A stretch of DNA of 64,000 nucleotides from a virus. The position numbers were made by a program, and so were the translations under genes. Below the pieces are notes generated by a model. It was not told where the DNA came from. It did not search any database and was given only the letters and a program-made list of their open reading frames with translations. Shown here one piece after another: positions 1-64,000 of the stretch (its first letter is position 1; every line of letters starts with the position of its first letter). The DNA is taken from the IMG/VR virus record IMGVR_UViG_3300034013_000676, positions 1 through 64,000 of that record; one strand, 5' to 3'.

Positions 1-243
1 ACATTAGACATCAAGGTAGCCTTAATCCTTTTGGCCATTTATCAAAATGGCGAACTTGAATTCCCCTCAGACCATAGACACCAAAATCTCCTACTGCAAC
101 TAAGGGAAATAGGACCCTTCAATGACCCCATTATATTCGACAACGAAGGCATTCCTCAAATACCGTTTGAAACCTCATTATTTAATTGCCAAGCCTTTTA
201 TGAAAGCATCGACTATAATCCTCAATTTTTTCAAATCATCTAA
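1..243 (+). CDS. Unknown protein, 5' end outside the window
   Basis: The reading frame is open from base 1 to the TAA at 241-243, so this is the C-terminal 80 residues of a gene that begins before the window. The TTG at 31 could be read as a start but nothing supports it. The visible part is soluble-looking, Asn/Gln/Phe-rich, and ends in NPQFFQII. I do not recognise the family. It is 9 bases upstream of the next gene on the same strand, so the two are probably cotranscribed. Confidence 0.55.
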   Translation, partial: TLDIKVALILLAIYQNGELEFPSDHRHQNLLLQLREIGPFNDPIIFDNEGIPQIPFETSLFNCQAFYESIDYNPQFFQII

Positions 244-252
244 ATCGCTACT

Positions 253-510
253 ATGAAAAATCTATTCATCACAATCGCATTACTATTATTCCTTTCAATT
301 AATGCCCAAGAAAATGTTAAGTACAAAGTAATAGGCAAGGAGATTATAAAGGAGAAGCCTATTAAAAAGGCCCCAATTAAAACTGACTTAACCTATACCA
401 TTAAGGATACTACCTACCCGGTCTACCAAGGAACTAAGGGAGGCTACTATATCCTAAGAGTATCTAAGAAAACAGGCAAGGAATACAAAATGTACTTACC
501 AACTAAATAA
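253..510 (+). CDS. Small secreted basic protein with a Sec signal peptide
   Basis: 85 residues. Residues 1-19 form a typical signal peptide (MKNLF, then a hydrophobic core, then NAQ) with probable cleavage after Ala or Gln around residue 19. The mature part is Lys-rich. Its last 35 residues (VYQGTKGGYYIL...KKTGKEYKMYL) look like the short Gly-Gly-Tyr-Tyr basic module seen in PBCV-type basic adaptor and Bacteroidota surface proteins; that likeness is my reading and is weak. An exported phage protein could act at the periplasm or cell surface. The function is unknown. Confidence 0.6.
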   Translation: MKNLFITIALLLFLSINAQENVKYKVIGKEIIKEKPIKKAPIKTDLTYTIKDTTYPVYQGTKGGYYILRVSKKTGKEYKMYLPTK

Positions 511-518
511 TCTTAATC

Positions 519-567
519 GCTTACCAGCTTACCTGACTGGCTTACCTTAAACGCTTACTGGGCTTAC
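519..567. repeat. Five copies of GCTTAC
   Basis: GCTTAC occurs at 519, 527, 540, 553 and 562, with spacings of 8, 13, 13 and 9 bases, directly after the gene ending at 510. Such spacing could be an iteron-like protein-binding array, or a chance cluster. The sequence shows the copies; the role is unknown. Confidence 0.4.
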
Positions 568-604
568 TAACATAAAAGGCTACCAGCGCTACACATATAA
601 ATAT

Positions 605-631
605 AACCCTACCCCACAACAAGGTAGGGTT
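605..631 (+). terminator. Rho-independent terminator after the 253-510 gene
   Basis: A perfect 9-bp stem (AACCCTACC 605-613 with GGTAGGGTT 623-631) encloses a 9-base loop and is followed by TTGTG. The stem is good but the T tract is short. Confidence 0.6.
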
Positions 632-1241
632 TTGTGTTGCCCTAAAAAGGTAGGTGCCTGCATAGGCTATAACAATCCTTCTGGTAACCTCATTAATGGG
701 ACCTTAAACAACAAGGCACCTTAGTAGCCTAAGTAGGCCCTAATGTGTAAATGCTTTAGTAGGCACCCATCATCTCCATAAGGGACCATACTTCATGACA
801 CTAGTATACGATATATAGCAACAACCTTTTGAGGTCGGGCTCCTGCCCCCGGCAACCATAGAGTTTTTGGGAAAGTGGGTTGGGTTCAAAAGTGGGGAAT
901 TAAAAAATCCTATTTTAAAATAAAAAATTAAAATTAAAAAAGCAAATTTTTTTCTACCTATTTTAATAAAATTATCTTATTTATAATTATTATAAATTTA
1001 AAAAATAATTAAAAATACTTTTAGGATTATTTGTAGGTAAGTAAAAAAAGATTAATTTTACAAAAGAATCAGAAAGGGAGTAAAAAACCCTTATTTATAA
1101 ACGTTCTAAATAACGTTTTTAATAAAAAAAGTCCTTAGTTCTTTGAAATATTGAATGCAAAAAAAAAGTCTTTTAAATTGGATTTAAGACTATAAAACAA
1201 AAATCTAATATAAATTAGTTAATTATTAAAATTTATTTATT

Positions 1242-1808
1242 ATGAGTACATTAAATGCAAATACAAACGTTTCTACAAATGTTGTAACAGAAAAAAAAGA
1301 AGTAATAAAACCAACTTTTAAAAAGGTTACTTCTGAAAAAGACTTAAAAGCTAAAAAAGATTTAGCAATTCAAAGAAGTAAAGAATCAATAAAAAATCCT
1401 ACTTCTAAAAAAGTTTTAAGTTCGGAACAAATTTTAAATTTAGATTTTGAAAATTTAGACTTAAAAAATTTACAGTCTTTAATTAAAGACAATATTAAAA
1501 CCAAGTCAATTAGTACAAAAGAAAAAATGTACAAATTTGAAAGGGAATCCTTAACAAAGGAACAAATTAAAAAAGAACGTTCCCGAATTAGAAAGGAACG
1601 AACAAAATTTTGTTCTAATATTTTAGATTATTTTAAAAATAATCTTAATGACAAATTAAAAGTCGAAATTAAAAAATTTAATGACTTTTACAAAAAAACG
1701 TATCTTCTAAATGATTTAAGTATCGGTTCAATTGCACAAAGTAATTCAGACAAAGAAACATTAGTTAACTTAAATTTAATGTTACAAATAGTAAAAAAAT
1801 TTAAGTAA
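1242..1808 (+). CDS. Lys-rich unknown protein in an AT-rich island
   Basis: 188 residues, highly charged and rich in Lys, Asn and Ser. The N-terminal 60 residues (repeated Asn/Thr, then Lys-rich) look disordered; residues 95-150 are predicted helical and basic (KEQIKKERSRIRKER), which would suit nucleic acid binding. Codon use is extreme, with nearly all third positions A or T, unlike the phage genes around it. It heads a three-gene cluster closed by the terminator at 2131-2170. I do not recognise the family. Confidence 0.6.
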   Translation: MSTLNANTNVSTNVVTEKKEVIKPTFKKVTSEKDLKAKKDLAIQRSKESIKNPTSKKVLSSEQILNLDFENLDLKNLQSLIKDNIKTKSISTKEKMYKFERESLTKEQIKKERSRIRKERTKFCSNILDYFKNNLNDKLKVEIKKFNDFYKKTYLLNDLSIGSIAQSNSDKETLVNLNLMLQIVKKFK

Positions 1809-1869
1809 TTAATTTAAAGAAGTTATTAGCAAAAAAATGTTAATGACTTCTTTTTTAACTTCAATCATT

Positions 1870-1980
1870 ATGAATAAAAAAGATTTATTTTTAGTTTGTT
1901 TAATTATTTTATTAATAGTTACAAACGTAATTAATTTAGTTATCAATATTATTAACTTCAATCATACTTGTTATGAATAA
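1870..1980 (+). CDS. 36-residue single-span membrane peptide
   Basis: MNKKDLF is followed by about 20 hydrophobic residues (Leu, Ile, Val), giving one transmembrane helix, then NFNHTCYE. It overlaps the next ORF by 8 bases (the ATG at 1973 lies inside this gene), which suggests translational coupling. It shares the AT-rich codon use of its neighbours. The function is unknown; small size and a single span are typical of phage-encoded inner-membrane effectors, but that is inference. Confidence 0.45.
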   Translation: MNKKDLFLVCLIILLIVTNVINLVINIINFNHTCYE

Positions 1981-2119
1981 AAATTATAAAAGAAAAGCAA
2001 AAGTTTTGTTGCCAAGTCCTAAGAGAGAAAATAAAAAATCTAAAGAAGTAACTTTATTAGACGGACTAATTATGTTAATAGGGTTTATATTATTTTATGC
2101 CTTTGTATTTTATATCTAA
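1973..2119 (+). CDS. 48-residue basic protein with C-terminal membrane helix
   Basis: Residues 1-26 are very basic (NYKRKAKVLLPSPKREN), residues 30-47 are hydrophobic (GLIMLIGFILFYAFVFYI) and end the protein. This is a tail-anchored arrangement. It overlaps the end of the preceding membrane peptide by 8 bases and is followed after 11 bases by a strong terminator. No family is recognised. Confidence 0.45.
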   Translation: MNKNYKRKAKVLLPSPKRENKKSKEVTLLDGLIMLIGFILFYAFVFYI

Positions 2120-2130
2120 ATTCTAAATTG

Positions 2131-2170
2131 AAAAGTAAAAAATAGTTTTTGTCCTCTATTTTTTACTTTT
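2131..2170 (+). terminator. Strong terminator closing the AT-rich cluster
   Basis: A perfect 15-bp stem (2131-2145 with 2156-2170, beginning AAAAGTAAAA) has a 10-base loop and runs into a T tract (2167-2175). It ends transcription of the 1242-2119 cluster. A reverse-strand ORF at 2116-2298 is only the complement of this structure. Confidence 0.8.
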
Positions 2171-2316
2171 TTTTTGTATTGGTATGTATACCGTCCACCT
2201 CTTTTATTACCACAACTTTCCCGTATGTGATAAGCATCCCTAGGATTAATCGACAACTGACAATCGACAAGGATTAATGGAAACACCCCCGTCCCCAAAT
2301 CCCAAACAACACATCA

Positions 2317-2355
2317 AAAAAGGCTTACCCATAAAAAAATATAGGAAGCCTTTTT
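2317..2355. terminator. Bidirectional terminator at the end of the leftward operon
   Basis: AAAAAGGCTT (2317-2326) pairs with AAGCCTTTTT (2346-2355), and CC/GG pairs extend it past one bulged base. A and T runs on the two sides give a U tract in both directions, so it can end the leftward transcripts coming from 6765 and any rightward read-through. Confidence 0.75.
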
Positions 2356-2603
2356 AACCAAACCCTTATGCAACTATTTATTTACCTCTTCCAATAACTT
2401 AATCCTCTTAAAAGCCCGCTCTCTAACTTCCCAAAAGTATTTATCCTCTAATACCCAAAGAATAAACTATCGAAACAAGGTCCAAAATATTTCACATCAA
2501 CCCTTACCCCATTTTATTCCTCTCCCTTATTTTCAAGATTAAACCTTAACAACCCTAATTTGATTTTACCAGATAGGTTCGATAGATGGTAGCCTTAACC
2601 CCT

Positions 2604-2684
2604 TTATCTTAGGTTCAATACTAAAATACAAATTATTAAACCAATCCAAATGTTCTTTATTGCCTTTTTATCCTCTCTATCCAT
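2604..2684 (-). CDS. 26-residue membrane microprotein
   Basis: The ATG at 2684-2682 overlaps the stop of the upstream gene (TAATG), the same coupling used elsewhere in this operon. The peptide starts MDREDKKAIKN and then has one hydrophobic helix (IWIGLIICILVLNL). It is the last open frame of the leftward operon before the terminator at 2317-2355. It is too short for similarity arguments. The coupling and the membrane helix are what support it. Confidence 0.4.
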   Translation of the reverse strand: MDREDKKAIKNIWIGLIICILVLNLR

Positions 2685-2947
2685 TACTGATTTGATTTAA
2701 GGGTAGTGATAAAATTCATTGCTTCTCCTATACTTGGGAAGGTAATTCCTATATCTTCCCAGTCCACTCTAGTAGCTAATTTAAACTTCCATATATAATA
2801 CTCATATATGACTTCTTTGTTAACTGTATAGGTTAGAGCATCGGTACCTTTAAACTTATTCCTACTGGTTCCAACTCTATACCGTGGGTACTTAACTACC
2901 TTAATCTTTTCTCGGGTGATTCCCCCTTTTACTATTGGTATTCCCAT
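2684..2947 (-). CDS. Unknown small protein of the leftward operon
   Basis: 87 residues, mixed alpha/beta composition, N-terminus rich in Lys and Arg, with two Trp near residues 53 and 62. There are no recognisable motifs, signal or membrane segment. Its start overlaps the stop of the upstream gene (TAATG), and it is itself coupled to the 26-residue microprotein downstream. Confidence 0.6.
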   Translation of the reverse strand: MGIPIVKGGITREKIKVVKYPRYRVGTSRNKFKGTDALTYTVNKEVIYEYYIWKFKLATRVDWEDIGITFPSIGEAMNFITTLKSNQ

Positions 2948-3255
2948 TAGATTGGTTTGTTAGGTTCGATTTTATGAGGACGTATACCACATACATGTTC
3001 AACTATTTCCCTACTGTTAAATACTTCCCCACAACCCGGACAAGGATATCTACCTTTCTCTAAATATATGGGTTCTTTAATTTGGGTAATATCATTTATC
3101 AACCCCTTTATAAATATCCCTAACTCTGCGTTGTTCATTAATAATAATGACTCCTTACTTAACTCTACTTCTGATGAGGTATTAGACCCATCGGATTTAA
3201 TAGACCCATACCTAATTCTTAATTGCTCTCTTATTATTTTTACTTCCTTGCTCAT
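2947..3255 (-). CDS. Small protein with a C2H/C-type zinc-binding motif
   Basis: 102 residues. The N-terminal two thirds is helical and featureless. Residues 71-90 carry CPGCGEVFNSREIVEHVCG, a CxxC plus HxC pattern spaced like a single small zinc finger. Single zinc fingers in phage proteins often serve nucleic-acid or protein contacts, but no specific function can be given. Stop/start coupling (TAATG) links it to the gene ending at 2684. Confidence 0.6.
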   Translation of the reverse strand: MSKEVKIIREQLRIRYGSIKSDGSNTSSEVELSKESLLLMNNAELGIFIKGLINDITQIKEPIYLEKGRYPCPGCGEVFNSREIVEHVCGIRPHKIEPNKPI

Positions 3256-3257
3256 AA

Positions 3258-3479
3258 CTATAAATTTGATTTGTTCCTGAATTTTGTTTTCGATTGAGCC
3301 TTAACGGGTTTAGTGCTTTTATAAACACCGTTGGGTTTTGCCTTAAACCCTTTCTTGCTTTTCTCTTTGCTTTTGGGTTTTTCCTTTTTAACTACCGTTA
3401 CTGCCCGGTATTTCCTTTCCTCTATCGAAGCTGCTGATGCTATTAATAACAACCCAACTATATTTCTAATAGATCTCAT
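3258..3479 (-). CDS. Small very basic protein with N-terminal hydrophobic segment
   Basis: 73 residues. Residues 1-19 (MRSIRNIVGLLLIASAASI) resemble a short signal peptide or membrane anchor with an A-S-A cleavage-like site. The rest is dominated by Lys (KKEKPKSKEKSKKGFKAK), with no acidic cluster. It is coupled to the gene upstream (its ATG overlaps that stop codon at 3479). An exported or membrane-tethered polycation is unusual for a phage; the function is unknown. Confidence 0.5.
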   Translation of the reverse strand: MRSIRNIVGLLLIASAASIEERKYRAVTVVKKEKPKSKEKSKKGFKAKPNGVYKSTKPVKAQSKTKFRNKSNL

Positions 3480-3808
3480 TATATCCAGGGTTTTAAACCT
3501 TGTTTTTCTAAAGGATCTCTTTCATCTTCTAGGTATACATGACCTACTAATACACCAGTGTTTTCAGGTACCTGGAATGTCCCGATATACTCAAGGTTTT
3601 CATTTTTGAACTCCCGACCAGTAACTTTTATTAATATACTAACCATGTGGGGTTCTCTTTTCTCATTTTTATCTAATTCAACCCATACAAAGATTTCTCT
3701 TTTATCAAGTATAGAGGGTTGTACTGATAGTATTTTGAACTCTTTGGTGGGTAATTTGATAGTCTGTCTATCGATTACCATTAAGGGGTATTTATAAATC
3801 ACTTTCAT
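3479..3808 (-). CDS. Unknown 109-residue protein
   Basis: Beta-rich composition with alternating hydrophobic residues (VSILIKVTGREF, IFVWVELD). There are no catalytic motif, signal or membrane segment. It lies between the ligase-like domain gene and the basic secreted protein in the leftward operon. No family is recognised. Confidence 0.55.
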   Translation of the reverse strand: MKVIYKYPLMVIDRQTIKLPTKEFKILSVQPSILDKREIFVWVELDKNEKREPHMVSILIKVTGREFKNENLEYIGTFQVPENTGVLVGHVYLEDERDPLEKQGLKPWI

Positions 3809-3820
3809 ATTGTTGGTTTT

Positions 3821-4363
3821 TTATAATTTAACTTTCTTATAACCAATCATCCAGTGGATGTGGTGTTTTTCATTCTTTTTAGGTCCTTTATATTTATCAG
3901 CTCGATATCCCAAGGATTTTGCGAGCTTAAATGAGTACTTTTCTAGTATATCAAATTCATAATCAGTCATAATAGATTTGTGTTTGACGTAATACATTCT
4001 TTTAGCTTCCAGCAATCTCCTTTGGACTCTATCAAAATTTATTTGTAATTGTTCTAAAGGAGTGGGTTTCCTAATTGGCCTTTCTTTTAATCTTTCTAAA
4101 TTGATAAAAACCAGTGGTAAATTAGGAAATAACCTTTTAACCTTCTTCCTGAAGATATTTAAAGCTACCGGATACTTACCGTGGAACTTCAAATCACTCC
4201 ATAGAACCCAAATATCAATATTAGGATTTGAGTAGAAACCCTTAAGCTTATCTTTACCGAACCTTTTAATAAATAACCTCCTGACTTTTTTCAAATCAGA
4301 AGGTTTTTCATCATAACTCCATTTATAACCTTTTCTACTGAGCCCCGTTATATCAGTAAACAT
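3821..4363 (-). CDS. Protein with an orphan NAD-dependent DNA ligase Ia-like domain
   Basis: 180 residues. The C-terminal half (about residues 105-150) reads QRRLLEAKRMYYV...SIMTDYEFDILEKYS, which follows the pattern of the LigA Ia subdomain (helix, YYV, then S/TDxEYDxL). In true ligases that domain recognises the nicotinamide part of NAD+. No adenylation domain (no KxDG motif), OB fold or zinc finger is present, so it cannot ligate DNA alone. The N-terminal half (residues 1-100) is basic and unrecognised. Alternative: a coincidental helical hairpin of another family. It is in the leftward nucleotide operon downstream of RNase HI. Confidence 0.5.
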   Translation of the reverse strand: MFTDITGLSRKGYKWSYDEKPSDLKKVRRLFIKRFGKDKLKGFYSNPNIDIWVLWSDLKFHGKYPVALNIFRKKVKRLFPNLPLVFINLERLKERPIRKPTPLEQLQINFDRVQRRLLEAKRMYYVKHKSIMTDYEFDILEKYSFKLAKSLGYRADKYKGPKKNEKHHIHWMIGYKKVKL

Positions 4364-4366
4364 CAG

Positions 4367-4594
4367 TTAAAATCTAAAATCGATATCAAGTAACTCTTGT
4401 CCTAATAACTTTGTGTTAACAAGATAGGTTAATCTTTTTTTAACCTCTGCTTTACCTTCTTTGGTATAACTGGTTGTCTTCATAATCTCAAAATCCTCTT
4501 TATCGAGTTTTATATCAACTGCTGACCAAGGTCCATTTGTTTCGGTTTTACACATAACTTTAATTATTACCTGTTCTACTTCTTTTTGTGCCAT
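4367..4594 (-). CDS. Unknown 75-residue protein, first gene after an internal promoter
   Basis: Small soluble protein with alternating beta-type and helical stretches and no recognised motif. It starts 35 bases downstream of the promoter at 4629-4652, so the part of the leftward operon from here to 2604 can be transcribed separately from the ThyX/RNase H genes. It ends 3 bases before the ligase-like gene starts. Confidence 0.6.
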   Translation of the reverse strand: MAQKEVEQVIIKVMCKTETNGPWSAVDIKLDKEDFEIMKTTSYTKEGKAEVKKRLTYLVNTKLLGQELLDIDFRF

Positions 4595-4628
4595 CTTAGT
4601 TTTGATTTTAATTAATTATTTATAAGTA

Positions 4629-4652
4629 CAAATATATATAAAATTATAACAC
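4629..4652 (-). promoter_or_regulatory. Host-type promoter, GTGTT-N11-TATATTTG
   Basis: On the minus strand GTGTT (4652-4648) is followed after exactly 11 bases by TATATTTG (4636-4629), the Bacteroidota -7 consensus TAnnTTTG. The same 24-base architecture occurs four more times on the plus strand (55763, 58819, 62080, 63369). The start codon of the next gene is 35 bases downstream. Confidence 0.8.
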
Positions 4653-4655
4653 TAG

Positions 4656-5174
4656 TTATAACCCAGTAATAGCCTGTGTACAAAGATTATCTACATACTC
4701 ATTATACCTTTTACCACTGTGAGCCTTGATATGTTTTATAACTAGTCCCGGTATTAATTGTTTAAACTCAATCATAATTTCATCAATTACCCTCCACATA
4801 TCTTGATTCATAATAGGAGTACCATTCTGTCTCCTCCAGCCTCTACTTTTCCAACCAGCCATCCACTCATTAACTCCTTTAACTACATACTGGGAATCAC
4901 AGAACAATATAATCTTAGGTTTCTCTAATCCCTTGATATCAACCCTTATAGGCCTAAGCTGATAGGGTTGATAAAACTTAAGTAATAATAATAAGCCCTG
5001 AACAAAAGCAGCTATCTCCATTTCATTGTTGGTAGTGTTCTTCTTAACGTTAACTACCTCTTCCTGAATTTTACCATTAAAAACAAGAATAGAGGCTGCT
5101 GCCCCTATTCCTGGATTAGGTCTACATCCACCATCTGTGTAGATATAGATTTTATCTCTAACTTTCTTACTCAT
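4656..5174 (-). CDS. rnhA: Ribonuclease HI
   Basis: 172 residues, close to the usual 150-160. It hydrolyses the RNA strand of RNA-DNA hybrids and would remove primers during phage replication. The four acidic residues of the active site are visible: D14 in YTDGG, E53 in NNEMEIAA, D93 in FCDSQYV and D162 in YVDNL, with the supporting His near 152 in KAHSGK. The start overlaps the ThyX stop by 8 bases. An insertion around residues 66-86 makes it a little longer than the E. coli enzyme. Confidence 0.92.
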   Translation of the reverse strand: MSKKVRDKIYIYTDGGCRPNPGIGAAASILVFNGKIQEEVVNVKKNTTNNEMEIAAFVQGLLLLLKFYQPYQLRPIRVDIKGLEKPKIILFCDSQYVVKGVNEWMAGWKSRGWRRQNGTPIMNQDMWRVIDEIMIEFKQLIPGLVIKHIKAHSGKRYNEYVDNLCTQAITGL

Positions 5175-5898
5175 TGATTCCTAAAGCTTTAGCAGTCATT
5201 GGGAAATTAGCTACAAAGATTTTCTTAATTTCCTCTGCAACTTCTCGGTGTTCCAATTGAGCATGTTGGTCACATCGTTGTTGCATATAATGAATCCATG
5301 AACGAATAGAACCATTAAGGTACATCGTAGTTGATGTAGCCATAGGTAAAACCATACGAGCACATTCTTTAGCGACACCAGCTTCTAATAAACCCCCATA
5401 AAGTGCTTGCATAGAATTTACTAAAGCTCCAACTACATAAGATGCTGGTAAATCCTTAGAAAGGTTTTGTAATAACATATCATTAAATACAGATTCGGGT
5501 AAGGTAGGGTCAAATACTTCTTCTGATGATTGGCGATTTTTAGCACCATTTTTACGAAGTTCAATAGGCTCAATATCTGTAACCTCTGCATACCTTTGAG
5601 AAAATTCTTGAGGCTTAATAGACCAGTGACGAAGTATTTGAATACCAATTGCCTTAGAAGTTGTTACCTCTACACAAAGGTTAATCATATCAAATGGTGA
5701 CCAATGTTTGTGATCAATCATATATTTGATTAGCTTATCCGATGTTTCGGTATTAAGTTGGTTTGAAGGATTTGATACACGAGCAATATAAACTAAGAGT
5801 TCTTCTGCTGTTAATTGACCATAGCCTACTAATTCGGGGTCATGGCCTGTTTCACCAGCTACAAAAGGCTTGGTAAGTGAAATTAATCTTACGTTCAT
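5167..5898 (-). CDS. thyX: Flavin-dependent thymidylate synthase ThyX
   Basis: 243 residues. It methylates dUMP to dTMP using FAD, NADPH and methylene-tetrahydrofolate. HWSPFD (residues 65-70) and the signature at residues 90-103 (RHWSIKPQEFSQRY) match the ThyX motif RHRxxSxxxxSxRY, except that the third position is Trp instead of Arg. The remaining R, S, S, R and Y are kept. It sits between dUTPase upstream and RNase HI downstream, so the operon makes and uses dUMP. The start chosen is the only ATG giving a full-length N-terminus. Confidence 0.9.
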   Translation of the reverse strand: MNVRLISLTKPFVAGETGHDPELVGYGQLTAEELLVYIARVSNPSNQLNTETSDKLIKYMIDHKHWSPFDMINLCVEVTTSKAIGIQILRHWSIKPQEFSQRYAEVTDIEPIELRKNGAKNRQSSEEVFDPTLPESVFNDMLLQNLSKDLPASYVVGALVNSMQALYGGLLEAGVAKECARMVLPMATSTTMYLNGSIRSWIHYMQQRCDQHAQLEHREVAEEIKKIFVANFPMTAKALGINE

Positions 5899-5920
5899 AA
5901 TAATTTAATTTAATTAAAGG

Positions 5921-6385
5921 TTAGTAACCACGTTCTTGACGGTCAAAGTTTTCTTTGTTCTTAGCAACATACATAGAGGCTAATTCATCAGCAGTCATCC
6001 CAATTTTTACCATTTGGTTCATAAAGAAATGAAACTGATCCACTATCTCGTATTTAAGTTCTAGTAAATCCTCAGGATGCATATCGGATAGGGGAGTTGT
6101 TTGAGCTTGAGCATAATCTTTCTTCCACCATTTCCAAGCAGCTGAACCAAATCCCTTACCGATACCTCCAACAGCATCAATAGTTTCATGGATTTCATCA
6201 TTTAATGCATGAGCATTTGAAACAAAGAATTCAGCCACATGTCCTATTGAATTATAAGGACTGTAAAAATCTGGGCCCATTACTCTTTCTTGAAGAGATT
6301 TTTGCATAGCCAACATCTCTGTGAATGTTGGGGTAATTGTCAGGTCCAAAGGGAGCTGATGACATTTGTTGTCTGTGTTTGCCAT
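5921..6385 (-). CDS. Dimeric (all-alpha) dUTP diphosphatase
   Basis: 154 residues. This family (MazG-like, all-alpha dUTPase) hydrolyses dUTP to dUMP, keeping uracil out of DNA and supplying ThyX. The acidic metal-binding helices are visible: ALNDEIHETIDAVGG (E-x3-E pattern), WKWWKK, then ELKYEIVDQFHFF. The C-terminal YVAKNKENFDRQERGY matches the conserved Asn/Arg end motif of the family. It is directly upstream of thyX in the same operon. A MazG-type pyrophosphatase with other dNTP specificity is the main alternative. Confidence 0.82.
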   Translation of the reverse strand: MANTDNKCHQLPLDLTITPTFTEMLAMQKSLQERVMGPDFYSPYNSIGHVAEFFVSNAHALNDEIHETIDAVGGIGKGFGSAAWKWWKKDYAQAQTTPLSDMHPEDLLELKYEIVDQFHFFMNQMVKIGMTADELASMYVAKNKENFDRQERGY

Positions 6386-6402
6386 ATTTAATACTTAAGG
6401 GT

Positions 6403-6765
6403 TTATAATTCTAATTTTAACTGGGGTCCAAAACCTTTACGTTGTTCAAGGAATTTTTTAGTTTCTTCAAGGTTAAGGGTGAACATAATATCAAGGAAAA
6501 TACTTTTAAGATTTTCACTTGGGTTTGCATCATAACTAACTTGTTGTATCCTTGATAAATTATGATTAGATATAACTAAATAGTTAGCCTTATGTAAAAG
6601 GATGACAATGTGTTCTACTGAGACTAGGTGGTCCTTGTATATATCTACCAATTCTGAGATTCTAAAAGCCTTGGGGAATCCTATGTTATTAGGTTGAGTT
6701 ATTCTCCTTGATTTTAACAACAACTTAAACCAGATTTTTATCCGGTCTTCTGGGGTATCATACAT
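6403..6765 (-). CDS. Unknown 120-residue protein, first gene of the leftward operon
   Basis: Mostly helical. Residues 30-75 (FRISELVDIYKDHLVSVEHIVILLHKAN) could form a small helix-turn-helix-like bundle, but I see no clear DNA-binding signature. It starts at the edge of the large divergent intergenic region, so its leader carries whatever drives the dUTPase-thyX-rnhA operon. Function unknown. Confidence 0.6.
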   Translation of the reverse strand: MYDTPEDRIKIWFKLLLKSRRITQPNNIGFPKAFRISELVDIYKDHLVSVEHIVILLHKANYLVISNHNLSRIQQVSYDANPSENLKSIFLDIMFTLNLEETKKFLEQRKGFGPQLKLEL

Positions 6766-7146
6766 AAAAATAAAGTTTAGTGATTATAATTAGGTTATAT
6801 CAGCCGGACCTAAGGAAACCAAAGGTCCTAATAATTTACCTAAAACCCAATCACAAGAAAAGGTAAATTAAAACTGATTTATAAGATTAAATAGTATATA
6901 TTTATTAATCTGGGTATTTTCTAGGAAGGCATTAAACCTAGACAATAACACTAGGACCAAACTTGTAAGTTCTATCTTTCTTCTACACTAGAGATATATA
7001 CTTACTAATAAATTATATATATACTATTTAGGATGGGTACTCCCCACTTCCCTTGGGCGGTACGTTACCCGGATCCTAAGTTATTAATTTAGTATTATAT
7101 TATCATATTTATTAACGCACGCACGAGGCACTTAAAATTAAAAGAG
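6766..7146. promoter_or_regulatory. Divergent intergenic region with inverted repeat arms
   Basis: 381 bases between the leftward nucleotide operon and the rightward virion operon. Two AT-rich arms, 6888-6909 and 7006-7030, are near-perfect reverse complements (TAAATAGTATATATTTATTAAT against TAATAAAT..ATATACTATTTA, with a 3-5-base insertion in the right arm). Each arm therefore puts TATACTATTTA pointing outwards, towards both operons. A smaller hairpin (GGACCT 6806-6811 with AGGTCC 6823-6828) lies near the leftward gene. TTTAGTATTATATTATCAT (7088-7106) precedes the gene at 7147. Candidate divergent promoter pair, possibly an origin. Confidence 0.5.
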
Positions 7147-7878
7147 ATGGAAGAAATTAGGAAACAACAGTTATTAAGCTTAGGGAAATATTCTATAATG
7201 GCTTTAATTACTCTATCAATATTATTATTGTACAGAGAATGTGGGAGAGATCAAGGTTTATTACCCGCTCAAAAGGAATTTATTGATAATGTTATCACAG
7301 ATACAAGTTACAAGGAAAAATATCAAGCCTTAAAAAAGTTATATGATATTAAAGCAAAACCTTCTAAGGTAATTATTTATGACACTGTTTATATCCCAAC
7401 TATAAAATGGGTTAGTTATAATACCGGAGATGACAATGTTATTATAACTCCAACTGGGCCTGATTCTACCGAGATATTATATGACACAAGGTTTCTAACA
7501 CTTTACCCTACAGCATCAAAATTATTGGAGTTTGATTTAAAGAAGGATTTATTGGTTATCAATACACTGGGTACTAATGGTGAACTATCCTCAAGGACTT
7601 ATCCCTTATTATTAGACAATATGAATTACCAATGGTATGATAATGAATTACACCGCTCTCCTTTCACCCCTCTTAAAAGTAAATTTAAAGATAATATAAG
7701 GTATAAAGGATTATACACTAATGCTGGCTACGACCTATTTAGTAGTAGACCTAACTTAGGTATAGAATATAATTTAGAAATTTATAGATTTAAACTAGAC
7801 GGCGAAATAAACACTACTTTCCAAAACACAAATCCTTTAGAGGCTAAAGTAAAGATCGGATATAGGTTATTCAAATAG
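7147..7878 (+). CDS. Membrane-anchored unknown protein upstream of terminase
   Basis: 243 residues. One transmembrane helix at residues 14-28 (YSIMALITLSILLLY) after a charged N-terminus, then a Lys-rich helical stretch, then a beta-rich C-terminal region (GLYTNAGYDLF...LGIEYNLEIYRFKLDGEINT) with the alternating pattern of a small barrel, ending in a YRLF-K. It is not a standard small terminase: no DNA-binding helix-turn-helix is visible. It is 3 bases upstream of TerL, so it is cotranscribed with the packaging genes. Function unknown; a membrane role in exclusion or lysis is possible. Confidence 0.6.
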   Translation: MEEIRKQQLLSLGKYSIMALITLSILLLYRECGRDQGLLPAQKEFIDNVITDTSYKEKYQALKKLYDIKAKPSKVIIYDTVYIPTIKWVSYNTGDDNVIITPTGPDSTEILYDTRFLTLYPTASKLLEFDLKKDLLVINTLGTNGELSSRTYPLLLDNMNYQWYDNELHRSPFTPLKSKFKDNIRYKGLYTNAGYDLFSSRPNLGIEYNLEIYRFKLDGEINTTFQNTNPLEAKVKIGYRLFK

Positions 7879-7881
7879 ATT

Positions 7882-9381
7882 ATGGCAAAACAAGATTTTT
7901 ATAAAGGCTCTCTAAGTAGGCAGGAATTAGAAAACGTAATCAAGGCATCAAAAGACGTTTTCTTTTTTGCGATGTTTATATATGTGATACACCCCATTAT
8001 GGGTAAAACACAATTTAAACTTTATCCCTACCAACTATCAGTATTAAAATGTTTTATAACTCAGAGATTTAATATAATCCTTAAATTCAGGCAGGCGGGA
8101 GTAACTGAGTTAATATCCATGTATTGTTTATGGTTAGCAATGTTTCATCCCAATAAGAACATTGTAATTATATCTATTAAAGACCGTGTAGCTAAGAAAG
8201 TATTAAGGAAGATTAAATACATGTACAAGAATCTACCAGATTATATGAAGGTAGATATTGTAAATGGTAGAACTGGAGAATTCGGTACAGCCCAGGAGAT
8301 GGAGTTTTCCAATGGTTCAACTATATCTTCTATCCCAACAACAGAAGATGCGGGTAGATCAGAGGCTGTATCATTATTAGTAATTGATGAGGCAGCAATC
8401 GTAAGATGGGCTAACCAGATTTGGGCAGCTGCCTTCCCTACATTATCAACGGGAGGTTCTGCTATTGTAAACTCAACACCTTATGGGGTTGGGAATTGGT
8501 ATCATAAACAATGGGTAGATTCTATTTCAAATGGTAATGATTTCTTTCCTATTAGGTTATATTGGAAAATGCATCCTGAAAGGGATGATAAGTGGTACAT
8601 GCAAATGAGGGAATCACTGGGAGCTAGAAGAACAGCCCAGGAAATTGATGGAGATTTCTTAACCTCCGGTAACTCAGTATTTGACTTAGTACAGATAAAA
8701 GCAATAGAAGATATGTTAGGAGAATACCCTATGATATCAAGTAGATATAACAATGCCTTACGTATATTCAACCAACCAGAAGAAGACTTAAAATATTTCA
8801 TTGGGGCGGATATAGCTACGGGTAGGTCACGAGATTATTCTGCCTTTAGTATAATGGATAGGTACGGCGAGGAAGTAGCCTGTTTCAAAGGTAGGATGCC
8901 GGTAGATCAATTTGCTGATGTATTAATAGAGATGGGTTATAAATATAACAATGCATTAATAGCACCAGAAACCAATGATATTGGTTTAGCAGTTACATCA
9001 AGGCTTCAAACTCAAAATTATCCTAACCTTTATTATTCTACCCGTATCCTTAAAAAGAAAGGAAGTAAGAAAGCTCAAGTAGAAGATATACCAGGTTGGT
9101 TAACCACTTCAAAGAGTAGACCGGTAATGATTGACCAACTTGAGGAAGACCTTAGGAATGAGGAAGTTGAAATAAAAGACCCATTCTTTGTACAGGAAGC
9201 CTATACCTTTATATATGATGAATCCAATAGGCCAGTAGCTTTAGGAAAAAACAGAAGGTCTTCACAAGGTGAAGATGAACTAGAAGATGAATCATATACC
9301 GATGATGCTATCATGGCAAAAGCAATAACCAATTTCATAAGAAAGGCACCTTTAAGAGGTCCTATAATCCCCCCACAGTAA
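7882..9381 (+). CDS. terL: Terminase large subunit
   Basis: 499 residues. ATP-driven motor and nuclease that packages DNA into the prohead. The N-terminal ATPase has an atypical Walker A (KFRQAGVTE, residues 68-76), Walker B and catalytic Glu in LLVIDEAA (165-172) and the coupling motif VNSTP (196-200). The RNase H-like nuclease domain starts with GADIATG (D310), then APETND (E363) and ends with a Tyr-Thr-Asp-Asp cluster (about 476-481). It is followed by portal with a TAATG overlap. A small terminase subunit is not evident nearby. Confidence 0.93.
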   Translation: MAKQDFYKGSLSRQELENVIKASKDVFFFAMFIYVIHPIMGKTQFKLYPYQLSVLKCFITQRFNIILKFRQAGVTELISMYCLWLAMFHPNKNIVIISIKDRVAKKVLRKIKYMYKNLPDYMKVDIVNGRTGEFGTAQEMEFSNGSTISSIPTTEDAGRSEAVSLLVIDEAAIVRWANQIWAAAFPTLSTGGSAIVNSTPYGVGNWYHKQWVDSISNGNDFFPIRLYWKMHPERDDKWYMQMRESLGARRTAQEIDGDFLTSGNSVFDLVQIKAIEDMLGEYPMISSRYNNALRIFNQPEEDLKYFIGADIATGRSRDYSAFSIMDRYGEEVACFKGRMPVDQFADVLIEMGYKYNNALIAPETNDIGLAVTSRLQTQNYPNLYYSTRILKKKGSKKAQVEDIPGWLTTSKSRPVMIDQLEEDLRNEEVEIKDPFFVQEAYTFIYDESNRPVALGKNRRSSQGEDELEDESYTDDAIMAKAITNFIRKAPLRGPIIPPQ

Positions 9382-10943
9382 TGGCTCAAGCAAAAAACTT
9401 TTTTATGAGAACCTTTGATAGGTTAATGAGTAAACAATTAGAGATTAGTTCTACACCTTCACCGGATGTAGAACTTGTCGATGATAGAGATAATTTAGTT
9501 ACCAAAGAAGTTCCCATTAGAGGCGGTACAAGTAAACCTGTTCCACCAGGTAGAGTATCCAGACCAGAATATGAGAAAGATGATTTCACCAGGATATTAA
9601 ATGATTCAGACTTTGTAACTCCAGAGTTTATGTTGGACGTAATTCCCGGGATTAGAAGATTATCAAAAATAAATGAGGATTTGGGTTCTGTATATAATGA
9701 CTTAATCCAATTGACAAATACTGGCCATAATATTAAATTTGACCAAAGCATTGGACCAGAGAAAATAACCCAGATGAAAAAACACCTTAAGAGGGTTTCA
9801 AAGAATTGGGGTTCCGGGGTAGCTGGTATTAATGGGTTAGTTAATAAGATGGTAGGCCAAGTTTGGATATCCGGTGCTTTATCAAATGAGTGGGTTCCTA
9901 ATAAAGACTTAACTGGTATACAGAATAGTGTATTAGTTAATCCTGAAAATATTAGATTCAAATATAATCGAGCACTAGCTAGGTATGAGCCATACCAGAA
10001 AGTAAAAGGTATCATATTAGATGTAACCAAAAATAATTTGGTACAATTAAACCCCGCAACCTATTCCTATTATGGTATACTGGGTGATACAGATTCCCCT
10101 TATGGTATCCCACCTTTCATGACAGCATTAGAAGCCTTATCTACACAGGCCTTCATGAAAAAGAATATAAAACATATAATGAAACAATTGGGTATCTTAG
10201 GTTACCTACAAGTAAAGGTCGATAAACCACAACAAAGGGGTAATGAAAGCGAACCTAATTTCATAACCCGATTGGAAGGTTTACTTAAGAGAACCAAACA
10301 AAATGTAATTGATGGATTTGCTGATGGTGTAGTAGTGGGGTATGAAGGTGACCATGAATTTGAGTTTCATTCCACAACAAAAAACTTATCTGGAGTAGAT
10401 GCTATATATAATCAAAATCAGGTTCAGTTAGCAAATGGTTTAAAAACCAGTCCTTCATTTATAGGACAAGCTGGCGGGGGTACTGAGCAAAACATGAGTA
10501 TAGTATTTACAAAGATGCTTTCACAGTTAGCTAACGTACAGGAACTCATCATAGCTGAATTAGAGAAAGGTTATTTATTAGAATTAAACCTTGCTGGTTA
10601 TCCAATAACATCAGACCAGATAGATGTAGTATTTAAAGCTTCAACTATTACCGACGACCTTAAAATGTGGCAGGCTAAGGAAATTAAACAAAGGGTATTA
10701 CATAACTTAGCAGTAGATGGTATTATAGGCCAGGACCAATATGCTGAGGAAATGACATACGATAAACCCGCTTCTAAAACTCCAGTAGTACCATATAAGG
10801 AACAGGCGGGTAAAGGAGCTACTCCAGCTAATGCAGAGGGTAAACAGAAAAGGGAAAAGGACAAAGATACGTCAGATAGACGTAATAGGGATAGGAACAA
10901 AAAACAAACAAAAAGAAAAGACACTAACACTAAACCACAATAA
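9381..10943 (+). CDS. Portal protein
   Basis: 520 residues, starting inside the terL stop codon. Portals form the dodecameric ring at the head vertex through which DNA enters and leaves. The position between TerL and the protease/capsid genes, the length and the arrangement (N-terminal clip/wing region, long central helices around 330-430, Lys/Arg/Asp-rich disordered C-terminus from about 480) fit. TSPSFIGQAGGGTEQNMS near residue 355 resembles a conserved portal segment. I cannot name the subfamily. Confidence 0.85.
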   Translation: MAQAKNFFMRTFDRLMSKQLEISSTPSPDVELVDDRDNLVTKEVPIRGGTSKPVPPGRVSRPEYEKDDFTRILNDSDFVTPEFMLDVIPGIRRLSKINEDLGSVYNDLIQLTNTGHNIKFDQSIGPEKITQMKKHLKRVSKNWGSGVAGINGLVNKMVGQVWISGALSNEWVPNKDLTGIQNSVLVNPENIRFKYNRALARYEPYQKVKGIILDVTKNNLVQLNPATYSYYGILGDTDSPYGIPPFMTALEALSTQAFMKKNIKHIMKQLGILGYLQVKVDKPQQRGNESEPNFITRLEGLLKRTKQNVIDGFADGVVVGYEGDHEFEFHSTTKNLSGVDAIYNQNQVQLANGLKTSPSFIGQAGGGTEQNMSIVFTKMLSQLANVQELIIAELEKGYLLELNLAGYPITSDQIDVVFKASTITDDLKMWQAKEIKQRVLHNLAVDGIIGQDQYAEEMTYDKPASKTPVVPYKEQAGKGATPANAEGKQKREKDKDTSDRRNRDRNKKQTKRKDTNTKPQ

Positions 10944-10944
10944 G

Positions 10945-12384
10945 ATGGAAATAAACCTTTCTAATAGAACTGGTATCATTACATTGGGATCACGACATTC
11001 TATGTTAATGGGAAACAAACCAGAAAAAGTTACACCGACAATGGTTTTAGAATCCTTTGAGAGAAGCAAACATGAGTTTGAGAAATTTGGGTTATTTGAA
11101 ACAGCTACCCCAAACTATACGACTTATTATCCCGATGTTACTCCCGAGGACCTAAAACCATCTGAAGGTGATTTTATATACCCAATCTTTAGAGCCCTAT
11201 CAGCAACTACTGTATGGAAAGGTTTTAAACCCATTGACTTCTCTAAACCCGGTGTTCTTAAAGCGGCTATGAATTTACTAGTAGGTCAAACTATTAATGC
11301 CGACCATGAAACAGCACTAGGTAATGCGATGGGTACTGTAAGGTCTGTATTTTGGCAGGAGGAAACAACTAAGAATGGTACTAAGATACCTCCAGGTATT
11401 AATGCTGAATTTATGATTGATGGTAAATCCAATCCTCGTATCGCAAGGGGGATTCAGATGAACCCACCTTCTATACATTCAAATTCTGTATCGGTAAGAT
11501 TTGCTTGGGAGCCTTCTCATAAAATGAAAAATGATGAGGACTTTTATGCTAAATTAGGAACCCGAGATGAGAAAGGTAATTTCTATCGATTAGTAGTAAC
11601 TGAGGTAATGCAATTCTCAGAAACAAGTTTAGTATCCCACGGAGCAGATGCTTTTGCTCAAAAAATTGGTGATGATGGTATGATAGTAAATCCAACCTAT
11701 GCGGCTGGTGTATATACCTTTAGCGATAAAGATAAGGAAAATAAAGGTATAGGTTTCTCAGCAGTATTAGATTACAAAGACGAAGCCACTTTTAGCTTAT
11801 CGGCAATACCCGAAAATCTTAATAATAATAACCCAGAAAAACCCAAGAAAATGGATGTAATTGAAATCTTAGAGAAAGCTCTAAATTTAGAAGCTGGTAC
11901 AGTAACCGAAGAAAACCTTACGGCTAAAGTATCAGAGGTATTAACTTCGGCCAAGGAAGCAGCTATTGCTCAAAAGGAAACCGAGGTAGAAAAACTTAAA
12001 GGTGAAAAAATCGAATTGGAAACCAAATTGCAGGCAGCTAAACTCTTTGAAGACAATGCAAAGAAGTTTGAGATTAGGTTAACTGAGGAAAGAACAGCAG
12101 CTGTTGCAACCTACAAGAAATTGAAAGGTGATACTGCTGACCCAGCAATTGTTACGATGATTGAGAACCAGGATTTCGAAAGTGTTAAAGCACTACATAA
12201 ATCTTACCAATCCGATTTGGAAGCAAAATTCCCAACCAAATGTACTTCATGTGGTAAAACTCAATTATCGAGAGGGAGCGCAAATCCAGAAGAGGGTGAA
12301 GAGGAATTCGCCGGTACCGGAAAGGTAAGAACCAATGCTGAGGCAAGAGCATTCCTTCAGAAGAAAAAACGAGAACAAAAATAA
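10945..12384 (+). CDS. Prohead protease fused to scaffold domain
   Basis: 479 residues with the start set at ATG 10945, 1 base after the portal stop; the open frame before that is a shadow of portal. The N-terminal half contains elements of phage capsid maturation proteases: NADHETALGNAMGTV (possible catalytic His) and MQFSETSLVSHGAD (catalytic-Ser-type ExSLV motif). From about residue 310 a long Glu/Lys coiled coil (EKAALNLEAG...VEKLKGEKIELE) is typical of scaffolding. The C-terminus has CTSCG and an acidic then basic tail. One polypeptide probably serves as scaffold that cleaves itself. Confidence 0.72.
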   Translation: MEINLSNRTGIITLGSRHSMLMGNKPEKVTPTMVLESFERSKHEFEKFGLFETATPNYTTYYPDVTPEDLKPSEGDFIYPIFRALSATTVWKGFKPIDFSKPGVLKAAMNLLVGQTINADHETALGNAMGTVRSVFWQEETTKNGTKIPPGINAEFMIDGKSNPRIARGIQMNPPSIHSNSVSVRFAWEPSHKMKNDEDFYAKLGTRDEKGNFYRLVVTEVMQFSETSLVSHGADAFAQKIGDDGMIVNPTYAAGVYTFSDKDKENKGIGFSAVLDYKDEATFSLSAIPENLNNNNPEKPKKMDVIEILEKALNLEAGTVTEENLTAKVSEVLTSAKEAAIAQKETEVEKLKGEKIELETKLQAAKLFEDNAKKFEIRLTEERTAAVATYKKLKGDTADPAIVTMIENQDFESVKALHKSYQSDLEAKFPTKCTSCGKTQLSRGSANPEEGEEEFAGTGKVRTNAEARAFLQKKKREQK

Positions 12385-12414
12385 AATTATAAATCTTTCT
12401 AAAATAACTTAGAT

Positions 12415-12849
12415 ATGGCATTAACTAAATTTGGTGGTAAATCCAAAACAATTTACCTAAACGATGTAGAGGCTCACAAGCTTCACTTAGAGTTTGAAGT
12501 GGGAGCGGCGGTAACGGTTAAAAAAGGACAACCAGTAGTACTAAACAGTGATGGTACTATCCGCCCTGTAAATGCAGCTCTAGGAGCAGATGCTGCAGCT
12601 ATTATTGGATATTCTATCCACAATGGCGAAGTCGGTGAATTGGTAACCGTGGGTATGAGAGCTTTCGCAGTAGTTTATGCTGAAGCGGGAGCAGTTAACC
12701 AAAACGCGGGAATTGTATTTGCTACTAACGTAGCTCCAACAGACCCCGACATGGTAAGGTGGGTATCAGCAGCAGCAGGTACAATGCATGGTTGGGCTTT
12801 AGACCAATCAGTAGCAGTTGGTGACATCATCAGAGTAGCGGTAATTTAA
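12415..12849 (+). CDS. Capsid decoration/stabilisation protein (head protein)
   Basis: 144 residues, Ala/Val/Gly-rich beta protein. VKKGQPVVLNSDGTIRPV and IIGYSIHNGEVGELVTVGM follow the pattern of the small beta-barrel decoration proteins (DUF2190-like, gpD-type) encoded directly before major capsid proteins. It uses the GC-richer, highly expressed codons also seen in the capsid gene. It probably trimerises on the expanded capsid surface. Confidence 0.72.
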   Translation: MALTKFGGKSKTIYLNDVEAHKLHLEFEVGAAVTVKKGQPVVLNSDGTIRPVNAALGADAAAIIGYSIHNGEVGELVTVGMRAFAVVYAEAGAVNQNAGIVFATNVAPTDPDMVRWVSAAAGTMHGWALDQSVAVGDIIRVAVI

Positions 12850-12879
12850 TTATTAATAAGTTTAAAAAACAATATAAAC

Positions 12880-13995
12880 ATGAACTTAACTAAATACGAA
12901 GCTTCCCAGTTTTCAAAATCTAAGGGAGCACCAATCAAAGAATTGGCAACGTTGGCAGAACAGATTAGAAACGACAAAGATAATCCTACTGAGGTAGATT
13001 TTTCTGAGGTTATTGAATCTAAATATGAGGGTTTTAACTTCGACAGTATGTTGGAGGACCTTGGAATCGACACAGCAGTAGATTCAATCGCTGCTATCCA
13101 GAATCTACCGGATATGGACACACGTTGGATTATCCCTGAGATTATCAGAAAAGCAATCAGAACTGGCTTACGTAACGCACCAATCTGGCCAAGCATCACA
13201 GCATCTGAGAGTTCAGTTTCTCAAAGAAGTGTTACTATGCCTTTTATCAATATGTCCGATGCCGCTCCTAAATATGTAGGCGAAGCAGAAACCATCGCAA
13301 TGGGTTCAATCAGCTACGGGGAGAAAGAAGTAAAAATCCGTAAGATGGGTAGAGGTATCAAAATCTCTTATGAGGTTTTACAATACGTATCAATTGATGT
13401 AATCGCGATTTTCTTCGAAGACTTCGGGGTAAAACTTGGACAAGCATTGGATGTATTAGCAATCGATGTATTGATGAATGGAGACCAGGCAGATGGTTCT
13501 GCATCAGCCCCAGTAATTGGGGTAGCTACAACCGGTGATGTAGTATACAAGGATTTCCTTAGACCTTGGGTACGTGGAGCTCGTATGGGAAGAAACTTTA
13601 GTACCATCATCGGCGGAGAAGCTGCTGCAATGGATACGTTGGATTTACCAGAATTTAAAGCCAGAACACAAGGTACTACAGAAGCAACCTTGAATATGAA
13701 AACACCTGTACCAAAATCAGCAGATTATTACGTACACGGTAATGTACCGGATGACCAACAAATCTTAATCGATAAGCGATATGCTTTGGTTAAGTTGAAT
13801 GCAATTCCTTTAAACATTGAGTCTGAGAAAATCGTATCAAACCAAACCTTGCAATTCTTTGCAACCATCACAACTGGTTTCGCAAAATTATTCTTGGATG
13901 CCGCTATTATCTTGGATAAGGATTTAGCTTTTGCTTCAAACGGTTTCCCAGACTACATGGAAGTGGACAGCATGCTGGATGTGGTGATAAACTAA
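12880..13995 (+). CDS. Major capsid protein (HK97-like fold)
   Basis: 371 residues. The place after protease/scaffold and decoration genes, the length, and the mix of acidic N-arm helices (residues 1-75) followed by beta-rich P- and A-domain sequence support this. DTRWIIPEIIRKAIRTG (about residue 85) and SVSQRSVTMPFI resemble the start of capsid core domains. Codon choice is clearly biased compared with neighbours, as for a very highly expressed gene. A strong terminator follows at 14021. N-terminal cleavage by the upstream protease is likely but not visible. Confidence 0.88.
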   Translation: MNLTKYEASQFSKSKGAPIKELATLAEQIRNDKDNPTEVDFSEVIESKYEGFNFDSMLEDLGIDTAVDSIAAIQNLPDMDTRWIIPEIIRKAIRTGLRNAPIWPSITASESSVSQRSVTMPFINMSDAAPKYVGEAETIAMGSISYGEKEVKIRKMGRGIKISYEVLQYVSIDVIAIFFEDFGVKLGQALDVLAIDVLMNGDQADGSASAPVIGVATTGDVVYKDFLRPWVRGARMGRNFSTIIGGEAAAMDTLDLPEFKARTQGTTEATLNMKTPVPKSADYYVHGNVPDDQQILIDKRYALVKLNAIPLNIESEKIVSNQTLQFFATITTGFAKLFLDAAIILDKDLAFASNGFPDYMEVDSMLDVVIN

Positions 13996-14020
13996 TATCA
14001 TCTTTAATTCATAAATACCT

Positions 14021-14053
14021 AAGAAGCCTAAGTCAGTATACCTTAGGCTTCTT
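14021..14053 (+). terminator. Strong terminator after the major capsid gene
   Basis: AAGAAGCCTAAG (14021-14032) pairs perfectly with CTTAGGCTTCTT (14042-14053), 12 bp with a 9-base loop, followed by ATTGTTT. It separates the abundant capsid transcript from the neck genes. Confidence 0.85.
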
Positions 14054-14066
14054 ATTGTTTCAAAGT

Positions 14067-14080
14067 GTACTATAAAATTA
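14067..14080 (+). promoter_or_regulatory. TACTAT-motif, candidate phage promoter for neck/tail genes
   Basis: GTACTATAAAATTA with TACTAT at 14068-14073 lies right after the capsid terminator and 34 bases before the next ATG. The same motif precedes other operons (36599, 41328, 46467, 53496, 57339, 60262). Confidence 0.45.
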
Positions 14081-14101
14081 AATAACTAAAAATTCATAAA
14101 A

Positions 14102-14500
14102 ATGGCAAATCCAAAGAAGTTTGTAAAATTAGGAGAATCGGCTAACAGTTTCTATGATGCCTCAACTGGCCTTAAATTAACTGTAAATCAATCAAAGGAA
14201 CTTAGCACTGCACAAGCTGCTTCAAAAAGAGTTAAGTCAGCCCTTAAGCATGGTCACTTAGAATATGCAGAAGAAGGAGAATTTGATAACGTCGAAGATA
14301 TCGATGTAGATGCTGAAGATGTAGATGCTGAGTATACTGAGGAAATCCTTAAGGGGAAAAACAAAGCGGCCTTAGTAGCAATATTGGAAACAATCCAAAA
14401 AGCTGAAGAGGAAGAAGACAGATTAACCGAAGCTGAAATGACAAAAATGTCTAAGCAAGAACTTATCGATGCAATCCTTGAGTCTTACGAAGCTGAGTAA
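14102..14500 (+). CDS. Acidic head-associated protein with HeH-like C-terminus
   Basis: 132 residues. The N-terminus is basic and beta-like, residues 55-80 are very acidic (Asp/Glu/Val repeats with DVDAEDVDAEY), and residues 105-130 (LTEAEMTKMSKQELIDAILES) match the helix-extension-helix/SAP-like motif (LsKxELixxIL), often found at the end of phage head-completion proteins. Its position between capsid and neck genes suggests a minor head or connector role; an interaction with DNA through the HeH-like motif is possible. Confidence 0.55.
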   Translation: MANPKKFVKLGESANSFYDASTGLKLTVNQSKELSTAQAASKRVKSALKHGHLEYAEEGEFDNVEDIDVDAEDVDAEYTEEILKGKNKAALVAILETIQKAEEEEDRLTEAEMTKMSKQELIDAILESYEAE

Positions 14501-14522
14501 TTAAAGATTAAAAATTAGAGTT

Positions 14523-15392
14523 ATGCCATTACCAATAGTTAATTTCGGATATACAGCACAGGGACTAAGCATTAGCTTTGTGAACCTAACCATAGACCAA
14601 GAACCGGAAGCCATATATAATTGGTCATTTGGTGATGGTACAACTTCTAATGAACAGAACATAGTCCATACCTATGAATCATTTGGTATATATAATGTAT
14701 CACTATCAGTAACTAACACCGGGGAACCACCTGTAACACAAACACTTTTATTACACGTAGACCCAATATTAGATAGTAATATATTATTCGATATAATCAA
14801 ATTGGTTGACACCCATATACCACCGGGTTTAGAACCCGAACTAACAGTTCTAACTAGGAGGGATTTTCAAATAGTTAAGTGGCAACATTACTTACAACCA
14901 TTAGTATATGAACCATTTGAAGTATTAGTTGAAAATACCTATAAGGCAAGCCACTGGCCTCCCCTAGTAAATGTATTATTAGCTAAGTTAGTTGTTATGG
15001 ATATTTTAGAAATGAATGCCACTGACTTCTTAATGGGAACACTTAACGGAAAGGGTTCATCAGGAAGTGGTTCTAATACTTCCACCACTGGGGGAATTAA
15101 AAGTATAGAAACTGGCCCTACTAAAATTGAAAGATATGAAAATAAAGATGCTTCATCTTTCTCAGAAGCAAACTCCAATCTAAGTAAAAGTGTAAACAAT
15201 CTACTTAGACCAGGGGGATTAATAGACCAGATGAGAGCTGGAATTTGCCAGGATGCAGATAGAGTAAGAGTATACCTTCCCATGTGTGGTCCATTACCTG
15301 GAATTACAACAAACCCAATAGTTTCTAGAACACCGGGTTCTGGAAGTAGTCATAACGCAAATCCTTTTGGGATTACTAAAAGAATGTTATAA
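14523..15392 (+). CDS. Neck/connector-region protein with N-terminal PKD domain
   Basis: 289 residues. Residues 8-80 form a PKD (Ig-like) domain: YNWSFGDGTTS, then VHTYESFGIYNVSLSVTN, the WxFGDG...HxYxxxGxYxVxLxVxN signature. PKD domains usually sit on exposed virion or cell-surface proteins and bind carbohydrate or protein. Residues 90-290 are unrecognised, with a Ser/Gly/Thr linker near 178-190. By gene order (after the capsid genes, before the gp10-like protein) the body may be a head-tail adaptor, with the PKD domain projecting from the neck. It overlaps the next gene by 1 base (TAATG). Confidence 0.6.
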   Translation: MPLPIVNFGYTAQGLSISFVNLTIDQEPEAIYNWSFGDGTTSNEQNIVHTYESFGIYNVSLSVTNTGEPPVTQTLLLHVDPILDSNILFDIIKLVDTHIPPGLEPELTVLTRRDFQIVKWQHYLQPLVYEPFEVLVENTYKASHWPPLVNVLLAKLVVMDILEMNATDFLMGTLNGKGSSGSGSNTSTTGGIKSIETGPTKIERYENKDASSFSEANSNLSKSVNNLLRPGGLIDQMRAGICQDADRVRVYLPMCGPLPGITTNPIVSRTPGSGSSHNANPFGITKRML

Positions 15393-15853
15393 TGGGATTT
15401 ATTACCGATCAAGAATGGGCTCAATACGCAGCGGAATTAAATGACTTCCATAACGATGCTTTTCAACAAAGCATTATATGGCATAGAAGTTTATTACGTA
15501 TAAGTAAGGATGGCGAAGATGATAACCCAAGTACATTACAACCTATAACTTTAAAATGCCTTATACAATATAATGATTTTAGATCATGGCCAATAACCAA
15601 GGATACTATCACTGGTGGATTAGATGCGGAGTCTATGTTAGTATTCTTAAACCTATCATACTTAGGTTCACTAGGTTATCTTAATGAGTTCGGACAATTT
15701 GAATATCAACCCGACCTAGATAAATTTGAAGTAAATGGTTTAATATACGTTGATAAGGGAAATTCTCAAACAGCCCAGGCTAAGGACCAACCCTTATTAC
15801 ATTTCTTAGTATTAAAACGAGAAGAACTAGAAACTTCTGAATCTGCTTATTAG
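15392..15853 (+). CDS. Neck protein of unknown family
   Basis: 153 residues, starts in the stop codon of the PKD gene and ends in the GTG start of the next one, so all three are tightly coupled. The middle is beta-rich (PITLKCLIQYND, ESMLVFLNLSYL) and the C-terminal part is again beta-rich (FLVLKREEL). Gene order and length suit a head-closure or stopper protein. No sequence motif confirms it. Confidence 0.5.
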   Translation: MGFITDQEWAQYAAELNDFHNDAFQQSIIWHRSLLRISKDGEDDNPSTLQPITLKCLIQYNDFRSWPITKDTITGGLDAESMLVFLNLSYLGSLGYLNEFGQFEYQPDLDKFEVNGLIYVDKGNSQTAQAKDQPLLHFLVLKREELETSESAY

Positions 15854-16422
15854 TGGCAACTCAAAATATAAACGTAGGTAAAGGATTAAATCCTGAAATA
15901 GAACTATTTGGTGATTGGAATAAAGCATTAAGAATGTTTGACCAATTACCAGTAGCTGTGAATACGGGTTATGAGTTAGGAAGCGTAAGAGTTGCAAATG
16001 ATATTAGGAGAATAGTAAGAAAGAATATAAAAAGTAATGGACCCCCAGGGGTTCATTGGCCAGCTTTATCATTAGCTTACCAACAGTTTAAAAAGAGAAA
16101 AGGAGGTGATACTAATAAGATGTGGAACTTTAAAGGTACTTATTATAAGAACATTAAAGTGATACATAAAAAAGGGGCTATATATGTAGGAGTACCGGCT
16201 TACAAAAGAGGGACAGTACATAAAAGCAAAAACCTAACCTTAGGACAGATAGCTAATATACTCGAAAGAGGTTCAGCAGAGTCGGGTATTAGAGCTAGGC
16301 CTTTATGGAAACCCTCATTTAAAGAATTCGGAGGTAAACCTAAAACTCAGAAAGTAATAGTAAGAGCTATTAGAGATCACGTATTTTTACTAACAGGTGT
16401 AAGACCTAGAATAACTTTTTAA
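15853..16422 (+). CDS. Head-tail joining / tail completion protein, gp10- or gpS-like
   Basis: 189 residues with a GTG start (15853) inside the stop of the previous gene; no better ATG exists. Basic and helical. The segment GVHWPALSLAYQQFKKRKG followed by YKNIKVIHKKGAIYVGVP resembles the virion-morphogenesis/HK97 gp10 family (helix, then W-x-P-L-S, then beta strands, then ARPLWKPSF near 155). These proteins join the connector to the tail terminator. The family assignment rests on pattern likeness. Confidence 0.6.
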   Translation: MATQNINVGKGLNPEIELFGDWNKALRMFDQLPVAVNTGYELGSVRVANDIRRIVRKNIKSNGPPGVHWPALSLAYQQFKKRKGGDTNKMWNFKGTYYKNIKVIHKKGAIYVGVPAYKRGTVHKSKNLTLGQIANILERGSAESGIRARPLWKPSFKEFGGKPKTQKVIVRAIRDHVFLLTGVRPRITF

Positions 16423-16423
16423 T

Positions 16424-17095
16424 ATGTTAGCAGAAGAATTAATCCAATTAACAATATACCACTCTATAAGAGAGAAACTAGTAACTGATGGGTGGTTACC
16501 AGATATCCTTAATTATGATGTTGAGAACCCGGATATAGCTACAGCACAATTAGCAATAAAGGCTTACACAGATGCTATGAAAGCTATAAACCTTGAAAAG
16601 GGTTTTTGTATAGAGGTATTCCCTTTTTCATCAAGTGAAGCAAAGGGATTTAAGAAAGTACCCCGTATAGTTATAGACATCTTACAATTCCTCCCCGGAT
16701 TTATTGGTAATGATACTCAAATGACTTACGAGAGACAAGGGGAGTATTTCGTAAGGGTACAAAGTGAATCTTTATTATCAGACCTTGATTTCAATGTTTA
16801 TATAGTTGGTAATACAGCTAAACAAATAAGAGTGATGAATGATATAATTTCAAAGGTCCTACCTAAAAGGGGTTATATTAAAAGACATAATTCTGATTTC
16901 CTTACCAGTGGTAATTTATTCATTAAGTTAAATGATGCACAGAAAAGTGAAAATTTACCTGAGGGAATAATGGAAAGGGTTTTTAGATATGAGTTACCTG
17001 AAGTTCAGGACTTACCCGATACAATCTTAGCCGGATTAATATTACCAATAAAAGAATTTAACTTAGAGGTAAAAACAGATTCCCCTTTAAACTAA
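16424..17095 (+). CDS. Probable tail terminator/neck protein
   Basis: 223 residues. The gene lies between the gp10-like protein and tail sheath, where contractile-tail phages encode the tail terminator that caps sheath and tube. An N-terminal helical stretch (ELIQLTIYHSIREKLV) is followed by mixed alpha/beta sequence including SDLDFNVYIVGNTAKQIRVM. No specific motif. It is the last gene before a 56-base gap preceding the sheath gene. Confidence 0.5.
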   Translation: MLAEELIQLTIYHSIREKLVTDGWLPDILNYDVENPDIATAQLAIKAYTDAMKAINLEKGFCIEVFPFSSSEAKGFKKVPRIVIDILQFLPGFIGNDTQMTYERQGEYFVRVQSESLLSDLDFNVYIVGNTAKQIRVMNDIISKVLPKRGYIKRHNSDFLTSGNLFIKLNDAQKSENLPEGIMERVFRYELPEVQDLPDTILAGLILPIKEFNLEVKTDSPLN

Positions 17096-17151
17096 AAATA
17101 ACAAGCTCATATCATATAACTATAAATTAATCAATTAAATAAAAGAAAGAC

Positions 17152-18726
17152 ATGGATACACCAACAGTAAACTTTAATGTGATAAACCAAACTACCGCTG
17201 TTAGTAGACCGGTTGAAGGAGTAAGCTTCTTCCTAGGAACCTCTATCAGGGGCCCGTTTAATAAACCAAGTGAGATACTTTCTTCGTGGGCATCCTTCGT
17301 TAGGATCTATGGAGGTTTACAAGGAGGAAATCCTGCCTTTAATCTTAAAAGATATTTTGACAAAGGTGGTAAGGCTAGATTCGCTAGATTAGGACATTAC
17401 ACTGATATCTCAGATGCCTCTACCTTAGTTCCTATCAAAGCTCAACCCGACACTCAAATAGCAACAGCAGGTGAAGAGGAGGAACCTTTTTTATTATCAA
17501 TTAAAAATCCAGGCACAGATGGTAATAATATCGTGGTTGAGATTTTAGAACCAACCAATGGACAAATAGGTTTCTTTGATTTAAATATCAAACATGAGAC
17601 TGACACATTCCTTTCAGAAATGTTTCCTAACATTTCTATTCCCTCTGGTTCAACTATTGAGAACTCCAATTACTTAAAGAAAGTGATTGAGTCATCAAAC
17701 CTAGTTAATGTAGAGTATAAAACTATAACTGAGGAGGGTATTATTACACCTTTAGGGAATATTGTACCTATAACCACTTCAGTCGAAGTATCTTACACAG
17801 GTGGTACTGATGCTGCTATAACTGATACTGACATTATAGGGGACTCAAGTAGTAGAACAGGTTTTTATGCCTTTGATGAAGTGGAGGACAGTTATCAAAT
17901 TATGGTTCTAACAGATAATGTAAGTGCCGCAGTCCATACAGCCGGACATGCCTATGCTGCTAATCGACAGGACTTACAATATTGGGCTGCTCCAAACCCC
18001 AAACTAGTTAAAACTAAAGCTGAGCTTATAGCTTTTAGAGAAGCTACGGGTATGACCACAAAATTTGGGGCAATATTCGGTGGAGGTTTAACTGTATTAA
18101 ATCCCGTTAATAGTCAAATTGTTGAAACACCGGGGTTAGCTGACATAGCTGCCTTAGCTGTTAATTCAGAAGTAGCATTCGGACCTTGGTTTTCATTCTC
18201 GGGTAATACTAGGGGATTAATAACTAATGCCTTGGGTGTAACCAATAATTTCGGAACAACCGGAAGTAAAGGGGACCTAAATGAATTGGCTAATCGCCAG
18301 GTAAACATGATTATCAACAGGGATCAACAGATTAAACTATGGGGAGGATTCTCTACTCAAATCAAAAGTGATTCTGAATCCTTCATCAGTATAGTTAAGT
18401 TGGTAATGTTTATCAAGAAAGCATTAAGACCAACCCTAGAAAACTTCTTAGAAGAACCTACAGATATCCCAACATTCTTCAGAATGTATCACGTAGTAAA
18501 ACCCTTTTTTGAAGAATTGGTAAACAGGAGAGCAATAGTTAGTTGGGATTGGAGGGGGGATCAATTCTCTTCATCACCAGCAGACTTTCAAATCAATAAA
18601 GCAATAGATGTTGCTTTAGGTAAATACAAGGTACAATTGGTTATAGTACCAATCGTGGGTATGCAAGAGATTACTATATCTATGTACTTGACTGCTGATG
18701 GGGAACTATTATTTGATGGTAATTAA
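17152..18726 (+). CDS. Contractile tail sheath protein
   Basis: 524 residues. Sheath proteins wrap the tail tube and contract on injection. The N-terminus (VSRPVEGVSFFLGTSIRGPFNKP) and the following YGG...NPAFNLKRYFDKGGKARFARLGH have the standard sheath layout (xGvsxFigxtxrGP..., then the vxxFFxnGGxxxyvvRv segment). The C-terminal third (RALRPTLENFLEEPTD, FEELVNRRAIVSWDWRGDQ) matches the conserved domain that links neighbouring subunits. The tube gene follows after 32 bases. Confidence 0.9.
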   Translation: MDTPTVNFNVINQTTAVSRPVEGVSFFLGTSIRGPFNKPSEILSSWASFVRIYGGLQGGNPAFNLKRYFDKGGKARFARLGHYTDISDASTLVPIKAQPDTQIATAGEEEEPFLLSIKNPGTDGNNIVVEILEPTNGQIGFFDLNIKHETDTFLSEMFPNISIPSGSTIENSNYLKKVIESSNLVNVEYKTITEEGIITPLGNIVPITTSVEVSYTGGTDAAITDTDIIGDSSSRTGFYAFDEVEDSYQIMVLTDNVSAAVHTAGHAYAANRQDLQYWAAPNPKLVKTKAELIAFREATGMTTKFGAIFGGGLTVLNPVNSQIVETPGLADIAALAVNSEVAFGPWFSFSGNTRGLITNALGVTNNFGTTGSKGDLNELANRQVNMIINRDQQIKLWGGFSTQIKSDSESFISIVKLVMFIKKALRPTLENFLEEPTDIPTFFRMYHVVKPFFEELVNRRAIVSWDWRGDQFSSSPADFQINKAIDVALGKYKVQLVIVPIVGMQEITISMYLTADGELLFDGN

Positions 18727-18758
18727 TAAATAACACAATCTAAAAAAACAATAAAGAG

Positions 18759-19220
18759 ATGGCAAAAATAGCAAACCCTAGGAAACAGTTTAACTTTAGT
18801 ATTCAATTTGTTTCCCTACCGATTAACCCTTTCCTGGTTCAAAAGGTAACAATCCCAGAAATAACTATTACCCAAGTAAAACATGGTGATACCAATCATG
18901 ATATTAAAACTGGTGGTAGAGTTGAATATGGGGATATAGAAATAGAAAAACTTATGACCACATCTGGTGCTGATAACTATTTCTACGATTGGGCTTCAAC
19001 AGTAGCTGACAGTTTAATTGGTGGAGGTTTAGTACCACAACAGTATTGGAGAAATCTATTAATTACCGAATTGGCTGAAGATGGTACCTCTATCCTTAAT
19101 ACTTGGTTAGCCCGAGAATGTTGGCCAACTAAAATAAACGGGCAGGAACTTAACCGTATGAGCTCTGAGAACTCTATTGAAAAGATTACTTTATCAACTA
19201 ACGGAGTAGAAAAACTATAA
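18759..19220 (+). CDS. Tail tube protein
   Basis: 153 residues, beta-rich, of the usual size for T4 gp19-like tube proteins, directly after the sheath gene. FNFSIQFVSLPINPFLVQKVTIPEITI is broken up here for length but shows the alternating pattern of the first tube strands; GGRVEYGDIEIEKLM and YFYDWASTV are typical of the family's loop and helix. Stacked hexamers form the inner tube. A terminator follows at 19252, so the sheath-tube pair ends a transcript. Confidence 0.85.
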   Translation: MAKIANPRKQFNFSIQFVSLPINPFLVQKVTIPEITITQVKHGDTNHDIKTGGRVEYGDIEIEKLMTTSGADNYFYDWASTVADSLIGGGLVPQQYWRNLLITELAEDGTSILNTWLARECWPTKINGQELNRMSSENSIEKITLSTNGVEKL

Positions 19221-19251
19221 CCACAGTTCTTTGACATACTAGAATTAAAAC

Positions 19252-19277
19252 AAAAGGGGCCTGCAAGTCCCTTTTTT
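19252..19277 (+). terminator. Terminator after the tail tube gene
   Basis: AAAAGGG (19252-19258) pairs with CCCTTTT (19269-19275) around a 10-base loop, and a run of T follows to 19277. It reduces transcription into the chaperone and tape measure genes relative to sheath and tube. Confidence 0.75.
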
Positions 19278-19308
19278 CTTTGTATATAAATTTTAAATTC
19301 CTATAAAC

Positions 19309-20148
19309 ATGTTACAACAAAATGAAACTAACCCAAAGAATATTATTTGGGGAGCAACTAAAGTCATAACTCTACCCTCCGGTAAGGTGGTTGAGATTAG
19401 AGAACAAAACGGAAATGATGATGATATTTTATCAAATCCCAATGATGCTAACACCGGTGCTAATATTTCTAAGTTTATAGCAGCAATCGTGGTAAGAGCA
19501 TTCTGGAAACCCGAAAATAATTGTAGACTATCTCAACAAGAGGCCAGAGAACTCTTACTAAGAGATAGGTTCTGTATTATCTTTCACAGTCGTATCCTAT
19601 CTATCGGAGAAACAATGAAGTTTACATTTGATTGGGGAGAAGACCCGGTTAAAGGCGGTAAATTTGATTATGAAGAGGACTTAAACAGATACATCTGGGA
19701 CTATGACCAACCCTTCCCAACTGAATATATAAAGGACAGTAATGATGAACTGGTTAAAAACCCGGATTATGATGTTCAAAGGATTGCTCCTTATCCGGTT
19801 GACTCCTATGAGTGGCAGGAAATAAACCTACAAACTGGTAGAAAGGTTAGATTCAAACTATTCAATGGTGAGTCTCAGGAGTATATGTTAAAGTTACCAG
19901 ATGAGGCTATGACCAAAAACACTGAGTTAAAAGCTAGGAGCCTTCAATTCGATAATAATGGTGAATGGTTAAAAGCCGAAAACTTTTCAATGTTTACTTC
20001 TCGGGAAATGTCTGAGATAAGAACTATGGTAAACTTGGTTGATGCTAGTTACAATCCAACAACTGAGATTGAAAACCCCAATACAAAAGAGAAAATGAAT
20101 TACCCTATTATGTATGGTAAGGATTTTTTCTATCAAGAGGGAATTTAG
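19309..20148 (+). CDS. Tail assembly chaperone, zero-frame product
   Basis: 279 residues. It lies between tail tube and tape measure, the standard place for the tail assembly chaperone that coats the tape measure before tube assembly. Conserved-looking parts are NIIWGATKVITLPSGKVVEIREQNGNDDD-like N-terminus (shown here only as its start and end), LLLRDRFCIIFHSR around residue 83, and TMKFTFDWG. The zero frame stops at 20146-20148 shortly after a slippery site, and an open -1 frame runs on almost to the tape measure start (see 20124-20282). Confidence 0.7.
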   Translation: MLQQNETNPKNIIWGATKVITLPSGKVVEIREQNGNDDDILSNPNDANTGANISKFIAAIVVRAFWKPENNCRLSQQEARELLLRDRFCIIFHSRILSIGETMKFTFDWGEDPVKGGKFDYEEDLNRYIWDYDQPFPTEYIKDSNDELVKNPDYDVQRIAPYPVDSYEWQEINLQTGRKVRFKLFNGESQEYMLKLPDEAMTKNTELKARSLQFDNNGEWLKAENFSMFTSREMSEIRTMVNLVDASYNPTTEIENPNTKEKMNYPIMYGKDFFYQEGI

Positions 20149-20282
20149 AGGCCCAGTTTCTCTTTTTCTCTCGGAATGATTTAAGGTTAAGTTGGGAAGA
20201 ATTTATGAATATGCCTTTCTCTAGGGCACAGAAATTTGAAAACCTTATAATCGAATTTAATAATAAAATCCAAAACACTTAA
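20124..20282 (+). CDS. -1 frameshift extension of the tail assembly chaperone
   Basis: The heptamer T_TTT_TTC (20124-20130) is in the right phase for -1 slippage in the chaperone gene. After slippage the frame is open with no stop until TAA at 20280-20282, 6 bases before the tape measure ATG. The extension is about 50 residues (contains RLSWEEFMNMPFSRAQKFENL), acidic-aromatic, and has no own start codon or leader. The fused product would have about 324 residues. Frameshifted chaperones (as in lambda G/GT) are common in tailed phages. No strong downstream stem is evident. Confidence 0.75.
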   Translation, partial: FFLSRGNLEAQFLFFSRNDLRLSWEEFMNMPFSRAQKFENLIIEFNNKIQNT

Positions 20283-20288
20283 AACCTT

Positions 20289-22373
20289 ATGACTGCAGGT
20301 TCAAATCAATTGGCCATTGGGGTATCCTTATTAATGAGGGATGGATTTACGAGTCAAGCAATGCAAGCTCGTAATGCAATGAATGCCTTACATTCCTCCG
20401 GTGATAGATTAGCAAGGCAACAGGCTGTATTAGCAAGGAATTCTAATGCAGCCGGTGCTGCGATTGGGGTAGGCTTAATTACAGGCATGGCTAATATGTA
20501 CAAGCAAAGTGCTGAGTTCGGCTATGTAATGAAATACGTTTCCTTAAACTCTGATGCAACTGGTAAATCATTTGGTAGGTTATCTGATAAAGCCCTAGAA
20601 GTTGGTAAGAGAACAATGTTTACTTCTATTGAGATAGCCAATGGTATGAAGTACTTAGCTCAAGCGGGTCTAAGTGCAGACCAAATTACCAGTACAATTG
20701 ATTCTGCTGCTAACTTGGCACAAGCCACTATGAGTGACCTTCCAATGGCTGCTGACTTAATGAACCGTATGGCTTCTGCTTTCAACATACCCAAGGACAT
20801 GGCTAACATGGCAAGGATTGGAGATGTAATTGGAGCAGCAGCAAATAAATCCGAAACCAACCTAGATGATATGGGTGAGGCTATGAAGTACTCACAATTA
20901 ACAGCAGCTCGTTTAGGTATGACGTTGGAAGAGACAGCAGCATCCCTTATGGTGCTAGCTGGGGTAGGTGCTAGAGGCTCAATGGGAGGTACCGCATTTG
21001 AAAATATGACCCGAGAATTATCTAAAGCTGGGGGGGGCGGTTCTAATAAAAAGAATAAAGCATTGGCTCTATTAGGAATGACCACAGGAGATATTAGGGA
21101 TGCTAATGGTAACCTAGTACCTTTCACAAATATCCTAGCTAAGATTGGTGCGGGTCTAAAAGGTATGGGTAGGGTAGATGCACAAAATGCTTTATCTGAT
21201 TTACTTAACGTAAGAGCAGCAAGGGCTTCTAGTTTAGCCACAGAATTACCTAAGTATATTGGTTACCTTGAACAACTTAACAACAGTAAGGGTTTCACTG
21301 GGAATATGGCCAAAGATATGATGGACACAGATCAAGGTAGGATTGATATTATGATGTCAAACTGGGAAGCACTTAAAATCCAGATGGGTGGTATATTTGC
21401 CACGGTCTTTACTCCGATAGTTAGAGTACTAACAAAGATAACAGATGTAATGTCTTCTTTATTTAGTACTAAACTAGGTAAAGCTATGGGAGCAATGATA
21501 GCTGGATTTATTATGATTAAGACAGTTACTATGGGTTACCGAGCGGTAGTCCTTAGTTTAGCTTTACTACAAAGTGGGATGGGTACAAGCATGGCTAGTA
21601 CAGGAGCATCCACTATTTCATGGTATGGCCGAATGACTACAGCAGCAAGAAGTTATGGGGCTGCAACTGCCTCTGCTTATGCTATGGGAGCATCATCCAT
21701 GTTCTACCCAATGGGATCATCTTCAAGGCTTACAGCTGGAATGAAACCTGATATGAGGTATGCTGCTAACAGACAACAAATGTTTAACCCTTATGTACCG
21801 GGTATGGCTGGAGTTGCAATGGCTGGAAGTGCATTTAGCAGAACTAGTAATTTTCTGGGTAAAGCATCACCTTGGGCAATGATTGGAGGTATGGGACTAT
21901 CAGCATTAGGAAATGAGATGGGACCAGATTCTACAGCTGGTAAAGGTTTAAGTATAGCTGGTAATGCCTTAGGTATGGCGGGAACTGGTGCTATGATTGG
22001 TTCTATGGTGGGTCCACTCGGTACAACTATAGGGGCTGTAGTTGGGGGAGTAGGTTCGTTACTATATTCATTATATGACTCGATGAAAGAAGTTGAGGGT
22101 GAAGTTGAGAAAGGCAAAGACACTGTGGCATTTAATGAAGCTAAATGGAGAAAACAAGCTGAGATATATACCAAGATGAATTGGAAGGATAAAGCCTACA
22201 ATGATTACCTTACAAATAATAGTGGTAGTGTTATGAAGCATGCTGGCGGGGGATTACCGGAAAGAAATGAAATGTCAAGTACAACTGTAATACTTCAAAT
22301 GGATGGAGTAGAGAAACTTAGAAAAACAACAACTGACCTATATGTTAAAGAATTAATAAACTTAGGATACTAA
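20289..22373 (+). CDS. Tail tape measure protein
   Basis: 694 residues. It sets tail length and occupies the tail lumen before injection. Long helical, Ala/Met/Gly-rich sequence, with the TP901-type core: FGRLSDKALEVGKRTMFTS, IANGMKYLAQAGLSADQI, then NLDDMGEAMKYS and LGMTLEETAASLMVLAG, which match the conserved tape measure domain. Hydrophobic segments near residues 395-425 and 560-600 may insert in membrane. By the usual scale of about 0.15 nm per residue the tail would be near 100 nm (inference). It ends with TAATG overlap into the baseplate genes. Confidence 0.92.
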   Translation: MTAGSNQLAIGVSLLMRDGFTSQAMQARNAMNALHSSGDRLARQQAVLARNSNAAGAAIGVGLITGMANMYKQSAEFGYVMKYVSLNSDATGKSFGRLSDKALEVGKRTMFTSIEIANGMKYLAQAGLSADQITSTIDSAANLAQATMSDLPMAADLMNRMASAFNIPKDMANMARIGDVIGAAANKSETNLDDMGEAMKYSQLTAARLGMTLEETAASLMVLAGVGARGSMGGTAFENMTRELSKAGGGGSNKKNKALALLGMTTGDIRDANGNLVPFTNILAKIGAGLKGMGRVDAQNALSDLLNVRAARASSLATELPKYIGYLEQLNNSKGFTGNMAKDMMDTDQGRIDIMMSNWEALKIQMGGIFATVFTPIVRVLTKITDVMSSLFSTKLGKAMGAMIAGFIMIKTVTMGYRAVVLSLALLQSGMGTSMASTGASTISWYGRMTTAARSYGAATASAYAMGASSMFYPMGSSSRLTAGMKPDMRYAANRQQMFNPYVPGMAGVAMAGSAFSRTSNFLGKASPWAMIGGMGLSALGNEMGPDSTAGKGLSIAGNALGMAGTGAMIGSMVGPLGTTIGAVVGGVGSLLYSLYDSMKEVEGEVEKGKDTVAFNEAKWRKQAEIYTKMNWKDKAYNDYLTNNSGSVMKHAGGGLPERNEMSSTTVILQMDGVEKLRKTTTDLYVKELINLGY

Positions 22374-23239
22374 TGGCAAAGATTGTACCAACAGATATAT
22401 TAGAGAAAGCCTTAAAGGCTGCTCAACCGGGACAGACTGCTCAGGACATAATATTCTTTGCAGGTAAAGCCCTTAGGTTAAAAATACTTTATGACCGAGA
22501 ATTTAGGGGTTTTAATAAAGCAGATGTAAATGGTCCTAAGGATGGATTTGAAACATCCGGTATGCCCCAATTAGAACTGGGTAAAAAACAAAGAGAAAAC
22601 CTTAATATACTAGGAAAAAAAGGTAGAACACAACTACAAAGTAACCCTAAAGAAGAATATACATTTGAAAAACCAAAACAAGCATCACCAAATAAAATTC
22701 AAAGAGATTATATAACCATAGTTGATATGGATTTTAGAGATGATGATTTAGCTAAGAGGGGTTACAAAAAATTGGTGATACCCTTTGTACCCCGTGATAT
22801 AAGTTATGAACCCCAATCTAAGTTTGTAGGAATTGCCACGATGGGAAGAAATAACCCTTTTTATCAATTCACGGGGTCAGAGGACACCATTAAATTCGAA
22901 ATTGATTGGTATGCCTTAAAAGAAGAAGATAAGGACCGTAAGGTAGTTATTAATTCATGTAGGTGGGTAGAAGCCCTAAGCAAGGCAGATGGTTATACGG
23001 GAGCCCCCCACAGAGTATCATTAATGTGGAGCCAGGAGAACCTATTATTCAAAGATGACTTATGGATTGTAGTAGATGCCCCTTATGTGTTAACTCAATT
23101 TGTAGATAGTTATCGAGAAAAAAGTATTATAACAAAAGTGGGATTATTACCACAACAGGCTATTCAAACTATAACCTTGAAAAGGGTAACTAGTAGCAAC
23201 AGAACTTCAGAAGAAATTATAGGAAAATTAAGAAAATAA
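22373..23239 (+). CDS. Baseplate/tail hub-proximal protein, XkdP-like position
   Basis: 288 residues. The first 110 residues are Lys-rich and probably flexible; from residue 120 a beta-rich domain follows (LVIPFVPRDISYEPQSKF, FTGSEDTIKFEIDWYA, VVINSCRWVEALSKADG, and LTQFVDSYREKSIITKVGL). This arrangement resembles the tube-initiator/LysM-linked proteins that follow tape measures in contractile systems. There is no LysM domain within it; a LysM-like protein is encoded directly downstream. Assignment is by gene order and fold pattern. Confidence 0.6.
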   Translation: MAKIVPTDILEKALKAAQPGQTAQDIIFFAGKALRLKILYDREFRGFNKADVNGPKDGFETSGMPQLELGKKQRENLNILGKKGRTQLQSNPKEEYTFEKPKQASPNKIQRDYITIVDMDFRDDDLAKRGYKKLVIPFVPRDISYEPQSKFVGIATMGRNNPFYQFTGSEDTIKFEIDWYALKEEDKDRKVVINSCRWVEALSKADGYTGAPHRVSLMWSQENLLFKDDLWIVVDAPYVLTQFVDSYREKSIITKVGLLPQQAIQTITLKRVTSSNRTSEEIIGKLRK

Positions 23240-23243
23240 AATT

Positions 23244-23525
23244 ATGAACCCAACAGATAACCTATACTACAATGGTGTTATAGTAGAATATAAAGAAGGT
23301 GATAAATCATTAGAAAGGTTTATCACACCTTTAGTGTTTGACCTTTACGATAAAAATTACACTATAAAACAAGGGGACACATTACCTAAGTTAGCCGATT
23401 ATTTTTATGATAGTAGTAGGTTATGGTGGGTTATAGCAGATAACAACCAGGATATAATAACTAATATATTTGAGCTAGAGGTGGGTAAACAAATCATAAT
23501 TCCTAATTACAAAAAATTACAATAA
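23244..23525 (+). CDS. LysM-like baseplate protein (gp53-like)
   Basis: 93 residues. YTIKQGDTLPKLADYFY, LWWVIADNN and the end ELEVGKQIIIPN follow the LysM pattern (YxVxxGDTLxxIAxxxY...WxxIxxxNxxxxxxxxxxGxxLxIP). In T4-like baseplates such a small LysM-type protein (gp53) locks wedges around the hub. The stop overlaps the next start (TAATG). Confidence 0.78.
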   Translation: MNPTDNLYYNGVIVEYKEGDKSLERFITPLVFDLYDKNYTIKQGDTLPKLADYFYDSSRLWWVIADNNQDIITNIFELEVGKQIIIPNYKKLQ

Positions 23526-25207
23526 TGTCAGACTATTCAGAAGTATTACCGGATGGATTTGGTGCCCCTTATGTATGGTTAAAAACTGTAGAGGATAAAG
23601 ATATGGTTACCACAGATCTATATGGTAATGAAATAAACCTAAACCAACTCATCACTTCATTCGAGTATAAATATGATGAGGAGAATGATGATACATCTAC
23701 CATTAAATTCCATATGCCTCATATAGAACAAATGAATCACTTTCTTTTTAGAGAGGACCAACAACTTAAAGTTCAATGGGGGTACTTAAGACCTGGCGGT
23801 AATCACTTAAAAGGTGCTACTCGTACAATAGCTGTAAGAGATATTGACAGTAATTATAAAAGTGATGGTATAGATATCGAGATAACTTGCACAGACCTTA
23901 TTTCTTATTTAAAAAATGCTAGGTTAAACAGAACCTCTTCGAGTAACAATTTTGAAGATTGGTTAAGGGAAATAGTTAGTGGGGAATATATACCAAGTGT
24001 TACGATACAAGGAAAAACCACTATATTAAAAACTGATGCTAAAGCCGAGTCATATAAAAATATAGCCGGTATAACAAATCTACATGCTGTATACGAAGAG
24101 GATAAAATATATTGGGGTAAATCAAAGGCTATTACAGCCGAGATAGAAGAACGTTTAGGACAATCAACTAAAGGCCCTTTATATATAGATGGTAGGGATA
24201 ATGTACTAGATATAAAGGATAGAAATTTTAACCAAGCTCCTTATAAGTACTACACATACATGGGAGGCTCTGGTGAACTAATTGAGTTCAGAGCTAAGAG
24301 CAATATCTTAACTTCCCGTGATGGAGAAGCCGAGGAAGCTATCCTTGATAAAGTTGACAAAAAAGTAAAGAAAACAAAATCAGCTACTGATGCGGGTTAT
24401 GATACTGGGAAAGAACCCGAGAAAAAAGAACTTTGGGATAAAGACCAAGCCACTGTTGAAAGGGTAAACAATAATGCTATTGTAGCGGGTTTAAAGAAAC
24501 AATTTGAAAAAGCCATTGAGAATCCCACAGACCAACCATTAGTAGATTCAATAGGTTTTAAAACCTCTATAAGGTATGGAGGCGGTATGACCAGCCCAGT
24601 TAATAGGGATGGTAATACTTCGGTTTATATGCCTAAGTATACAGTTGAGTATATTGAGAAGTTACCAGCCAAACAAGTATTAAACTCCCCCCATATATTA
24701 AGAGCTAGAAGGCTGGCTATCCTTAATAATTACATCCTTAAGAAAGTTGAAAGAAAATATGAGGCTAATGTAAAAACCCTAGGTGACCCCTCTATTATAT
24801 CAAGCAAGGTATATAATTTTAGAAATCTAAGTGATAGAGATAAAGGTGATTGGTACTGTGTATCAGTTACTCATTCAATAACACCTGGTTCTGGGTATAC
24901 AAATATGATGGAGGTTATAAAGAAACCCTCAAGATTGGCCAACCTATTAGAAAGGAGAGAAGAGGCTATTGACCCAGAAGCTGGAGCAGAATATCAAATG
25001 GAAGTATCCTATGAAGAGAATACCAAAGTTATGGATATTTTTCCAGAAACAGGTAACAGTATATACCTAAATGCAGACGATATAACTAGGAGAGTAAATG
25101 AGCAAGTTGCATTTGCTGAAACCTATTATACTAACGATATACCAGTAACCAAGTATGAGACCGGAGAAAACATAAGTATGAACACAATAAATTCAAAAGA
25201 TGCCTAG
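23525..25207 (+). CDS. Baseplate hub protein (gp27/gpD-like)
   Basis: 560 residues. Tube-adapter hub protein that connects tail tube and spike. The N-terminal domain (ITSFEYKYDEENDDTSTIKF, EDQQLKVQWGYL, IDIEITCTDLISYLKN) has the late-control-D/gp27 layout of a first tube-like domain; residues 270-330 hold a charged insertion (Lys/Glu-rich), and the second domain ends at DWYCVSVTHSITPGSGYTN near 455, typical of these proteins. The downstream spike gene overlaps by 8 bases. Confidence 0.82.
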   Translation: MSDYSEVLPDGFGAPYVWLKTVEDKDMVTTDLYGNEINLNQLITSFEYKYDEENDDTSTIKFHMPHIEQMNHFLFREDQQLKVQWGYLRPGGNHLKGATRTIAVRDIDSNYKSDGIDIEITCTDLISYLKNARLNRTSSSNNFEDWLREIVSGEYIPSVTIQGKTTILKTDAKAESYKNIAGITNLHAVYEEDKIYWGKSKAITAEIEERLGQSTKGPLYIDGRDNVLDIKDRNFNQAPYKYYTYMGGSGELIEFRAKSNILTSRDGEAEEAILDKVDKKVKKTKSATDAGYDTGKEPEKKELWDKDQATVERVNNNAIVAGLKKQFEKAIENPTDQPLVDSIGFKTSIRYGGGMTSPVNRDGNTSVYMPKYTVEYIEKLPAKQVLNSPHILRARRLAILNNYILKKVERKYEANVKTLGDPSIISSKVYNFRNLSDRDKGDWYCVSVTHSITPGSGYTNMMEVIKKPSRLANLLERREEAIDPEAGAEYQMEVSYEENTKVMDIFPETGNSIYLNADDITRRVNEQVAFAETYYTNDIPVTKYETGENISMNTINSKDA

Positions 25208-25922
25208 TAATTCAGAATCAATATGGTACAAATTAGTATACTATGGGTTGGAGTTCCTTGGTAAATATTACTCTACTTACAGTGCTGTAGTAACAGACAA
25301 CAATGACCCATTAAAAATGAACCGGGTAAAAGTAATATTCCCTCAACTGGTTCAATTACCACCAGGTGGTATATGGGCTTTACCTAAAGGTGTATGGGGT
25401 GGAAAGAATTACGGTATGCAATTATTACCTGAAAAGGGGGATGTTATCTATGTTGAATTTTCACATGGTGATTTAGAATACCCTATATGGTCACATGGTT
25501 CTTATGGACAGGATGAAATACCTGGAGAATTTACAGGGCCAAATGTTTATGGGTTTAAAACTCCAAAAGGAAATATAGTTCTAATTGATGATAATGATAA
25601 CACAGGGGGTATACTAGTAAAAAGTAAAACTTCTAATGAATATGTTAAAATAACAACTGATACTTTAGAACTAGAAGCTAAATTAATTAAACTGGGTAAG
25701 GAGGGAAAGGAACAAGCTATTTTGGGAAATACCCTTAATGGTATACTAAAAGAACTCATAAATGAACTATCAAATTTATCACAAGCCATAGAGACACACT
25801 CACATCCCAGTAATAATGCACCTACAACAACAGCCACTTCTTTTACATCGATTAAAACTAAGTTAGGAACTATAAAAGGAAAACTTGATAACATCCTAAG
25901 TAACAAGGTAAAATTAGACTAA
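25200..25922 (+). CDS. Baseplate spike protein with OB-fold (gp5/VgrG-like)
   Basis: 240 residues. YSAVVTDNNDPLKMNRVKV, PGGIWALPKGVWGGKNYGM and GDVIYVEFSHGDLEYPIWSHGSYG form the gp5-type OB-fold found in phage spikes. After it come KTPKGNIVLIDDND and a beta-repetitive part (residues 140-185) suggesting a short triple-stranded beta helix, then a helical C-terminus with HSHPSNN. No lysozyme domain is inserted. It pierces the outer membrane during injection. Confidence 0.85.
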   Translation: MPSNSESIWYKLVYYGLEFLGKYYSTYSAVVTDNNDPLKMNRVKVIFPQLVQLPPGGIWALPKGVWGGKNYGMQLLPEKGDVIYVEFSHGDLEYPIWSHGSYGQDEIPGEFTGPNVYGFKTPKGNIVLIDDNDNTGGILVKSKTSNEYVKITTDTLELEAKLIKLGKEGKEQAILGNTLNGILKELINELSNLSQAIETHSHPSNNAPTTTATSFTSIKTKLGTIKGKLDNILSNKVKLD

Positions 25923-25924
25923 CC

Positions 25925-26326
25925 ATGAGCACAGACTTAAACAATAATAAATTTATAGGCAAAGGGGTAACCTTTCCTATAATCTTAAATGATATGGGTA
26001 GACCTAACATAGAAACTGGTTTACCATTACTAGAATCATCTCTCAAGATGTTAATATTCTGGCCAAAGTTCACCAGGTTCTTTTTAGAGAAATTTGGCTC
26101 AAGGTTAGAAGATGTATTAGAAGAACCAAATGATGATTTAACTGTATCACTATTACAACTCTTTTTAAAAGAAGCTATACAGGACTATGAGAAAAGAATT
26201 ATAATATCTAACGTAAATATCGAAAGGGTTAGCAGTATCAAAGTTAATATCGCTATAAGGTTTTACATTAGAAGCACCAAAATTGAAGAAACATTAATTT
26301 TCCCTTACTATAAAGAACTGAACTAA
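25925..26326 (+). CDS. Baseplate wedge protein, gp25-like
   Basis: 133 residues. The gp25/Afp9 family nucleates sheath assembly on the baseplate. FIGKGVTFPIIL at the start, GRLEDVLEEPND-type segment in the middle (here SRLEDVLEEPNDD, the EPR/EPN signature of the family), and a C-terminal strand pattern SSIKVNIAIRFYI support it. The baseplate J gene follows after 1 base. Confidence 0.85.
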   Translation: MSTDLNNNKFIGKGVTFPIILNDMGRPNIETGLPLLESSLKMLIFWPKFTRFFLEKFGSRLEDVLEEPNDDLTVSLLQLFLKEAIQDYEKRIIISNVNIERVSSIKVNIAIRFYIRSTKIEETLIFPYYKELN

Positions 26327-26327
26327 T

Positions 26328-28013
26328 ATGAAAGTATATAATAAATGGGTAGGATACCTAGACAGAAATTACCAGGAAATAAAAAGAAAGGTATTAGATA
26401 GATTAGGGGAAAGTGTACCCGAGATAACAGATCACTCAGAAAGTAATATACTTGTAATTATTGTAGGTATATTTTCGGGTGTAGCTGAGATGCTTAATTA
26501 CTATATTGATAATATGGCAAGGGAAGCATTTATAACTACTGCAAGGAAATATTCATCAGTAGTTAAACTAACCAGGTTAATAGATTATAGGATTAAAGCA
26601 ATGATACCCGCATCTGTTGATATTGAAGTAAAATTCTTAAATAATGATAATACACCTTTTGTAACTACGACCGAAATTATATTAGCACCTGGTTTACAAT
26701 TTACAACCTCTAACGGTACCAGTTTTATAAGTACTCAAAATATAATCATACCGGTGGGTAGTACATCTATAAGTTTTCCAGTAAGTCAAAAAACAGTATC
26801 ACTTAATAACTTAATAGGGTACACAACATCAGACCCCGAACAGGCTTTCTCATTGGGATTTGATTACGTTAATGGCAGTGCATCATTAAAAATTGATACT
26901 ACACCCTGGAACTACCAAGAAACTTTGGGTAGGTCTAAACCAACTGATACAGATTTCATAGTTGATATTTCAGCAAGTAAAGAAGCCTATGTCAGATTTG
27001 GTGATAATATAAACGGTATGATGCCAGTAGCCGGTCAACCTATTTATGTAGATTACTATAAGAGCCTTGGTAGCCTTGGTAATGTAAATGAGGGAACTAT
27101 TAATAGAGTACCATCAGAATTAAATACATTATATGGTATACCTAAATCAACTGTAAACAATTTATTAGGAGCATCTGCTGGAACCGATTATGAGGATATA
27201 GAAAGAATTCGTAGGTCAGCTCCTTTATCCTTAAGAACTTTATTAAGAGCGGTAACCCGCCAGGATTATGAGGATATTGCATTGTTAGCACCTGGTGTAA
27301 ATAAAGCTAAGGTAAAATATGAATGCGGTAAATTTGTATATTTATATATCTCCCCTAACGGGGGGGGAATTTCTAGTACAGGTTTACTAACAGATGTAGA
27401 AAACTATTTTGAAAACAAAAAAATGGTAACTACCTTTGTCAAAGCTTTACCAGTAGGGGAATCTAATATAGTTATAGACATGGATGTAACTACTAAATTC
27501 AGAAGAGACCCAATCCAAACCAAAACAGATGTAGAAAATGCTTTACTAGATATGTGGTCCTATGATAACTCTGATATAAATAAACCTATAAGAGAATCGG
27601 ATATTATAGCCTTAGTGGATAACCTTGAAAAGGTAGACTACCTTAAACTCAATTACCTATCTGTATTACCCTATATGAGACCTTCTGGGGATATCAACAA
27701 TAATCTGGACCACACATTAACTGTTAACCTAGGTAGTACATCAATTAATAACTGGACATTGAAATACGATGGAGGTTATATGAAAATATTCAGGAATAAC
27801 CAGGAATTAGCTAACCTAGTGCTGGGTCAAACTTATACAGACCCACATAATATCATAACATTAAACCTAGGTTTAACCACTTACCCAATAGGTTCAGAAT
27901 GGACATTTAGAACTTTCCCAGTTAACAATGATGTAGTACTGGATGATTATTCTATACCGGTATTAAAAGGTATTAACTTAAACGTAGTAGTAACAGAACA
28001 ACTCTCAATCTAA
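26328..28013 (+). CDS. Baseplate J / gp6-like wedge protein
   Basis: 561 residues. The N-terminal helical domain (KVLDRLGESVPEITDHSESNILVII, given in parts, and AEMLNYYIDNMAREAFI) and the central section (GTDYEDIERIRRSAPLSLRTLLRAVTRQDYE, again a conserved gpJ feature around residue 288) are diagnostic of baseplate J proteins, which form the wedge ring. The C-terminal part from about 450 is beta-rich. Coupled to the next gene by TAATG. Confidence 0.88.
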   Translation: MKVYNKWVGYLDRNYQEIKRKVLDRLGESVPEITDHSESNILVIIVGIFSGVAEMLNYYIDNMAREAFITTARKYSSVVKLTRLIDYRIKAMIPASVDIEVKFLNNDNTPFVTTTEIILAPGLQFTTSNGTSFISTQNIIIPVGSTSISFPVSQKTVSLNNLIGYTTSDPEQAFSLGFDYVNGSASLKIDTTPWNYQETLGRSKPTDTDFIVDISASKEAYVRFGDNINGMMPVAGQPIYVDYYKSLGSLGNVNEGTINRVPSELNTLYGIPKSTVNNLLGASAGTDYEDIERIRRSAPLSLRTLLRAVTRQDYEDIALLAPGVNKAKVKYECGKFVYLYISPNGGGISSTGLLTDVENYFENKKMVTTFVKALPVGESNIVIDMDVTTKFRRDPIQTKTDVENALLDMWSYDNSDINKPIRESDIIALVDNLEKVDYLKLNYLSVLPYMRPSGDINNNLDHTLTVNLGSTSINNWTLKYDGGYMKIFRNNQELANLVLGQTYTDPHNIITLNLGLTTYPIGSEWTFRTFPVNNDVVLDDYSIPVLKGINLNVVVTEQLSI

Positions 28014-28780
28014 TGGCTTTTAACTTTAAGAATTTCATAATAGGTAACCTCCCTTACTACATTATAGCTAATGATAGTTATAAAGATAGTGAGGGTAAGG
28101 GTTTACTAGAAAGGTACCTAGGTGTATTCTCTGATTATATAGATGAGGATATATATCCCCAAATAAAGGATTACTTAAATGTAATAGATGCAAGTATATG
28201 TGATGAGAAATTCTTAAACCATTTATCAGATGTATTAGGTAACCCCCCAGATATATTTAAGAATGAACAACAATATAGGAATTTACTATCTTACATTGTT
28301 TCTGTTTATAAGATAAAAGGAACCAGGGATGCCTATGAACTATTCTTTAGTATTATAGGTTTTAAAATAGAAATCGAGGAAATACAACCAGACCTAGAAA
28401 CCTTTATATATGATGGTGAAGGACTATATGATAACCCTATAGAATATGATAATGGCCGATGTCAAGCATGCTCAACTTATAATATACAATTCTTTCCCCT
28501 ACTAGGGGATGGTTCTGCTTTAAACCTAAACGATATTATATTATTACAAGCAGCTATAGACTTCAACGAACCTATAAATGCTAACCTTAATACATTCACC
28601 TACATTTTAGAAGTGGAAGATAATATGTATATCACTATAACAGATACAGATGAGTTAATAGGTACTATCCCCGAATTATATGATACTGGCGAAATCTATG
28701 ATGAAGATAGCACACCTATAAATTCAAGCTCACCCCTAAAAGCAAGTTCAAGTAATCCTTCAAGTATAACCGAGATTTAA
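28013..28780 (+). CDS. Tail protein I-like baseplate wedge protein
   Basis: 255 residues. YLNVIDASICDEKFLNHLSD, then NEQQYRNLLSYIVSVYKIKGT and RDAYELFFSIIG match the P2 gpI-type domain (xxCpxxxLxxLAxxxG...RxLixxxxxxhrxKGTxxAvexxl). gpI partners gpJ in the wedge and carries fibres. The last 60 residues are acidic and Ser-rich (SSSPLKASSSNPS), possibly a fibre-attachment tail. Confidence 0.82.
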   Translation: MAFNFKNFIIGNLPYYIIANDSYKDSEGKGLLERYLGVFSDYIDEDIYPQIKDYLNVIDASICDEKFLNHLSDVLGNPPDIFKNEQQYRNLLSYIVSVYKIKGTRDAYELFFSIIGFKIEIEEIQPDLETFIYDGEGLYDNPIEYDNGRCQACSTYNIQFFPLLGDGSALNLNDIILLQAAIDFNEPINANLNTFTYILEVEDNMYITITDTDELIGTIPELYDTGEIYDEDSTPINSSSPLKASSSNPSSITEI

Positions 28781-28792
28781 AATAATAAAAAT

Positions 28793-29986
28793 ATGGCATT
28801 ACAAGTAATTAATAATGGTAGTTATGAAGATGACCCATTAGCTGAAAGCATCAGGAGTGCTTTTCAAAAAAGTAAAGAAAATTTTGAAGAGTTATATACT
28901 GAGACAATCAAAATAACAACAGCGGTTAGTATTAGTACATCATTACTGGTTGGGGGTAAATCACAAAGTGGTAAAAATGTATTAATAGAAAATGGCACTA
29001 ACGGTATACAAATTGAAATAGTTGGTCCAACAAATGCCAACTACGTAAAACTGGGAACTGGTAATGTCCAATTTATACCCGGTGTTGGTAGGACCCTAGT
29101 AACTGTGGATGGTACAGATTCTATAATGGGTGCGGTAGGTAAAAGAGCTTTACTTATATCTCACGGTAACATAGATATGTTATATATACTTGGGACCGTT
29201 GATAATATAGCTACTGCTAACTTAATCTTTACAACAAACCGCTCTCATAACTTAGCCACACATAAACTAACTTTTACAAATGGGAGATTTGAAGTACCTT
29301 CAGTGGAATTACCAACAACATCCGCCACCTCTATACCTAACAAAGTTTGGACAGATGGTTTATTTCTTTACCTAACTAATAACCTAGGTATTAATAAACC
29401 ATTAGCATTTAACGAATTCACCACCCAAGTTATTTCTACTGGCGGGAATTATAACAACCTAGAGATTACAGCGGATTTAGTTGTTTTTACAAATACAAAT
29501 GCTCAGGCTATTATCAATGGAGTATGGGGAAAGTCAGATTTTCATATTTTAAATTTAGGCTCTTTTGAAGTTAGAATTAATCATAACAGTAGTAGCGTAT
29601 TAGGTTCAGGACAACCTATTATGTTACCAACAGCTTCTGGAGATATGGGTATTAAAGGTACGGCGAGGATTCTTAAAGCACCTACCTATGGTTATTTTGT
29701 TTCTGATACTTGGGGTTCTAGGTATAGACCTGAATTTTCAGGACTAACTGAAACCGAAGTATGTACCGTGAATCCTCAAAGCAGGGCAGAAACTATGAAG
29801 ATGAAAGAACTTTATGTATATAGAGATGCTCAAGCTACACCCATGACTAAAGCTCAATTAAACACAGCATACCCCACTGCAGAGAGACCTTTATTAGTCA
29901 TTTGCCCATTAATAAACACTAAATACGAACTTGTGGATAACAATACAAAAGATTGGTATGCTGCAACAATAACATTAGTACCATGA
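28793..29986 (+). CDS. Tail fibre/adhesin-like protein
   Basis: 397 residues. Follows the baseplate wedge genes. A helical N-terminus (residues 10-40) is followed by a long beta-rich region with many Asn, Thr and Gly and short repeats of the trimeric-fibre kind (SMGAVGKRALLISHGNID, LTEVCTVN). No enzymatic motif. The C-terminus (KTKYEL...WYAATITLV) overlaps the next ORF by 4 bases (ATGA). It is probably a baseplate-attached fibre or its base. Confidence 0.6.
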   Translation: MALQVINNGSYEDDPLAESIRSAFQKSKENFEELYTETIKITTAVSISTSLLVGGKSQSGKNVLIENGTNGIQIEIVGPTNANYVKLGTGNVQFIPGVGRTLVTVDGTDSIMGAVGKRALLISHGNIDMLYILGTVDNIATANLIFTTNRSHNLATHKLTFTNGRFEVPSVELPTTSATSIPNKVWTDGLFLYLTNNLGINKPLAFNEFTTQVISTGGNYNNLEITADLVVFTNTNAQAIINGVWGKSDFHILNLGSFEVRINHNSSSVLGSGQPIMLPTASGDMGIKGTARILKAPTYGYFVSDTWGSRYRPEFSGLTETEVCTVNPQSRAETMKMKELYVYRDAQATPMTKAQLNTAYPTAERPLLVICPLINTKYELVDNNTKDWYAATITLVP

Positions 29987-31251
29987 TACAATTAGGACAA
30001 GGGAAGGTTTTAACCATTGGAAATAAAGTCTTATTTAAAGCTGTGAATTCGCTATCATACAGAGTCAGAGGGAATAGATTCCCCTTTAGTTTTTATGCTG
30101 GATCATCAACTACACTTAATTCAATAGAGGCTTTTGTCTTTTACTCCAACAAGCCAAATTCTGTAACTGTGAGTTATGGGGATGGTGTAGTAGAAACTTA
30201 CGATTTTGTTCAAGAAGTAACTGGTATATGGAAATTTGGATGGAGGGGAATTGCAAATTATTACGGTTCCCCCCAATCTTATGATCCAACTATACACTAT
30301 TTCACAGATGGGGTTACCGCTGAAAGGACAATATCATTTGATTTTGTGGATTTAAAAGCTATATATTTTAACCCTATACAAGCAATTAGAGTAAGAAAAA
30401 CCCCGATAGAATATTTATTCACCAGCATAACATCAATAGCAATATCGCTTACTGTAGAATTTACAGATATTCCTATTATCTCTACCAATGTTACAACTGT
30501 AGATTTTGGAGAGCAGGCTGTAGAGACAAGATTGTTAAAAATCCCAGATCAATGGTTTGAAGCTAAAAATATGCAGATCTTTAGAGTTAGAGATAATTAT
30601 GATTTTACAGATAACATAAGTTCTAACCTATTCAAAATAAATCAGTGGAAAAACCTTACTGATTTAAGATTTTTAGGTTGTAGAATTACGCAATTACCCC
30701 TTGAGTCTATAAATGAGTTGACGAATTTAATTATTCTAAATTTAGAAGGAAATAGGTTTACTGCAATTCCCCCAATAGGTAGCCTACCTAACCTAACTCA
30801 ATTACCCATGTTTGGAAATTCTTTAATTTCCAGCCCTGTAATACCTATATGGAATTTCCCTAAACTGGCGAGCATACAATGGAATTTTACATCTTCTACT
30901 GTAAGATTAAATTATTCAACTATACCAACAAGTTGGGCGGGATTATTCAGTTTAACAAGTGTTGATGCTTTCTGGAGAGACAACGCTCATTTTAATGAAT
31001 TTATAGATGCTTTTTATATACTAGTCACTAATGGTGCTAGTATTACAGCTGGAGGAGCACCCACCCCCTATCCTAATAGGTTTAGGAATATTTTTTGGGG
31101 TAAATCCACTCTAAGTTTTACGGGTGCTAAAGTTGCTCCAACTGGATATGTTCAGGGTGTTTCAAATGGTACACCAACAACTCAAGGTCAAAAAGCCTAT
31201 GTTCTACAAACCCAATACAATCATACAATAACTCACGGAACCCCAATTTAA
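29983..31251 (+). CDS. Tail fibre protein with leucine-rich repeats
   Basis: 422 residues; the start is placed at ATG 29983 (MIQLGQGK), which overlaps the previous stop as ATGA; the ten codons before it are a shadow. Residues 1-170 are beta-rich. Residues 175-300 hold leucine-rich repeats: NLTDLRFLGCRITQLP, then NLIILNLEGNRFTAIPP, then NLTQLPMFGNSL and FPKLASIQWNF. LRRs in phage fibres are uncommon and suggest protein or polysaccharide receptor binding. It has no recognised enzymatic domain. Confidence 0.7.
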   Translation: MIQLGQGKVLTIGNKVLFKAVNSLSYRVRGNRFPFSFYAGSSTTLNSIEAFVFYSNKPNSVTVSYGDGVVETYDFVQEVTGIWKFGWRGIANYYGSPQSYDPTIHYFTDGVTAERTISFDFVDLKAIYFNPIQAIRVRKTPIEYLFTSITSIAISLTVEFTDIPIISTNVTTVDFGEQAVETRLLKIPDQWFEAKNMQIFRVRDNYDFTDNISSNLFKINQWKNLTDLRFLGCRITQLPLESINELTNLIILNLEGNRFTAIPPIGSLPNLTQLPMFGNSLISSPVIPIWNFPKLASIQWNFTSSTVRLNYSTIPTSWAGLFSLTSVDAFWRDNAHFNEFIDAFYILVTNGASITAGGAPTPYPNRFRNIFWGKSTLSFTGAKVAPTGYVQGVSNGTPTTQGQKAYVLQTQYNHTITHGTPI

Positions 31252-31262
31252 TTAATAATAAG

Positions 31263-31892
31263 ATGATAAAAACAAGATTCAAACAAACGGAGGCTTTAAC
31301 CCAAGTGGAAGGGTTTAAATCAATGATAGAAAGCCAAGAAGTAATACTTGCCGAGCTAGAATTACCTGAGATAATCGATATGCCAACCTATAACCAGGTT
31401 CTTAGAATAAAGGATGTTAACGTTGCTACTTCTGTAGAATATGTTAAGTTATCCCCCAAAAGGGTATTAGTCCATAAGGTGACTGGTAAAGAATTAAAAC
31501 TGGATTTATTTGTACCAGATTGGACAATAACTAAGGACAATGTTAGTTCTTACATTAATGAGTTAGGTGAAAGGGTAATGTTTGAGAGAGAATATTATAA
31601 TGATGAAACAGAAGAAGTTGTAACTACTGAAGTTGTAATGGTACCTAGGGTGGATGAAAACGGTGAACAACTTAGGGATGATAATGGTGACCTAATAGTA
31701 GATGAAGTTACCCAGGACCTACCCGAACTAGAGCCCGAGGCATACCTATTACCAACGATCCCCTACCTAATGTTTATCACTAAGCAAATTGTATTACCTG
31801 ATTTAATACAATTATTCTCAGCACAGTTTATCCAAGATAATTTTGATATCTGGAGCAACCTTGAAGGTAGTACTCATATAGCAAAACCATAA
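31263..31892 (+). CDS. Unknown protein of the fibre cluster, acidic
   Basis: 209 residues. Very acidic middle part (residues 115-165, with DETEEVVTTEVVMVP and DDNGDLIVDEVTQD) that might be a flexible loop; N-terminus helical. Size and position directly after a fibre gene would suit a fibre chaperone or a short fibre, but no signature is seen. Confidence 0.5.
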   Translation: MIKTRFKQTEALTQVEGFKSMIESQEVILAELELPEIIDMPTYNQVLRIKDVNVATSVEYVKLSPKRVLVHKVTGKELKLDLFVPDWTITKDNVSSYINELGERVMFEREYYNDETEEVVTTEVVMVPRVDENGEQLRDDNGDLIVDEVTQDLPELEPEAYLLPTIPYLMFITKQIVLPDLIQLFSAQFIQDNFDIWSNLEGSTHIAKP

Positions 31893-31895
31893 AAA

Positions 31896-32300
31896 ATGGG
31901 TTATATATTAGCTTACATTGCTATAGGACTATTTACATTAGTTTATATAATAGATGGGTTTATAATATTGCTATGTAATGTAAAAGGTAGAAAATGGTAC
32001 AAAATTACTTCTCAAAGAAGTAGAACCAAAGCTTTTAAAACTGACGTTATAGCTAACTGGTTGTTTCCCGATACTTGGACATTCTTATTTAGTTGGAAAG
32101 GTGGATATAAATTTGGTAAATTTGGAGAAAGTTTATCAAGCTGTTTAGGTAAAAAAAAAATAGACAAAACATTAAGCTGGATCGGTTTGTTTTTCTATTG
32201 TGTTTTATACTGTTGTGATTGGACCGCTTGGGGAAAAGGTGGTCATTGCTTCGTATCAATAATGAGCGAAGAAGAGATAAAAGATTTTATAAATAAATAA
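31896..32300 (+). CDS. Membrane protein of the lysis region
   Basis: 134 residues with two hydrophobic segments, residues 3-28 (YILAYIAIGLFTLVYIID) and 88-104 (SWIGLFFYCVLYCCDW), and a basic loop between. Many Trp and Cys. It precedes another membrane protein and the endolysin, so a part in lysis or in superinfection exclusion is plausible. No family is recognised. Confidence 0.55.
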   Translation: MGYILAYIAIGLFTLVYIIDGFIILLCNVKGRKWYKITSQRSRTKAFKTDVIANWLFPDTWTFLFSWKGGYKFGKFGESLSSCLGKKKIDKTLSWIGLFFYCVLYCCDWTAWGKGGHCFVSIMSEEEIKDFINK

Positions 32301-32311
32301 CATTAAACACT

Positions 32312-32695
32312 ATGAAAACATTCATTGAGAACAATTGGCACAGACATGCCTTATTAATTTTATTAACCACTTTATTCATGTGGGGATTCAGTCAATCGGA
32401 AGATGATTGGTGGTATACAACATTTTGGGGTTACCTATTTAGCGCTGTAATATCAACAATGGTTGGTTCTGCAATTGCTGCAGTTATTGAATGGGGGCAA
32501 AGCGTTTTTATGGGAGCACATAAAGGGAAAGAAGGGGTTAAAGCAAGTAATATGGATTGGGTAGCCAGCACTATACTTGCGGCAATAGGAACTATACTCT
32601 TTTTCATATTCAATGAAATAACCCTGATAATAATCACTTTGGTATTTGTAGGTGCATGTGAAATATACAAACAATCAAATAAGAAAGATGAGTAA
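32312..32695 (+). CDS. Small multi-span membrane protein next to the endolysin, holin candidate
   Basis: 127 residues with three hydrophobic segments: about 12-26 (HALLILLTTLFMWGF), 38-62 (WGYLFSAVISTMVGSAIAAVIEW) and 86-116 (STILAAIGTILFFIFNEITLIIITLVFVG, in parts). Class I holins have this size and three spans. The gene overlaps the endolysin start by 8 bases. The C-terminus is charged (NKKDE), as in holins. The second candidate is the phage_holin_4-like gene at 33690. Confidence 0.55.
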   Translation: MKTFIENNWHRHALLILLTTLFMWGFSQSEDDWWYTTFWGYLFSAVISTMVGSAIAAVIEWGQSVFMGAHKGKEGVKASNMDWVASTILAAIGTILFFIFNEITLIIITLVFVGACEIYKQSNKKDE

Positions 32696-33242
32696 ATTAA
32701 CCAAAGCAGATAAACGGGTCCTATCATCGGAATTTAACCTACCGGTTAAATCAATTGAAACTATCGTAGCAATTGAAAGTGGTGGTAGAGGATTTGATAC
32801 CGATGGTAAAATCATTATTCAATTCGAACCAAGTTGGTTTAAAAGAAAATGGTTACAATGGACTAAATCAATTGGGCCTTGGGCTTCTAACGGAGTAGAG
32901 AACCAAACTAGGGAATGGTTAGCATTTAACGATGCATTCAAAAGAAACCCCACAGCAGCTATGGAAAGTACATCAATCGGACTAATGCAAGTAATGGGTT
33001 TCCATTATAAGTTATTGGGATTTGCAACGGTTGGTGCTATGTGGGATTATGCTGAACAAGGAGAATACCAACAACTAAGGTTGGGGTTACTTTTCATAAA
33101 GAATAATCGTAAAATGTATGGGGCAGCAAAGGATTTCTCTAAAATGAGTAATTGCGAAACATTTGCATATTACTACAACGGTTCAGCTTACAAAAAATAC
33201 AACTACCATAACAAGTTGTATAATTATAATCGTTCACTATAG
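32688..33242 (+). CDS. N-acetylmuramidase endolysin
   Basis: 184 residues from ATG 32688 (12 codons upstream in frame are discarded because they lie in the membrane-protein gene). The sequence matches the muramidase family of DUF3380 type: VKSIETIVAIESGGRGFDTDGK has the catalytic Glu (VESGG/IESGG), then IIQFEPSWFKR, STSIGLMQVMGFHYKLLGF, then CETFAYYYNGSAY and NYHNKL. It cleaves the glycan chain of peptidoglycan. It has no signal peptide, so export depends on a holin. Confidence 0.87.
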   Translation: MSKLTKADKRVLSSEFNLPVKSIETIVAIESGGRGFDTDGKIIIQFEPSWFKRKWLQWTKSIGPWASNGVENQTREWLAFNDAFKRNPTAAMESTSIGLMQVMGFHYKLLGFATVGAMWDYAEQGEYQQLRLGLLFIKNNRKMYGAAKDFSKMSNCETFAYYYNGSAYKKYNYHNKLYNYNRSL

Positions 33243-33261
33243 AAAGGAGGTGGTATTAACT

Positions 33262-33294
33262 AAAAAGGGCAACTTTAAAAGGTTTGCCCTTTTT
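33262..33294 (+). terminator. Terminator after the endolysin gene
   Basis: AAAAAGGGCAA (33262-33272) pairs with TTGCCCTTTTT (33284-33294) over 11 bp with an 11-base loop, continuing into TTT. Strong intrinsic terminator. Confidence 0.85.
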
Positions 33295-33309
33295 TTAATT
33301 TAATAAAAA

Positions 33310-33693
33310 ATGAAATACGATAATATAACCGGGGGAACTGAGACAATAGAAATTATTAACCAAGTTTCAACTGATAAAACTGGGAATAACATAGTAATGA
33401 AGTTATTACTTAATTCTTTACCAGGCCCAGTACAATATAAATTAGATACATCATATATAAAGATTACAATAAAGGAATCAGACGGTTCTTTAATATATGA
33501 GGTAACTAAATTTATAAACCTAATTTCACCCGATATCTTCAATATAATATTCACTAAAGAATTTCCAACAGATACAGAGGACCTACTAGTATCTGTTGGG
33601 GGTAGGATTTTCCTAACCAACAATACCTTTTATGACTTTAATAAAGATAACCTAGGTGAACTAGAAAACATAAACTTTAATTTCTTGATATGA
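33310..33693 (+). CDS. Unknown 127-residue protein of the lysis/fibre region
   Basis: Beta-rich, slightly acidic, no signal or membrane segment. EIINQVSTDKTGNNIVMKLLL and LDTSYIKITIKESDG have the alternating pattern of a small beta domain. It overlaps the following holin-like gene by 4 bases (ATGA) and begins right after the terminator. Function unknown; perhaps virion-associated. Confidence 0.5.
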   Translation: MKYDNITGGTETIEIINQVSTDKTGNNIVMKLLLNSLPGPVQYKLDTSYIKITIKESDGSLIYEVTKFINLISPDIFNIIFTKEFPTDTEDLLVSVGGRIFLTNNTFYDFNKDNLGELENINFNFLI

Positions 33694-34292
33694 AACCCCC
33701 GATTGAAACCTTCCTAAGCCTAAAGAAAACAGTAAGCAATATATTCTATGACTTAGTTTACAACCTACTCGTCTTAGCAGATGAGCAAAGTAATTATTTG
33801 GATAGAGTTATCGCTTTCTTCAAAATACTCTTTGCATCTAGTCCAGCTATATTCCTATTTAATATAATAGGAGGCTGGTTTAATAGTAATAAGGAGTTCT
33901 CTACCTACGTTATATTATGTATATTAATAAATATGGCAGTAGGTGGTTGGAGACATCATATAGGTAAGAAAGGTTTTTCATGGTGGGAATTATTAAAGAA
34001 GACGGGTTTAATGTTCTTAGTATTATTAGCTGTTTACACAGTTTTGGAGATGATACTAAAAATTGCTAAAGAGAACATAGTAACTGAGACATTTAGAGTA
34101 GCTCTACAGGTATCCACACTTATGTATCCGGGCTCTAAACTATTTAAATCAGTTTTCATATTGACCAAAGGGGAATACCCTCCAGAATGGATAATGGCTA
34201 GGTTCTATAAGTTCAATAAGGATGGTGATTTATTAGACTTATTTAATAAGAAAGCAGAAGATAAACTAGATAAGCAAGAAGAAAATATTTAA
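33690..34292 (+). CDS. Holin-like membrane protein (phage_holin_4-like)
   Basis: 200 residues with hydrophobic segments near residues 44-60 (ILFASSPAIFLFNIIGG), 73-85 (VILCILINMAVGG) and 106-124 (GLMFLVLLAVYTVLEMI), and a charged C-terminus. The segment GGWRHHIGKKGFSWWELLKKTG and the end PPEWIMARFYKFNKDGDLLDLF are typical of the Bacteroidota phage holin family related to phage_holin_4. It would permeabilise the inner membrane to release the endolysin. It has a partner candidate at 32312. Confidence 0.72.
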   Translation: MKPPIETFLSLKKTVSNIFYDLVYNLLVLADEQSNYLDRVIAFFKILFASSPAIFLFNIIGGWFNSNKEFSTYVILCILINMAVGGWRHHIGKKGFSWWELLKKTGLMFLVLLAVYTVLEMILKIAKENIVTETFRVALQVSTLMYPGSKLFKSVFILTKGEYPPEWIMARFYKFNKDGDLLDLFNKKAEDKLDKQEENI

Positions 34293-34302
34293 ACTAAATT
34301 AA

Positions 34303-34707
34303 ATGGAAACTAGAATTAATTTAAACATACAAGGGGAAGTTAATTTATTTATAAATGATAAAGTTATTTATAAAGATAATAACAGTATAACTGGTGACAG
34401 TTTACAAATCCTTATGATGTCATTGGCCAAGGTACCAATAGAAACCCATATCGATAGGATTATAGTTAAAGGGGATTTTGATGATGTAATTACCCCTATA
34501 ACAAATTCCATTTTTAATGCAACCGAGGGTAGTATTACATTCATCGGTAAAATTGAAACATCCCAAGCTATAGGAACTATTTCTGAATTAAACCTAAACA
34601 CAAGTACACTGGATAAAAACCTGGCCACTAAGGTTGGTATGACAGTAGTAAAGAACAGCACAGTCGAAATCGAGATACGATGGAAGATAACCATAATTAA
34701 TTGTTAA
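34303..34707 (+). CDS. Probable virion protein, beta-rich
   Basis: 134 residues. It begins INLNIQGEVNLFINDKVIY and ends EVEIRWKIT-like, with SELNLNTS and ATKVGMTVVKNSTVEIEIRW in between, the pattern of a small phage tail or fibre-tip domain. It is followed after 12 bases by a fibre gene. No database-type signature can be named. Confidence 0.5.
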   Translation: METRINLNIQGEVNLFINDKVIYKDNNSITGDSLQILMMSLAKVPIETHIDRIIVKGDFDDVITPITNSIFNATEGSITFIGKIETSQAIGTISELNLNTSTLDKNLATKVGMTVVKNSTVEIEIRWKITIINC

Positions 34708-34719
34708 AAACAAAGTAAT

Positions 34720-35850
34720 ATGCAAAAAGTATTTATAACATACAGAGAGAATGTAGAATCCCAACCACTTGGGGAATTACATGTAGGATTCCTTAAACCT
34801 GGAAGATACAATGGCTTCAGAACCTTGTCAGCAGTATCGGGATTAAACCTAAGTATAGGACATGATCACCCCCAAACAGTTAAAAAGAATGTAGCTGGGT
34901 ATAATCATTTCGGGGCTATCGTAACTACAAATGGGTCTATTGTACATGAGTCAGACCCAATCAACGTTACACTAGATACAAATTTTGGTAATGAGAATGA
35001 AAGGTTTGATCTATTATTATGTGAACACCAATATGTATCAATCATTGGGGGTCAGCCAGCAACTTACACTGTTATCAAAGGAGCTTACGATGGCTCAGTA
35101 CCAATTATCCCAAACCCAGAAAAACAAGTACTGATAGGTACATTTAGGTTAGCACCAGGTGCCTACAATATTGCAACTGGTATAACCTACACACCAGAGG
35201 TAGCTAAGTTACCTGGGGATATGACACAGGATGAATTATCCTTAGCAATAGTTGATGCTACTACTTTGGTTAAAGGCGTGGTAAGGTATGCAACAGAAGC
35301 AGAAGCAATAGCAAGGGTTAATGACCTATTAGCTTTAACACCAATTACCTTAATGGCAATGCAGGCTACTCAAACTTTAAAAGGGGTAGCTGAGATAGCA
35401 ACACCAGAAGAAGCAATAGCGGGAACAGACAATGAGAGGATAGTTACCCCTTTCTTATTAAAAGCTGGTAGAGGTAAGGTAAACCTATCATCAACGGTTT
35501 TACCATCTGGTCCCCAGGATTTTATAGTAACACCAGAGATGGATGGTCAACACGTTATAATAAGACAGGCTTTTGGACCGGGTGGAGAAGTAGAGGTAAA
35601 AGTACCGGTTGATTTACCTCAGGGGACATCACTAACAATTGTTAATAACAGAGCGGGTGGAGACATACCAATATCCTGGTTATCACCTACAGGTCTTAGT
35701 CTTATATACATGATAGCTGGTAAAACTGCTAGTATAAAATATGGGGGTACTGTAAATATATTATCTACTCACAATCCAAACCCAAGTGATCCTTTGGCAA
35801 TATCAATACCGACAATGTTTCTAACAGGTGACTTAGGTGATTCTGATTAA
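34720..35850 (+). CDS. Tail fibre protein with collar-type repeats
   Basis: 376 residues. Two copies of a fibre repeat are visible: LVKGVVRYATEAEAIARVND followed by ALTPITLMAM (about 186-213) and TLKGVAEIATPEEAIAGTDN followed by IVTPFLLKA (about 217-248). This is the GvvrlAtxxEaxxGtdxxxavTPxxL repeat of tail fibre/collar proteins. The N-terminal domain (1-170) would attach to the baseplate, and the C-terminal 110 residues are a beta-rich tip ending LTGDLGDSD. A shared terminator follows at 35876. Confidence 0.8.
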   Translation: MQKVFITYRENVESQPLGELHVGFLKPGRYNGFRTLSAVSGLNLSIGHDHPQTVKKNVAGYNHFGAIVTTNGSIVHESDPINVTLDTNFGNENERFDLLLCEHQYVSIIGGQPATYTVIKGAYDGSVPIIPNPEKQVLIGTFRLAPGAYNIATGITYTPEVAKLPGDMTQDELSLAIVDATTLVKGVVRYATEAEAIARVNDLLALTPITLMAMQATQTLKGVAEIATPEEAIAGTDNERIVTPFLLKAGRGKVNLSSTVLPSGPQDFIVTPEMDGQHVIIRQAFGPGGEVEVKVPVDLPQGTSLTIVNNRAGGDIPISWLSPTGLSLIYMIAGKTASIKYGGTVNILSTHNPNPSDPLAISIPTMFLTGDLGDSD

Positions 35851-35875
35851 TATTAAATAAAGAGAAAACAAAGAT

Positions 35876-35911
35876 AAAGGCTAAGCCGGATTTAATTCCA
35901 GTTTAGCCTTT
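35876..35911. terminator. Bidirectional terminator shared by convergent genes
   Basis: AAAGGCTAA (35876-35884) pairs with TTAGCCTTT (35903-35911). It ends the fibre operon from the left. On the minus strand it overlaps the last codons of the sigma-like gene, whose stop is at 35881-35883, so the structure also terminates that transcript. Confidence 0.75.
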
Positions 35912-36513
35912 TCTATTGCGTTATTAATTTCTTTACGAAGGTTTCTTATCATCTTAATATTCTTAGCTATATTATCTAAACCAAAATATTCAAGGATTAA
36001 ATATATGGGGATATTAGAATTGGATTTAGTGATACGATTTAAAATAAACGGTGGGGGGTTTAATTGGAGATTTAATAACATAAAAGCATTGTCTGATAAT
36101 TCCTTCTTCATAAACTCGGTGGCTATATCAAGGAATAATTCACCAGTAGTAATATCTTCTTTATCTGCTATATAATTTATAAGCATACTTTCCCCCTCTA
36201 AATCAACAGTATTAGAGTAGAAAACTCCCTCTCCAGAATAGGCTTTCCTAAGTACTCTTAATTTAAAAGTTTTAAGTGAATTTATTAAGGTACCTTTAAG
36301 ATGACCTTCTTCAAGGTTATTGAAATGTTTATTGAAAACGAATATGAACTTATCGTCAAACCAGGATTCTATAATATCCCGGGTAACACCATATCTTCTG
36401 TGGTCTATTTCGTAAGCTAACTTCTTTTTCAATGGTGTGATTTCTTTGTAGAGTTTCTCAAAAAGTTCTAGAGAGTAACCCTCTTTCATAGGTAGTAGTC
36501 TATGGTTTTCCAT
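35881..36513 (-). CDS. Putative small sigma factor
   Basis: 210 residues, alone on the minus strand between the fibre and replication operons. Residues 18-90 (LYKEITPLKKKLAYE, then RDIIESWFDDKFIFVF, then LKTFKLRVLRKAY) resemble sigma region 2 (an acidic DxxxExF helix, then a basic helix). Residues 155-205 (LILEYFGLD, NLRKEINNAIEKAK) could be region 4. Helical content and the length suit an ECF/gp55-like factor. This rests on pattern likeness only. It has its own TATATTTG promoter and could serve the TACTAT promoters. Alternative: a helical DNA-binding protein of another family. Confidence 0.42.
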   Translation of the reverse strand: MENHRLLPMKEGYSLELFEKLYKEITPLKKKLAYEIDHRRYGVTRDIIESWFDDKFIFVFNKHFNNLEEGHLKGTLINSLKTFKLRVLRKAYSGEGVFYSNTVDLEGESMLINYIADKEDITTGELFLDIATEFMKKELSDNAFMLLNLQLNPPPFILNRITKSNSNIPIYLILEYFGLDNIAKNIKMIRNLRKEINNAIEKAKLELNPA

Positions 36514-36544
36514 TATAATGATTGAGTTTTTAATAATTAGACTA

Positions 36545-36552
36545 CAAATATA
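36545..36552 (-). promoter_or_regulatory. TATATTTG promoter of the sigma-like gene
   Basis: The minus strand reads TATATTTG at 36552-36545, 32 bases before the start codon at 36513, the same box and distance as the other host-type promoters. The GTGTT upstream element is replaced by ATTAA, so this copy may be weaker. Confidence 0.6.
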
Positions 36553-36598
36553 TAAAAATAATATTAATAAAAAAAATTATTATATAAGATACTAAAAA

Positions 36599-36609
36599 TA
36601 CTATACTAT
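36599..36609 (+). promoter_or_regulatory. TACTAT motif before the replication operon
   Basis: TACTATACTAT (two overlapping copies of TACTAT) lies 43 bases upstream of the helicase ATG at 36642. Similar placement as the other TACTAT copies. Candidate promoter of the replication operon. Confidence 0.45.
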
Positions 36610-36641
36610 CTTATATATACTAAGACAAAAACAGCTTGAAT

Positions 36642-38063
36642 ATGGGTGAAAAGATAAAATTCCAGTACACACCAGAATATCAATGGGATTTACTCCGTTA
36701 TATAGTAAATGATAAACTAGGGCATAAGGCTATCATAAAAATAAAGGACCATTACTTTACCCTGATTGAACACCAGGTTTTAGCCTATTGCCTTATTCAA
36801 TATTTTAATAAACACCATAAGACTCCGGGTGAAACGTTATTAAGGGAGGAAGTGGTTAAAACCCTTAACTCTAAAACTTATGTTGAGTTAGTAACCAAGG
36901 ATGAGCAAAGTGATATAATCAAATTAATTCCTAAATTATATGAAGGAATTTTAAAAGACAGTGATGAAATCTATAATTTATGTAAGAAGTTTTCAGCTTA
37001 TGTAAGGATGAGGGAATTACTTGAAGAAATAGACCCAAGAGATTGGGACCAATACGTTAAATATGCCGATAGGTTCTATAATGTAATTGAGGACCAGGAT
37101 GAACAAGATGAAAGGAAAATATCATTCCTTTTTCAGGATGTAAAGGAGAGGCAGTTTAGAAGACAGGAGAATGTAACGATTATCCCAACCCCTTTCAAAC
37201 AAATAAACCAATTAACTAATGCGGGGGGGTATGAATTTGGTTCAATCATAGTAATATTAGACAAGGAGAAGAAAGGTAAAACAGCTGCACTTGTAAATAT
37301 AGCTAAAGGTTATATCCGTATGGGTAAAAAAGTCCTCTACCTTGATTATGAGAATGGTATGGACTCTATTCTTGTTAGGTTTGAACAATCTATCATGGGA
37401 TTAAACAAACGAGAAATATTAAGTGGCCAAAGCGATAGTAAGATACAAAAGAAGTTTCGTAAGTATAAGAGGGTTGGAGGAGAGGCTGTTGTCGTAAGGG
37501 TACCAGCTGGTTCAAACACAAATGAGGTACAACGAATAATAGATCAATATTATAGAGAACATGGAATAAGGTTCGATGTAATAATTGGGGATTACATCGC
37601 TAAGTCTGGTTCACTATCAAATAAAAAGGATGACACAGAAAGAATATCAGATGCCTATGAGGATTTTGCTAACCTTATACTTAAAAACAAAATCGAAATA
37701 TTATGGACAGCTAACCACGTAACAAGAGACGGTGCTAAAGCCAGATTAAGAACCAGGTATGAATCAACCGATATAGCAAAATGCATTGATATAGTAAGGC
37801 ATGTCCATGCTATTTTTGGTTTAAACAGAACCTTAGAGGAAGAAGAGAATGGTTTCTTAAGAATGGAAGTTGTAGAACAAAGGGATGGTATAAAAGGTAG
37901 AGCAGTATTTACACTTGACTCAGAAACACAAAACATGGTTGAATTAACCAAAACAGCAAGGGCTGAGTATGATGAACATTTTGCTCCATCAATATTTGCT
38001 GAAGAGGATAATAAGACCGAAACTAAACCTGTTAGAAAAGGTAAGTCAGATGATTTTAAATAA
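36642..38063 (+). CDS. Replicative DNA helicase, DnaB/gp41-like
   Basis: 473 residues from ATG 36642; a TTG six bases earlier is in frame but less likely. The N-terminal helical domain (to about 185) is followed by a RecA-fold motor: ILDKEKKGKTAAL carries the P-loop, YLDYENGMDS a conserved segment, FDVIIGDY Walker B, then ILWTANHVTRDG. The Walker A lacks the usual first Gly (it reads DKEKKGKT), which is odd but the GKT is kept. The primase gene follows with a 14-base overlap. It unwinds the fork. Confidence 0.85.
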   Translation: MGEKIKFQYTPEYQWDLLRYIVNDKLGHKAIIKIKDHYFTLIEHQVLAYCLIQYFNKHHKTPGETLLREEVVKTLNSKTYVELVTKDEQSDIIKLIPKLYEGILKDSDEIYNLCKKFSAYVRMRELLEEIDPRDWDQYVKYADRFYNVIEDQDEQDERKISFLFQDVKERQFRRQENVTIIPTPFKQINQLTNAGGYEFGSIIVILDKEKKGKTAALVNIAKGYIRMGKKVLYLDYENGMDSILVRFEQSIMGLNKREILSGQSDSKIQKKFRKYKRVGGEAVVVRVPAGSNTNEVQRIIDQYYREHGIRFDVIIGDYIAKSGSLSNKKDDTERISDAYEDFANLILKNKIEILWTANHVTRDGAKARLRTRYESTDIAKCIDIVRHVHAIFGLNRTLEEEENGFLRMEVVEQRDGIKGRAVFTLDSETQNMVELTKTARAEYDEHFAPSIFAEEDNKTETKPVRKGKSDDFK

Positions 38064-39000
38064 AGAAACCAAAGAGAAACTAAATGAATACCTTATAAAA
38101 AAATTAGGTATGTATGATTATCGTAGGGGTTGGTTAAAAGGTGACTGCCCTGGATGTGGTAAACATAAATTTGGAGTAAATCTTTCTCAAAACAAATCTA
38201 ACTGTTTTTCATGTGATTATAAACTGAAGCCGCTAGATATCGTAAAAGATATAGAGAATACTAATTCTATGGGAGAAGTATTTAATATACTAAACCATCT
38301 CGAGGGTATATCCTATATAGAAGAGGAAGTAGAAGCTTACCAATTAAAAACTGAAACAGTATTACCTGAAGGTTATAGGAATATAAAAAGGGGTGATTCT
38401 GTATTGGCTAAATCAGCCAGAGCTTTTGTAAAGAGGAGAGGTTTTAATATAAATAAAATGAGTAGGAAAGGGTGGGGTTATGGAACTAAGGATAAATACT
38501 TCGGTTACATAATAATGCCTTTCTATGTTGATAATAAATTGGTTTACTTTAATGCTAGATTATTTTTGGGTTCTGGTCCTAAATTTAATAACCCAGATAT
38601 AACCGAGTTCGGATTAGGTAAATCATTTATCATATACAACAAGGATGCTCTATACCTTTATAAAACTATTTGGATTGTTGAGTCAGTTACAAATAGTGAA
38701 ACAATTGGAGACAATGCTTGTGCAATGGGTGGTAAATCCTTATCTGCAGTTCAAATAAATGAGATAATCAAATCACCATGCGAAAAAATTATAATAGGTT
38801 TAGACTTAGATGCAATAGATAAAGCCATAGCATTAGCTTTTAAGTTGGTTGAATATAAAAAAGTTAAGGTTATAGTGATGGATAGTTCTAAGGATATAAA
38901 TGATATAGGTAGAAAGAAAGCTTTAAAAAAAGCATATCAATCTAGATACCTAACCTCATATAAAGAAGTTATGAAACTTAAAAATGAATTAATAAAATGA
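38050..39000 (+). CDS. DNA primase, DnaG-type with CHC2 zinc finger and Toprim
   Basis: 316 residues from ATG 38050; the upstream extension overlaps the helicase gene and is not used. Zinc-binding residues are C33, C36, H39, C52 and C55 (CPGCGKHKFGVN...CFSC). The Toprim domain begins IWIVESVTNSETIG (catalytic Glu) and has IIIGLDLDAIDKA (DxD) and VMDSSKDINDIG. Shorter than bacterial DnaG because it lacks the helicase-binding domain. It makes RNA primers for the helicase upstream. Confidence 0.88.
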   Translation: MILNKETKEKLNEYLIKKLGMYDYRRGWLKGDCPGCGKHKFGVNLSQNKSNCFSCDYKLKPLDIVKDIENTNSMGEVFNILNHLEGISYIEEEVEAYQLKTETVLPEGYRNIKRGDSVLAKSARAFVKRRGFNINKMSRKGWGYGTKDKYFGYIIMPFYVDNKLVYFNARLFLGSGPKFNNPDITEFGLGKSFIIYNKDALYLYKTIWIVESVTNSETIGDNACAMGGKSLSAVQINEIIKSPCEKIIIGLDLDAIDKAIALAFKLVEYKKVKVIVMDSSKDINDIGRKKALKKAYQSRYLTSYKEVMKLKNELIK

Positions 39001-39890
39001 ATAGAGAACCAAGTATACACATTACACAATCTAAACTTTGGCAATTAATAGCCGAATATCTAATGCGGGGATGTAATGACCCATTAAGTGAGGAAATGAT
39101 TGAACAAGATACATCCGAAATGGTTGAGTTCTTAATGGTAAATGCTAAACCTTTTTCACTCGAGAAGAGAACTATAAATGTAACTAATCAAAAGGTAGCA
39201 AAAGAAGTTGATAAAAAAGTTTCCAATGACAAATCAGGTTTCATGGAATTGGCTAAGTTAATTCTATTAGTTAGGAGGGAAATGAAACACAAAGGGGTAA
39301 GGATGATTGATATGAACTCACCCGAATATTCTGCTTTAAAAAGGCTAACCCAAATCGTAAACCAATTTGCTGATGATTTTAACTTGAACTTTAAAGGAGC
39401 TGCAACAATTTACCTTCGGTTAGGATTAAGTAAAATAACCTCATTTAGAAACTATATAGGTAAATTATGTGACATGGGCGAAAGTATATCATTGGAGTAT
39501 GAAGCTAAGACAATGATTGACAATGATAAGTTTAAAAGTGAAACTCTAAGAATACACAATATCTATGTGGGTACGATTAACGTATTAACTGGTATGAGTG
39601 ATGGGTACATAGGTAATTATAGTAAATACATTGCTTTTATGAGGGTTAGAGAGTTATGTGAAAAATATAAGATATTACCCGAAACCTATATAACCGCACA
39701 ATTCGAGGGTTTAGCTTGGACTGATAACTTCCCAGAACCAGCCCAACTTGTAACTGAGAAGGCTATTGAAAGGTTAAATAAATACCTATACAGCAAAAAG
39801 ATAAAATTTGATAACGCTAATAAAACTAAAACTGATAACAGTTTGAGTAGCATCTTAAATAAGATAAAAAATGGGGAAAGGGAAAATTAA
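38997..39890 (+). CDS. Unknown replication-operon protein
   Basis: 297 residues, helical, basic, starting ATGA-like inside the primase stop and overlapping the UvsW-like helicase by 20 bases. Segment MELAKLILLVRREMKHKGVR (about residues 80-100) and the C-terminal DNSLSSILNKIKNGE look like protein-contact helices. No motif for catalysis. Its place between primase and helicase suggests a helicase loader or accessory factor, but no known loader signature is seen. Confidence 0.55.
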   Translation: MNREPSIHITQSKLWQLIAEYLMRGCNDPLSEEMIEQDTSEMVEFLMVNAKPFSLEKRTINVTNQKVAKEVDKKVSNDKSGFMELAKLILLVRREMKHKGVRMIDMNSPEYSALKRLTQIVNQFADDFNLNFKGAATIYLRLGLSKITSFRNYIGKLCDMGESISLEYEAKTMIDNDKFKSETLRIHNIYVGTINVLTGMSDGYIGNYSKYIAFMRVRELCEKYKILPETYITAQFEGLAWTDNFPEPAQLVTEKAIERLNKYLYSKKIKFDNANKTKTDNSLSSILNKIKNGEREN

Positions 39891-41319
39891 TATCATTGTC
39901 AATAACAACAAGGCAAAATTAGAGGGTAATTACAAAATCCTTAACAGGATGTATAAAGCATTTAAGGTAAAACATCCTAATGCTTTTTACTTAAGAAGAG
40001 GGGGACACGTAAGAGAAGGATGGGATGGTAACATTGATTATATTACTGAGTCTTATTATTTTAAACTAGGCTTACTCCCAAGTGTGGTAAAGAGACTAAG
40101 GGAAGAGGAAGGTTGTAAAGTAAATATAGTTGATAACCGACCCGATTTTAATATAATACCTAAGGTACCAACTAAAATTGGTGATTTAACACCAAGGCCT
40201 TATCAACATGATGCAATAAGCAGTATAATCAATAATAAAATATTGGGACTACCTTTTTGGAAAGGTGTTATAGATGCCTCAACCAATGCGGGAAAAACCA
40301 TGATTATGGCTGGTATATACCTTTCGTTCTATAGAAAAATACCTGCTCTTATATTAATCAAGGATGGTGACTTATTCAAACAATTCCTAAGAGAGTTTCC
40401 TGAGTTAGTAGGTAATGATGATCTGGGTTACATCCAAGGTAAAAATATTAAATGGGGAAATTTCACTATTGCTATGGTTCAAACTTTATCACCTAAGGTT
40501 TCTCAATACAAAAATCAATTAGCTAAAATCGGTATGTTACTAGTCGATGAGGCTGATGAAGGTAATTCAAAATCCTATAAGAAAATAATCACAGCTTGTT
40601 ATAATGCTAATATATTAGTTGGGTTATCTGGTACGATTTATATGAGTAAACTCAAAAAAGACCTAACTAAAAACCTCGATTTAAAAAGTGTATTCTCAGA
40701 AGTGGTATACACTATAAATAAGAAGGACTTAGCCGAACTAGGTCACTCAACTCCAGTAGTTATAAGGATATTCCCAGGAAGTGACCTACCCCCAGTTAAG
40801 GGTGATTGGCAAAAGGAATACCAATTACATATATCCTCAAATAAAAAAAGGGCTAAGATAGTAAGGAACCGAGTTATATTTAATGTAAAACGAGGTAGAT
40901 ACCCATTATTGGTAGTTGGTAAAATGCATGAGCATATCGATTTACAGTATAAGGTATTAAAGGACTCAATTAAACTCGAAACCTTTTCTATTAGGATGGT
41001 ACACGGTGGAACCCCTAAAAAGGAAAGGGATTGGATATTTGAACAATTCAGAATTGGTAAGATAGACATCCTGGTATCATCATTTATTATAAAAAGGGGT
41101 AAGAACCACCCCTTAATAAAATGTATAATTAATGCAGCTGGTTCTGACTCACAGGAAACGGTATCCCAATTAATGGGTAGGGGGGAAAGAACACATGAAA
41201 GTAAAAAGAAGTACTACATGGAAGACTTTATGGATTCTGGTTCTTATATGAGGAGACACTCTAAACATCGAGCTATTTACTACGCTAAACATGGGTTCAA
41301 ACTAATCAAAAAATATTAA
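39871..41319 (+). CDS. Superfamily 2 DNA helicase, UvsW-like
   Basis: 482 residues. RPYQHDAISSII (Q-like motif), DASTNAGKTMIMAG (Walker A), LLVDEADEGNS (DEAD-type motif II), GLSGTIY (motif III SGT), then ILVSSFIIKRGKNHP and SQLMGRGER (motif VI with QxxGRxxR). The N-terminal region (residues 1-90) with KAFKVKHPNAFYLRRGGHVREGWDG resembles the UvsW N-terminal domain. It remodels forks and recombination intermediates and helps the switch to recombination-dependent replication. Confidence 0.85.
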   Translation: MGKGKINIIVNNNKAKLEGNYKILNRMYKAFKVKHPNAFYLRRGGHVREGWDGNIDYITESYYFKLGLLPSVVKRLREEEGCKVNIVDNRPDFNIIPKVPTKIGDLTPRPYQHDAISSIINNKILGLPFWKGVIDASTNAGKTMIMAGIYLSFYRKIPALILIKDGDLFKQFLREFPELVGNDDLGYIQGKNIKWGNFTIAMVQTLSPKVSQYKNQLAKIGMLLVDEADEGNSKSYKKIITACYNANILVGLSGTIYMSKLKKDLTKNLDLKSVFSEVVYTINKKDLAELGHSTPVVIRIFPGSDLPPVKGDWQKEYQLHISSNKKRAKIVRNRVIFNVKRGRYPLLVVGKMHEHIDLQYKVLKDSIKLETFSIRMVHGGTPKKERDWIFEQFRIGKIDILVSSFIIKRGKNHPLIKCIINAAGSDSQETVSQLMGRGERTHESKKKYYMEDFMDSGSYMRRHSKHRAIYYAKHGFKLIKKY

Positions 41320-41325
41320 AAACAC

Positions 41326-41340
41326 AGTACTATTTATAAA
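41326..41340 (+). promoter_or_regulatory. TACTAT motif upstream of the nucleotide/polymerase genes
   Basis: AGTACTATTTATAAA (TACTAT at 41328-41333) lies in the 41-base gap 33 bases before the ATG at 41361. The same AGTACTATTTA word is repeated at 53494. Confidence 0.45.
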
Positions 41341-41360
41341 CAATTAAAAATCACAACATT

Positions 41361-41609
41361 ATGAAGTCATTACCATTTGAAGGCACAATAAAAATAGCTG
41401 AACACCAGGAGGAATATGAAACAGTTCATGCACACTTAGGTAGAGATACTACCCATTCTCAAATACCGATAATAACTGTTTGCTTTGAATTAAGTGAAGA
41501 GGAGAAAAAGGTAATATTAGAAACAGGTAAGATATGGTACCAACAATGTTCATTACAAATGCGACCTATGAGCTTATCAGTAATTAAACCCGAATTAAAA
41601 GATAGATAA
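41361..41609 (+). CDS. Unknown 82-residue protein
   Basis: Mixed alpha/beta; YETVHAHLGRDTTHSQIPI and VCFELSEEEKKVILETGKIWYQQ resemble a small regulatory or structural domain. No catalytic motif. The stop overlaps the next start (TAATG). It heads the operon that leads to the TS-fold proteins and DNA polymerase. Confidence 0.5.
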   Translation: MKSLPFEGTIKIAEHQEEYETVHAHLGRDTTHSQIPIITVCFELSEEEKKVILETGKIWYQQCSLQMRPMSLSVIKPELKDR

Positions 41610-41992
41610 TGGCTAAGAAAAGAAAACCCCGAAAAGATATAGTAAAGAAGGTTGATTTACTAAAACCCTTAAGTTCAATTGACATACTTAAATTTGGTAC
41701 AGATGAAGACCCTTGCTTTGGTAAACTTTTTGATTTAACCGAAGACCCATGTAGAAGATGTGGAGATTCCACGCTTTGTCAAATTGTAAGTAACCAAAAG
41801 ACAGTAGCTAAAAGAGAAGAGGTAGAAAGTAATAATCGTTTTAAGGATTTAGAACTTGATGATTTTAAAGCTAAAGCACTAATTAAAAAATTAAGAAAAA
41901 AGAAAACAAGTGACGAGGCTATAAAAAATAAATTGGAAAGAAGGTTCGGCTATGAGCCTAAGAAAATAAAACAATTATTAAAAGGAAAGTAA
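41609..41992 (+). CDS. Small Cys-rich, Lys-rich protein
   Basis: 127 residues. Residues 30-58 contain four Cys (PCFGKLF, DPCRRCGDSTLCQIV), spacing C-x12-C-x2-C-x5-C, suitable for binding zinc or an Fe-S cluster. The rest is helical and basic (LIKKLRKKKTSDEAIKNKLER). Coupled at both ends by TAATG to neighbours. It may assist the TS-fold enzyme downstream or bind nucleic acid; neither is demonstrated. Confidence 0.55.
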   Translation: MAKKRKPRKDIVKKVDLLKPLSSIDILKFGTDEDPCFGKLFDLTEDPCRRCGDSTLCQIVSNQKTVAKREEVESNNRFKDLELDDFKAKALIKKLRKKKTSDEAIKNKLERRFGYEPKKIKQLLKGK

Positions 41993-42930
41993 TGGTAAAT
42001 GAACAGAAGTTAATGAAGGTATTAGAGTACTCAGATTCCCAAACAGCATGGGAACATTTGAATGAGTACTTCTTAAATAACCAGGAAGAGATACTTGAAA
42101 GGGGGGGAGCTAGATATGGTCCCCAATTGGTGTCTTATGATGTAATGATACATATAAGAAAAGCTTGGGTAGATCCTAAGTTTGACTTCGGTAATACTTT
42201 CGGTTACAGGAAACAGAAATGGACATCATTGGTTAACAATTATATCAATATGAATTACCTTGATATCCTAAAGGCTGAAGTATTGGAAAAGGTAACCAAG
42301 AAAAACCAAAGCTATAACCTCTCTATGAGATTTGATAACTCACATGGTTCTGGTAAAAACTGTTTATTATCATTAACTGTATCTAAAAGGATAGGATTAG
42401 AACATCCTATATTCATCTTCAACCTTAGGTCATCTGAGATAACTAAAAGGTTATTATGGGATTTACTTCTAGTACAAAGAATAGCTGAATATATATATGG
42501 AAATAAAGAACATATAAGTATTAAACTATTCTGTGGTAATATGTACCAAAATACAGAGTCTTTTATTATGTATAACAATCATAAAAAGATAAAAGATGTT
42601 CTAATCCCAATGGGGACAAAAACTAATGGTAAACCTAAATACAGTCTATGGCAGGAAAGGGCTACACAGATTTTAGAGGAATTTAAAAATGTGGACCCTA
42701 AGACTGTTAAGTTCAAGGTTCACCTTAGGTCAGTTAATCAAATACAGAGATGTAAGAATGGGCACCCTTTATCTGGTAACCGACCATTATTAGCTAAGGA
42801 ATGTATCATTGGGGAATCATTTAAAGTCCCATACCCAGAAGATTGCATCACAAGTGCAGAAAGAAAAAAATTCAAGAGGGGACACTTAAGAAAACTAAAG
42901 AGAGATGAAGACAGACAAAAGTCCAAGTAA
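41992..42930 (+). CDS. Thymidylate-synthase-fold protein, possible nucleotide-modifying enzyme (first of a pair)
   Basis: 312 residues. Not a standard thymidylate synthase by overall sequence, but the core is recognisable: SGKNCLLSLTV holds a possible catalytic Cys, 22 residues later FNLRSSEIT matches the RSxD phosphate-binding motif (here RSSE), eight residues after that Glu comes Asp (LLWDLLLVQ), then LFCGNMYQN replaces the GDxHxY-type end. The Cys-to-Arg distance in E. coli TS is 20. An Asp at the +8 position is typical of dCMP-specific relatives. The C-terminus has a possible zinc site (CKNGHPL). Coupled to the second TS-like gene. Confidence 0.55.
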   Translation: MVNEQKLMKVLEYSDSQTAWEHLNEYFLNNQEEILERGGARYGPQLVSYDVMIHIRKAWVDPKFDFGNTFGYRKQKWTSLVNNYINMNYLDILKAEVLEKVTKKNQSYNLSMRFDNSHGSGKNCLLSLTVSKRIGLEHPIFIFNLRSSEITKRLLWDLLLVQRIAEYIYGNKEHISIKLFCGNMYQNTESFIMYNNHKKIKDVLIPMGTKTNGKPKYSLWQERATQILEEFKNVDPKTVKFKVHLRSVNQIQRCKNGHPLSGNRPLLAKECIIGESFKVPYPEDCITSAERKKFKRGHLRKLKRDEDRQKSK

Positions 42931-43807
42931 TATCCTAAAATACATGGCTGATAAACATGATATTAATCAATTAATAAAGGACTATACTCACCCAGAAGAA
43001 GTAGTCCTTTCAGAGCTAAAACCTAAAAGGAGATTAGCTGGAATATGGCAAGGCATAGATAATTATAAAGATATGACCATGTTAGTTAAAAGGGATGTAA
43101 CATTAAAAATATGTATCCCAGTATGCCCTGTAATACTTCAGGATATTACATTAGCAGATCAACCCTGGTCTGAGGCTCATTTTCAGGAAAGAGTAGGAGG
43201 TCAACCTTTAAATCCGGGTGAGTCCTATAAGATATGGCCTTATGCTAACTTCAATAAAAATACTGAGTTTAGGAAAGATGAAAAATTCGACCATAGTTAT
43301 ATGGAAAGGTTTTGGCCAAAGTTTGCGGGTTATGCCCAATTTGACGGTTTAGGTTTAAAGAATTGTAACGAACTAAGGGAATCAGATAATTTAGGTATTA
43401 GGTTTAAATATGGGGATTATAATGATGTTATCCAACAATTAACCAGAAACACTCTTACAAGGCAAGCTTACCTACCTATATTTTTCCCAGAAGATACCGG
43501 AGCAAAAAACAATATAAGAGTACCATGTACATTGGGTTATTTATTTGAAATTTGGGATGGTAAATTAGATATGACCTATTACATTCGTTCATGTGACGTA
43601 TTCCGTCATTTTCGTAATGATATTTATCTTGCAGGTAGATTGATACAACATACTACTAATATACTATTACTAAATGGAATAGATATTAAACCGGGTGAAT
43701 TGAATATGAAGATTAATAACCTTCATGCATTCGAAAATGATATTTACGCTTTAAAACAAAAAGAGAAACGATTATGCAAAGAATTGAAAGAGAACAATAT
43801 TTCATAG
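42905..43807 (+). CDS. Thymidylate-synthase-fold protein, possible dCMP hydroxymethylase-like (second of a pair)
   Basis: 300 residues. RQAYLPIFFPED resembles the start of the TS core, RVPCTLGYLFEI holds the catalytic Cys, and MTYYIRSCDVF holds RSxD exactly 20 residues after the Cys, the same distance as in E. coli TS. At +8 from this Asp the residue is Asp (FRNDIY), where dUMP-specific TS has Asn and T4 dCMP hydroxymethylase has Asp. MKINNLHAFEND matches the HxY/F end motif. The enzyme would transfer a one-carbon unit to dCMP or a related nucleotide. It overlaps the previous gene by 26 bases and the deaminase by 34. Confidence 0.62.
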   Translation: MKTDKSPSNILKYMADKHDINQLIKDYTHPEEVVLSELKPKRRLAGIWQGIDNYKDMTMLVKRDVTLKICIPVCPVILQDITLADQPWSEAHFQERVGGQPLNPGESYKIWPYANFNKNTEFRKDEKFDHSYMERFWPKFAGYAQFDGLGLKNCNELRESDNLGIRFKYGDYNDVIQQLTRNTLTRQAYLPIFFPEDTGAKNNIRVPCTLGYLFEIWDGKLDMTYYIRSCDVFRHFRNDIYLAGRLIQHTTNILLLNGIDIKPGELNMKINNLHAFENDIYALKQKEKRLCKELKENNIS

Positions 43808-44196
43808 AAATTGCTAAAATTACTGCCAAGAGATCAATCTGCCCCCGCAAACAAGTAGGGGCAGTTTTGGTTAAAGATGGGCGTATAATAGCCACGGGGT
43901 ACAATGGAGTATTACCTAAGGAAGAACATAAATTTGCTTTAAACCCCGACGGATCATCAGCTACTATACATGCTGAGGCTAACCTAATAGCTTTTTGTGC
44001 TAAGGAGGGTATACCCACAAAAGGTACAACACTTTATACAACATTATCACCTTGTGATAAATGTGCTGAACTAATCATACAGGCCGGTATTATTAAGGTT
44101 AATTATATTGAGGAATATAGAGATTTAACCGGGGTAATTACATTGGTAAATAATGATATTGATATAAACCTTAAATGGGGAAAAAATGAAATCTGA
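43774..44196 (+). CDS. Deoxycytidylate deaminase
   Basis: 140 residues. Zinc-dependent deaminase that turns dCMP into dUMP for ThyX. The zinc-site residues are seen in ATIHAEANLI (HAE) and LSPCDKCAELI (PCxxC). KQVGAVLVKDGRIIATGYNGV is the usual N-terminal strand pair. It overlaps the TS-like gene upstream and the polymerase start downstream (ATG 44186). Confidence 0.88.
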   Translation: MQRIEREQYFIEIAKITAKRSICPRKQVGAVLVKDGRIIATGYNGVLPKEEHKFALNPDGSSATIHAEANLIAFCAKEGIPTKGTTLYTTLSPCDKCAELIIQAGIIKVNYIEEYRDLTGVITLVNNDIDINLKWGKNEI

Positions 44197-46462
44197 ATAT
44201 AAACTAATAACCAAGAAAAAGCATGTGGACAAACTCATAACTTATGTAAAGCAAACGGGTTATTGTTCTTTTGACTTTGAGACGAATGCCAGGCCATTTC
44301 ATGATCCCTTATTCTTACCCACCATAATAGGTATATCATTTCAACCAGGCTCTGGGTACATAATACCATTAGCTCATAAGGATTCACCGTTTAAAAGGAA
44401 AGGTATATGGTTGGATATCCTAAAGAAAATAGGTAAAGAGCTAATCTCAAATCCTAGGATTATTAAAGTTGCCTGGAATGCTAGTTTTGAACTTAAGGTA
44501 TTAAAGCTTTATAAAATCGAAGTTAAAGGTAGATTATTCGATGGTATAATGGCTAAATATTTACTTAAAGAGGAACGACCAAATGGTTTAAAAGAACAGG
44601 TAACGTCATTATTACCTTTCTTTGCAGATTATGATTTAAAAGGTAAACCCTCATCAAAGGCTAAACGTGAAAAGATTATAGAATTTTGGACTAACGTTGA
44701 ACTTAATGAACTATCTAAATATTGTGCTCTAGACTGTGACCTAACTCTACGATTAATGATGTTTTATGAGAAACTCTTATTAAAACATGACTTCTATAAA
44801 TTGTTTAGGAATATGTTGATGATGGGCACCAGAGTATTATCAGATTCTGAGTATCACGGTATGCCTGTAGACCAAAAATTCCTTGAAGGCTTAGTAGTAA
44901 CTTATGGTGAGAGGGTAATTGAGTTAGAGAAAGAGCTTTACAAACACCCAATCATATCTAAATTCGAGAAAGGCCTAGTAAAAGACAGGGTTAAAAAATA
45001 TATATTTAAAATCGAAACTGAGATTGAGGATATAGAAATAGAAATGAAGGAGATGGATGCCAATTATAGAGAGTTGGTACTTAGTCGGGATAATGAAGCT
45101 GCCCGTAGGGTTATGAATAAAATAAATGCTAAAGCTAAATTGATTAAATCCCGAGAGGAGAAGATTGATAGGATAATAGCACATGATTTTAGGACTAAAG
45201 GCGAACAAAAGATGTTAGAGAAGGTTAATTTTGCTTCTCCCGAACAAATGGTCCAATTGTTTCATAAATCACCCTATGGGTTTAGGTTTAAAGTAGTTAA
45301 ATACACTGTCGACGAATTTAAAAAAGAAACAGATAGACCTTCAACTGATGAGGAAGTATTAACTGAGTTAATGACTAAGGATAAATCAGGTTTTATCGAA
45401 AGGTTATTAGAATTTAGGGGTACATCTAAATTATACTCTACCTATATCGTTGGTATGAAAGACATCTTATCGGTTGATTCAAGGATACACCCCTCATATT
45501 TATTATTTGGGACAGTTACAGGTAGATTATCATCCATAAACCCTAATTTCCAAAATATACCCCGAGATACAACCAATGCTGATATCAAGAAAATGTTTAT
45601 ACCTCCAAAAAATAAAATATTACTACAGCTGGATTACTCTCAAGCTGAGTTAAGGGTAATGGCGGCACAGGCAAATGAAACAGAGATGCTACGTTGGTTT
45701 AGAGAAGGAAGAGATATTCACTTAGCTGTTGCATGTGATAAAAACAAATGGGATTATGAGTGGGCATTACCTATATATTTAAAAGAGGATAAAGCAGACC
45801 CCAATTACACCAAAATAAAGGTAGAACGTAAATATGCTAAAACAATTAACTTTGGTATTATCTATGGGCAAACAGCAAATAAACTTTCCATTGGAATGGG
45901 TACATCAATCAAGGAGGCTGAGATATATCTAAAGGAATATAACAAACGTTTCCCTAATATCGCTAAATTCATCAAGAAACAAAATGCTTATGCCGAAAGA
46001 CACGGCTTCGTTAAAAATATATTTGGTAGAAAACGAAGGTTACCTAATATTTGGCATTCAGAATGGGGTAAAAAAGCTGAAGCACAAAGACAATCGGTAA
46101 ATGCTCCAATTCAGGGAGCAGCTTCTGATTATACATTGTTCTCATCTATCCTTATTTGGGAAAAAATCAGAAAAGGGGAATTACCAAAAGATATGATACA
46201 ATGTTATACTGTACATGATTCACTAGGATTCTTCTTAGACCCAAAAGATGTTCATTGGGTAGTTCCTATATTAGATGAAATTTGTTCTAACCCCGAAACG
46301 ATGGAATGGTTTGGTTTTCAAATCGATTCGGTTAAAATGCAAGTTGATTTTGAGGTAAGTCATATAAGCTGGGCTAAATTAAGTACATACCATAAGAATG
46401 AAGATTACATTAAACCCACTAGAAACTTCAACAGGGTAGAATATAATAAGCAAGTGGCTTAG
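44186..46462 (+). CDS. polA: DNA polymerase I family A
   Basis: 758 residues. Replicative polymerase of the phage. It has a 3'-5' proofreading domain (SFDFETNA, Asp and Glu near residues 29-31; WNASFELKVL; later Asp near 186 in CALDCDLTLRL) and a polymerase domain: motif A LDYSQAELRV (about residue 483), motif B RKYAKTINFGIIYG (about 550) and motif C YTVHDSLGFF (about 676). There is no 5'-3' exonuclease domain; that function is encoded separately at 49100. Confidence 0.93.
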   Translation: MKSEYKLITKKKHVDKLITYVKQTGYCSFDFETNARPFHDPLFLPTIIGISFQPGSGYIIPLAHKDSPFKRKGIWLDILKKIGKELISNPRIIKVAWNASFELKVLKLYKIEVKGRLFDGIMAKYLLKEERPNGLKEQVTSLLPFFADYDLKGKPSSKAKREKIIEFWTNVELNELSKYCALDCDLTLRLMMFYEKLLLKHDFYKLFRNMLMMGTRVLSDSEYHGMPVDQKFLEGLVVTYGERVIELEKELYKHPIISKFEKGLVKDRVKKYIFKIETEIEDIEIEMKEMDANYRELVLSRDNEAARRVMNKINAKAKLIKSREEKIDRIIAHDFRTKGEQKMLEKVNFASPEQMVQLFHKSPYGFRFKVVKYTVDEFKKETDRPSTDEEVLTELMTKDKSGFIERLLEFRGTSKLYSTYIVGMKDILSVDSRIHPSYLLFGTVTGRLSSINPNFQNIPRDTTNADIKKMFIPPKNKILLQLDYSQAELRVMAAQANETEMLRWFREGRDIHLAVACDKNKWDYEWALPIYLKEDKADPNYTKIKVERKYAKTINFGIIYGQTANKLSIGMGTSIKEAEIYLKEYNKRFPNIAKFIKKQNAYAERHGFVKNIFGRKRRLPNIWHSEWGKKAEAQRQSVNAPIQGAASDYTLFSSILIWEKIRKGELPKDMIQCYTVHDSLGFFLDPKDVHWVVPILDEICSNPETMEWFGFQIDSVKMQVDFEVSHISWAKLSTYHKNEDYIKPTRNFNRVEYNKQVA

Positions 46463-46464
46463 AG

Positions 46465-46500
46465 AATACTATATAATAATATAATATAATTACTATAAAA
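46465..46500 (+). promoter_or_regulatory. TACTAT motif before the SSB/RecA genes
   Basis: AATACTATATAATAATATAAT (TACTAT at 46467-46472) lies in the 46-base gap after the polymerase, 42 bases before the ATG at 46509. A second ACTATAAAA copy lies close to the start. Confidence 0.45.
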
Positions 46501-46508
46501 AGAGAATA

Positions 46509-46973
46509 ATGGCAAAGCAACTAAAAGCACTAATAAAAAAGAGCTCCTTAATGGATATTAAATTAAGGTATAACGGTGAAACCTTTAAATTTAATCTAAA
46601 TGAGGAATTAAGTATAAATCCCGATAAAATTAATCAGGAACTAAAGGAACAACCTTCATACTATTCTTTCTTACTCTTATTACAGAGTAAACTTTTGGTG
46701 TTAAAGGAGGATAAAGAGAGGGAGATGGAAAAAGCCTATGCTAAGAGTTACTCTAAATATGCGGTAAGTATAAATGAGAAAACCAACCGGATTTACTCGG
46801 ATAAATTAGCCAAGGAATTAGCTATAAGTAATGACACTTATCAAAAAGCTCATATAGAATACCTAACAGCAAAAAATGATTATGGTATCATTCAATCTGC
46901 TGTAAAGGGATTTGAACAAAGATTTTCGCTGATTCAGACTCTATCAGCTAACCTAAGACGAGAGTCAAATTAA
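46509..46973 (+). CDS. Unknown coiled-coil protein
   Basis: 154 residues. The first 40 residues are beta-like (DIKLRYNGETFKFNLNEEL); from residue 45 on a long helix with heptad-like Leu and Glu/Lys (LLVLKEDKEREMEKAYAKSY) and a final helix. The gene precedes SSB and RecA, so it could be a mediator or structural partner, but no signature supports that. Confidence 0.5.
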   Translation: MAKQLKALIKKSSLMDIKLRYNGETFKFNLNEELSINPDKINQELKEQPSYYSFLLLLQSKLLVLKEDKEREMEKAYAKSYSKYAVSINEKTNRIYSDKLAKELAISNDTYQKAHIEYLTAKNDYGIIQSAVKGFEQRFSLIQTLSANLRRESN

Positions 46974-47002
46974 TAATAAATTAACTGTAAATAAATTTAA
47001 CG

Positions 47003-47806
47003 ATGGCAAAAACAACTGGTGGTAAATCTTTAAAAGAGAGATTACAAAAGAAAAGACAGGAACTATCTGAGAGGGGTAGTAAAGGTAATGTAATATTCGT
47101 AAAAGAAGGTACATTAAGGGTTCGTATTTTACCCGTAGGACCCGACAAGGATTTTATCAAGGAAGTTACACACTTCTATTTAGGTGCCGATTTAAAAAGT
47201 GTTTATTCGCCTTCAACATTTGACCAACCCTGCGCTTTAATGGAAGCTTATCAAGAATTGAAAAAATCAAAGGATGAGGATGATAAGGATACTGCTAAAA
47301 AATTGGTTCCTAAGAAAGCTTATTTCGCAGCGGTAGTCGTTTATAATGACGACAAAGGTAAAACCATTAATGAAGAGGATTCTGGTAAACTTATCAAAAT
47401 CACCGGTGGGGTTTACCAAGATATTATTGACCTTTACCTTGATGAAGACGAAGCGGGGGATATGACAGATCCATCTAAAGGTTATGACATCAAAATTAAA
47501 CGAACTGGTAAAGGCCAATTTGACACTGAATATTCAGTTATGCCTTGTAAACCAACAAAATTGGATAAAAAATGGGCTAAACCAGTTGACCTTGACAAGT
47601 TGGTTAAAGCTGAGATCTCATCTTATGAGGAAACTGAGGAAAAATTAGAAGCTTTCCTAGGTATATCTAATGATTCTGATGATGAAGACGATAAACCTAA
47701 AAAGAAGAAGAAAAAAGCTGAGCTAGAAAAAGCCCCTGCTAAGAAAAAGAAGAAAACAACGAAAGAGGAAGCACCCGTTAAGAAAAAGAAAAAAGTTAAA
47801 AAATAA
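47003..47806 (+). CDS. Single-stranded DNA-binding protein, gp32-like
   Basis: 267 residues. EGTLRVRILPVGPDKDFIKEV and ADLKSVYSPSTFDQPCALME resemble the gp32 core of myoviruses (the RvLP segment followed by the CPxxE-type region); KAYFAAVVVYND and YDIKIKRTGKGQFDTEYSV are further core strands. It coats ssDNA at forks and recombination sites. The C-terminus is unusual: an acidic patch (DSDDEDD) followed by about 40 residues with runs of Lys (KKKKK), whereas T4 gp32 ends with an acidic tail. The gene next to it is RecA/UvsX. Confidence 0.78.
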   Translation: MAKTTGGKSLKERLQKKRQELSERGSKGNVIFVKEGTLRVRILPVGPDKDFIKEVTHFYLGADLKSVYSPSTFDQPCALMEAYQELKKSKDEDDKDTAKKLVPKKAYFAAVVVYNDDKGKTINEEDSGKLIKITGGVYQDIIDLYLDEDEAGDMTDPSKGYDIKIKRTGKGQFDTEYSVMPCKPTKLDKKWAKPVDLDKLVKAEISSYEETEEKLEAFLGISNDSDDEDDKPKKKKKKAELEKAPAKKKKKTTKEEAPVKKKKKVKK

Positions 47807-47810
47807 ATAG

Positions 47811-48947
47811 ATGGCTAAGAAAAAAACATCGGGAAAATTATTAGACCGTAAAGCTTTAGCCAAAAAATATTCAGGATCAGGAGTAGCCACAAACGTATTA
47901 GGGAATAATATTTTGTGGCTTCCTTCTAGATTTTTATTACTGAATAATCAAATGGGTGGGGGAATACCTTACGGTAAAATAGTTGAGATACATGGTTTAG
48001 AATCATCTGGTAAATCTCTATTATCCTTTGATTTTGCTTATTGTGCTCAACAATTAGGAGGAACAGTAATATGGATTGATGCTGAAGCAGCTTTCACAAA
48101 TACCTGGGCCGAGTTAAACGGGTTAGAACCAGAAAATGTTGATTTATATGTAGAATCAGCGGTAGAGAAAATTTCTGACTACATAATGGATATGACTCGA
48201 TATTGGAGGTCACAATTAACCCATAATGAGCCAATACTTTTAGTCCTTGATTCAATTGCATCATTAGAATGTGAAAGTAATATAGACTCAGAACAATCTG
48301 ATGCAAAAGCTGAAATGGGTAATCGAGCTAAGGCTATTGATAAAATGTTAAGGATTAGAAATCCCTTATTATCCGAATTAGGGGTATGTACAATCCTTAT
48401 AAACCAATTAAGGTCTAAAATTGGGGCTACTAAATTTGAGGACCCTTTTACAACACCCGGAGGTAAAGCAGTAGCATTTTATGCTTCTATCAGGTTAGCA
48501 GTATTTGGAGGTAAACAAATCCTAGGTAAGATACGAGGTAAAGAAGCTAGAGTTGGTAAATTATCATCAATTAGAGTTATCAAGAATAAAGTAGCTCCCC
48601 CAATGCCTTCTATAAAAGGAGCAGAAGTATATTTTAATCCTAAATACACTGAACAGGATATTGGTTTCAATAAATACTTTGGGTTACCAGAGTTATTAGT
48701 TGACCTAGGAATAGTTGATAGGAAAAAAGGGGCTTCCTGGTATACTTACAAAGGAAAAAACATTGCTAATGGGGATAAGAAATTCCTAGAACTCCTTGTA
48801 AATGATGATGTGATGAGAAAGAAGCTAATTAGGAAAGCTGGTATTAATACGATATCCAGTACTCAACGAAAACTAGATAAAATAACAACAAACCTATACC
48901 CAGTTAAAGCTGGTAAGGAATCTAAAGAAACCGAAGACGATGAGTAA
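47811..48947 (+). CDS. uvsX: RecA/UvsX recombinase
   Basis: 378 residues. Forms filaments on ssDNA and catalyses strand exchange. Walker A GLESSGKSL (residues 62-70), VIWIDAEAAF, Walker B LLVLDSIASLE, the L1-like ECESNIDSEQSDA and TILINQLRSKIG are seen. The C-terminus is acidic (ESKETEDDE). The recombinase follows SSB after 4 bases and precedes a small ORF with an 8-base overlap. Confidence 0.92.
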   Translation: MAKKKTSGKLLDRKALAKKYSGSGVATNVLGNNILWLPSRFLLLNNQMGGGIPYGKIVEIHGLESSGKSLLSFDFAYCAQQLGGTVIWIDAEAAFTNTWAELNGLEPENVDLYVESAVEKISDYIMDMTRYWRSQLTHNEPILLVLDSIASLECESNIDSEQSDAKAEMGNRAKAIDKMLRIRNPLLSELGVCTILINQLRSKIGATKFEDPFTTPGGKAVAFYASIRLAVFGGKQILGKIRGKEARVGKLSSIRVIKNKVAPPMPSIKGAEVYFNPKYTEQDIGFNKYFGLPELLVDLGIVDRKKGASWYTYKGKNIANGDKKFLELLVNDDVMRKKLIRKAGINTISSTQRKLDKITTNLYPVKAGKESKETEDDE

Positions 48948-49113
48948 GAGAAAAGACAAAATCAGTATTAAAAATGGTAGGTTAAAAATCACAGTTTTTG
49001 AAGGTGATGAGAAATCAGGCTACATACTATCAGCTAAAGAGTTAATTCATCTTATCACTAGTATCACTGATACTATTAAAAATAAAAATCAAACAGAAGA
49101 TGAGCAAAAATAA
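48940..49113 (+). CDS. Unknown 57-residue protein between RecA and 5' exonuclease
   Basis: Missing from automated ORF lists because of its length. The ATG at 48940 overlaps the RecA stop by 8 bases and its stop (49111-49113) lies inside the exonuclease gene. It reads MSKRKDKISIKNGRLKIT, then SGYILSAKELIHLITSITDT, a beta hairpin followed by a helix, and ends with a charged tail. It may be a small regulator of RecA or the exonuclease; unknown. Confidence 0.5.
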   Translation: MSKRKDKISIKNGRLKITVFEGDEKSGYILSAKELIHLITSITDTIKNKNQTEDEQK

Positions 49114-49993
49114 GGTATTAGTAATTGATGGTAATAATATGTTATATCGAGCATATTATAAATTCGAAAATTTACAAAATAACCATGGCCAATTAACTGG
49201 AGTAATTTATGGGTTCCCTTATATTTTAAGGGGACTCATTAGTTTACACAAACCCCAGAAGGTAGTGGTAGTATTTGATGGAGGCCGAGATAAGAGAAGA
49301 ACTGAGATTTTACCCGAATACAAGAAAAGGGATAAAAAGGCGGGATTTGATGGAGAATCATTTTTCTTTCAAAAAGAGAAGGTTAAGGAATTGTTGGATT
49401 TATTAGGTATTCCAATGATAGAGGTTAAAAAGAGAGAAGCTGATGATATTATCTGGTTGATAGCTCGTAAATTAAAACGGGAAAAACATGAGGTAGTCAT
49501 AGTATCATCGGATAAGGATTTTAACCAATTAATCTGTAAGGGTATTTCAATATGGAATCCTAAAAGTGATAAGCGATATACTCATCTTAATTTGAAACAA
49601 GAAGTTGGATATAATGCTAATCAATGTGTAGATTATTTAATACTTGATGGGGACTCTTCGGATAATATAAAAGGTATGCCTGGGATTGGTCCTAAAAAAG
49701 CTATGGCATTCCTTGATAGAGGGATATCAATTAGAAACTATTTAATTAGTAAAGATAAAGAACTACCCGGACTTAGTAGAAATAAACTAGAACCCGTTTT
49801 CTTATTAAACCGCGAGCTAATTGATATACGTATCTTTTGTAGGAGAAACTTAAAACATTTAAAAGTTAAAGTCCCTAAAGTAACTCTGAAAAAAATAAAT
49901 AAAAAAGAATTAGCCTATTTCTGTGCTAATTATGATATTTCAACATTTGTAAAACCAGACTTCATAGAAACCTTTAACAAGTTATTAAAATGA
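49100..49993 (+). CDS. 5'-3' exonuclease (FEN-type)
   Basis: 297 residues. Removes RNA primers and 5' flaps. Metal-binding acidic residues are in VLVIDGNNML (Asp 8), VVVVFDGGRDKRR, KREADDIIWL (two Asp), VSSDKDFNQL and LILDGDSSDNIKGMPGIGPKKA, the last being the helix-hairpin-helix. It provides the function missing from the polymerase and complements RNase HI. Confidence 0.9.
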   Translation: MSKNKVLVIDGNNMLYRAYYKFENLQNNHGQLTGVIYGFPYILRGLISLHKPQKVVVVFDGGRDKRRTEILPEYKKRDKKAGFDGESFFFQKEKVKELLDLLGIPMIEVKKREADDIIWLIARKLKREKHEVVIVSSDKDFNQLICKGISIWNPKSDKRYTHLNLKQEVGYNANQCVDYLILDGDSSDNIKGMPGIGPKKAMAFLDRGISIRNYLISKDKELPGLSRNKLEPVFLLNRELIDIRIFCRRNLKHLKVKVPKVTLKKINKKELAYFCANYDISTFVKPDFIETFNKLLK

Positions 49994-50673
49994 AACCACA
50001 ACCAATCTTTATAACTGGTACGTCCGGTATCGGTAAAACCACACTTGCTAATTACATAGCAGCAAAATACAGAATACCCTTTATAAATGGGTCTTCCTCT
50101 GTTTTATGGAAAAAATATAATATTAGTTCCCATAAAGAACTACTAGAAATGGGAGTTAATAACCCTAATAAAGGAATAGATTTCCAATTGGAATTACTCA
50201 ATTATAGAGAAGAACTAATAAAGAAGACAGGTAATACTCATTTCGTAACTGATAGGAGTATAATAGATAACCTAGTTTACTTCATGTTTCAAAATTCACC
50301 CTACCTAAGTGAACAAGATACTGTTCATTATATAAATTCCTGTATTGAAAGCTTTCAAAATATATTAGAGTTATGTACTCCAAATGCAAGGTATAAAATG
50401 ATTTACCTTAGTAGAGATTTTTACCCTGATGATGAAATGCCAGTAATAGAAAATGATAGTAAGAGAATCACTAATGAATACTACCAAGATGTAATGTCTG
50501 CTATATTTAACCATGTGATTGATAACAACTTATTGGACTTTAATCATACACCAGAAAAATACCTTAAAATAAGAGATTATAACTGGGATAGGAGATTAGC
50601 TCTAACCGAAACTTTCTTAGAGAAAGAACCTAATATGTTCGATCATTTATATAACAATTGGATTTTGAAATAA
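49990..50673 (+). CDS. P-loop nucleoside/nucleotide kinase-like protein
   Basis: 227 residues. FITGTSGIGKTTLAN at residues 7-21 is a Walker A; TDRSIIDNLVYF (about 92-103) resembles the substrate-binding/DR segment of deoxynucleoside kinases and AAA_28-type ATPases; the LSRDFYPDDEM segment (about 142-152) may be the lid. It could phosphorylate dNMPs for the ThyX/deaminase pathway, or be another small NTPase. It is followed at once by SbcD (TAATG). Confidence 0.6.
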   Translation: MKPQPIFITGTSGIGKTTLANYIAAKYRIPFINGSSSVLWKKYNISSHKELLEMGVNNPNKGIDFQLELLNYREELIKKTGNTHFVTDRSIIDNLVYFMFQNSPYLSEQDTVHYINSCIESFQNILELCTPNARYKMIYLSRDFYPDDEMPVIENDSKRITNEYYQDVMSAIFNHVIDNNLLDFNHTPEKYLKIRDYNWDRRLALTETFLEKEPNMFDHLYNNWILK

Positions 50674-51647
50674 TGAAAAAACCACTACTCATAGTTTACA
50701 GTGATATTCACTTTCATTCATATAACCAATTCAATGAAGGTGATAGAAGAGTAAAGGATGCAATCAAAGCCCAGAAGCTAATAAAACTATCTGCTCAAAA
50801 ATACCATGTACCAACTCTATTCTTAGGTGATTTATTTCAAAATGAAAAAGCCCTTACGAACAAATTATTATCATATACATTACCCCACTTCAAAAAGATT
50901 TGGGGTAATAAAGGTGAAAAGACTTATGCAATAACTGGTAACCACGACCAGAGTGAACAAAACACTTTAGACCATGAATCACCATCGTATGTAAAAACCC
51001 TATCTCAGGTATTCCCGGGATTAATATGTATGGACTTCAAATCACTAGAGGCTACTCCCGGAATTTACTTACATGGCATTCCCTATCTAACACATGATAT
51101 TGGTTTATTAAAGGCTATCCAGGATATAAAATTGATAAAAGGTAAAAAGAATATCCTAATGCTTCACACCACTATACCTGGTACAGAGGATACAGATGGT
51201 AGGGTAATAGAAACTGACACAATCAGTTCTAAGGTCCTAAAAATACTAAAGGACTTCGACCTAGTTATCACTGGGCATATACATAAGCCTATGCTTATCT
51301 CCGACAACATACTACAAGTTGGAGCTACCAACCAACAAAGAAAGACAGATAAAAATTGTGATTTAGGTTATTGGATAGTTTACAGTGACCTAAGCCTTAA
51401 ATTCATACCCTTGGATTTACCCAAATTTATTGAATTAGATTATGGTGTAGAAAAACCGGATGGTAAAAACTTCTATTACAATAAAGAAAAAGTTAGTAAG
51501 GAAATTAAGTTTCAAACAGAACCCAGTAAATTTAGTAACCTTAGTGATAGAACTAGTTTAGCAGAGAATTACCTTGAACAAAAGGGTGAGAAAATTAAGA
51601 AGTCTAAGAAGGAAGCATTGATTAAAGCACTTAAAGATACAGAGTAA
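50673..51647 (+). CDS. sbcD: SbcD/Mre11-type nuclease, T4 gp47-like
   Basis: 324 residues from ATG 50673 (overlapping the previous stop; an in-frame ATG five codons upstream is inside the kinase gene). Phosphodiesterase motifs: VYSDIHFHS, FLGDLFQNEKA, ITGNHDQSEQ, LMLHTTIPG and ITGHIHKPM, the metal-binding His/Asp/Asn set of the Mre11 family. Works with SbcC on DNA ends and hairpins. Confidence 0.9.
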   Translation: MKKPLLIVYSDIHFHSYNQFNEGDRRVKDAIKAQKLIKLSAQKYHVPTLFLGDLFQNEKALTNKLLSYTLPHFKKIWGNKGEKTYAITGNHDQSEQNTLDHESPSYVKTLSQVFPGLICMDFKSLEATPGIYLHGIPYLTHDIGLLKAIQDIKLIKGKKNILMLHTTIPGTEDTDGRVIETDTISSKVLKILKDFDLVITGHIHKPMLISDNILQVGATNQQRKTDKNCDLGYWIVYSDLSLKFIPLDLPKFIELDYGVEKPDGKNFYYNKEKVSKEIKFQTEPSKFSNLSDRTSLAENYLEQKGEKIKKSKKEALIKALKDTE

Positions 51648-53470
51648 TGATAAATCACGAATCAGTTATTATAGAAGGTTTCGGTAGCATCATAAACCAA
51701 ACCGAATTTAAGTTAAATCGCAAAGGTTTAAATGTCATTAGGGGAAAAACGGGAGCAGGTAAAACCACTATACCATCATCATTAACCTGGTGCTGGTTTG
51801 GTACAACTCTAAAAGGTAAGGCAACTGTACAAACATGGGAAGAGATAAGACCTAAGGATTTCAAGGGGACTATGGTTAGGTCAAGTTTTAACAAGGATGG
51901 AGTTAATTATGAGATTATACGTTGTATATCATATAAGAAAACTGTCTTTGGTAAAACTAAAGGAGGCTCAAACCTATTTATCCTGAAAGAAGGTATTCCT
52001 ATAGAAAGCGAAAGGAATAAAACTGATAAGCAGAAATTCATAGAGAACCTATTAGGTTACTCATTTGATTTATTCACAAACAGTATTATATTTGGGCAAA
52101 AGCTTAAAAGGATAATTGAGGAATCAGGCCCAAATAAAAAGAAAATATTTGATGAAGCCTTCGAAGTATTATTCATCGATGAGGCTAAAAAGAAAACAGA
52201 AAAAGAAAGAGATAAGGTCAATGGTTCTTTAAAAGATATAGAGAGCGAATATGACCATATCTCTAAACTTGTTGAAGATGCAATTGAGAATTATGAGGAT
52301 GCCTTAGATTTCGAAAAGAAATTTGAAAAGAACCGAGAAAAGAATCTAGGTAAATTATCAGAAAACAAATCTAATATCACTAAGAAACTTGATAAACTCA
52401 AGGTTGAGATATCAAAACAAAAAATCGATGAAGCTAAGGGGTTAAAGGATAAACTCTCTGAGATAGAAAGAAAAATAGAAAAATCCGAGAAGTCAAATCA
52501 AAGGTTAATAAAGTTAGAAAGGGATATTAATTACCTAGTTAAATCGATAGCTGATAAGGAGAAAGAACTTAAAAATATAAAGAATGGTGAATGCCCTTTA
52601 TGTAAGTCAGAGATAACATCAAAGAAAACCTCACATCTAAGAGATGATATAAAAACAGTTATCAAGGATTTAAAAGTTGACTTAGTTAACCTTCGTAATA
52701 AAAGAGAAAACACCTTTGAAATAGATATGAAGCATCTCAATAAGGATATGGGTAAATTACAGGAAAAACTAGGTAAGATTAAGGAAAAAGAAAAAAACCT
52801 GAAAAACCTTAAAATTAGTGAAAGTAATTATATTGATGAACTCAACTCAATTAAAGCTGATATAAAGGAATTGAATAATGAGAAGCTAGTCATAAAATCT
52901 CCTAAATATAAGGAGAAAATAAGTAAATACAAAAAGAAAAGCAAGAAACTTGCCAAGGAAATGAAATTACTAACCAAAAAGAATGATATATATAATTGGT
53001 TAATAAAAGACCCATTATCTAACAATGGTTTAAAAGCCTACATCTTTGACTCTCTATTGAGTAAAGTTAATGAGAAACTTTGGGATTTACAAAAACACTT
53101 AGGATTTAGAGTTGAATTTGGAATAGACCTTGAATCAAGCAGGAAGGATTTTTACCAAGCTATATACAAAGATGATATGATTATATTGTACACAGATTTA
53201 TCTGGGGGACAAAAACAATTAGTAGATTTCTCAGTTGCTTTAGCAATACATAAGGTTATCAGCTCTATAAGGCCAATGAACATTATATTTTTCGATGAAC
53301 CTTTCGAGGGGTTAGATGTTGACTGTGTTGATATTATCTCAGAACTTATATCGGAAGAAGCTAGCGATAAATGTTTGTATATGATAACCCACCATCCAAA
53401 CTTCAATCCTATTACATCAAACAACATCCATTTTGAGTTAGATAAAAATGGCGCTACAAAAATTAACTAA
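51647..53470 (+). CDS. sbcC: SbcC/Rad50-type ATPase, T4 gp46-like
   Basis: 607 residues. Walker A RGKTGAGKTT (residues 32-41), long coiled-coil arms (about 170-470), a zinc hook CPLC (near 314), signature LSGGQKQL (near 517), Walker B IIFFDEPFEGLD (about 545-556) and a C-terminal HHP-type switch. It is shorter than cellular Rad50, as is usual in phages. Its stop is followed by a hairpin that ends the operon. Confidence 0.92.
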   Translation: MINHESVIIEGFGSIINQTEFKLNRKGLNVIRGKTGAGKTTIPSSLTWCWFGTTLKGKATVQTWEEIRPKDFKGTMVRSSFNKDGVNYEIIRCISYKKTVFGKTKGGSNLFILKEGIPIESERNKTDKQKFIENLLGYSFDLFTNSIIFGQKLKRIIEESGPNKKKIFDEAFEVLFIDEAKKKTEKERDKVNGSLKDIESEYDHISKLVEDAIENYEDALDFEKKFEKNREKNLGKLSENKSNITKKLDKLKVEISKQKIDEAKGLKDKLSEIERKIEKSEKSNQRLIKLERDINYLVKSIADKEKELKNIKNGECPLCKSEITSKKTSHLRDDIKTVIKDLKVDLVNLRNKRENTFEIDMKHLNKDMGKLQEKLGKIKEKEKNLKNLKISESNYIDELNSIKADIKELNNEKLVIKSPKYKEKISKYKKKSKKLAKEMKLLTKKNDIYNWLIKDPLSNNGLKAYIFDSLLSKVNEKLWDLQKHLGFRVEFGIDLESSRKDFYQAIYKDDMIILYTDLSGGQKQLVDFSVALAIHKVISSIRPMNIIFFDEPFEGLDVDCVDIISELISEEASDKCLYMITHHPNFNPITSNNIHFELDKNGATKIN

Positions 53471-53499
53471 GTACTAGTCTGGCCCTAAAGTCTAGTACT
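53470..53499 (+). terminator. Hairpin after sbcC, possible terminator
   Basis: AGTACTAG (53470-53477) pairs with CTAGTACT (53492-53499), 8 bp, with a 14-base loop. The following TATTTAAAAT is AT-rich but not a pure T run, so efficiency is doubtful. The right arm also carries the AGTACTATTTA motif (TACTAT 53496-53501), so it may double as a promoter 24 bases before the next ATG. Confidence 0.5.
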
Positions 53500-53519
53500 A
53501 TTTAAAATAAACACGAGAT

Positions 53520-54062
53520 ATGAGTAACGGTAAAAGAAAAGGTAACAAAGCTGAAAGGGAACTGGCTAAATGGTGGAAAACATGGTCAGGCTTTGAATTT
53601 ACTCGGGTACCAGCTTCTGGGGGATTAAGGTGGAAAACTATGGTTAACACAACCACCTCAGATTTAATATGTGCTGATGACCGACACAATAGAAGGTTTC
53701 AATTCTCAATTGAATCTAAATCCTATAAGGATATAAACTTCGAACATCTTATATTGGGTAACAAGAACTCAGCAATAAGGAATTTCTGGGACCAATGTAA
53801 TACAGATGCAGAAAGAAGTAATAAGGTACCCATACTCTTTATGAGGTACAATGGTATGTCTAAAAATACCTGGTTTGTAGTAATGCCTAGTTACGTATAT
53901 AACCTATTCTTTCCTACACTAGTTAAATTTGATCACAATAGGTTTGTAGTAAGTGGACCTGATAACATTGTCATCATGAACTCAAATGATTTACTAAAAA
54001 CAGATTATATGAAACTTCACTTAACCCTTAAAAAATTAAGAAAGAATGACAAAGCAGAATAA
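53520..54062 (+). CDS. PD-(D/E)XK endonuclease, Holliday-junction-resolvase-like
   Basis: 180 residues. KGNKAERELAKWWK is the N-terminal acidic helix (catalytic Glu), TSDLICADD supplies the metal-binding Asp and FSIESKSYKD the ExK motif. This is the archaeal Hjc/phage resolvase arrangement. It could cut recombination junctions or heads of concatemers before packaging. It overlaps the NusG-like gene by 17 bases. Confidence 0.72.
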   Translation: MSNGKRKGNKAERELAKWWKTWSGFEFTRVPASGGLRWKTMVNTTTSDLICADDRHNRRFQFSIESKSYKDINFEHLILGNKNSAIRNFWDQCNTDAERSNKVPILFMRYNGMSKNTWFVVMPSYVYNLFFPTLVKFDHNRFVVSGPDNIVIMNSNDLLKTDYMKLHLTLKKLRKNDKAE

Positions 54063-54774
54063 GTTACCCAAAAAAGTATGGTGCATAGCTTACATTAATC
54101 GTGACAAATTAGAATTGGTAGAAACAGAGTTAAGAAGGTATGGTTATAAAGTTGAGGCTTATATCCCAACAGTTAAAATCCTTAAGAAGAAATTTAAGAA
54201 CAAGGACGTATTTGAGGAAACCCCTTTATTATTTAATTATGGATTCTTTAGGTTAAAGTATAATGATGCATGTAACCCAGATTTCTTAATGGAACTAAGG
54301 AGCCGGATTACGTGCATTTATGCTTGGGTAAAGGACCCAATATCCAATCTATCTAAATTAGGTAAACTAAGGATGGATAACCATAACTTTATAAAAGCTA
54401 TGCCAGCCTCTGCCATTTGCACAGACCAAGAAGTTGCCAACTTGGTTAAGGAAGCAGAAAAATCTAGTGTATTTTCAGCTGATGAAATTAATAGACTAAG
54501 TAAGGGGGATTATATTACACTTAAGGGTTACCCATTTGATGATATGCCAGCAAAAATCATAAGTATCAATAAGAGTAATAAAACTGTAAGAGTAAAACTT
54601 TTAACAGAAGGTATATTTGATAAGGTTACACTAGCTTTCGAGAATGTATTCTACACAGTTTACCAGGGTTATGATGATAGCCTAACTAAGGGTGATAACT
54701 ATGATGAAATGATTGCCAATAAACACAAAACCAATAAGGTTGATAAAATGATATTCGAAAACTATGGCGAGTAA
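54046..54774 (+). CDS. NusG/RfaH-like transcription factor
   Basis: 242 residues. The N-terminal NGN-like domain (residues 10-75): KVWCIAYINRDKLELVE, RYGYKVEAYIPTVK, then ETPLLFNYGFFRL. A C-terminal KOW-like domain at about 165-210 reads LSKGDYITLKGYPFDDMPAKI then NKTVRVKLL. NGN proteins bind RNA polymerase and alter pausing/termination; a phage paralog could act as an antiterminator through the many terminators of this genome. The middle stretch (85-160) is longer than usual. Confidence 0.72.
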   Translation: MTKQNKLPKKVWCIAYINRDKLELVETELRRYGYKVEAYIPTVKILKKKFKNKDVFEETPLLFNYGFFRLKYNDACNPDFLMELRSRITCIYAWVKDPISNLSKLGKLRMDNHNFIKAMPASAICTDQEVANLVKEAEKSSVFSADEINRLSKGDYITLKGYPFDDMPAKIISINKSNKTVRVKLLTEGIFDKVTLAFENVFYTVYQGYDDSLTKGDNYDEMIANKHKTNKVDKMIFENYGE

Positions 54775-55762
54775 AAACAAATTAGCTTGGGGGATACTTA
54801 GCGATGATGAGAAAGGGGCTTTAGTACTAAGTATACAACATGGTAAATCAACATGGCAAGCCGGAGAGATAATGAATAAAGCTCATTACAAATATTTGGA
54901 GATACAAGCTAGAGCAAATCATTTTTTTAAAATGTTTACTCTATATTTTGAATCAACTGGTAACATAAAGATACCTATGGATATAGCTCTAAATAGGGAT
55001 TTTAGGGAATTTATATTACTAACGGTATTTGAAAGGAGAACCTTAAAAGAAGCTATAAAAACATTAGGAATTAAATCAGCATTTATTGTACCTCAAGCAA
55101 GGACAAGGATTATAGGGGAGAGTCTAAAGCAATTATGCGAAGATGATAACCCAATAGCTCAGAGCCTATATGATTTAATAATGGATTTCGATAGATGGAA
55201 CAATTCAAGGATATTACCTATTGATTACCAAGAACCCTCTGCCTTCAAACGTAGGAATAAAACACGATTACTAAAACATTTAAAGAACCTATCAGAACTA
55301 GACCCTTATCATATAAAGAGGTTTACAGACAGGTTTAGAGCAAAGAACACAGATAGGAAACCCTACTACATTGCCTTACTGTCCAGTTCATTTGAGGGAG
55401 GCTATGAAGTACTTCCCGTAAAAAGGAAAACTGATATAATCGAATACACATCAAAGAAGCTTAGGTTATACCTATTCAAGGAAAAGGTGGATGCAGATGA
55501 ATTCGGTTTCTTAGTTAGTAGGTATCTTAGGGATGGTAATAAGGATTGTAAATCAGGACAAAGGTTTTGGCCATTATATCGTAAGTCTATTAATTGTGCG
55601 GTTAATTACTTAGAGGTTAATAACATCATTACAAGGAGAAAACATTTAGAGAAAGCATTTAGAGACACAGACCATCTGGTTATCAGGAAACTTAGTAAGA
55701 AAGCTAATGATGTATCAGATGCTCAGGTAAGAGTAAACCCGGATAAATTCTGGGATATCTAA
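54764..55762 (+). CDS. Unknown 332-residue basic protein of the transcription/recombination cluster
   Basis: Coupled to the NusG-like gene (11-base overlap). Helical and basic; LSDDEKGALVLSIQHGKSTWQAGEIMN at the start could be a helix-turn-helix; ERRTLKEAIKTLGIKSA is a further possible one. FKRRNKTRLLKHLK is strongly basic. No known polymerase or nuclease motif. It may be a transcription factor acting with NusG or a DNA-packaging accessory protein. It is the last gene before the first host-type promoter of the right arm. Confidence 0.5.
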   Translation: MASKNKLAWGILSDDEKGALVLSIQHGKSTWQAGEIMNKAHYKYLEIQARANHFFKMFTLYFESTGNIKIPMDIALNRDFREFILLTVFERRTLKEAIKTLGIKSAFIVPQARTRIIGESLKQLCEDDNPIAQSLYDLIMDFDRWNNSRILPIDYQEPSAFKRRNKTRLLKHLKNLSELDPYHIKRFTDRFRAKNTDRKPYYIALLSSSFEGGYEVLPVKRKTDIIEYTSKKLRLYLFKEKVDADEFGFLVSRYLRDGNKDCKSGQRFWPLYRKSINCAVNYLEVNNIITRRKHLEKAFRDTDHLVIRKLSKKANDVSDAQVRVNPDKFWDI

Positions 55763-55786
55763 GTGTTCTATTAATTTGTATATTTG
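55763..55786 (+). promoter_or_regulatory. Host-type promoter, GTGTT-N11-TATATTTG
   Basis: GTGTT 55763-55767, 11 bases, TATATTTG 55779-55786; the ATG is 28 bases further. It starts the right-arm small-gene region. Confidence 0.82.
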
Positions 55787-55813
55787 TCCTTTAATTATTA
55801 AAATATAAAAATT

Positions 55814-56344
55814 ATGATAAATAGAGCATCAACAGCAGATATTGCTAATTTAGCATTAGCTAAATCAAACCTAACCTATAAGGATTTAAAAAAAGAATGT
55901 ATCCAACGAGGTATGCCTTTCATAGATGTATTATCGGGGGATTTCCCTAGGTTAACACATTGGTTACTTAATAACCTACACAAAACTTTTAACAGTGATT
56001 TACTGGATGAATTTGATGATTTTCAGGAGAAAATTCTTAAAGAAAATGGTAAGACAGAGCTTATTCATAATTCCTTAAGATTAGGTTATCTCGGGGAAAG
56101 AGATGATGCCGAACCAGTTGTCAAAAAAGATAAAGTTATCAAAGAAAAAAAAGCACCACGGGAAAAAACTGAGGGGGGTTTATTTAAGGGTACCAAAAAG
56201 GCTTACACTTTCGATTTACAAATTAAAGGTAAAAAATTAGAGGAAGTACTTATCAAGGTTAAACGTAAATTCCCAGATGCGGTAGATAAATCAATTAAAA
56301 TATGGTTTAACAAATCCCGTAAACTAAATGCAACACATAAATAG
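55814..56344 (+). CDS. Unknown basic protein behind a host-type promoter
   Basis: 176 residues. An N-terminal helical domain (residues 1-85), a Lys/Glu linker (VKKDKVIKEKKAPREKTEGG) and a basic C-terminal domain of about 55 residues (YTFDLQIKGKKLEEVLIKVKRKF). The two-domain build with a charged linker is common in nucleic-acid-binding proteins. It overlaps the next gene by 17 bases. Probably an early gene. Confidence 0.5.
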   Translation: MINRASTADIANLALAKSNLTYKDLKKECIQRGMPFIDVLSGDFPRLTHWLLNNLHKTFNSDLLDEFDDFQEKILKENGKTELIHNSLRLGYLGERDDAEPVVKKDKVIKEKKAPREKTEGGLFKGTKKAYTFDLQIKGKKLEEVLIKVKRKFPDAVDKSIKIWFNKSRKLNATHK

Positions 56345-56702
56345 GAGGCCAGTACAACCTAATAAATGGTACATAGTCGATACTAACAGAATATCTAAGC
56401 TTAACAAAGTTCCTAGACTATTCAAGAATAAGTTTGACAATAGTTACCAAGCTAAAACCTGTATACGAAAATACCTAGGTGATAGTATTAGGTTCGATTA
56501 TATTAAAGGGAGTCAAGCTATCGAATTAGGGATGACTGTTATGAATAGAGATCCCCAAGTTTGGGGTAAACCGGGTTTCTTTGGAAGGAAATATGACTAT
56601 GAAGAAGAGGACACCACCTGGAGAAATAGGAAAACCTATCGAACTCGTTTCAGAAGGCACAACAGAAAAAAGAATGGGTTTTATTATAAACGTAAGGCAT
56701 GA
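56328..56702 (+). CDS. Unknown 124-residue basic protein
   Basis: Lys/Arg-rich, with C-terminal half full of Arg (NRKTYRTRFRRHNRKKNG) and Tyr. It has an alpha/beta N-terminal half (RPVQPNKWYIVDTNRI). Very basic C-termini usually bind nucleic acid. ATGA overlap with the next gene. No family seen. Confidence 0.5.
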   Translation: MQHINRRPVQPNKWYIVDTNRISKLNKVPRLFKNKFDNSYQAKTCIRKYLGDSIRFDYIKGSQAIELGMTVMNRDPQVWGKPGFFGRKYDYEEEDTTWRNRKTYRTRFRRHNRKKNGFYYKRKA

Positions 56703-57337
56703 GAAAAAAACCATCAAATAATTACTCGAAGAGTGATTTCGTTCAAGGGTTATTTAAAGGTGATCTAGAAAGATTCCTTAAAAGGGTGTATAAGAAAAGT
56801 GGGAATGAATTAAACTTTTCTACAACTTTACCCAAATGGGCCAAGGAGGACCAAGAGTTAGTTAATTTTATAAGGAGGAGGAATTTTCCGGGATTAATGA
56901 ATAACCTATGCAATATACATTTGGTTATGATGAAATATTATAAATCCGAATTAACCCTGGAATCCTTTAAATTAACAGAAAGATTAGAGGATGTACTATC
57001 TGATGAAATATGGAAATATGTTTCAGAGAAAAAGAGATATGATACCCTTATATTAGGTAAGGCTGAGATTAAGGTACCTAAGAAGGAAGCCTTAAGAGAA
57101 TTAAAGAAAAGGGGTTTTGTTAAGGTTATAGACTTCGAAAACTATGATCCAACTATGGGTCATATAATTACTGGGGGTAAACTCAAGAATATTAAATTAT
57201 ACTACCCCATGAATTTTAAAGTGGGAAGGTATATAACCAAAGACCCAGATGATATTTCTAAACCAAGTGTTATATTAGCCCAGGAATTTATAGGGTTAAA
57301 GGCATTCACTAGAATAATAACTCCGAAAGATAGATAA
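56699..57337 (+). CDS. Unknown 212-residue protein
   Basis: Helical N-terminal 120 residues (LERFLKRVYKKSGNELNF, VSEKKRYDTLILGKAEI), then a more beta-like C-terminal part (KNIKLYYPMNFKVGRYI). It overlaps the basic protein upstream by 4 bases. No recognisable motif. Confidence 0.5.
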   Translation: MRKKPSNNYSKSDFVQGLFKGDLERFLKRVYKKSGNELNFSTTLPKWAKEDQELVNFIRRRNFPGLMNNLCNIHLVMMKYYKSELTLESFKLTERLEDVLSDEIWKYVSEKKRYDTLILGKAEIKVPKKEALRELKKRGFVKVIDFENYDPTMGHIITGGKLKNIKLYYPMNFKVGRYITKDPDDISKPSVILAQEFIGLKAFTRIITPKDR

Positions 57338-57350
57338 ATACTATACTAAA
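57337..57350 (+). promoter_or_regulatory. TACTAT motif before the acidic-protein gene cluster
   Basis: AAATACTATACTAA (TACTAT 57339-57344), 28 bases before the ATG at 57367. The first base overlaps the previous stop codon. Confidence 0.4.
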
Positions 57351-57366
57351 TAAACAATCATATATT

Positions 57367-57663
57367 ATGAGCGAAATTAAATTAGAGGTACGAAGATACC
57401 GGGTCCCAATAGGTAGGACAACAAAACCTAATGAGGAAGGTGAAATGGTTAAGCTGGTATCATACCAGGAAGTTGACTTAAAGGATTACTACAAAGATTC
57501 CGAGGAAATTACCATTGAGGGAATAGAATCACTCAACGATGAGGGAATTAAGGTTAATGCATATAATTCTAGACAGTTAAGTTTTGCTCAGAAAGATGAT
57601 ACTATTGTAAGTATATATAAAAAGGTTATCTGCAAACCTAAAACAGCAGAGTCTAAACATTAA
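57367..57663 (+). CDS. Unknown 98-residue protein
   Basis: Beta-rich start (IKLEVRRYRVPIGRTTKP), acidic middle, then a Lys-rich end (KVICKPKTAESK). It is followed after 23 bases by the acidic repeat protein. No family is recognised. Confidence 0.45.
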   Translation: MSEIKLEVRRYRVPIGRTTKPNEEGEMVKLVSYQEVDLKDYYKDSEEITIEGIESLNDEGIKVNAYNSRQLSFAQKDDTIVSIYKKVICKPKTAESKH

Positions 57664-57686
57664 TTAATATTAAACAATTTTTAAAG

Positions 57687-58397
57687 ATGGCAAAAGAAGC
57701 AAAAAAATCCCAATTCGAAATCTCTGACTTAGAGGGGAAAAAGTTGAAAACTGTAAATGAGCTAGGAAATGGCTTCGCTCGTTTAACATTCGAAGGAGGC
57801 TCAGCAATCGTTGCACAAGTAGTACCAATAGCAATGACCGTTAAAGGTTCTGCTGAAGAGGATGATGAAGATGAGGATGAAGTATCTGTAGAGGATATGA
57901 AAGTCGCTCTTCTTGAATCTGGTATGACCAAAAAGGCTTTAAACAAATTATCTGATGAGGCTCTTCAAGAAGCATTCGAAGCTTTAACCGAGGATGAAGA
58001 CGAAGAGGAAGAGGATGATGAAGACGAAGAGGAAGAGGATGATGAAGAGGAAGAAGAGGAAGAAGAGGATGATGACGAAGATGATGAGGATGATGACGAA
58101 GATGATGAGGATGATGACGAAGATGAAGAAGATGAGGATGATGACGAAGATGATGAGGATGATGAGGATGAAGAGGAAGATGATGAGGATGATGAGGATG
58201 AAGAGGAAGAGGATGATGAGGATGAATCTGCGGGCATTACCAAATCTGAATTAGAGGAAGCTGACTTCGACGACTTGGAGGATATGATTGATGACAACGA
58301 ATATGACATCGACATTGAAGAGTACGATGCTGATAACAAAAAATCAGTTGAGAAATTAAGAAAAGCAGTTGCCAAAGCAGCTGGTATCAAATTGTAA
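57687..58397 (+). CDS. Acidic protein with a long Glu/Asp tract and SAP-like ends
   Basis: 236 residues. Residues 1-65 form a small beta-type domain (KLKTVNELGNGFARLTFEGG); residues 68-99 include a helical segment VEDMKVALLESGMTKKALNKLS. Residues 105-185 are almost only Glu and Asp from repeated GAW/GAT codons. The end (TKSELEEADFDDLEDMI...KLRKAVAKAAGI) is again helix-like, similar to SAP/HeH ends. The acidic tract could mimic DNA or bind a basic protein. The next gene encodes a basic protein. Confidence 0.6.
   Translation: MAKEAKKSQFEISDLEGKKLKTVNELGNGFARLTFEGGSAIVAQVVPIAMTVKGSAEEDDEDEDEVSVEDMKVALLESGMTKKALNKLSDEALQEAFEALTEDEDEEEEDDEDEEEEDDEEEEEEEEDDDEDDEDDDEDDEDDDEDEEDEDDDEDDEDDEDEEEDDEDDEDEEEEDDEDESAGITKSELEEADFDDLEDMIDDNEYDIDIEEYDADNKKSVEKLRKAVAKAAGIKL
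58004..58226. repeat. Low-complexity GAW/GAR repeat coding for Glu/Asp
   Basis: Imperfect repetition of gatgaagacgaagaggaag-like units. In other frames it makes poly-Ser and Met/Arg/Lys ORFs that are shadows. Such repeats can expand and contract by slippage. Confidence 0.8.
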
Positions 58398-58428
58398 ACC
58401 TAACATTAATTATTTAAATACTTTCATT

Positions 58429-58761
58429 ATGGCGACAGCTAAGAAAACAGTAAAAGCGGACACGGCTCCGGCAAAAGAGGAAACAACAAAGAAAAAAAGA
58501 GTTCCTAAAGAAAAGAGTACAGAGAATTACGCACATTTAAACCTAACGGTTGATGGGGATGTAACTACAAGAACTCGAGTTATGCATATAAGAGGGTTTG
58601 GGGTTCAAATCGAAACTACAGTATCTCACAAAGGTATCCCGGTATCAGTAGCAACAAACTTCGTTCAAGGGTTAAAACCAAAATCGAAAAAAGAGGCTAA
58701 GTTCTTGGTTATCGACAAAGGTCCAAAACCAAAGAAAGATAAAAAAGCTAAAAAAGCCTAA
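58429..58761 (+). CDS. Small basic protein
   Basis: 110 residues from ATG 58429 (the in-frame extension to 58369 overlaps the acidic gene and is not used). Lys/Thr/Ala-rich N-terminus (KKTVKADTAPAKEETTKKKR), a central beta-like domain (YAHLNLTVDGDVTTRTRVM...VSHKGIPVSVATNF) and a Lys-rich end (PKPKKDKKAKKA). The terminator at 58786 follows. The charge balance with the preceding acidic protein suggests they may be partners. Confidence 0.55.
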   Translation: MATAKKTVKADTAPAKEETTKKKRVPKEKSTENYAHLNLTVDGDVTTRTRVMHIRGFGVQIETTVSHKGIPVSVATNFVQGLKPKSKKEAKFLVIDKGPKPKKDKKAKKA

Positions 58762-58785
58762 GCATAAGGCAACCTAATTATTATG

Positions 58786-58815
58786 AAAATCCCGCGGTTA
58801 AATCCCCGGGATTTT
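58786..58815 (+). terminator. Terminator
   Basis: AAAATCCCG (58786-58794) pairs with CGGGATTTT (58807-58815), 9 bp, with a 12-base loop, followed by TTT. It ends the 57367-58761 cluster just before the next promoter. Confidence 0.85.
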
Positions 58816-58818
58816 TTT

Positions 58819-58842
58819 GTGTTTTTATATTTTGTATATTTG
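58819..58842 (+). promoter_or_regulatory. Host-type promoter, GTGTT-N11-TATATTTG
   Basis: GTGTT 58819-58823, 11 bases, TATATTTG 58835-58842, 34 bases before the ATG at 58876. It follows a terminator directly, so the gene group 58876-60247 is an independent transcription unit. Confidence 0.82.
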
Positions 58843-58875
58843 TCCTATAAATAATTAATTAAAAAATATCTAATA

Positions 58876-59211
58876 ATGGCAAAGATAACCAAAGTAAGAG
58901 TACCTAAAGATGTTCATGATTACCTATTAAAGATGGGTAAATTTAACCGAGGAAAAACCGCTACAGAAATATCGGATATTATACAAGATATTAGGCGAAT
59001 AAAGCTAAGTATATTAGACCTAAGGTTAAAACTGAAAAATACAGGTCTAAACAATCTTGACAGGTATTTTAAAGAAGTAGAAGCATTAAGAGAATTAACA
59101 GAGGACAGGCGTCAAATAATTATTTTCGATTACCTAATACTAGAGCTTACCCAAATAGAACATAAATTTCCCAATATTGCTCTTAATAAAATTGTAGAAC
59201 CTTTAGAATAA
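58876..59211 (+). CDS. Unknown 111-residue helical protein
   Basis: Starts ITKVRVPKDVHDYLLKMGK and is otherwise a long helix pair (IRRIKLSILDLRLKLKN, LREL...). No catalytic or membrane feature. Stop overlaps the next start by 1 base (TAATG). First gene behind a promoter. Confidence 0.5.
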   Translation: MAKITKVRVPKDVHDYLLKMGKFNRGKTATEISDIIQDIRRIKLSILDLRLKLKNTGLNNLDRYFKEVEALRELTEDRRQIIIFDYLILELTQIEHKFPNIALNKIVEPLE

Positions 59212-59888
59212 TGAGAAACTATAAACACTATAAACTTTACCTAAGAAATCCTAAGGAAAGATGGCTAGATTATTCATTGAGTTCTTTACCTGTCCTATTG
59301 GATAAACTTAAAAAGGACGAGGCTTTTCTAAACAGGGCCTCCCTTTTTATGCCAATCAAGAACGAGGTATTTATACCTTATAATGGTTTATCAGTTACAA
59401 AGAAGTACTCAAACATTATAAGGTTAATTATAGAACACTTGGAGTGTAGGGGTATATGGATAAACCATATCACAGATAATCACGAGGTTATTAATACAGT
59501 CCAGGTTTATGGTTATCCGGAGGATTTAGAATTAGCCATGAATGTCCTTAATTATTATGTTAATGGGATTTTAATGGTAGAGGAATATCTTATGAAGGAA
59601 TGTAGAAGAATAAAGCTTAACAGTAGACGTATAGGAAAGAAGCAGTTATATAATACCAGAACTAAAGTATCAAATAATATCAAGCTTTATATAGAAGAAC
59701 TAGAGGAAGTATTAAATGACACTATTCCATTAGTCTCCCCAGATAGGAAACTAAAGATAACAATATTATTTAGGCACATATATGAAAGTAAAAGGATTGA
59801 CTTTAAAGGTTATAAAAACTTAAAGGGCCCAACACTTAAATCAGCAACATGTAAACCTGGTTCAATTCACTTAAACAGATTAGTATGA
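59211..59888 (+). CDS. Unknown 225-residue protein
   Basis: Mostly helical and basic (YKHYKLYLRNPKERWLDYS, LMKECRRIKLNSRRIGKKQL, SRRIGKK-type clusters). It may bind nucleic acid. Overlaps the next gene by 4 bases (ATGA). No recognised family. Confidence 0.5.
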   Translation: MRNYKHYKLYLRNPKERWLDYSLSSLPVLLDKLKKDEAFLNRASLFMPIKNEVFIPYNGLSVTKKYSNIIRLIIEHLECRGIWINHITDNHEVINTVQVYGYPEDLELAMNVLNYYVNGILMVEEYLMKECRRIKLNSRRIGKKQLYNTRTKVSNNIKLYIEELEEVLNDTIPLVSPDRKLKITILFRHIYESKRIDFKGYKNLKGPTLKSATCKPGSIHLNRLV

Positions 59889-60247
59889 ATAGAGTAGAAC
59901 AAAAAATAGAACAGTTAGATAAGCTTGTCCTGAGTTATGCAATGTTAAACGAAGAGTATAAGCAGAAGGGTAAAAGGAAAGGTACAATCTATTATGAGTC
60001 TATAAAATTGATTAAAAAGAAGGTTGATAGGTTAAAGAGAGAATTAAAACAATTATCTTACGACTCAATCACCAGCTGGACTATTTTCTATGAAGAGAAT
60101 AATATTCAGTATAGAGTAAACTTCAAAATCAGTTCTACGTTAACTAGTGAGGAAGTAACAAGCTTATACCAATACAATTATCCCGAAAGATTAATACTCG
60201 GGCTGGAATATATCGAAATATTACTAATTGGCATTCCTAGAAGCTAA
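59885..60247 (+). CDS. Unknown 120-residue coiled-coil-like protein
   Basis: First half is a helix with repeated Leu/Lys/Glu (LIKKKVDRLKRELKQLS), second half is beta-like (IFYEENNIQYRVNFKI). Probably a small accessory or anti-host protein of the early operon; no direct evidence. Confidence 0.45.
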   Translation: MNRVEQKIEQLDKLVLSYAMLNEEYKQKGKRKGTIYYESIKLIKKKVDRLKRELKQLSYDSITSWTIFYEENNIQYRVNFKISSTLTSEEVTSLYQYNYPERLILGLEYIEILLIGIPRS

Positions 60248-60257
60248 TTCTGGGAAA

Positions 60258-60278
60258 GTTAGTACTATATTATTATCA
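60258..60278 (+). promoter_or_regulatory. TACTAT motif before the Lys-rich protein gene
   Basis: TTAGTACTATATTATTATCAA (TACTAT 60262-60267), 47 bases before the ATG at 60309. Resembles TTTAGTATTATATTATCAT at 7088. Confidence 0.4.
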
Positions 60279-60308
60279 ATAATCTTTATTAATTAAATTT
60301 TTATCACA

Positions 60309-60899
60309 ATGGCAAAAGAATCCTACAAGAACAAGGAAGCGGCAGTAAAAGCCCAAGAAGCTCAAAAAGAAGTAGTAGTAACAGCTAAGGCTGCATTAAC
60401 ATCTTACCTCAAGAAAAACAAACTTGAGAGAGATAAGGACTACTCAAAAGACAAAAAGCATGGTAAGGCGTTAAAAACGTTAAACCTTGAAATCGAGAAG
60501 GCTAATGAGAAATTAGTTGAAATCAATAAAATTACCGATTCATTCAAAGCTGAGAAAGCCGGTAAAGGTTCAAAAGACAAGGCAGCAGCAAAAGACTCTT
60601 CATCTAAAGGGGCTAAAACTACTCACACATATCCTGAAGGCTTAACTTCAGCTGAGAAGAAAAAATGGAGAGTAGCCGCAAGAAAAGGTGTTACAGACGC
60701 TAAAGAACTTTTGAAAGCTGCTAAGGCTGACAAGGTTGAAAAGGTTAAAAAAGAGAAGGCTCCTAAGGAAGAGGTTAAATCTGAAAAAGTTAAGGATACG
60801 AAAAAATCCAAAACTAAAGAAACCCCTAAGGAAGAGAAATCTTCTAAGAAAGACAAAAAAGCCAAAGCTAAGAAAGGTAAAAGCTCCAAAAACGACTAA
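60309..60899 (+). CDS. Lys-rich histone-H1-like protein
   Basis: 196 residues, over a quarter Lys, with Ala and Ser. The N-terminal 90 residues are a Lys/Glu-rich helix; a middle motif YPEGLTSAEKKKWRVAARKG could be a small globular knot; the rest (from about 140) consists of Lys/Pro/Ser/Glu repeats like a linker-histone tail, ending KKGKSSKND. It may bind DNA non-specifically, possibly for genome compaction or packaging. A terminator follows. Confidence 0.6.
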   Translation: MAKESYKNKEAAVKAQEAQKEVVVTAKAALTSYLKKNKLERDKDYSKDKKHGKALKTLNLEIEKANEKLVEINKITDSFKAEKAGKGSKDKAAAKDSSSKGAKTTHTYPEGLTSAEKKKWRVAARKGVTDAKELLKAAKADKVEKVKKEKAPKEEVKSEKVKDTKKSKTKETPKEEKSSKKDKKAKAKKGKSSKND

Positions 60900-60930
60900 G
60901 GCTCCTTTCGATTTTCTAACAACCACCAGA

Positions 60931-60956
60931 AGCCTCTTCCCTAAAAAGTAGAGGCT
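60931..60956 (+). terminator. Terminator after the Lys-rich protein gene
   Basis: AGCCTCT (60931-60937) pairs with AGAGGCT (60950-60956), 7 bp, with a 12-base loop, followed by seven T. Confidence 0.85.
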
Positions 60957-60975
60957 TTTTTTAATTAAGCAAACC

Positions 60976-61260
60976 ATGAATGAGACCTGGTACACAACTG
61001 AAACTGATAATGGTTCAAAAGTAAGGATAAAAGAGTGGATAACACCTGGTACCGCTTGGACCCAAGGAACTAAGCATAGCATATTTTTCATAGAGCTTAG
61101 TAATAAAGACTTAGAGATACAAAAATCTTTACCTTTACCAAATTGGAGATGGGACTTTACTGGTAAGGGTCTAACCCTTGAAAAAGGAAAAATGGATTAT
61201 GGTGTTACTAAAATGCATTTTGACAACCTTAATATAAAAACTCCCTGGATAAGGGATTAA
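60976..61260 (+). CDS. Unknown 94-residue protein
   Basis: Beta-like, with several Trp (TWYTTE, EWITPGTAWTQ, PNWRWDFTG). Soluble; no motif. It is 10 bases upstream of the next gene. Confidence 0.45.
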   Translation: MNETWYTTETDNGSKVRIKEWITPGTAWTQGTKHSIFFIELSNKDLEIQKSLPLPNWRWDFTGKGLTLEKGKMDYGVTKMHFDNLNIKTPWIRD

Positions 61261-61270
61261 AAAACTGAAA

Positions 61271-62074
61271 ATGGAAATACAAAAAAATATAAGCATACAA
61301 CTATTCGATGAGGAAGGTAGAATACTTTCTGAACGATTAGTAAAGCAGGACCCTGAATTTGCAGTAGGTCCTAAAGATAAACATGAAGGTCCTTTGAGAT
61401 TACAGTTTACCTTACTAGAATCGGGTGATGTAGACAAAGCTATTACCTACCTTCAAAAGCTTAGTGGGGCATTACCATTAACATCACCTAACAAACCCAA
61501 AGGAAGAGTACCTGGTGCTAAGATAACTGCTGAAGATGTTAATAGGTATGAAGTCTTATTAAATGAGGCAATCACACTATATGGGGATAACCAAGATAAA
61601 CTAATCACCTTCTTAAGGGAAATGGGTTATCTATTCGTAACTGGTGAGTTCCTTAAATTGGTTATACCAGAAACCTATGAAATCAGGGAACGTTATCTTA
61701 AGGATTACCAATTCTTAGTTAAACGTATCAAAGAGGCTAAAGACCCAAGGAATGATAAGTTTGACCCAGTACTAATATTTGGTATCAAAATCATTGAAGA
61801 GAGAAGTCCTAGAATCCTTACTATTATGAACGGTGAAGTAAGTAAAAGGGTAGTTGACTTACCTACTGAAAAAGCTATGACAGTTAAATCAACCAACTTG
61901 TTAAAGTACCCAGCTTATATGACAGAAGAGGAAAGATACAAATTCGGTATAGAGCACAGAACCTTATTTAAAGACCCAACTAAGAAACCTACTAAGTTTT
62001 ACCTACGATGGTATAAAGATGTTAAAGTAGGTGATGAGCTTAAGTTTAATGTTAAGGCAAGGTTAACTGAGTAA
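61271..62074 (+). CDS. Unknown 267-residue protein
   Basis: Alpha/beta protein with a moderately basic character. FVTGEFLKLVIPETYEIRERY and PVLIFGIKIIEERSPRILTI (in parts) look like core strands. It has no recognisable nucleotide-binding or catalytic motif. The largest unassigned gene of the right arm. The next promoter starts 5 bases after its stop, so it ends a transcript. Confidence 0.5.
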   Translation: MEIQKNISIQLFDEEGRILSERLVKQDPEFAVGPKDKHEGPLRLQFTLLESGDVDKAITYLQKLSGALPLTSPNKPKGRVPGAKITAEDVNRYEVLLNEAITLYGDNQDKLITFLREMGYLFVTGEFLKLVIPETYEIRERYLKDYQFLVKRIKEAKDPRNDKFDPVLIFGIKIIEERSPRILTIMNGEVSKRVVDLPTEKAMTVKSTNLLKYPAYMTEEERYKFGIEHRTLFKDPTKKPTKFYLRWYKDVKVGDELKFNVKARLTE

Positions 62075-62079
62075 AACAA

Positions 62080-62103
62080 GTGTTTTAATAATTTGTATAT
62101 TTG
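62080..62103 (+). promoter_or_regulatory. Host-type promoter, GTGTT-N11-TATATTTG
   Basis: GTGTT 62080-62084, 11 bases, TATATTTG 62096-62103. The distance to ATG 62144 is 41 bases, like other copies, whereas ATG 62108 would lie at or before the transcription start. Confidence 0.82.
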
Positions 62104-62143
62104 AATAATGAAAAATTTATATAATCATAAAACACTTAACCCT

Positions 62144-62284
62144 ATGGGAAATCCTAAAATCGAACCTAAAATAGTAAAACTGGAAACTGTATCAAAAACC
62201 CTAAATGGTTGCATGGTGACAATGGGTATAATACTTTGTATAGGTTGCTTAGCAATCCTATTATCTATACTCTTTTCAAACTAA
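62144..62284 (+). CDS. 46-residue membrane protein
   Basis: An in-frame ATG at 62108 would give 58 residues, but it is only 5 bases after the TATATTTG box, at or upstream of the probable transcription start, so the start at 62144 is chosen. The protein has a charged N-terminus and a hydrophobic C-terminal helix (CMVTMGIILCIGCLAILLSILF). Its stop overlaps the next start (TAATG). First gene behind a host-type promoter; a small membrane protein made early could interfere with host processes (inference). Confidence 0.5.
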   Translation: MGNPKIEPKIVKLETVSKTLNGCMVTMGIILCIGCLAILLSILFSN

Positions 62285-62670
62285 TGGCACTAAAAAGAGT
62301 ATGGTTAATATTAAAGGTGGAAGGAACTGATAAGCTCCTTATCCTTAAAAGAAGTAAGAGCTCCAATAACCCCAAACAATGGGATTTTATAGGAGGCTCA
62401 TCCCAAGGTAAAATTAAACCGAGAAAACTTATCAGGAAAGAATCCCTTGAAGAAATCGGTTTTATCCCTAGGATGAGCCTCCTATCAACTTTCTATAAAA
62501 AGGGAAGTGTCTATCACTATTATATTGGGGTAATCAAGAAAACAGAGTTAATTAATATCCAATTGAATTATGAACATAGTAAATTTGATACGCTAGAATT
62601 ACATAAGCTACGTAAAAAAAGGAAACTCCATCACTCTGTTAAGTTTTATTTGTCAAATGTAAATAACTAA
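62284..62670 (+). CDS. Nudix-fold hydrolase-like protein with degenerate box
   Basis: 128 residues from ATG 62284, set by the TAATG overlap with the membrane protein; the 25 codons upstream are in another gene's frame. A Nudix fold is suggested by LLILKRSKSSNNPKQWDFIGG followed by GKIKPRKLIRKESLEEIGF. Compared with Gx5Ex7REUxEExGU, the first Glu is Ile and the Arg of RE is Lys, while the two Glu of EE and the final G-aliphatic are kept. It may be an inactive or unusual nucleotide-diphosphatase. Confidence 0.65.
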   Translation: MALKRVWLILKVEGTDKLLILKRSKSSNNPKQWDFIGGSSQGKIKPRKLIRKESLEEIGFIPRMSLLSTFYKKGSVYHYYIGVIKKTELINIQLNYEHSKFDTLELHKLRKKRKLHHSVKFYLSNVNN

Positions 62671-62674
62671 TCCT

Positions 62675-62932
62675 ATGGATGAATATGTAGTGTACAACCA
62701 CTCAAGTGGTAAATTCATTAGCACAAAGCCTAAAGTAGAAGGTAATCATACCTTTACTAAAAACTTAGAATCAGCTAAAAAGTTTGGAGGACATAAGGCC
62801 GCTATGGAATATATAAGAGCTGAAGGCCTAAGTGAAAGATGTTTAACATTTAGCCATGACTTCGCTAACTCAGTATCCTTCAGAAGATTAAACGAACCAA
62901 TCATTAACAAAAGAAAATATTATAATGGGTAA
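62675..62932 (+). CDS. Unknown 85-residue protein
   Basis: Starts MDEYVVYNHSSGKFISTKPK, then helical (AKKFGGHKAAMEYIRAEG). No motif. It overlaps the next gene by 8 bases. Confidence 0.5.
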   Translation: MDEYVVYNHSSGKFISTKPKVEGNHTFTKNLESAKKFGGHKAAMEYIRAEGLSERCLTFSHDFANSVSFRRLNEPIINKRKYYNG

Positions 62933-63365
62933 AAGAAACCAGAAAGCAATAGATAACTTAAAAGATAGTTACCTCAGTAAGGAAGAAAAGGCTCATCCTA
63001 AAACCAAAAGTGAAAGATTGAAACTAGGTTACAGCAGGGCCGAATGGAGAAAGGTAGAGAAGGCCCATAAGTTAATGGATGCTAAATTAGAGCAGTTAGT
63101 AACGGGGTTCATATTAGGCTTAAAAACACCGGAAGACCCGGAGATACCCAAGTCACAACATATTGATAATATGGTGGAAAAGTATGATAAGCTCTGGAGG
63201 TACTTTATAAAGGAACACATCCTAAATATTTATCCAAAAGCTGACCAACCTCCCGTTAGGAATAGGTTATTAACTATCTTCTCAAGTTACTCAGAAGAAA
63301 TGAAAAAACAGGCTAGGGAGAAGGCCTTAGCCAAGATTAAAAATGAAGGTTTAAACGAGGTATAA
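62925..63365 (+). CDS. Unknown 146-residue helical basic protein
   Basis: All-helical; Lys/Glu-rich start (KAIDNLKDSYLSKEEKAHPK) and end (EEMKKQAREKALAKIK). The gene follows an 8-base overlap and ends 4 bases before the next promoter element. No family is recognised. Confidence 0.5.
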   Translation: MGKRNQKAIDNLKDSYLSKEEKAHPKTKSERLKLGYSRAEWRKVEKAHKLMDAKLEQLVTGFILGLKTPEDPEIPKSQHIDNMVEKYDKLWRYFIKEHILNIYPKADQPPVRNRLLTIFSSYSEEMKKQAREKALAKIKNEGLNEV

Positions 63366-63368
63366 CTC

Positions 63369-63392
63369 GTGTTATTAAATTTATTATATTTG
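63369..63392 (+). promoter_or_regulatory. Host-type promoter, GTGTT-N11-TATATTTG
   Basis: GTGTT 63369-63373, 11 bases, TATATTTG 63385-63392, 26 bases before the ATG at 63418. Fifth exact copy. Confidence 0.82.
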
Positions 63393-63417
63393 TACTTTAA
63401 TTAAAAAATAATATTAT

Positions 63418-63819
63418 ATGATTGGGGATTTAAACCTAGATGAGTTCACAAATGAACAAAACCTTATTATCAGGCAACTTTGTCAAATACAATTAGAATC
63501 CTTAAAACGTATACAGGATAACAATGATTTATCTGGCGAAGATATCACGATGCTATTGATACAAGAGAATGTATCAAAGGAGGTATTCCTCGAAAATATA
63601 TTAGACAAGGTCGAAAGGTATGAGGATTTACATGATGATCCCGAAAATTTAAAAGTCCTTGGTACAGATGATTTATCCATGTTTAGGCACTTATTGACAA
63701 ACGTGGAAAATATCTATAACGAGGATTATCCTAAGGCGGTATCTAATTTATGGAATAGGTTATTCCTTATTGAGCACACACAGAATCTAGTAAACTATGG
63801 TTTACTATTAAATAATTAG
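63418..63819 (+). CDS. Unknown 133-residue acidic helical protein
   Basis: Net acidic and helical throughout (LDEFTNEQNLIIRQLCQ, VERYEDLHDDPENL). No motif. Single-gene transcript: promoter at 63369, terminator at 63845. Confidence 0.5.
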   Translation: MIGDLNLDEFTNEQNLIIRQLCQIQLESLKRIQDNNDLSGEDITMLLIQENVSKEVFLENILDKVERYEDLHDDPENLKVLGTDDLSMFRHLLTNVENIYNEDYPKAVSNLWNRLFLIEHTQNLVNYGLLLNN

Positions 63820-63844
63820 ATTAGGTAGATCTTTTTGACGGGTG

Positions 63845-63858
63845 GCCTCACACGAGGC
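63845..63858 (+). terminator. Short terminator
   Basis: GCCTC (63845-63849) pairs with GAGGC (63854-63858) around ACAC and is followed by ATTTTTT. Confidence 0.7.
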
Positions 63859-63890
63859 ATTTTTTAATAAAACATTAAACCTAAATAAAA

Positions 63891-64000
63891 ATGAAAAACT
63901 TGACATTGACATTAGCACTATTACTAAGTATTACAGCTTTCAGCCAGGAAGCTAAGAGGGTAGGTATCGGAACTAAAGAACCCCAGGCAACTCTCCATAT
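63891..64000 (+). CDS. Start of a secreted Bacteroidota-type repeat/fibre protein (3' end outside the window)
   Basis: ATG at 63891 opens a frame that runs off the end of the window (36 residues visible). Residues 1-19 are a Sec signal peptide (MKNLTLTLALLLSITAFSQ) and are followed by KRVGIGTKEPQATLHI, the GIGTxxPxATLHV motif that opens many Bacteroidota surface proteins and tail-fibre-like proteins with chaperone-of-endosialidase domains. A phage gene with a signal peptide here may encode an exported adhesin. Confidence 0.65.
   Translation, partial: MKNLTLTLALLLSITAFSQEAKRVGIGTKEPQATLH

Follow-up and report, generated by a model that had tools for sequence, protein, structure and literature searches.

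The viral DNA analysed here, a window of 64 kb out of a 77,888-bp IMG/VR virus record, encodes two consecutive and overlapping genes, gp1 and gp2, whose products belong to the thymidylate synthase (TS) superfamily, the former as judged from its predicted structure and the latter from family and profile matches, its conserved residues being of cytosine type. Taking both proteins together, it appears probable, though well short of certain, that gp2 is a folate-dependent dCMP 5-hydroxymethylase and that gp1 is either a non-folate enzyme that binds a cytosine nucleotide covalently or an asymmetric partner. The genes relevant to this interpretation are the following.

5167-5898, minus strand: ThyX (PF02511, 5e-39)
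5921-6385, minus strand: all-alpha dUTPase (dUTPase_2; PF08761, 6e-8)
41609-41992, plus strand: small Cys-rich protein (DPCFGK...CxxCGD...C) upstream of gp1; no known family
41992-42930, plus strand: gp1, divergent TS-fold protein of 312 aa (phrog_34294; no Pfam or NCBIfam family)
42905-43807, plus strand: gp2, TS superfamily, cytosine type, predicted dCMP 5-hydroxymethylase of 300 aa (Pfam, PHROG, profile, fold and conservation)
43774-44196, plus strand: dCMP deaminase, overlapping gp2 (PF00383, 5e-25)
44186-46462, plus strand: family A DNA polymerase, overlapping the dCMP deaminase gene; constant neighbour of the cassette (PF00476)
49990-50673, plus strand: thymidylate/deoxynucleotide-kinase-like P-loop protein (phrog_2107, 4e-10)

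The gp1 and gp2 genes, which the preliminary description had located correctly, overlap by 26 nt, the start codon of gp2 being uncertain because a second ATG occurs at 42944. Searches for a DNA glycosyltransferase or a carbamoyltransferase in the window and in part of the remaining genome found none. Other features of the window are a NusG-like transcription antiterminator (54046-54774; phrog_6386, 1.5e-6), an ORF with a very long run of nearly pure Asp and Glu (57687-58397) and a NUDIX hydrolase (62209-62670).

Both proteins had been described as carrying a Cys followed by an RSxD/E motif with an Asp at +8, and this arrangement proved confined to the pair within the window and conserved in their relatives. 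In gp1, Cys124 is 22 residues from Arg146, which begins R-S-S-E149, and Asp157 is at +8; in gp2, Cys208 is 20 residues from Arg228, which begins R-S-C-D231, and Asp239 is at +8. The pattern Cys-x(19-21)-R[STA]x[DE]-x7-Asp was matched by 2 of the 135 ORFs of the window, gp1 and gp2, while composition-preserving shuffles of 64 real ORFs gave a mean of 0.016 matching proteins, with not one of the 500 trials yielding two. A profile-profile alignment of the two families (hhalign) placed the Cys, Arg and Asp of one opposite their counterparts in the other at an E-value of 2.2e-5, with a modest probability of 77%.

The cytosine-type enzyme gp2 and its predicted product

Membership of gp2 in the TS superfamily is supported by Pfam (PF00303, 1.5e-8) and by PHROGs (thymidylate synthase, 1e-28). 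The closest PDB sequence, in single-sequence as well as profile searches, is the CMP hydroxymethylase MilA, followed among the nearest solved proteins by TS mutants and AfhB, and MilA is also the best fold match (9.6e-12). A tblastn search with gp2 matched 504 phage records, most of them labelled thymidylate synthase, and 80 IMG/VR loci of gp2 relatives were fetched. One relative, from Gordonia phage Cozz (L087, 5917-6795), is noted as 'ThyX', yet it matches the gp2 (ThyA-type) family. Conservation was counted over 169 unique relatives, and the residues of interest in gp2, all on the plus strand, are listed below; positions 147 and 177 follow the numbering of E. coli TS.

43187-43189, plus strand: Glu95, candidate for TS Glu58 (Glu in 164 and Asp in 5 of 169; assigned by conservation only)
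43298-43300, plus strand: Tyr132 (TS Tyr94)
43460-43462, plus strand: Arg186 (TS Arg126, which holds the phosphate of the substrate in the partner subunit)
43526-43531, plus strand: Cys208-Thr209 (TS Cys146 and position 147; aligned relatives)
43586-43597, plus strand: Arg228-Ser-Cys-Asp231 (Arg166, Ser167 and the folate Asp169; aligned relatives)
43619-43621, plus strand: Asp239 (position 177, the dCMP/dUMP discriminator; aligned relatives)

Cys208, Arg186, Arg228 and Tyr132 are present in 169/169 relatives each. The pterin-contacting Asp231 (position 169, T4 Asp171) is kept in 168, and the same number have Thr or Ser at residue 209 (position 147). The residue at +8, proposed earlier to occupy the discriminating position, is indeed the position-177 Asp, found in 168 of the 169. 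The exception is the aligned enzyme of phage M6, which we take to be a phage of the hydroxymethyluracil lineage; this TS homologue (L091, 43970-45025) has Asn where gp2 has Asp, according to a hand alignment with a one-residue insertion. Glu95 is a near-invariant Glu that may correspond to the catalytic Glu60 of T4, the alignment of this segment being uncertain. With respect to the partner arginines (T4 Arg123 and Arg124), the first is kept in 169/169 and the second, equivalent to TS Arg127, is replaced by Gln or Lys (Gln187 in gp2). The protein ends 26 residues past His274 (the His207 position) and the C-terminal tail of TS is absent.

These features resemble those of T4 gp42 dCMP hydroxymethylase (1b5d, 6a9a), which shares with gp2 the catalytic Cys, the Asp179 position, the pterin Asp171, the RSxD motif, the 'FRND' string and the absence of the tail; it differs in that gp2 is only distantly related to it and carries Gln/Lys for Arg124. 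In T4, dCMP specificity is set by Asp179 (PMC6400193). MilA (5b6d, 5jnh), the closest solved structure by sequence and fold, also has Asp at 177 and Thr after the Cys, but its C-terminal domain is absent from gp2, which has Ser and Arg instead of Ala176 and Lys133. As Ala and Lys select ribose in MilA (PMC5175136), the Ser and Arg of gp2 lead to the expectation of a deoxyribose substrate, that is, dCMP. It is already known that TS homologues of the Asp177 type occur in cytosine-modified phages: according to the MetaGPA report (PMC8670742), those encoded in cytosine-modified phage contigs carry Asp at 177 and differ at position 147, as gp2 does, and are likewise linked to a pyrophosphohydrolase and a dCMP deaminase; the sections consulted mention no second, gp1-like protein, and the carbamoyltransferase of those contigs was not found here. 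Taken together, Asp177, Thr/Ser147, the FRND string, the absent tail and the Ser/Arg pair indicate that gp2 is of the cytosine type, and the analogy with T4 makes folate-dependent 5-hydroxymethylation of dCMP its most likely activity. This fits the cytosine-nucleotide role put forward in the preliminary description.

The names given to gp2 in Pfam, PHROGs and GenBank would agree with gp1 and gp2 both being ordinary thymidylate synthases, as most gp2 database annotations say, but this is highly improbable. Asp and Thr stand in gp2 where TS has Asn177 and His147, with Asp177 and Thr/Ser147 occurring across the family, the TS equivalogs of NCBIfam score far under their cut-offs, and, as had been pointed out, the ThyX encoded in the window makes a role in dTMP synthesis unnecessary. 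Methylation of dCMP to 5-methyl-dCMP is also very unlikely: a TS with Asn177 changed to Asp yields this product, as cited in PMC8670742, but gp2 does not have the C-terminal tail with which TS closes its active site for the hydride transfer step, a tail which is missing as well in T4 dCMP hydroxymethylase.

The main rival for the product is hydroxylation, since the gp2 profile prefers RB69 gp48 (4e-20, the best reference protein) over T4 gp42 (1.6e-12). Under this alternative gp2 would be a flavin-dependent dCMP 5-hydroxylase of the AfhB/RB69 gp48 type, producing 5-hydroxy-dCMP; the assignment of RB69 gp48 as such a synthase derives from PDB titles, the RB69 sequence and a citing paper. The AfhB structures 9iqu and 9iqc are among the PDB profile matches of gp2 (~5e-12), and most gp2 proteins have Phe at the Tyr209 position, like RB69 gp48. 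Conversely, the folate-dependent MilA ranks slightly above 9iqu in the same profile search, Trp is found at 111 in 125/169 gp2 proteins where RB69 gp48 has Tyr, and the pterin-binding Asp, kept in nearly all gp2 proteins, is Asn in RB69 gp48, a distinguishing mark of the AfhB type that is proposed here from this one sequence. Based on this evidence, hydroxylation is considered unlikely, although less so than methylation.

Following the precedent of T4 dCMP hydroxymethylase, Cys208 of the predicted 5-hydroxymethylase would attack C6 of dCMP, Asp239 would recognize and protonate the cytosine, C5 would receive a one-carbon unit from methylene-THF, and water rather than hydride would complete the reaction to give 5-hydroxymethyl-dCMP. 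By a broader analogy with T4, the kinase-like protein may convert the modified nucleotide to the triphosphate, the dUTPase and the dCMP deaminase may balance the pools, and the family A polymerase may synthesize DNA with the modified cytosine. We infer that the phage DNA contains a modified cytosine.

The divergent TS-fold protein gp1

The search of gp1 against Pfam, NCBIfam and PDB sequences gave nothing usable, and the only family model that matched it was PHROG 34294 (1.6e-5), which carries no function and covers part of the gp1 diversity. Its AlphaFold2 model (pLDDT 91.6) has a TS fold with a shortened middle region. Using Foldseek, the best PDB matches were the phage dCMP hydroxylase AfhB (E 1.9e-6), MilA and T4 dCMP hydroxymethylase, and those in a viral library were uncharacterised phage proteins followed by TS and dCMP hydroxymethylases; the earlier suggestion that both proteins have a TS fold thus held for gp1 by model and for gp2 by family and fold, with MilA as its best match. 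An iterated profile search from gp1 picked up, for most gp2 loci, the ORFs that precede gp2, and started to touch gp2 itself. In one scan of genome contigs, gp1 occurred in two loci, both on MAG contigs, and it is essentially a phage gene. The residues below were evaluated in 166 unique relatives.

42241-42243, plus strand: Tyr84 (165/166)
42361-42363, plus strand: Cys124, aligned with the TS nucleophile (166/166)
42427-42429, plus strand: Arg146, TS Arg166 position (166/166)
42436-42438, plus strand: Glu149, position of the folate-binding TS Asp169 (Glu 107, Tyr 54 and Asp 4 of 166)
42460-42462, plus strand: Asp157, TS position 177 (166/166)

In addition, 165/166 have Lys or Arg at position 76, and Arg246 is kept in 152/166. 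The Arg126 position is Gln/Ser in gp1 and mostly not Arg in its relatives, the local alignment being uncertain, and Arg127 is mostly missing too. The invariant Cys, Arg and Asp suggest that gp1 binds a nucleotide and probably attacks it, and the replacement of the pterin-binding Asp169, characteristic of folate-dependent TS and hydroxymethylases, suggests that the capacity to use folate was lost. The closest solved fold, AfhB of phage HY126 (9iqu, 9iqc), has the cytosine-type Asp and, judging by the titles of PDB entries, AfhB and RB69 gp48 use the TS fold without folate. Compared to AfhB, gp1 is 14% identical with no sequence-level match, has a hydrophobic residue at 147 and is shortened in the middle. 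A decayed copy of a TS is therefore not an obvious description of a protein whose Cys, Arg and Asp are invariant; judged by these residues, gp1 resembles an active enzyme of cytosine nucleotides or a partner protein.

Gene order and the relationship between gp1 and gp2

In the nearest relatives a helicase gene is followed by those for the small Cys-rich protein, gp1, gp2, dCMP deaminase and polymerase A, with one small ORF in between in L001. In phages of Gordonia, Microbacterium, Streptomyces, Pseudomonas, Mycobacterium, Brevundimonas and Yersinia, the order is kinase, MazG/dUTPase-type protein, gp1, gp2, often dCMP deaminase, and polymerase A. In the T4 region examined, no gp1-like twin was present. 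In named phages gp1 is annotated as 'hypothetical protein', except for 'pyrimidine hmase synthase' in Yersinia phage P744, whose paper makes no mention of DNA modification, and gp2 as 'thymidylate synthase'. Several relatives conserve the small Cys-rich protein immediately before gp1 or before the cassette.

Three scans performed from gp1 families, with gp2 unused, gave 135 gp1 loci, of which 131 contained gp2 in the flank, mostly directly downstream; this is a descriptive figure because the loci were not dereplicated and the gp1 queries were taken from gp2-linked members. Among the four loci without gp2, one reaches a contig end and in the other three the cassette continues. No gp2 was found elsewhere in these three records, which are fragmentary and were searched without a positive control. 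Their gp1 proteins (L202, 6001-6885; L195, 2541-3326; L147, 1664-2575) have the Cys, Arg and Asp intact. Reciprocally, gp1 was found in 69 of 96 gp2 loci, gp2 often being alone, and the presence of gp1 on the gp2 tree requires at least 7 changes, against ~15 for shuffled labels. No gp1-gp2 fusion turned up.

Other arrangements of TS-like genes were observed as well. A third, shorter paralogue (178-205 aa) with the same Cys...RSxE...Asp pattern, labelled hypothetical or dCMP deaminase, follows closely behind gp2 in the Pseudomonas phages Almagne and PMBT14 and in other phages (L079, 8798-9415; L060, 8966-9502; L092, 7257-7805; L217, 6439-6984; L218, 6448-6996), and Gordonia phage Yakult has a relative of it. 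Human-gut phages contain two gp1-like genes together with gp2 (L004, 6992-8759; L005, 6923-8762; L006, 6115-8714), with the gp1-like pair separated by a ThyX-like gene in L006 and an HNH-type ORF (9153-9662) between gp1 and gp2 in L005.

The preliminary description had considered a diverged and possibly heterodimeric partner. Its first part was borne out, gp1 being a diverged TS-fold protein that nearly always neighbours gp2, but the heterodimer itself is no more than a possibility. In an obligate heterodimer, gp2 would lend Arg186 across the interface, as TS subunits do, and gp1 would have a structural or regulatory role with no catalysis of its own. The overlapping genes, the constant order and the near-universal adjacency are in line with this, as is the fact that gp1 has lost the partner Arg126, and its relatives mostly Arg127 too, while gp2 keeps Arg126; furthermore, the sites of TS, T4 dCMP hydroxymethylase and MilA are built from both subunits. 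Nevertheless, an invariant Cys, Arg and Asp would be needless in a pure scaffold, the three contigs that keep gp1 without gp2 are at odds with a strict dependence on gp2, and the active-site residues of gp2, including Gln187 for Arg127, do not differ between phages that have gp1 and phages that lack it. Compensation by gp1 for the lost Arg127 of gp2 was rejected, as Gln is found in gp2 proteins of both kinds. Co-evolution as a complex was likewise not supported: with the polymerase as control, the gp1-gp2 distance correlation was no higher than shared descent (partial r -0.12 overall in 128 loci, 0.07-0.29 within groups). An obligate heterodimer is therefore regarded as doubtful, at perhaps one chance in a few. 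In the preferred reading, gp1 and gp2 would share one cytosine nucleotide pool, gp1 acting alongside gp2 or at a later step; it would bind the same cytosine nucleotide covalently and act as a non-folate enzyme or as an asymmetric partner.

Implications for phage nucleotide metabolism

As far as the accessible literature shows, neither the gp1 family nor its TS fold, invariant Cys/Arg/Asp core or link to gp2 has been described. A bolder proposal, which we regard as tentative and less likely than not, is that gp1 founds a folate-independent class of TS-fold enzymes that would use the invariant Cys, Arg and Asp to form the usual covalent adduct with dCMP or with the gp2 product and carry out other C5 or exocyclic-methylene chemistry, resulting in an undescribed cytosine modification in phages of Gordonia, Mycobacterium, Streptomyces, Pseudomonas, Yersinia and gut bacteria.

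Genes of the gp2 type are labelled 'thymidylate synthase' in many phages, including the cultured Gordonia phage Cozz and Mycobacterium phage Muddy, and since their specificity residue is that for cytosine, many phages may carry an overlooked modified cytosine. Present beside such enzymes in well over 100 contigs of phages, gp1 represents a widespread TS-fold family labelled 'hypothetical', and elucidating its reaction might bring to light either a novel modified base or a TS-type enzyme composed of unlike subunits.
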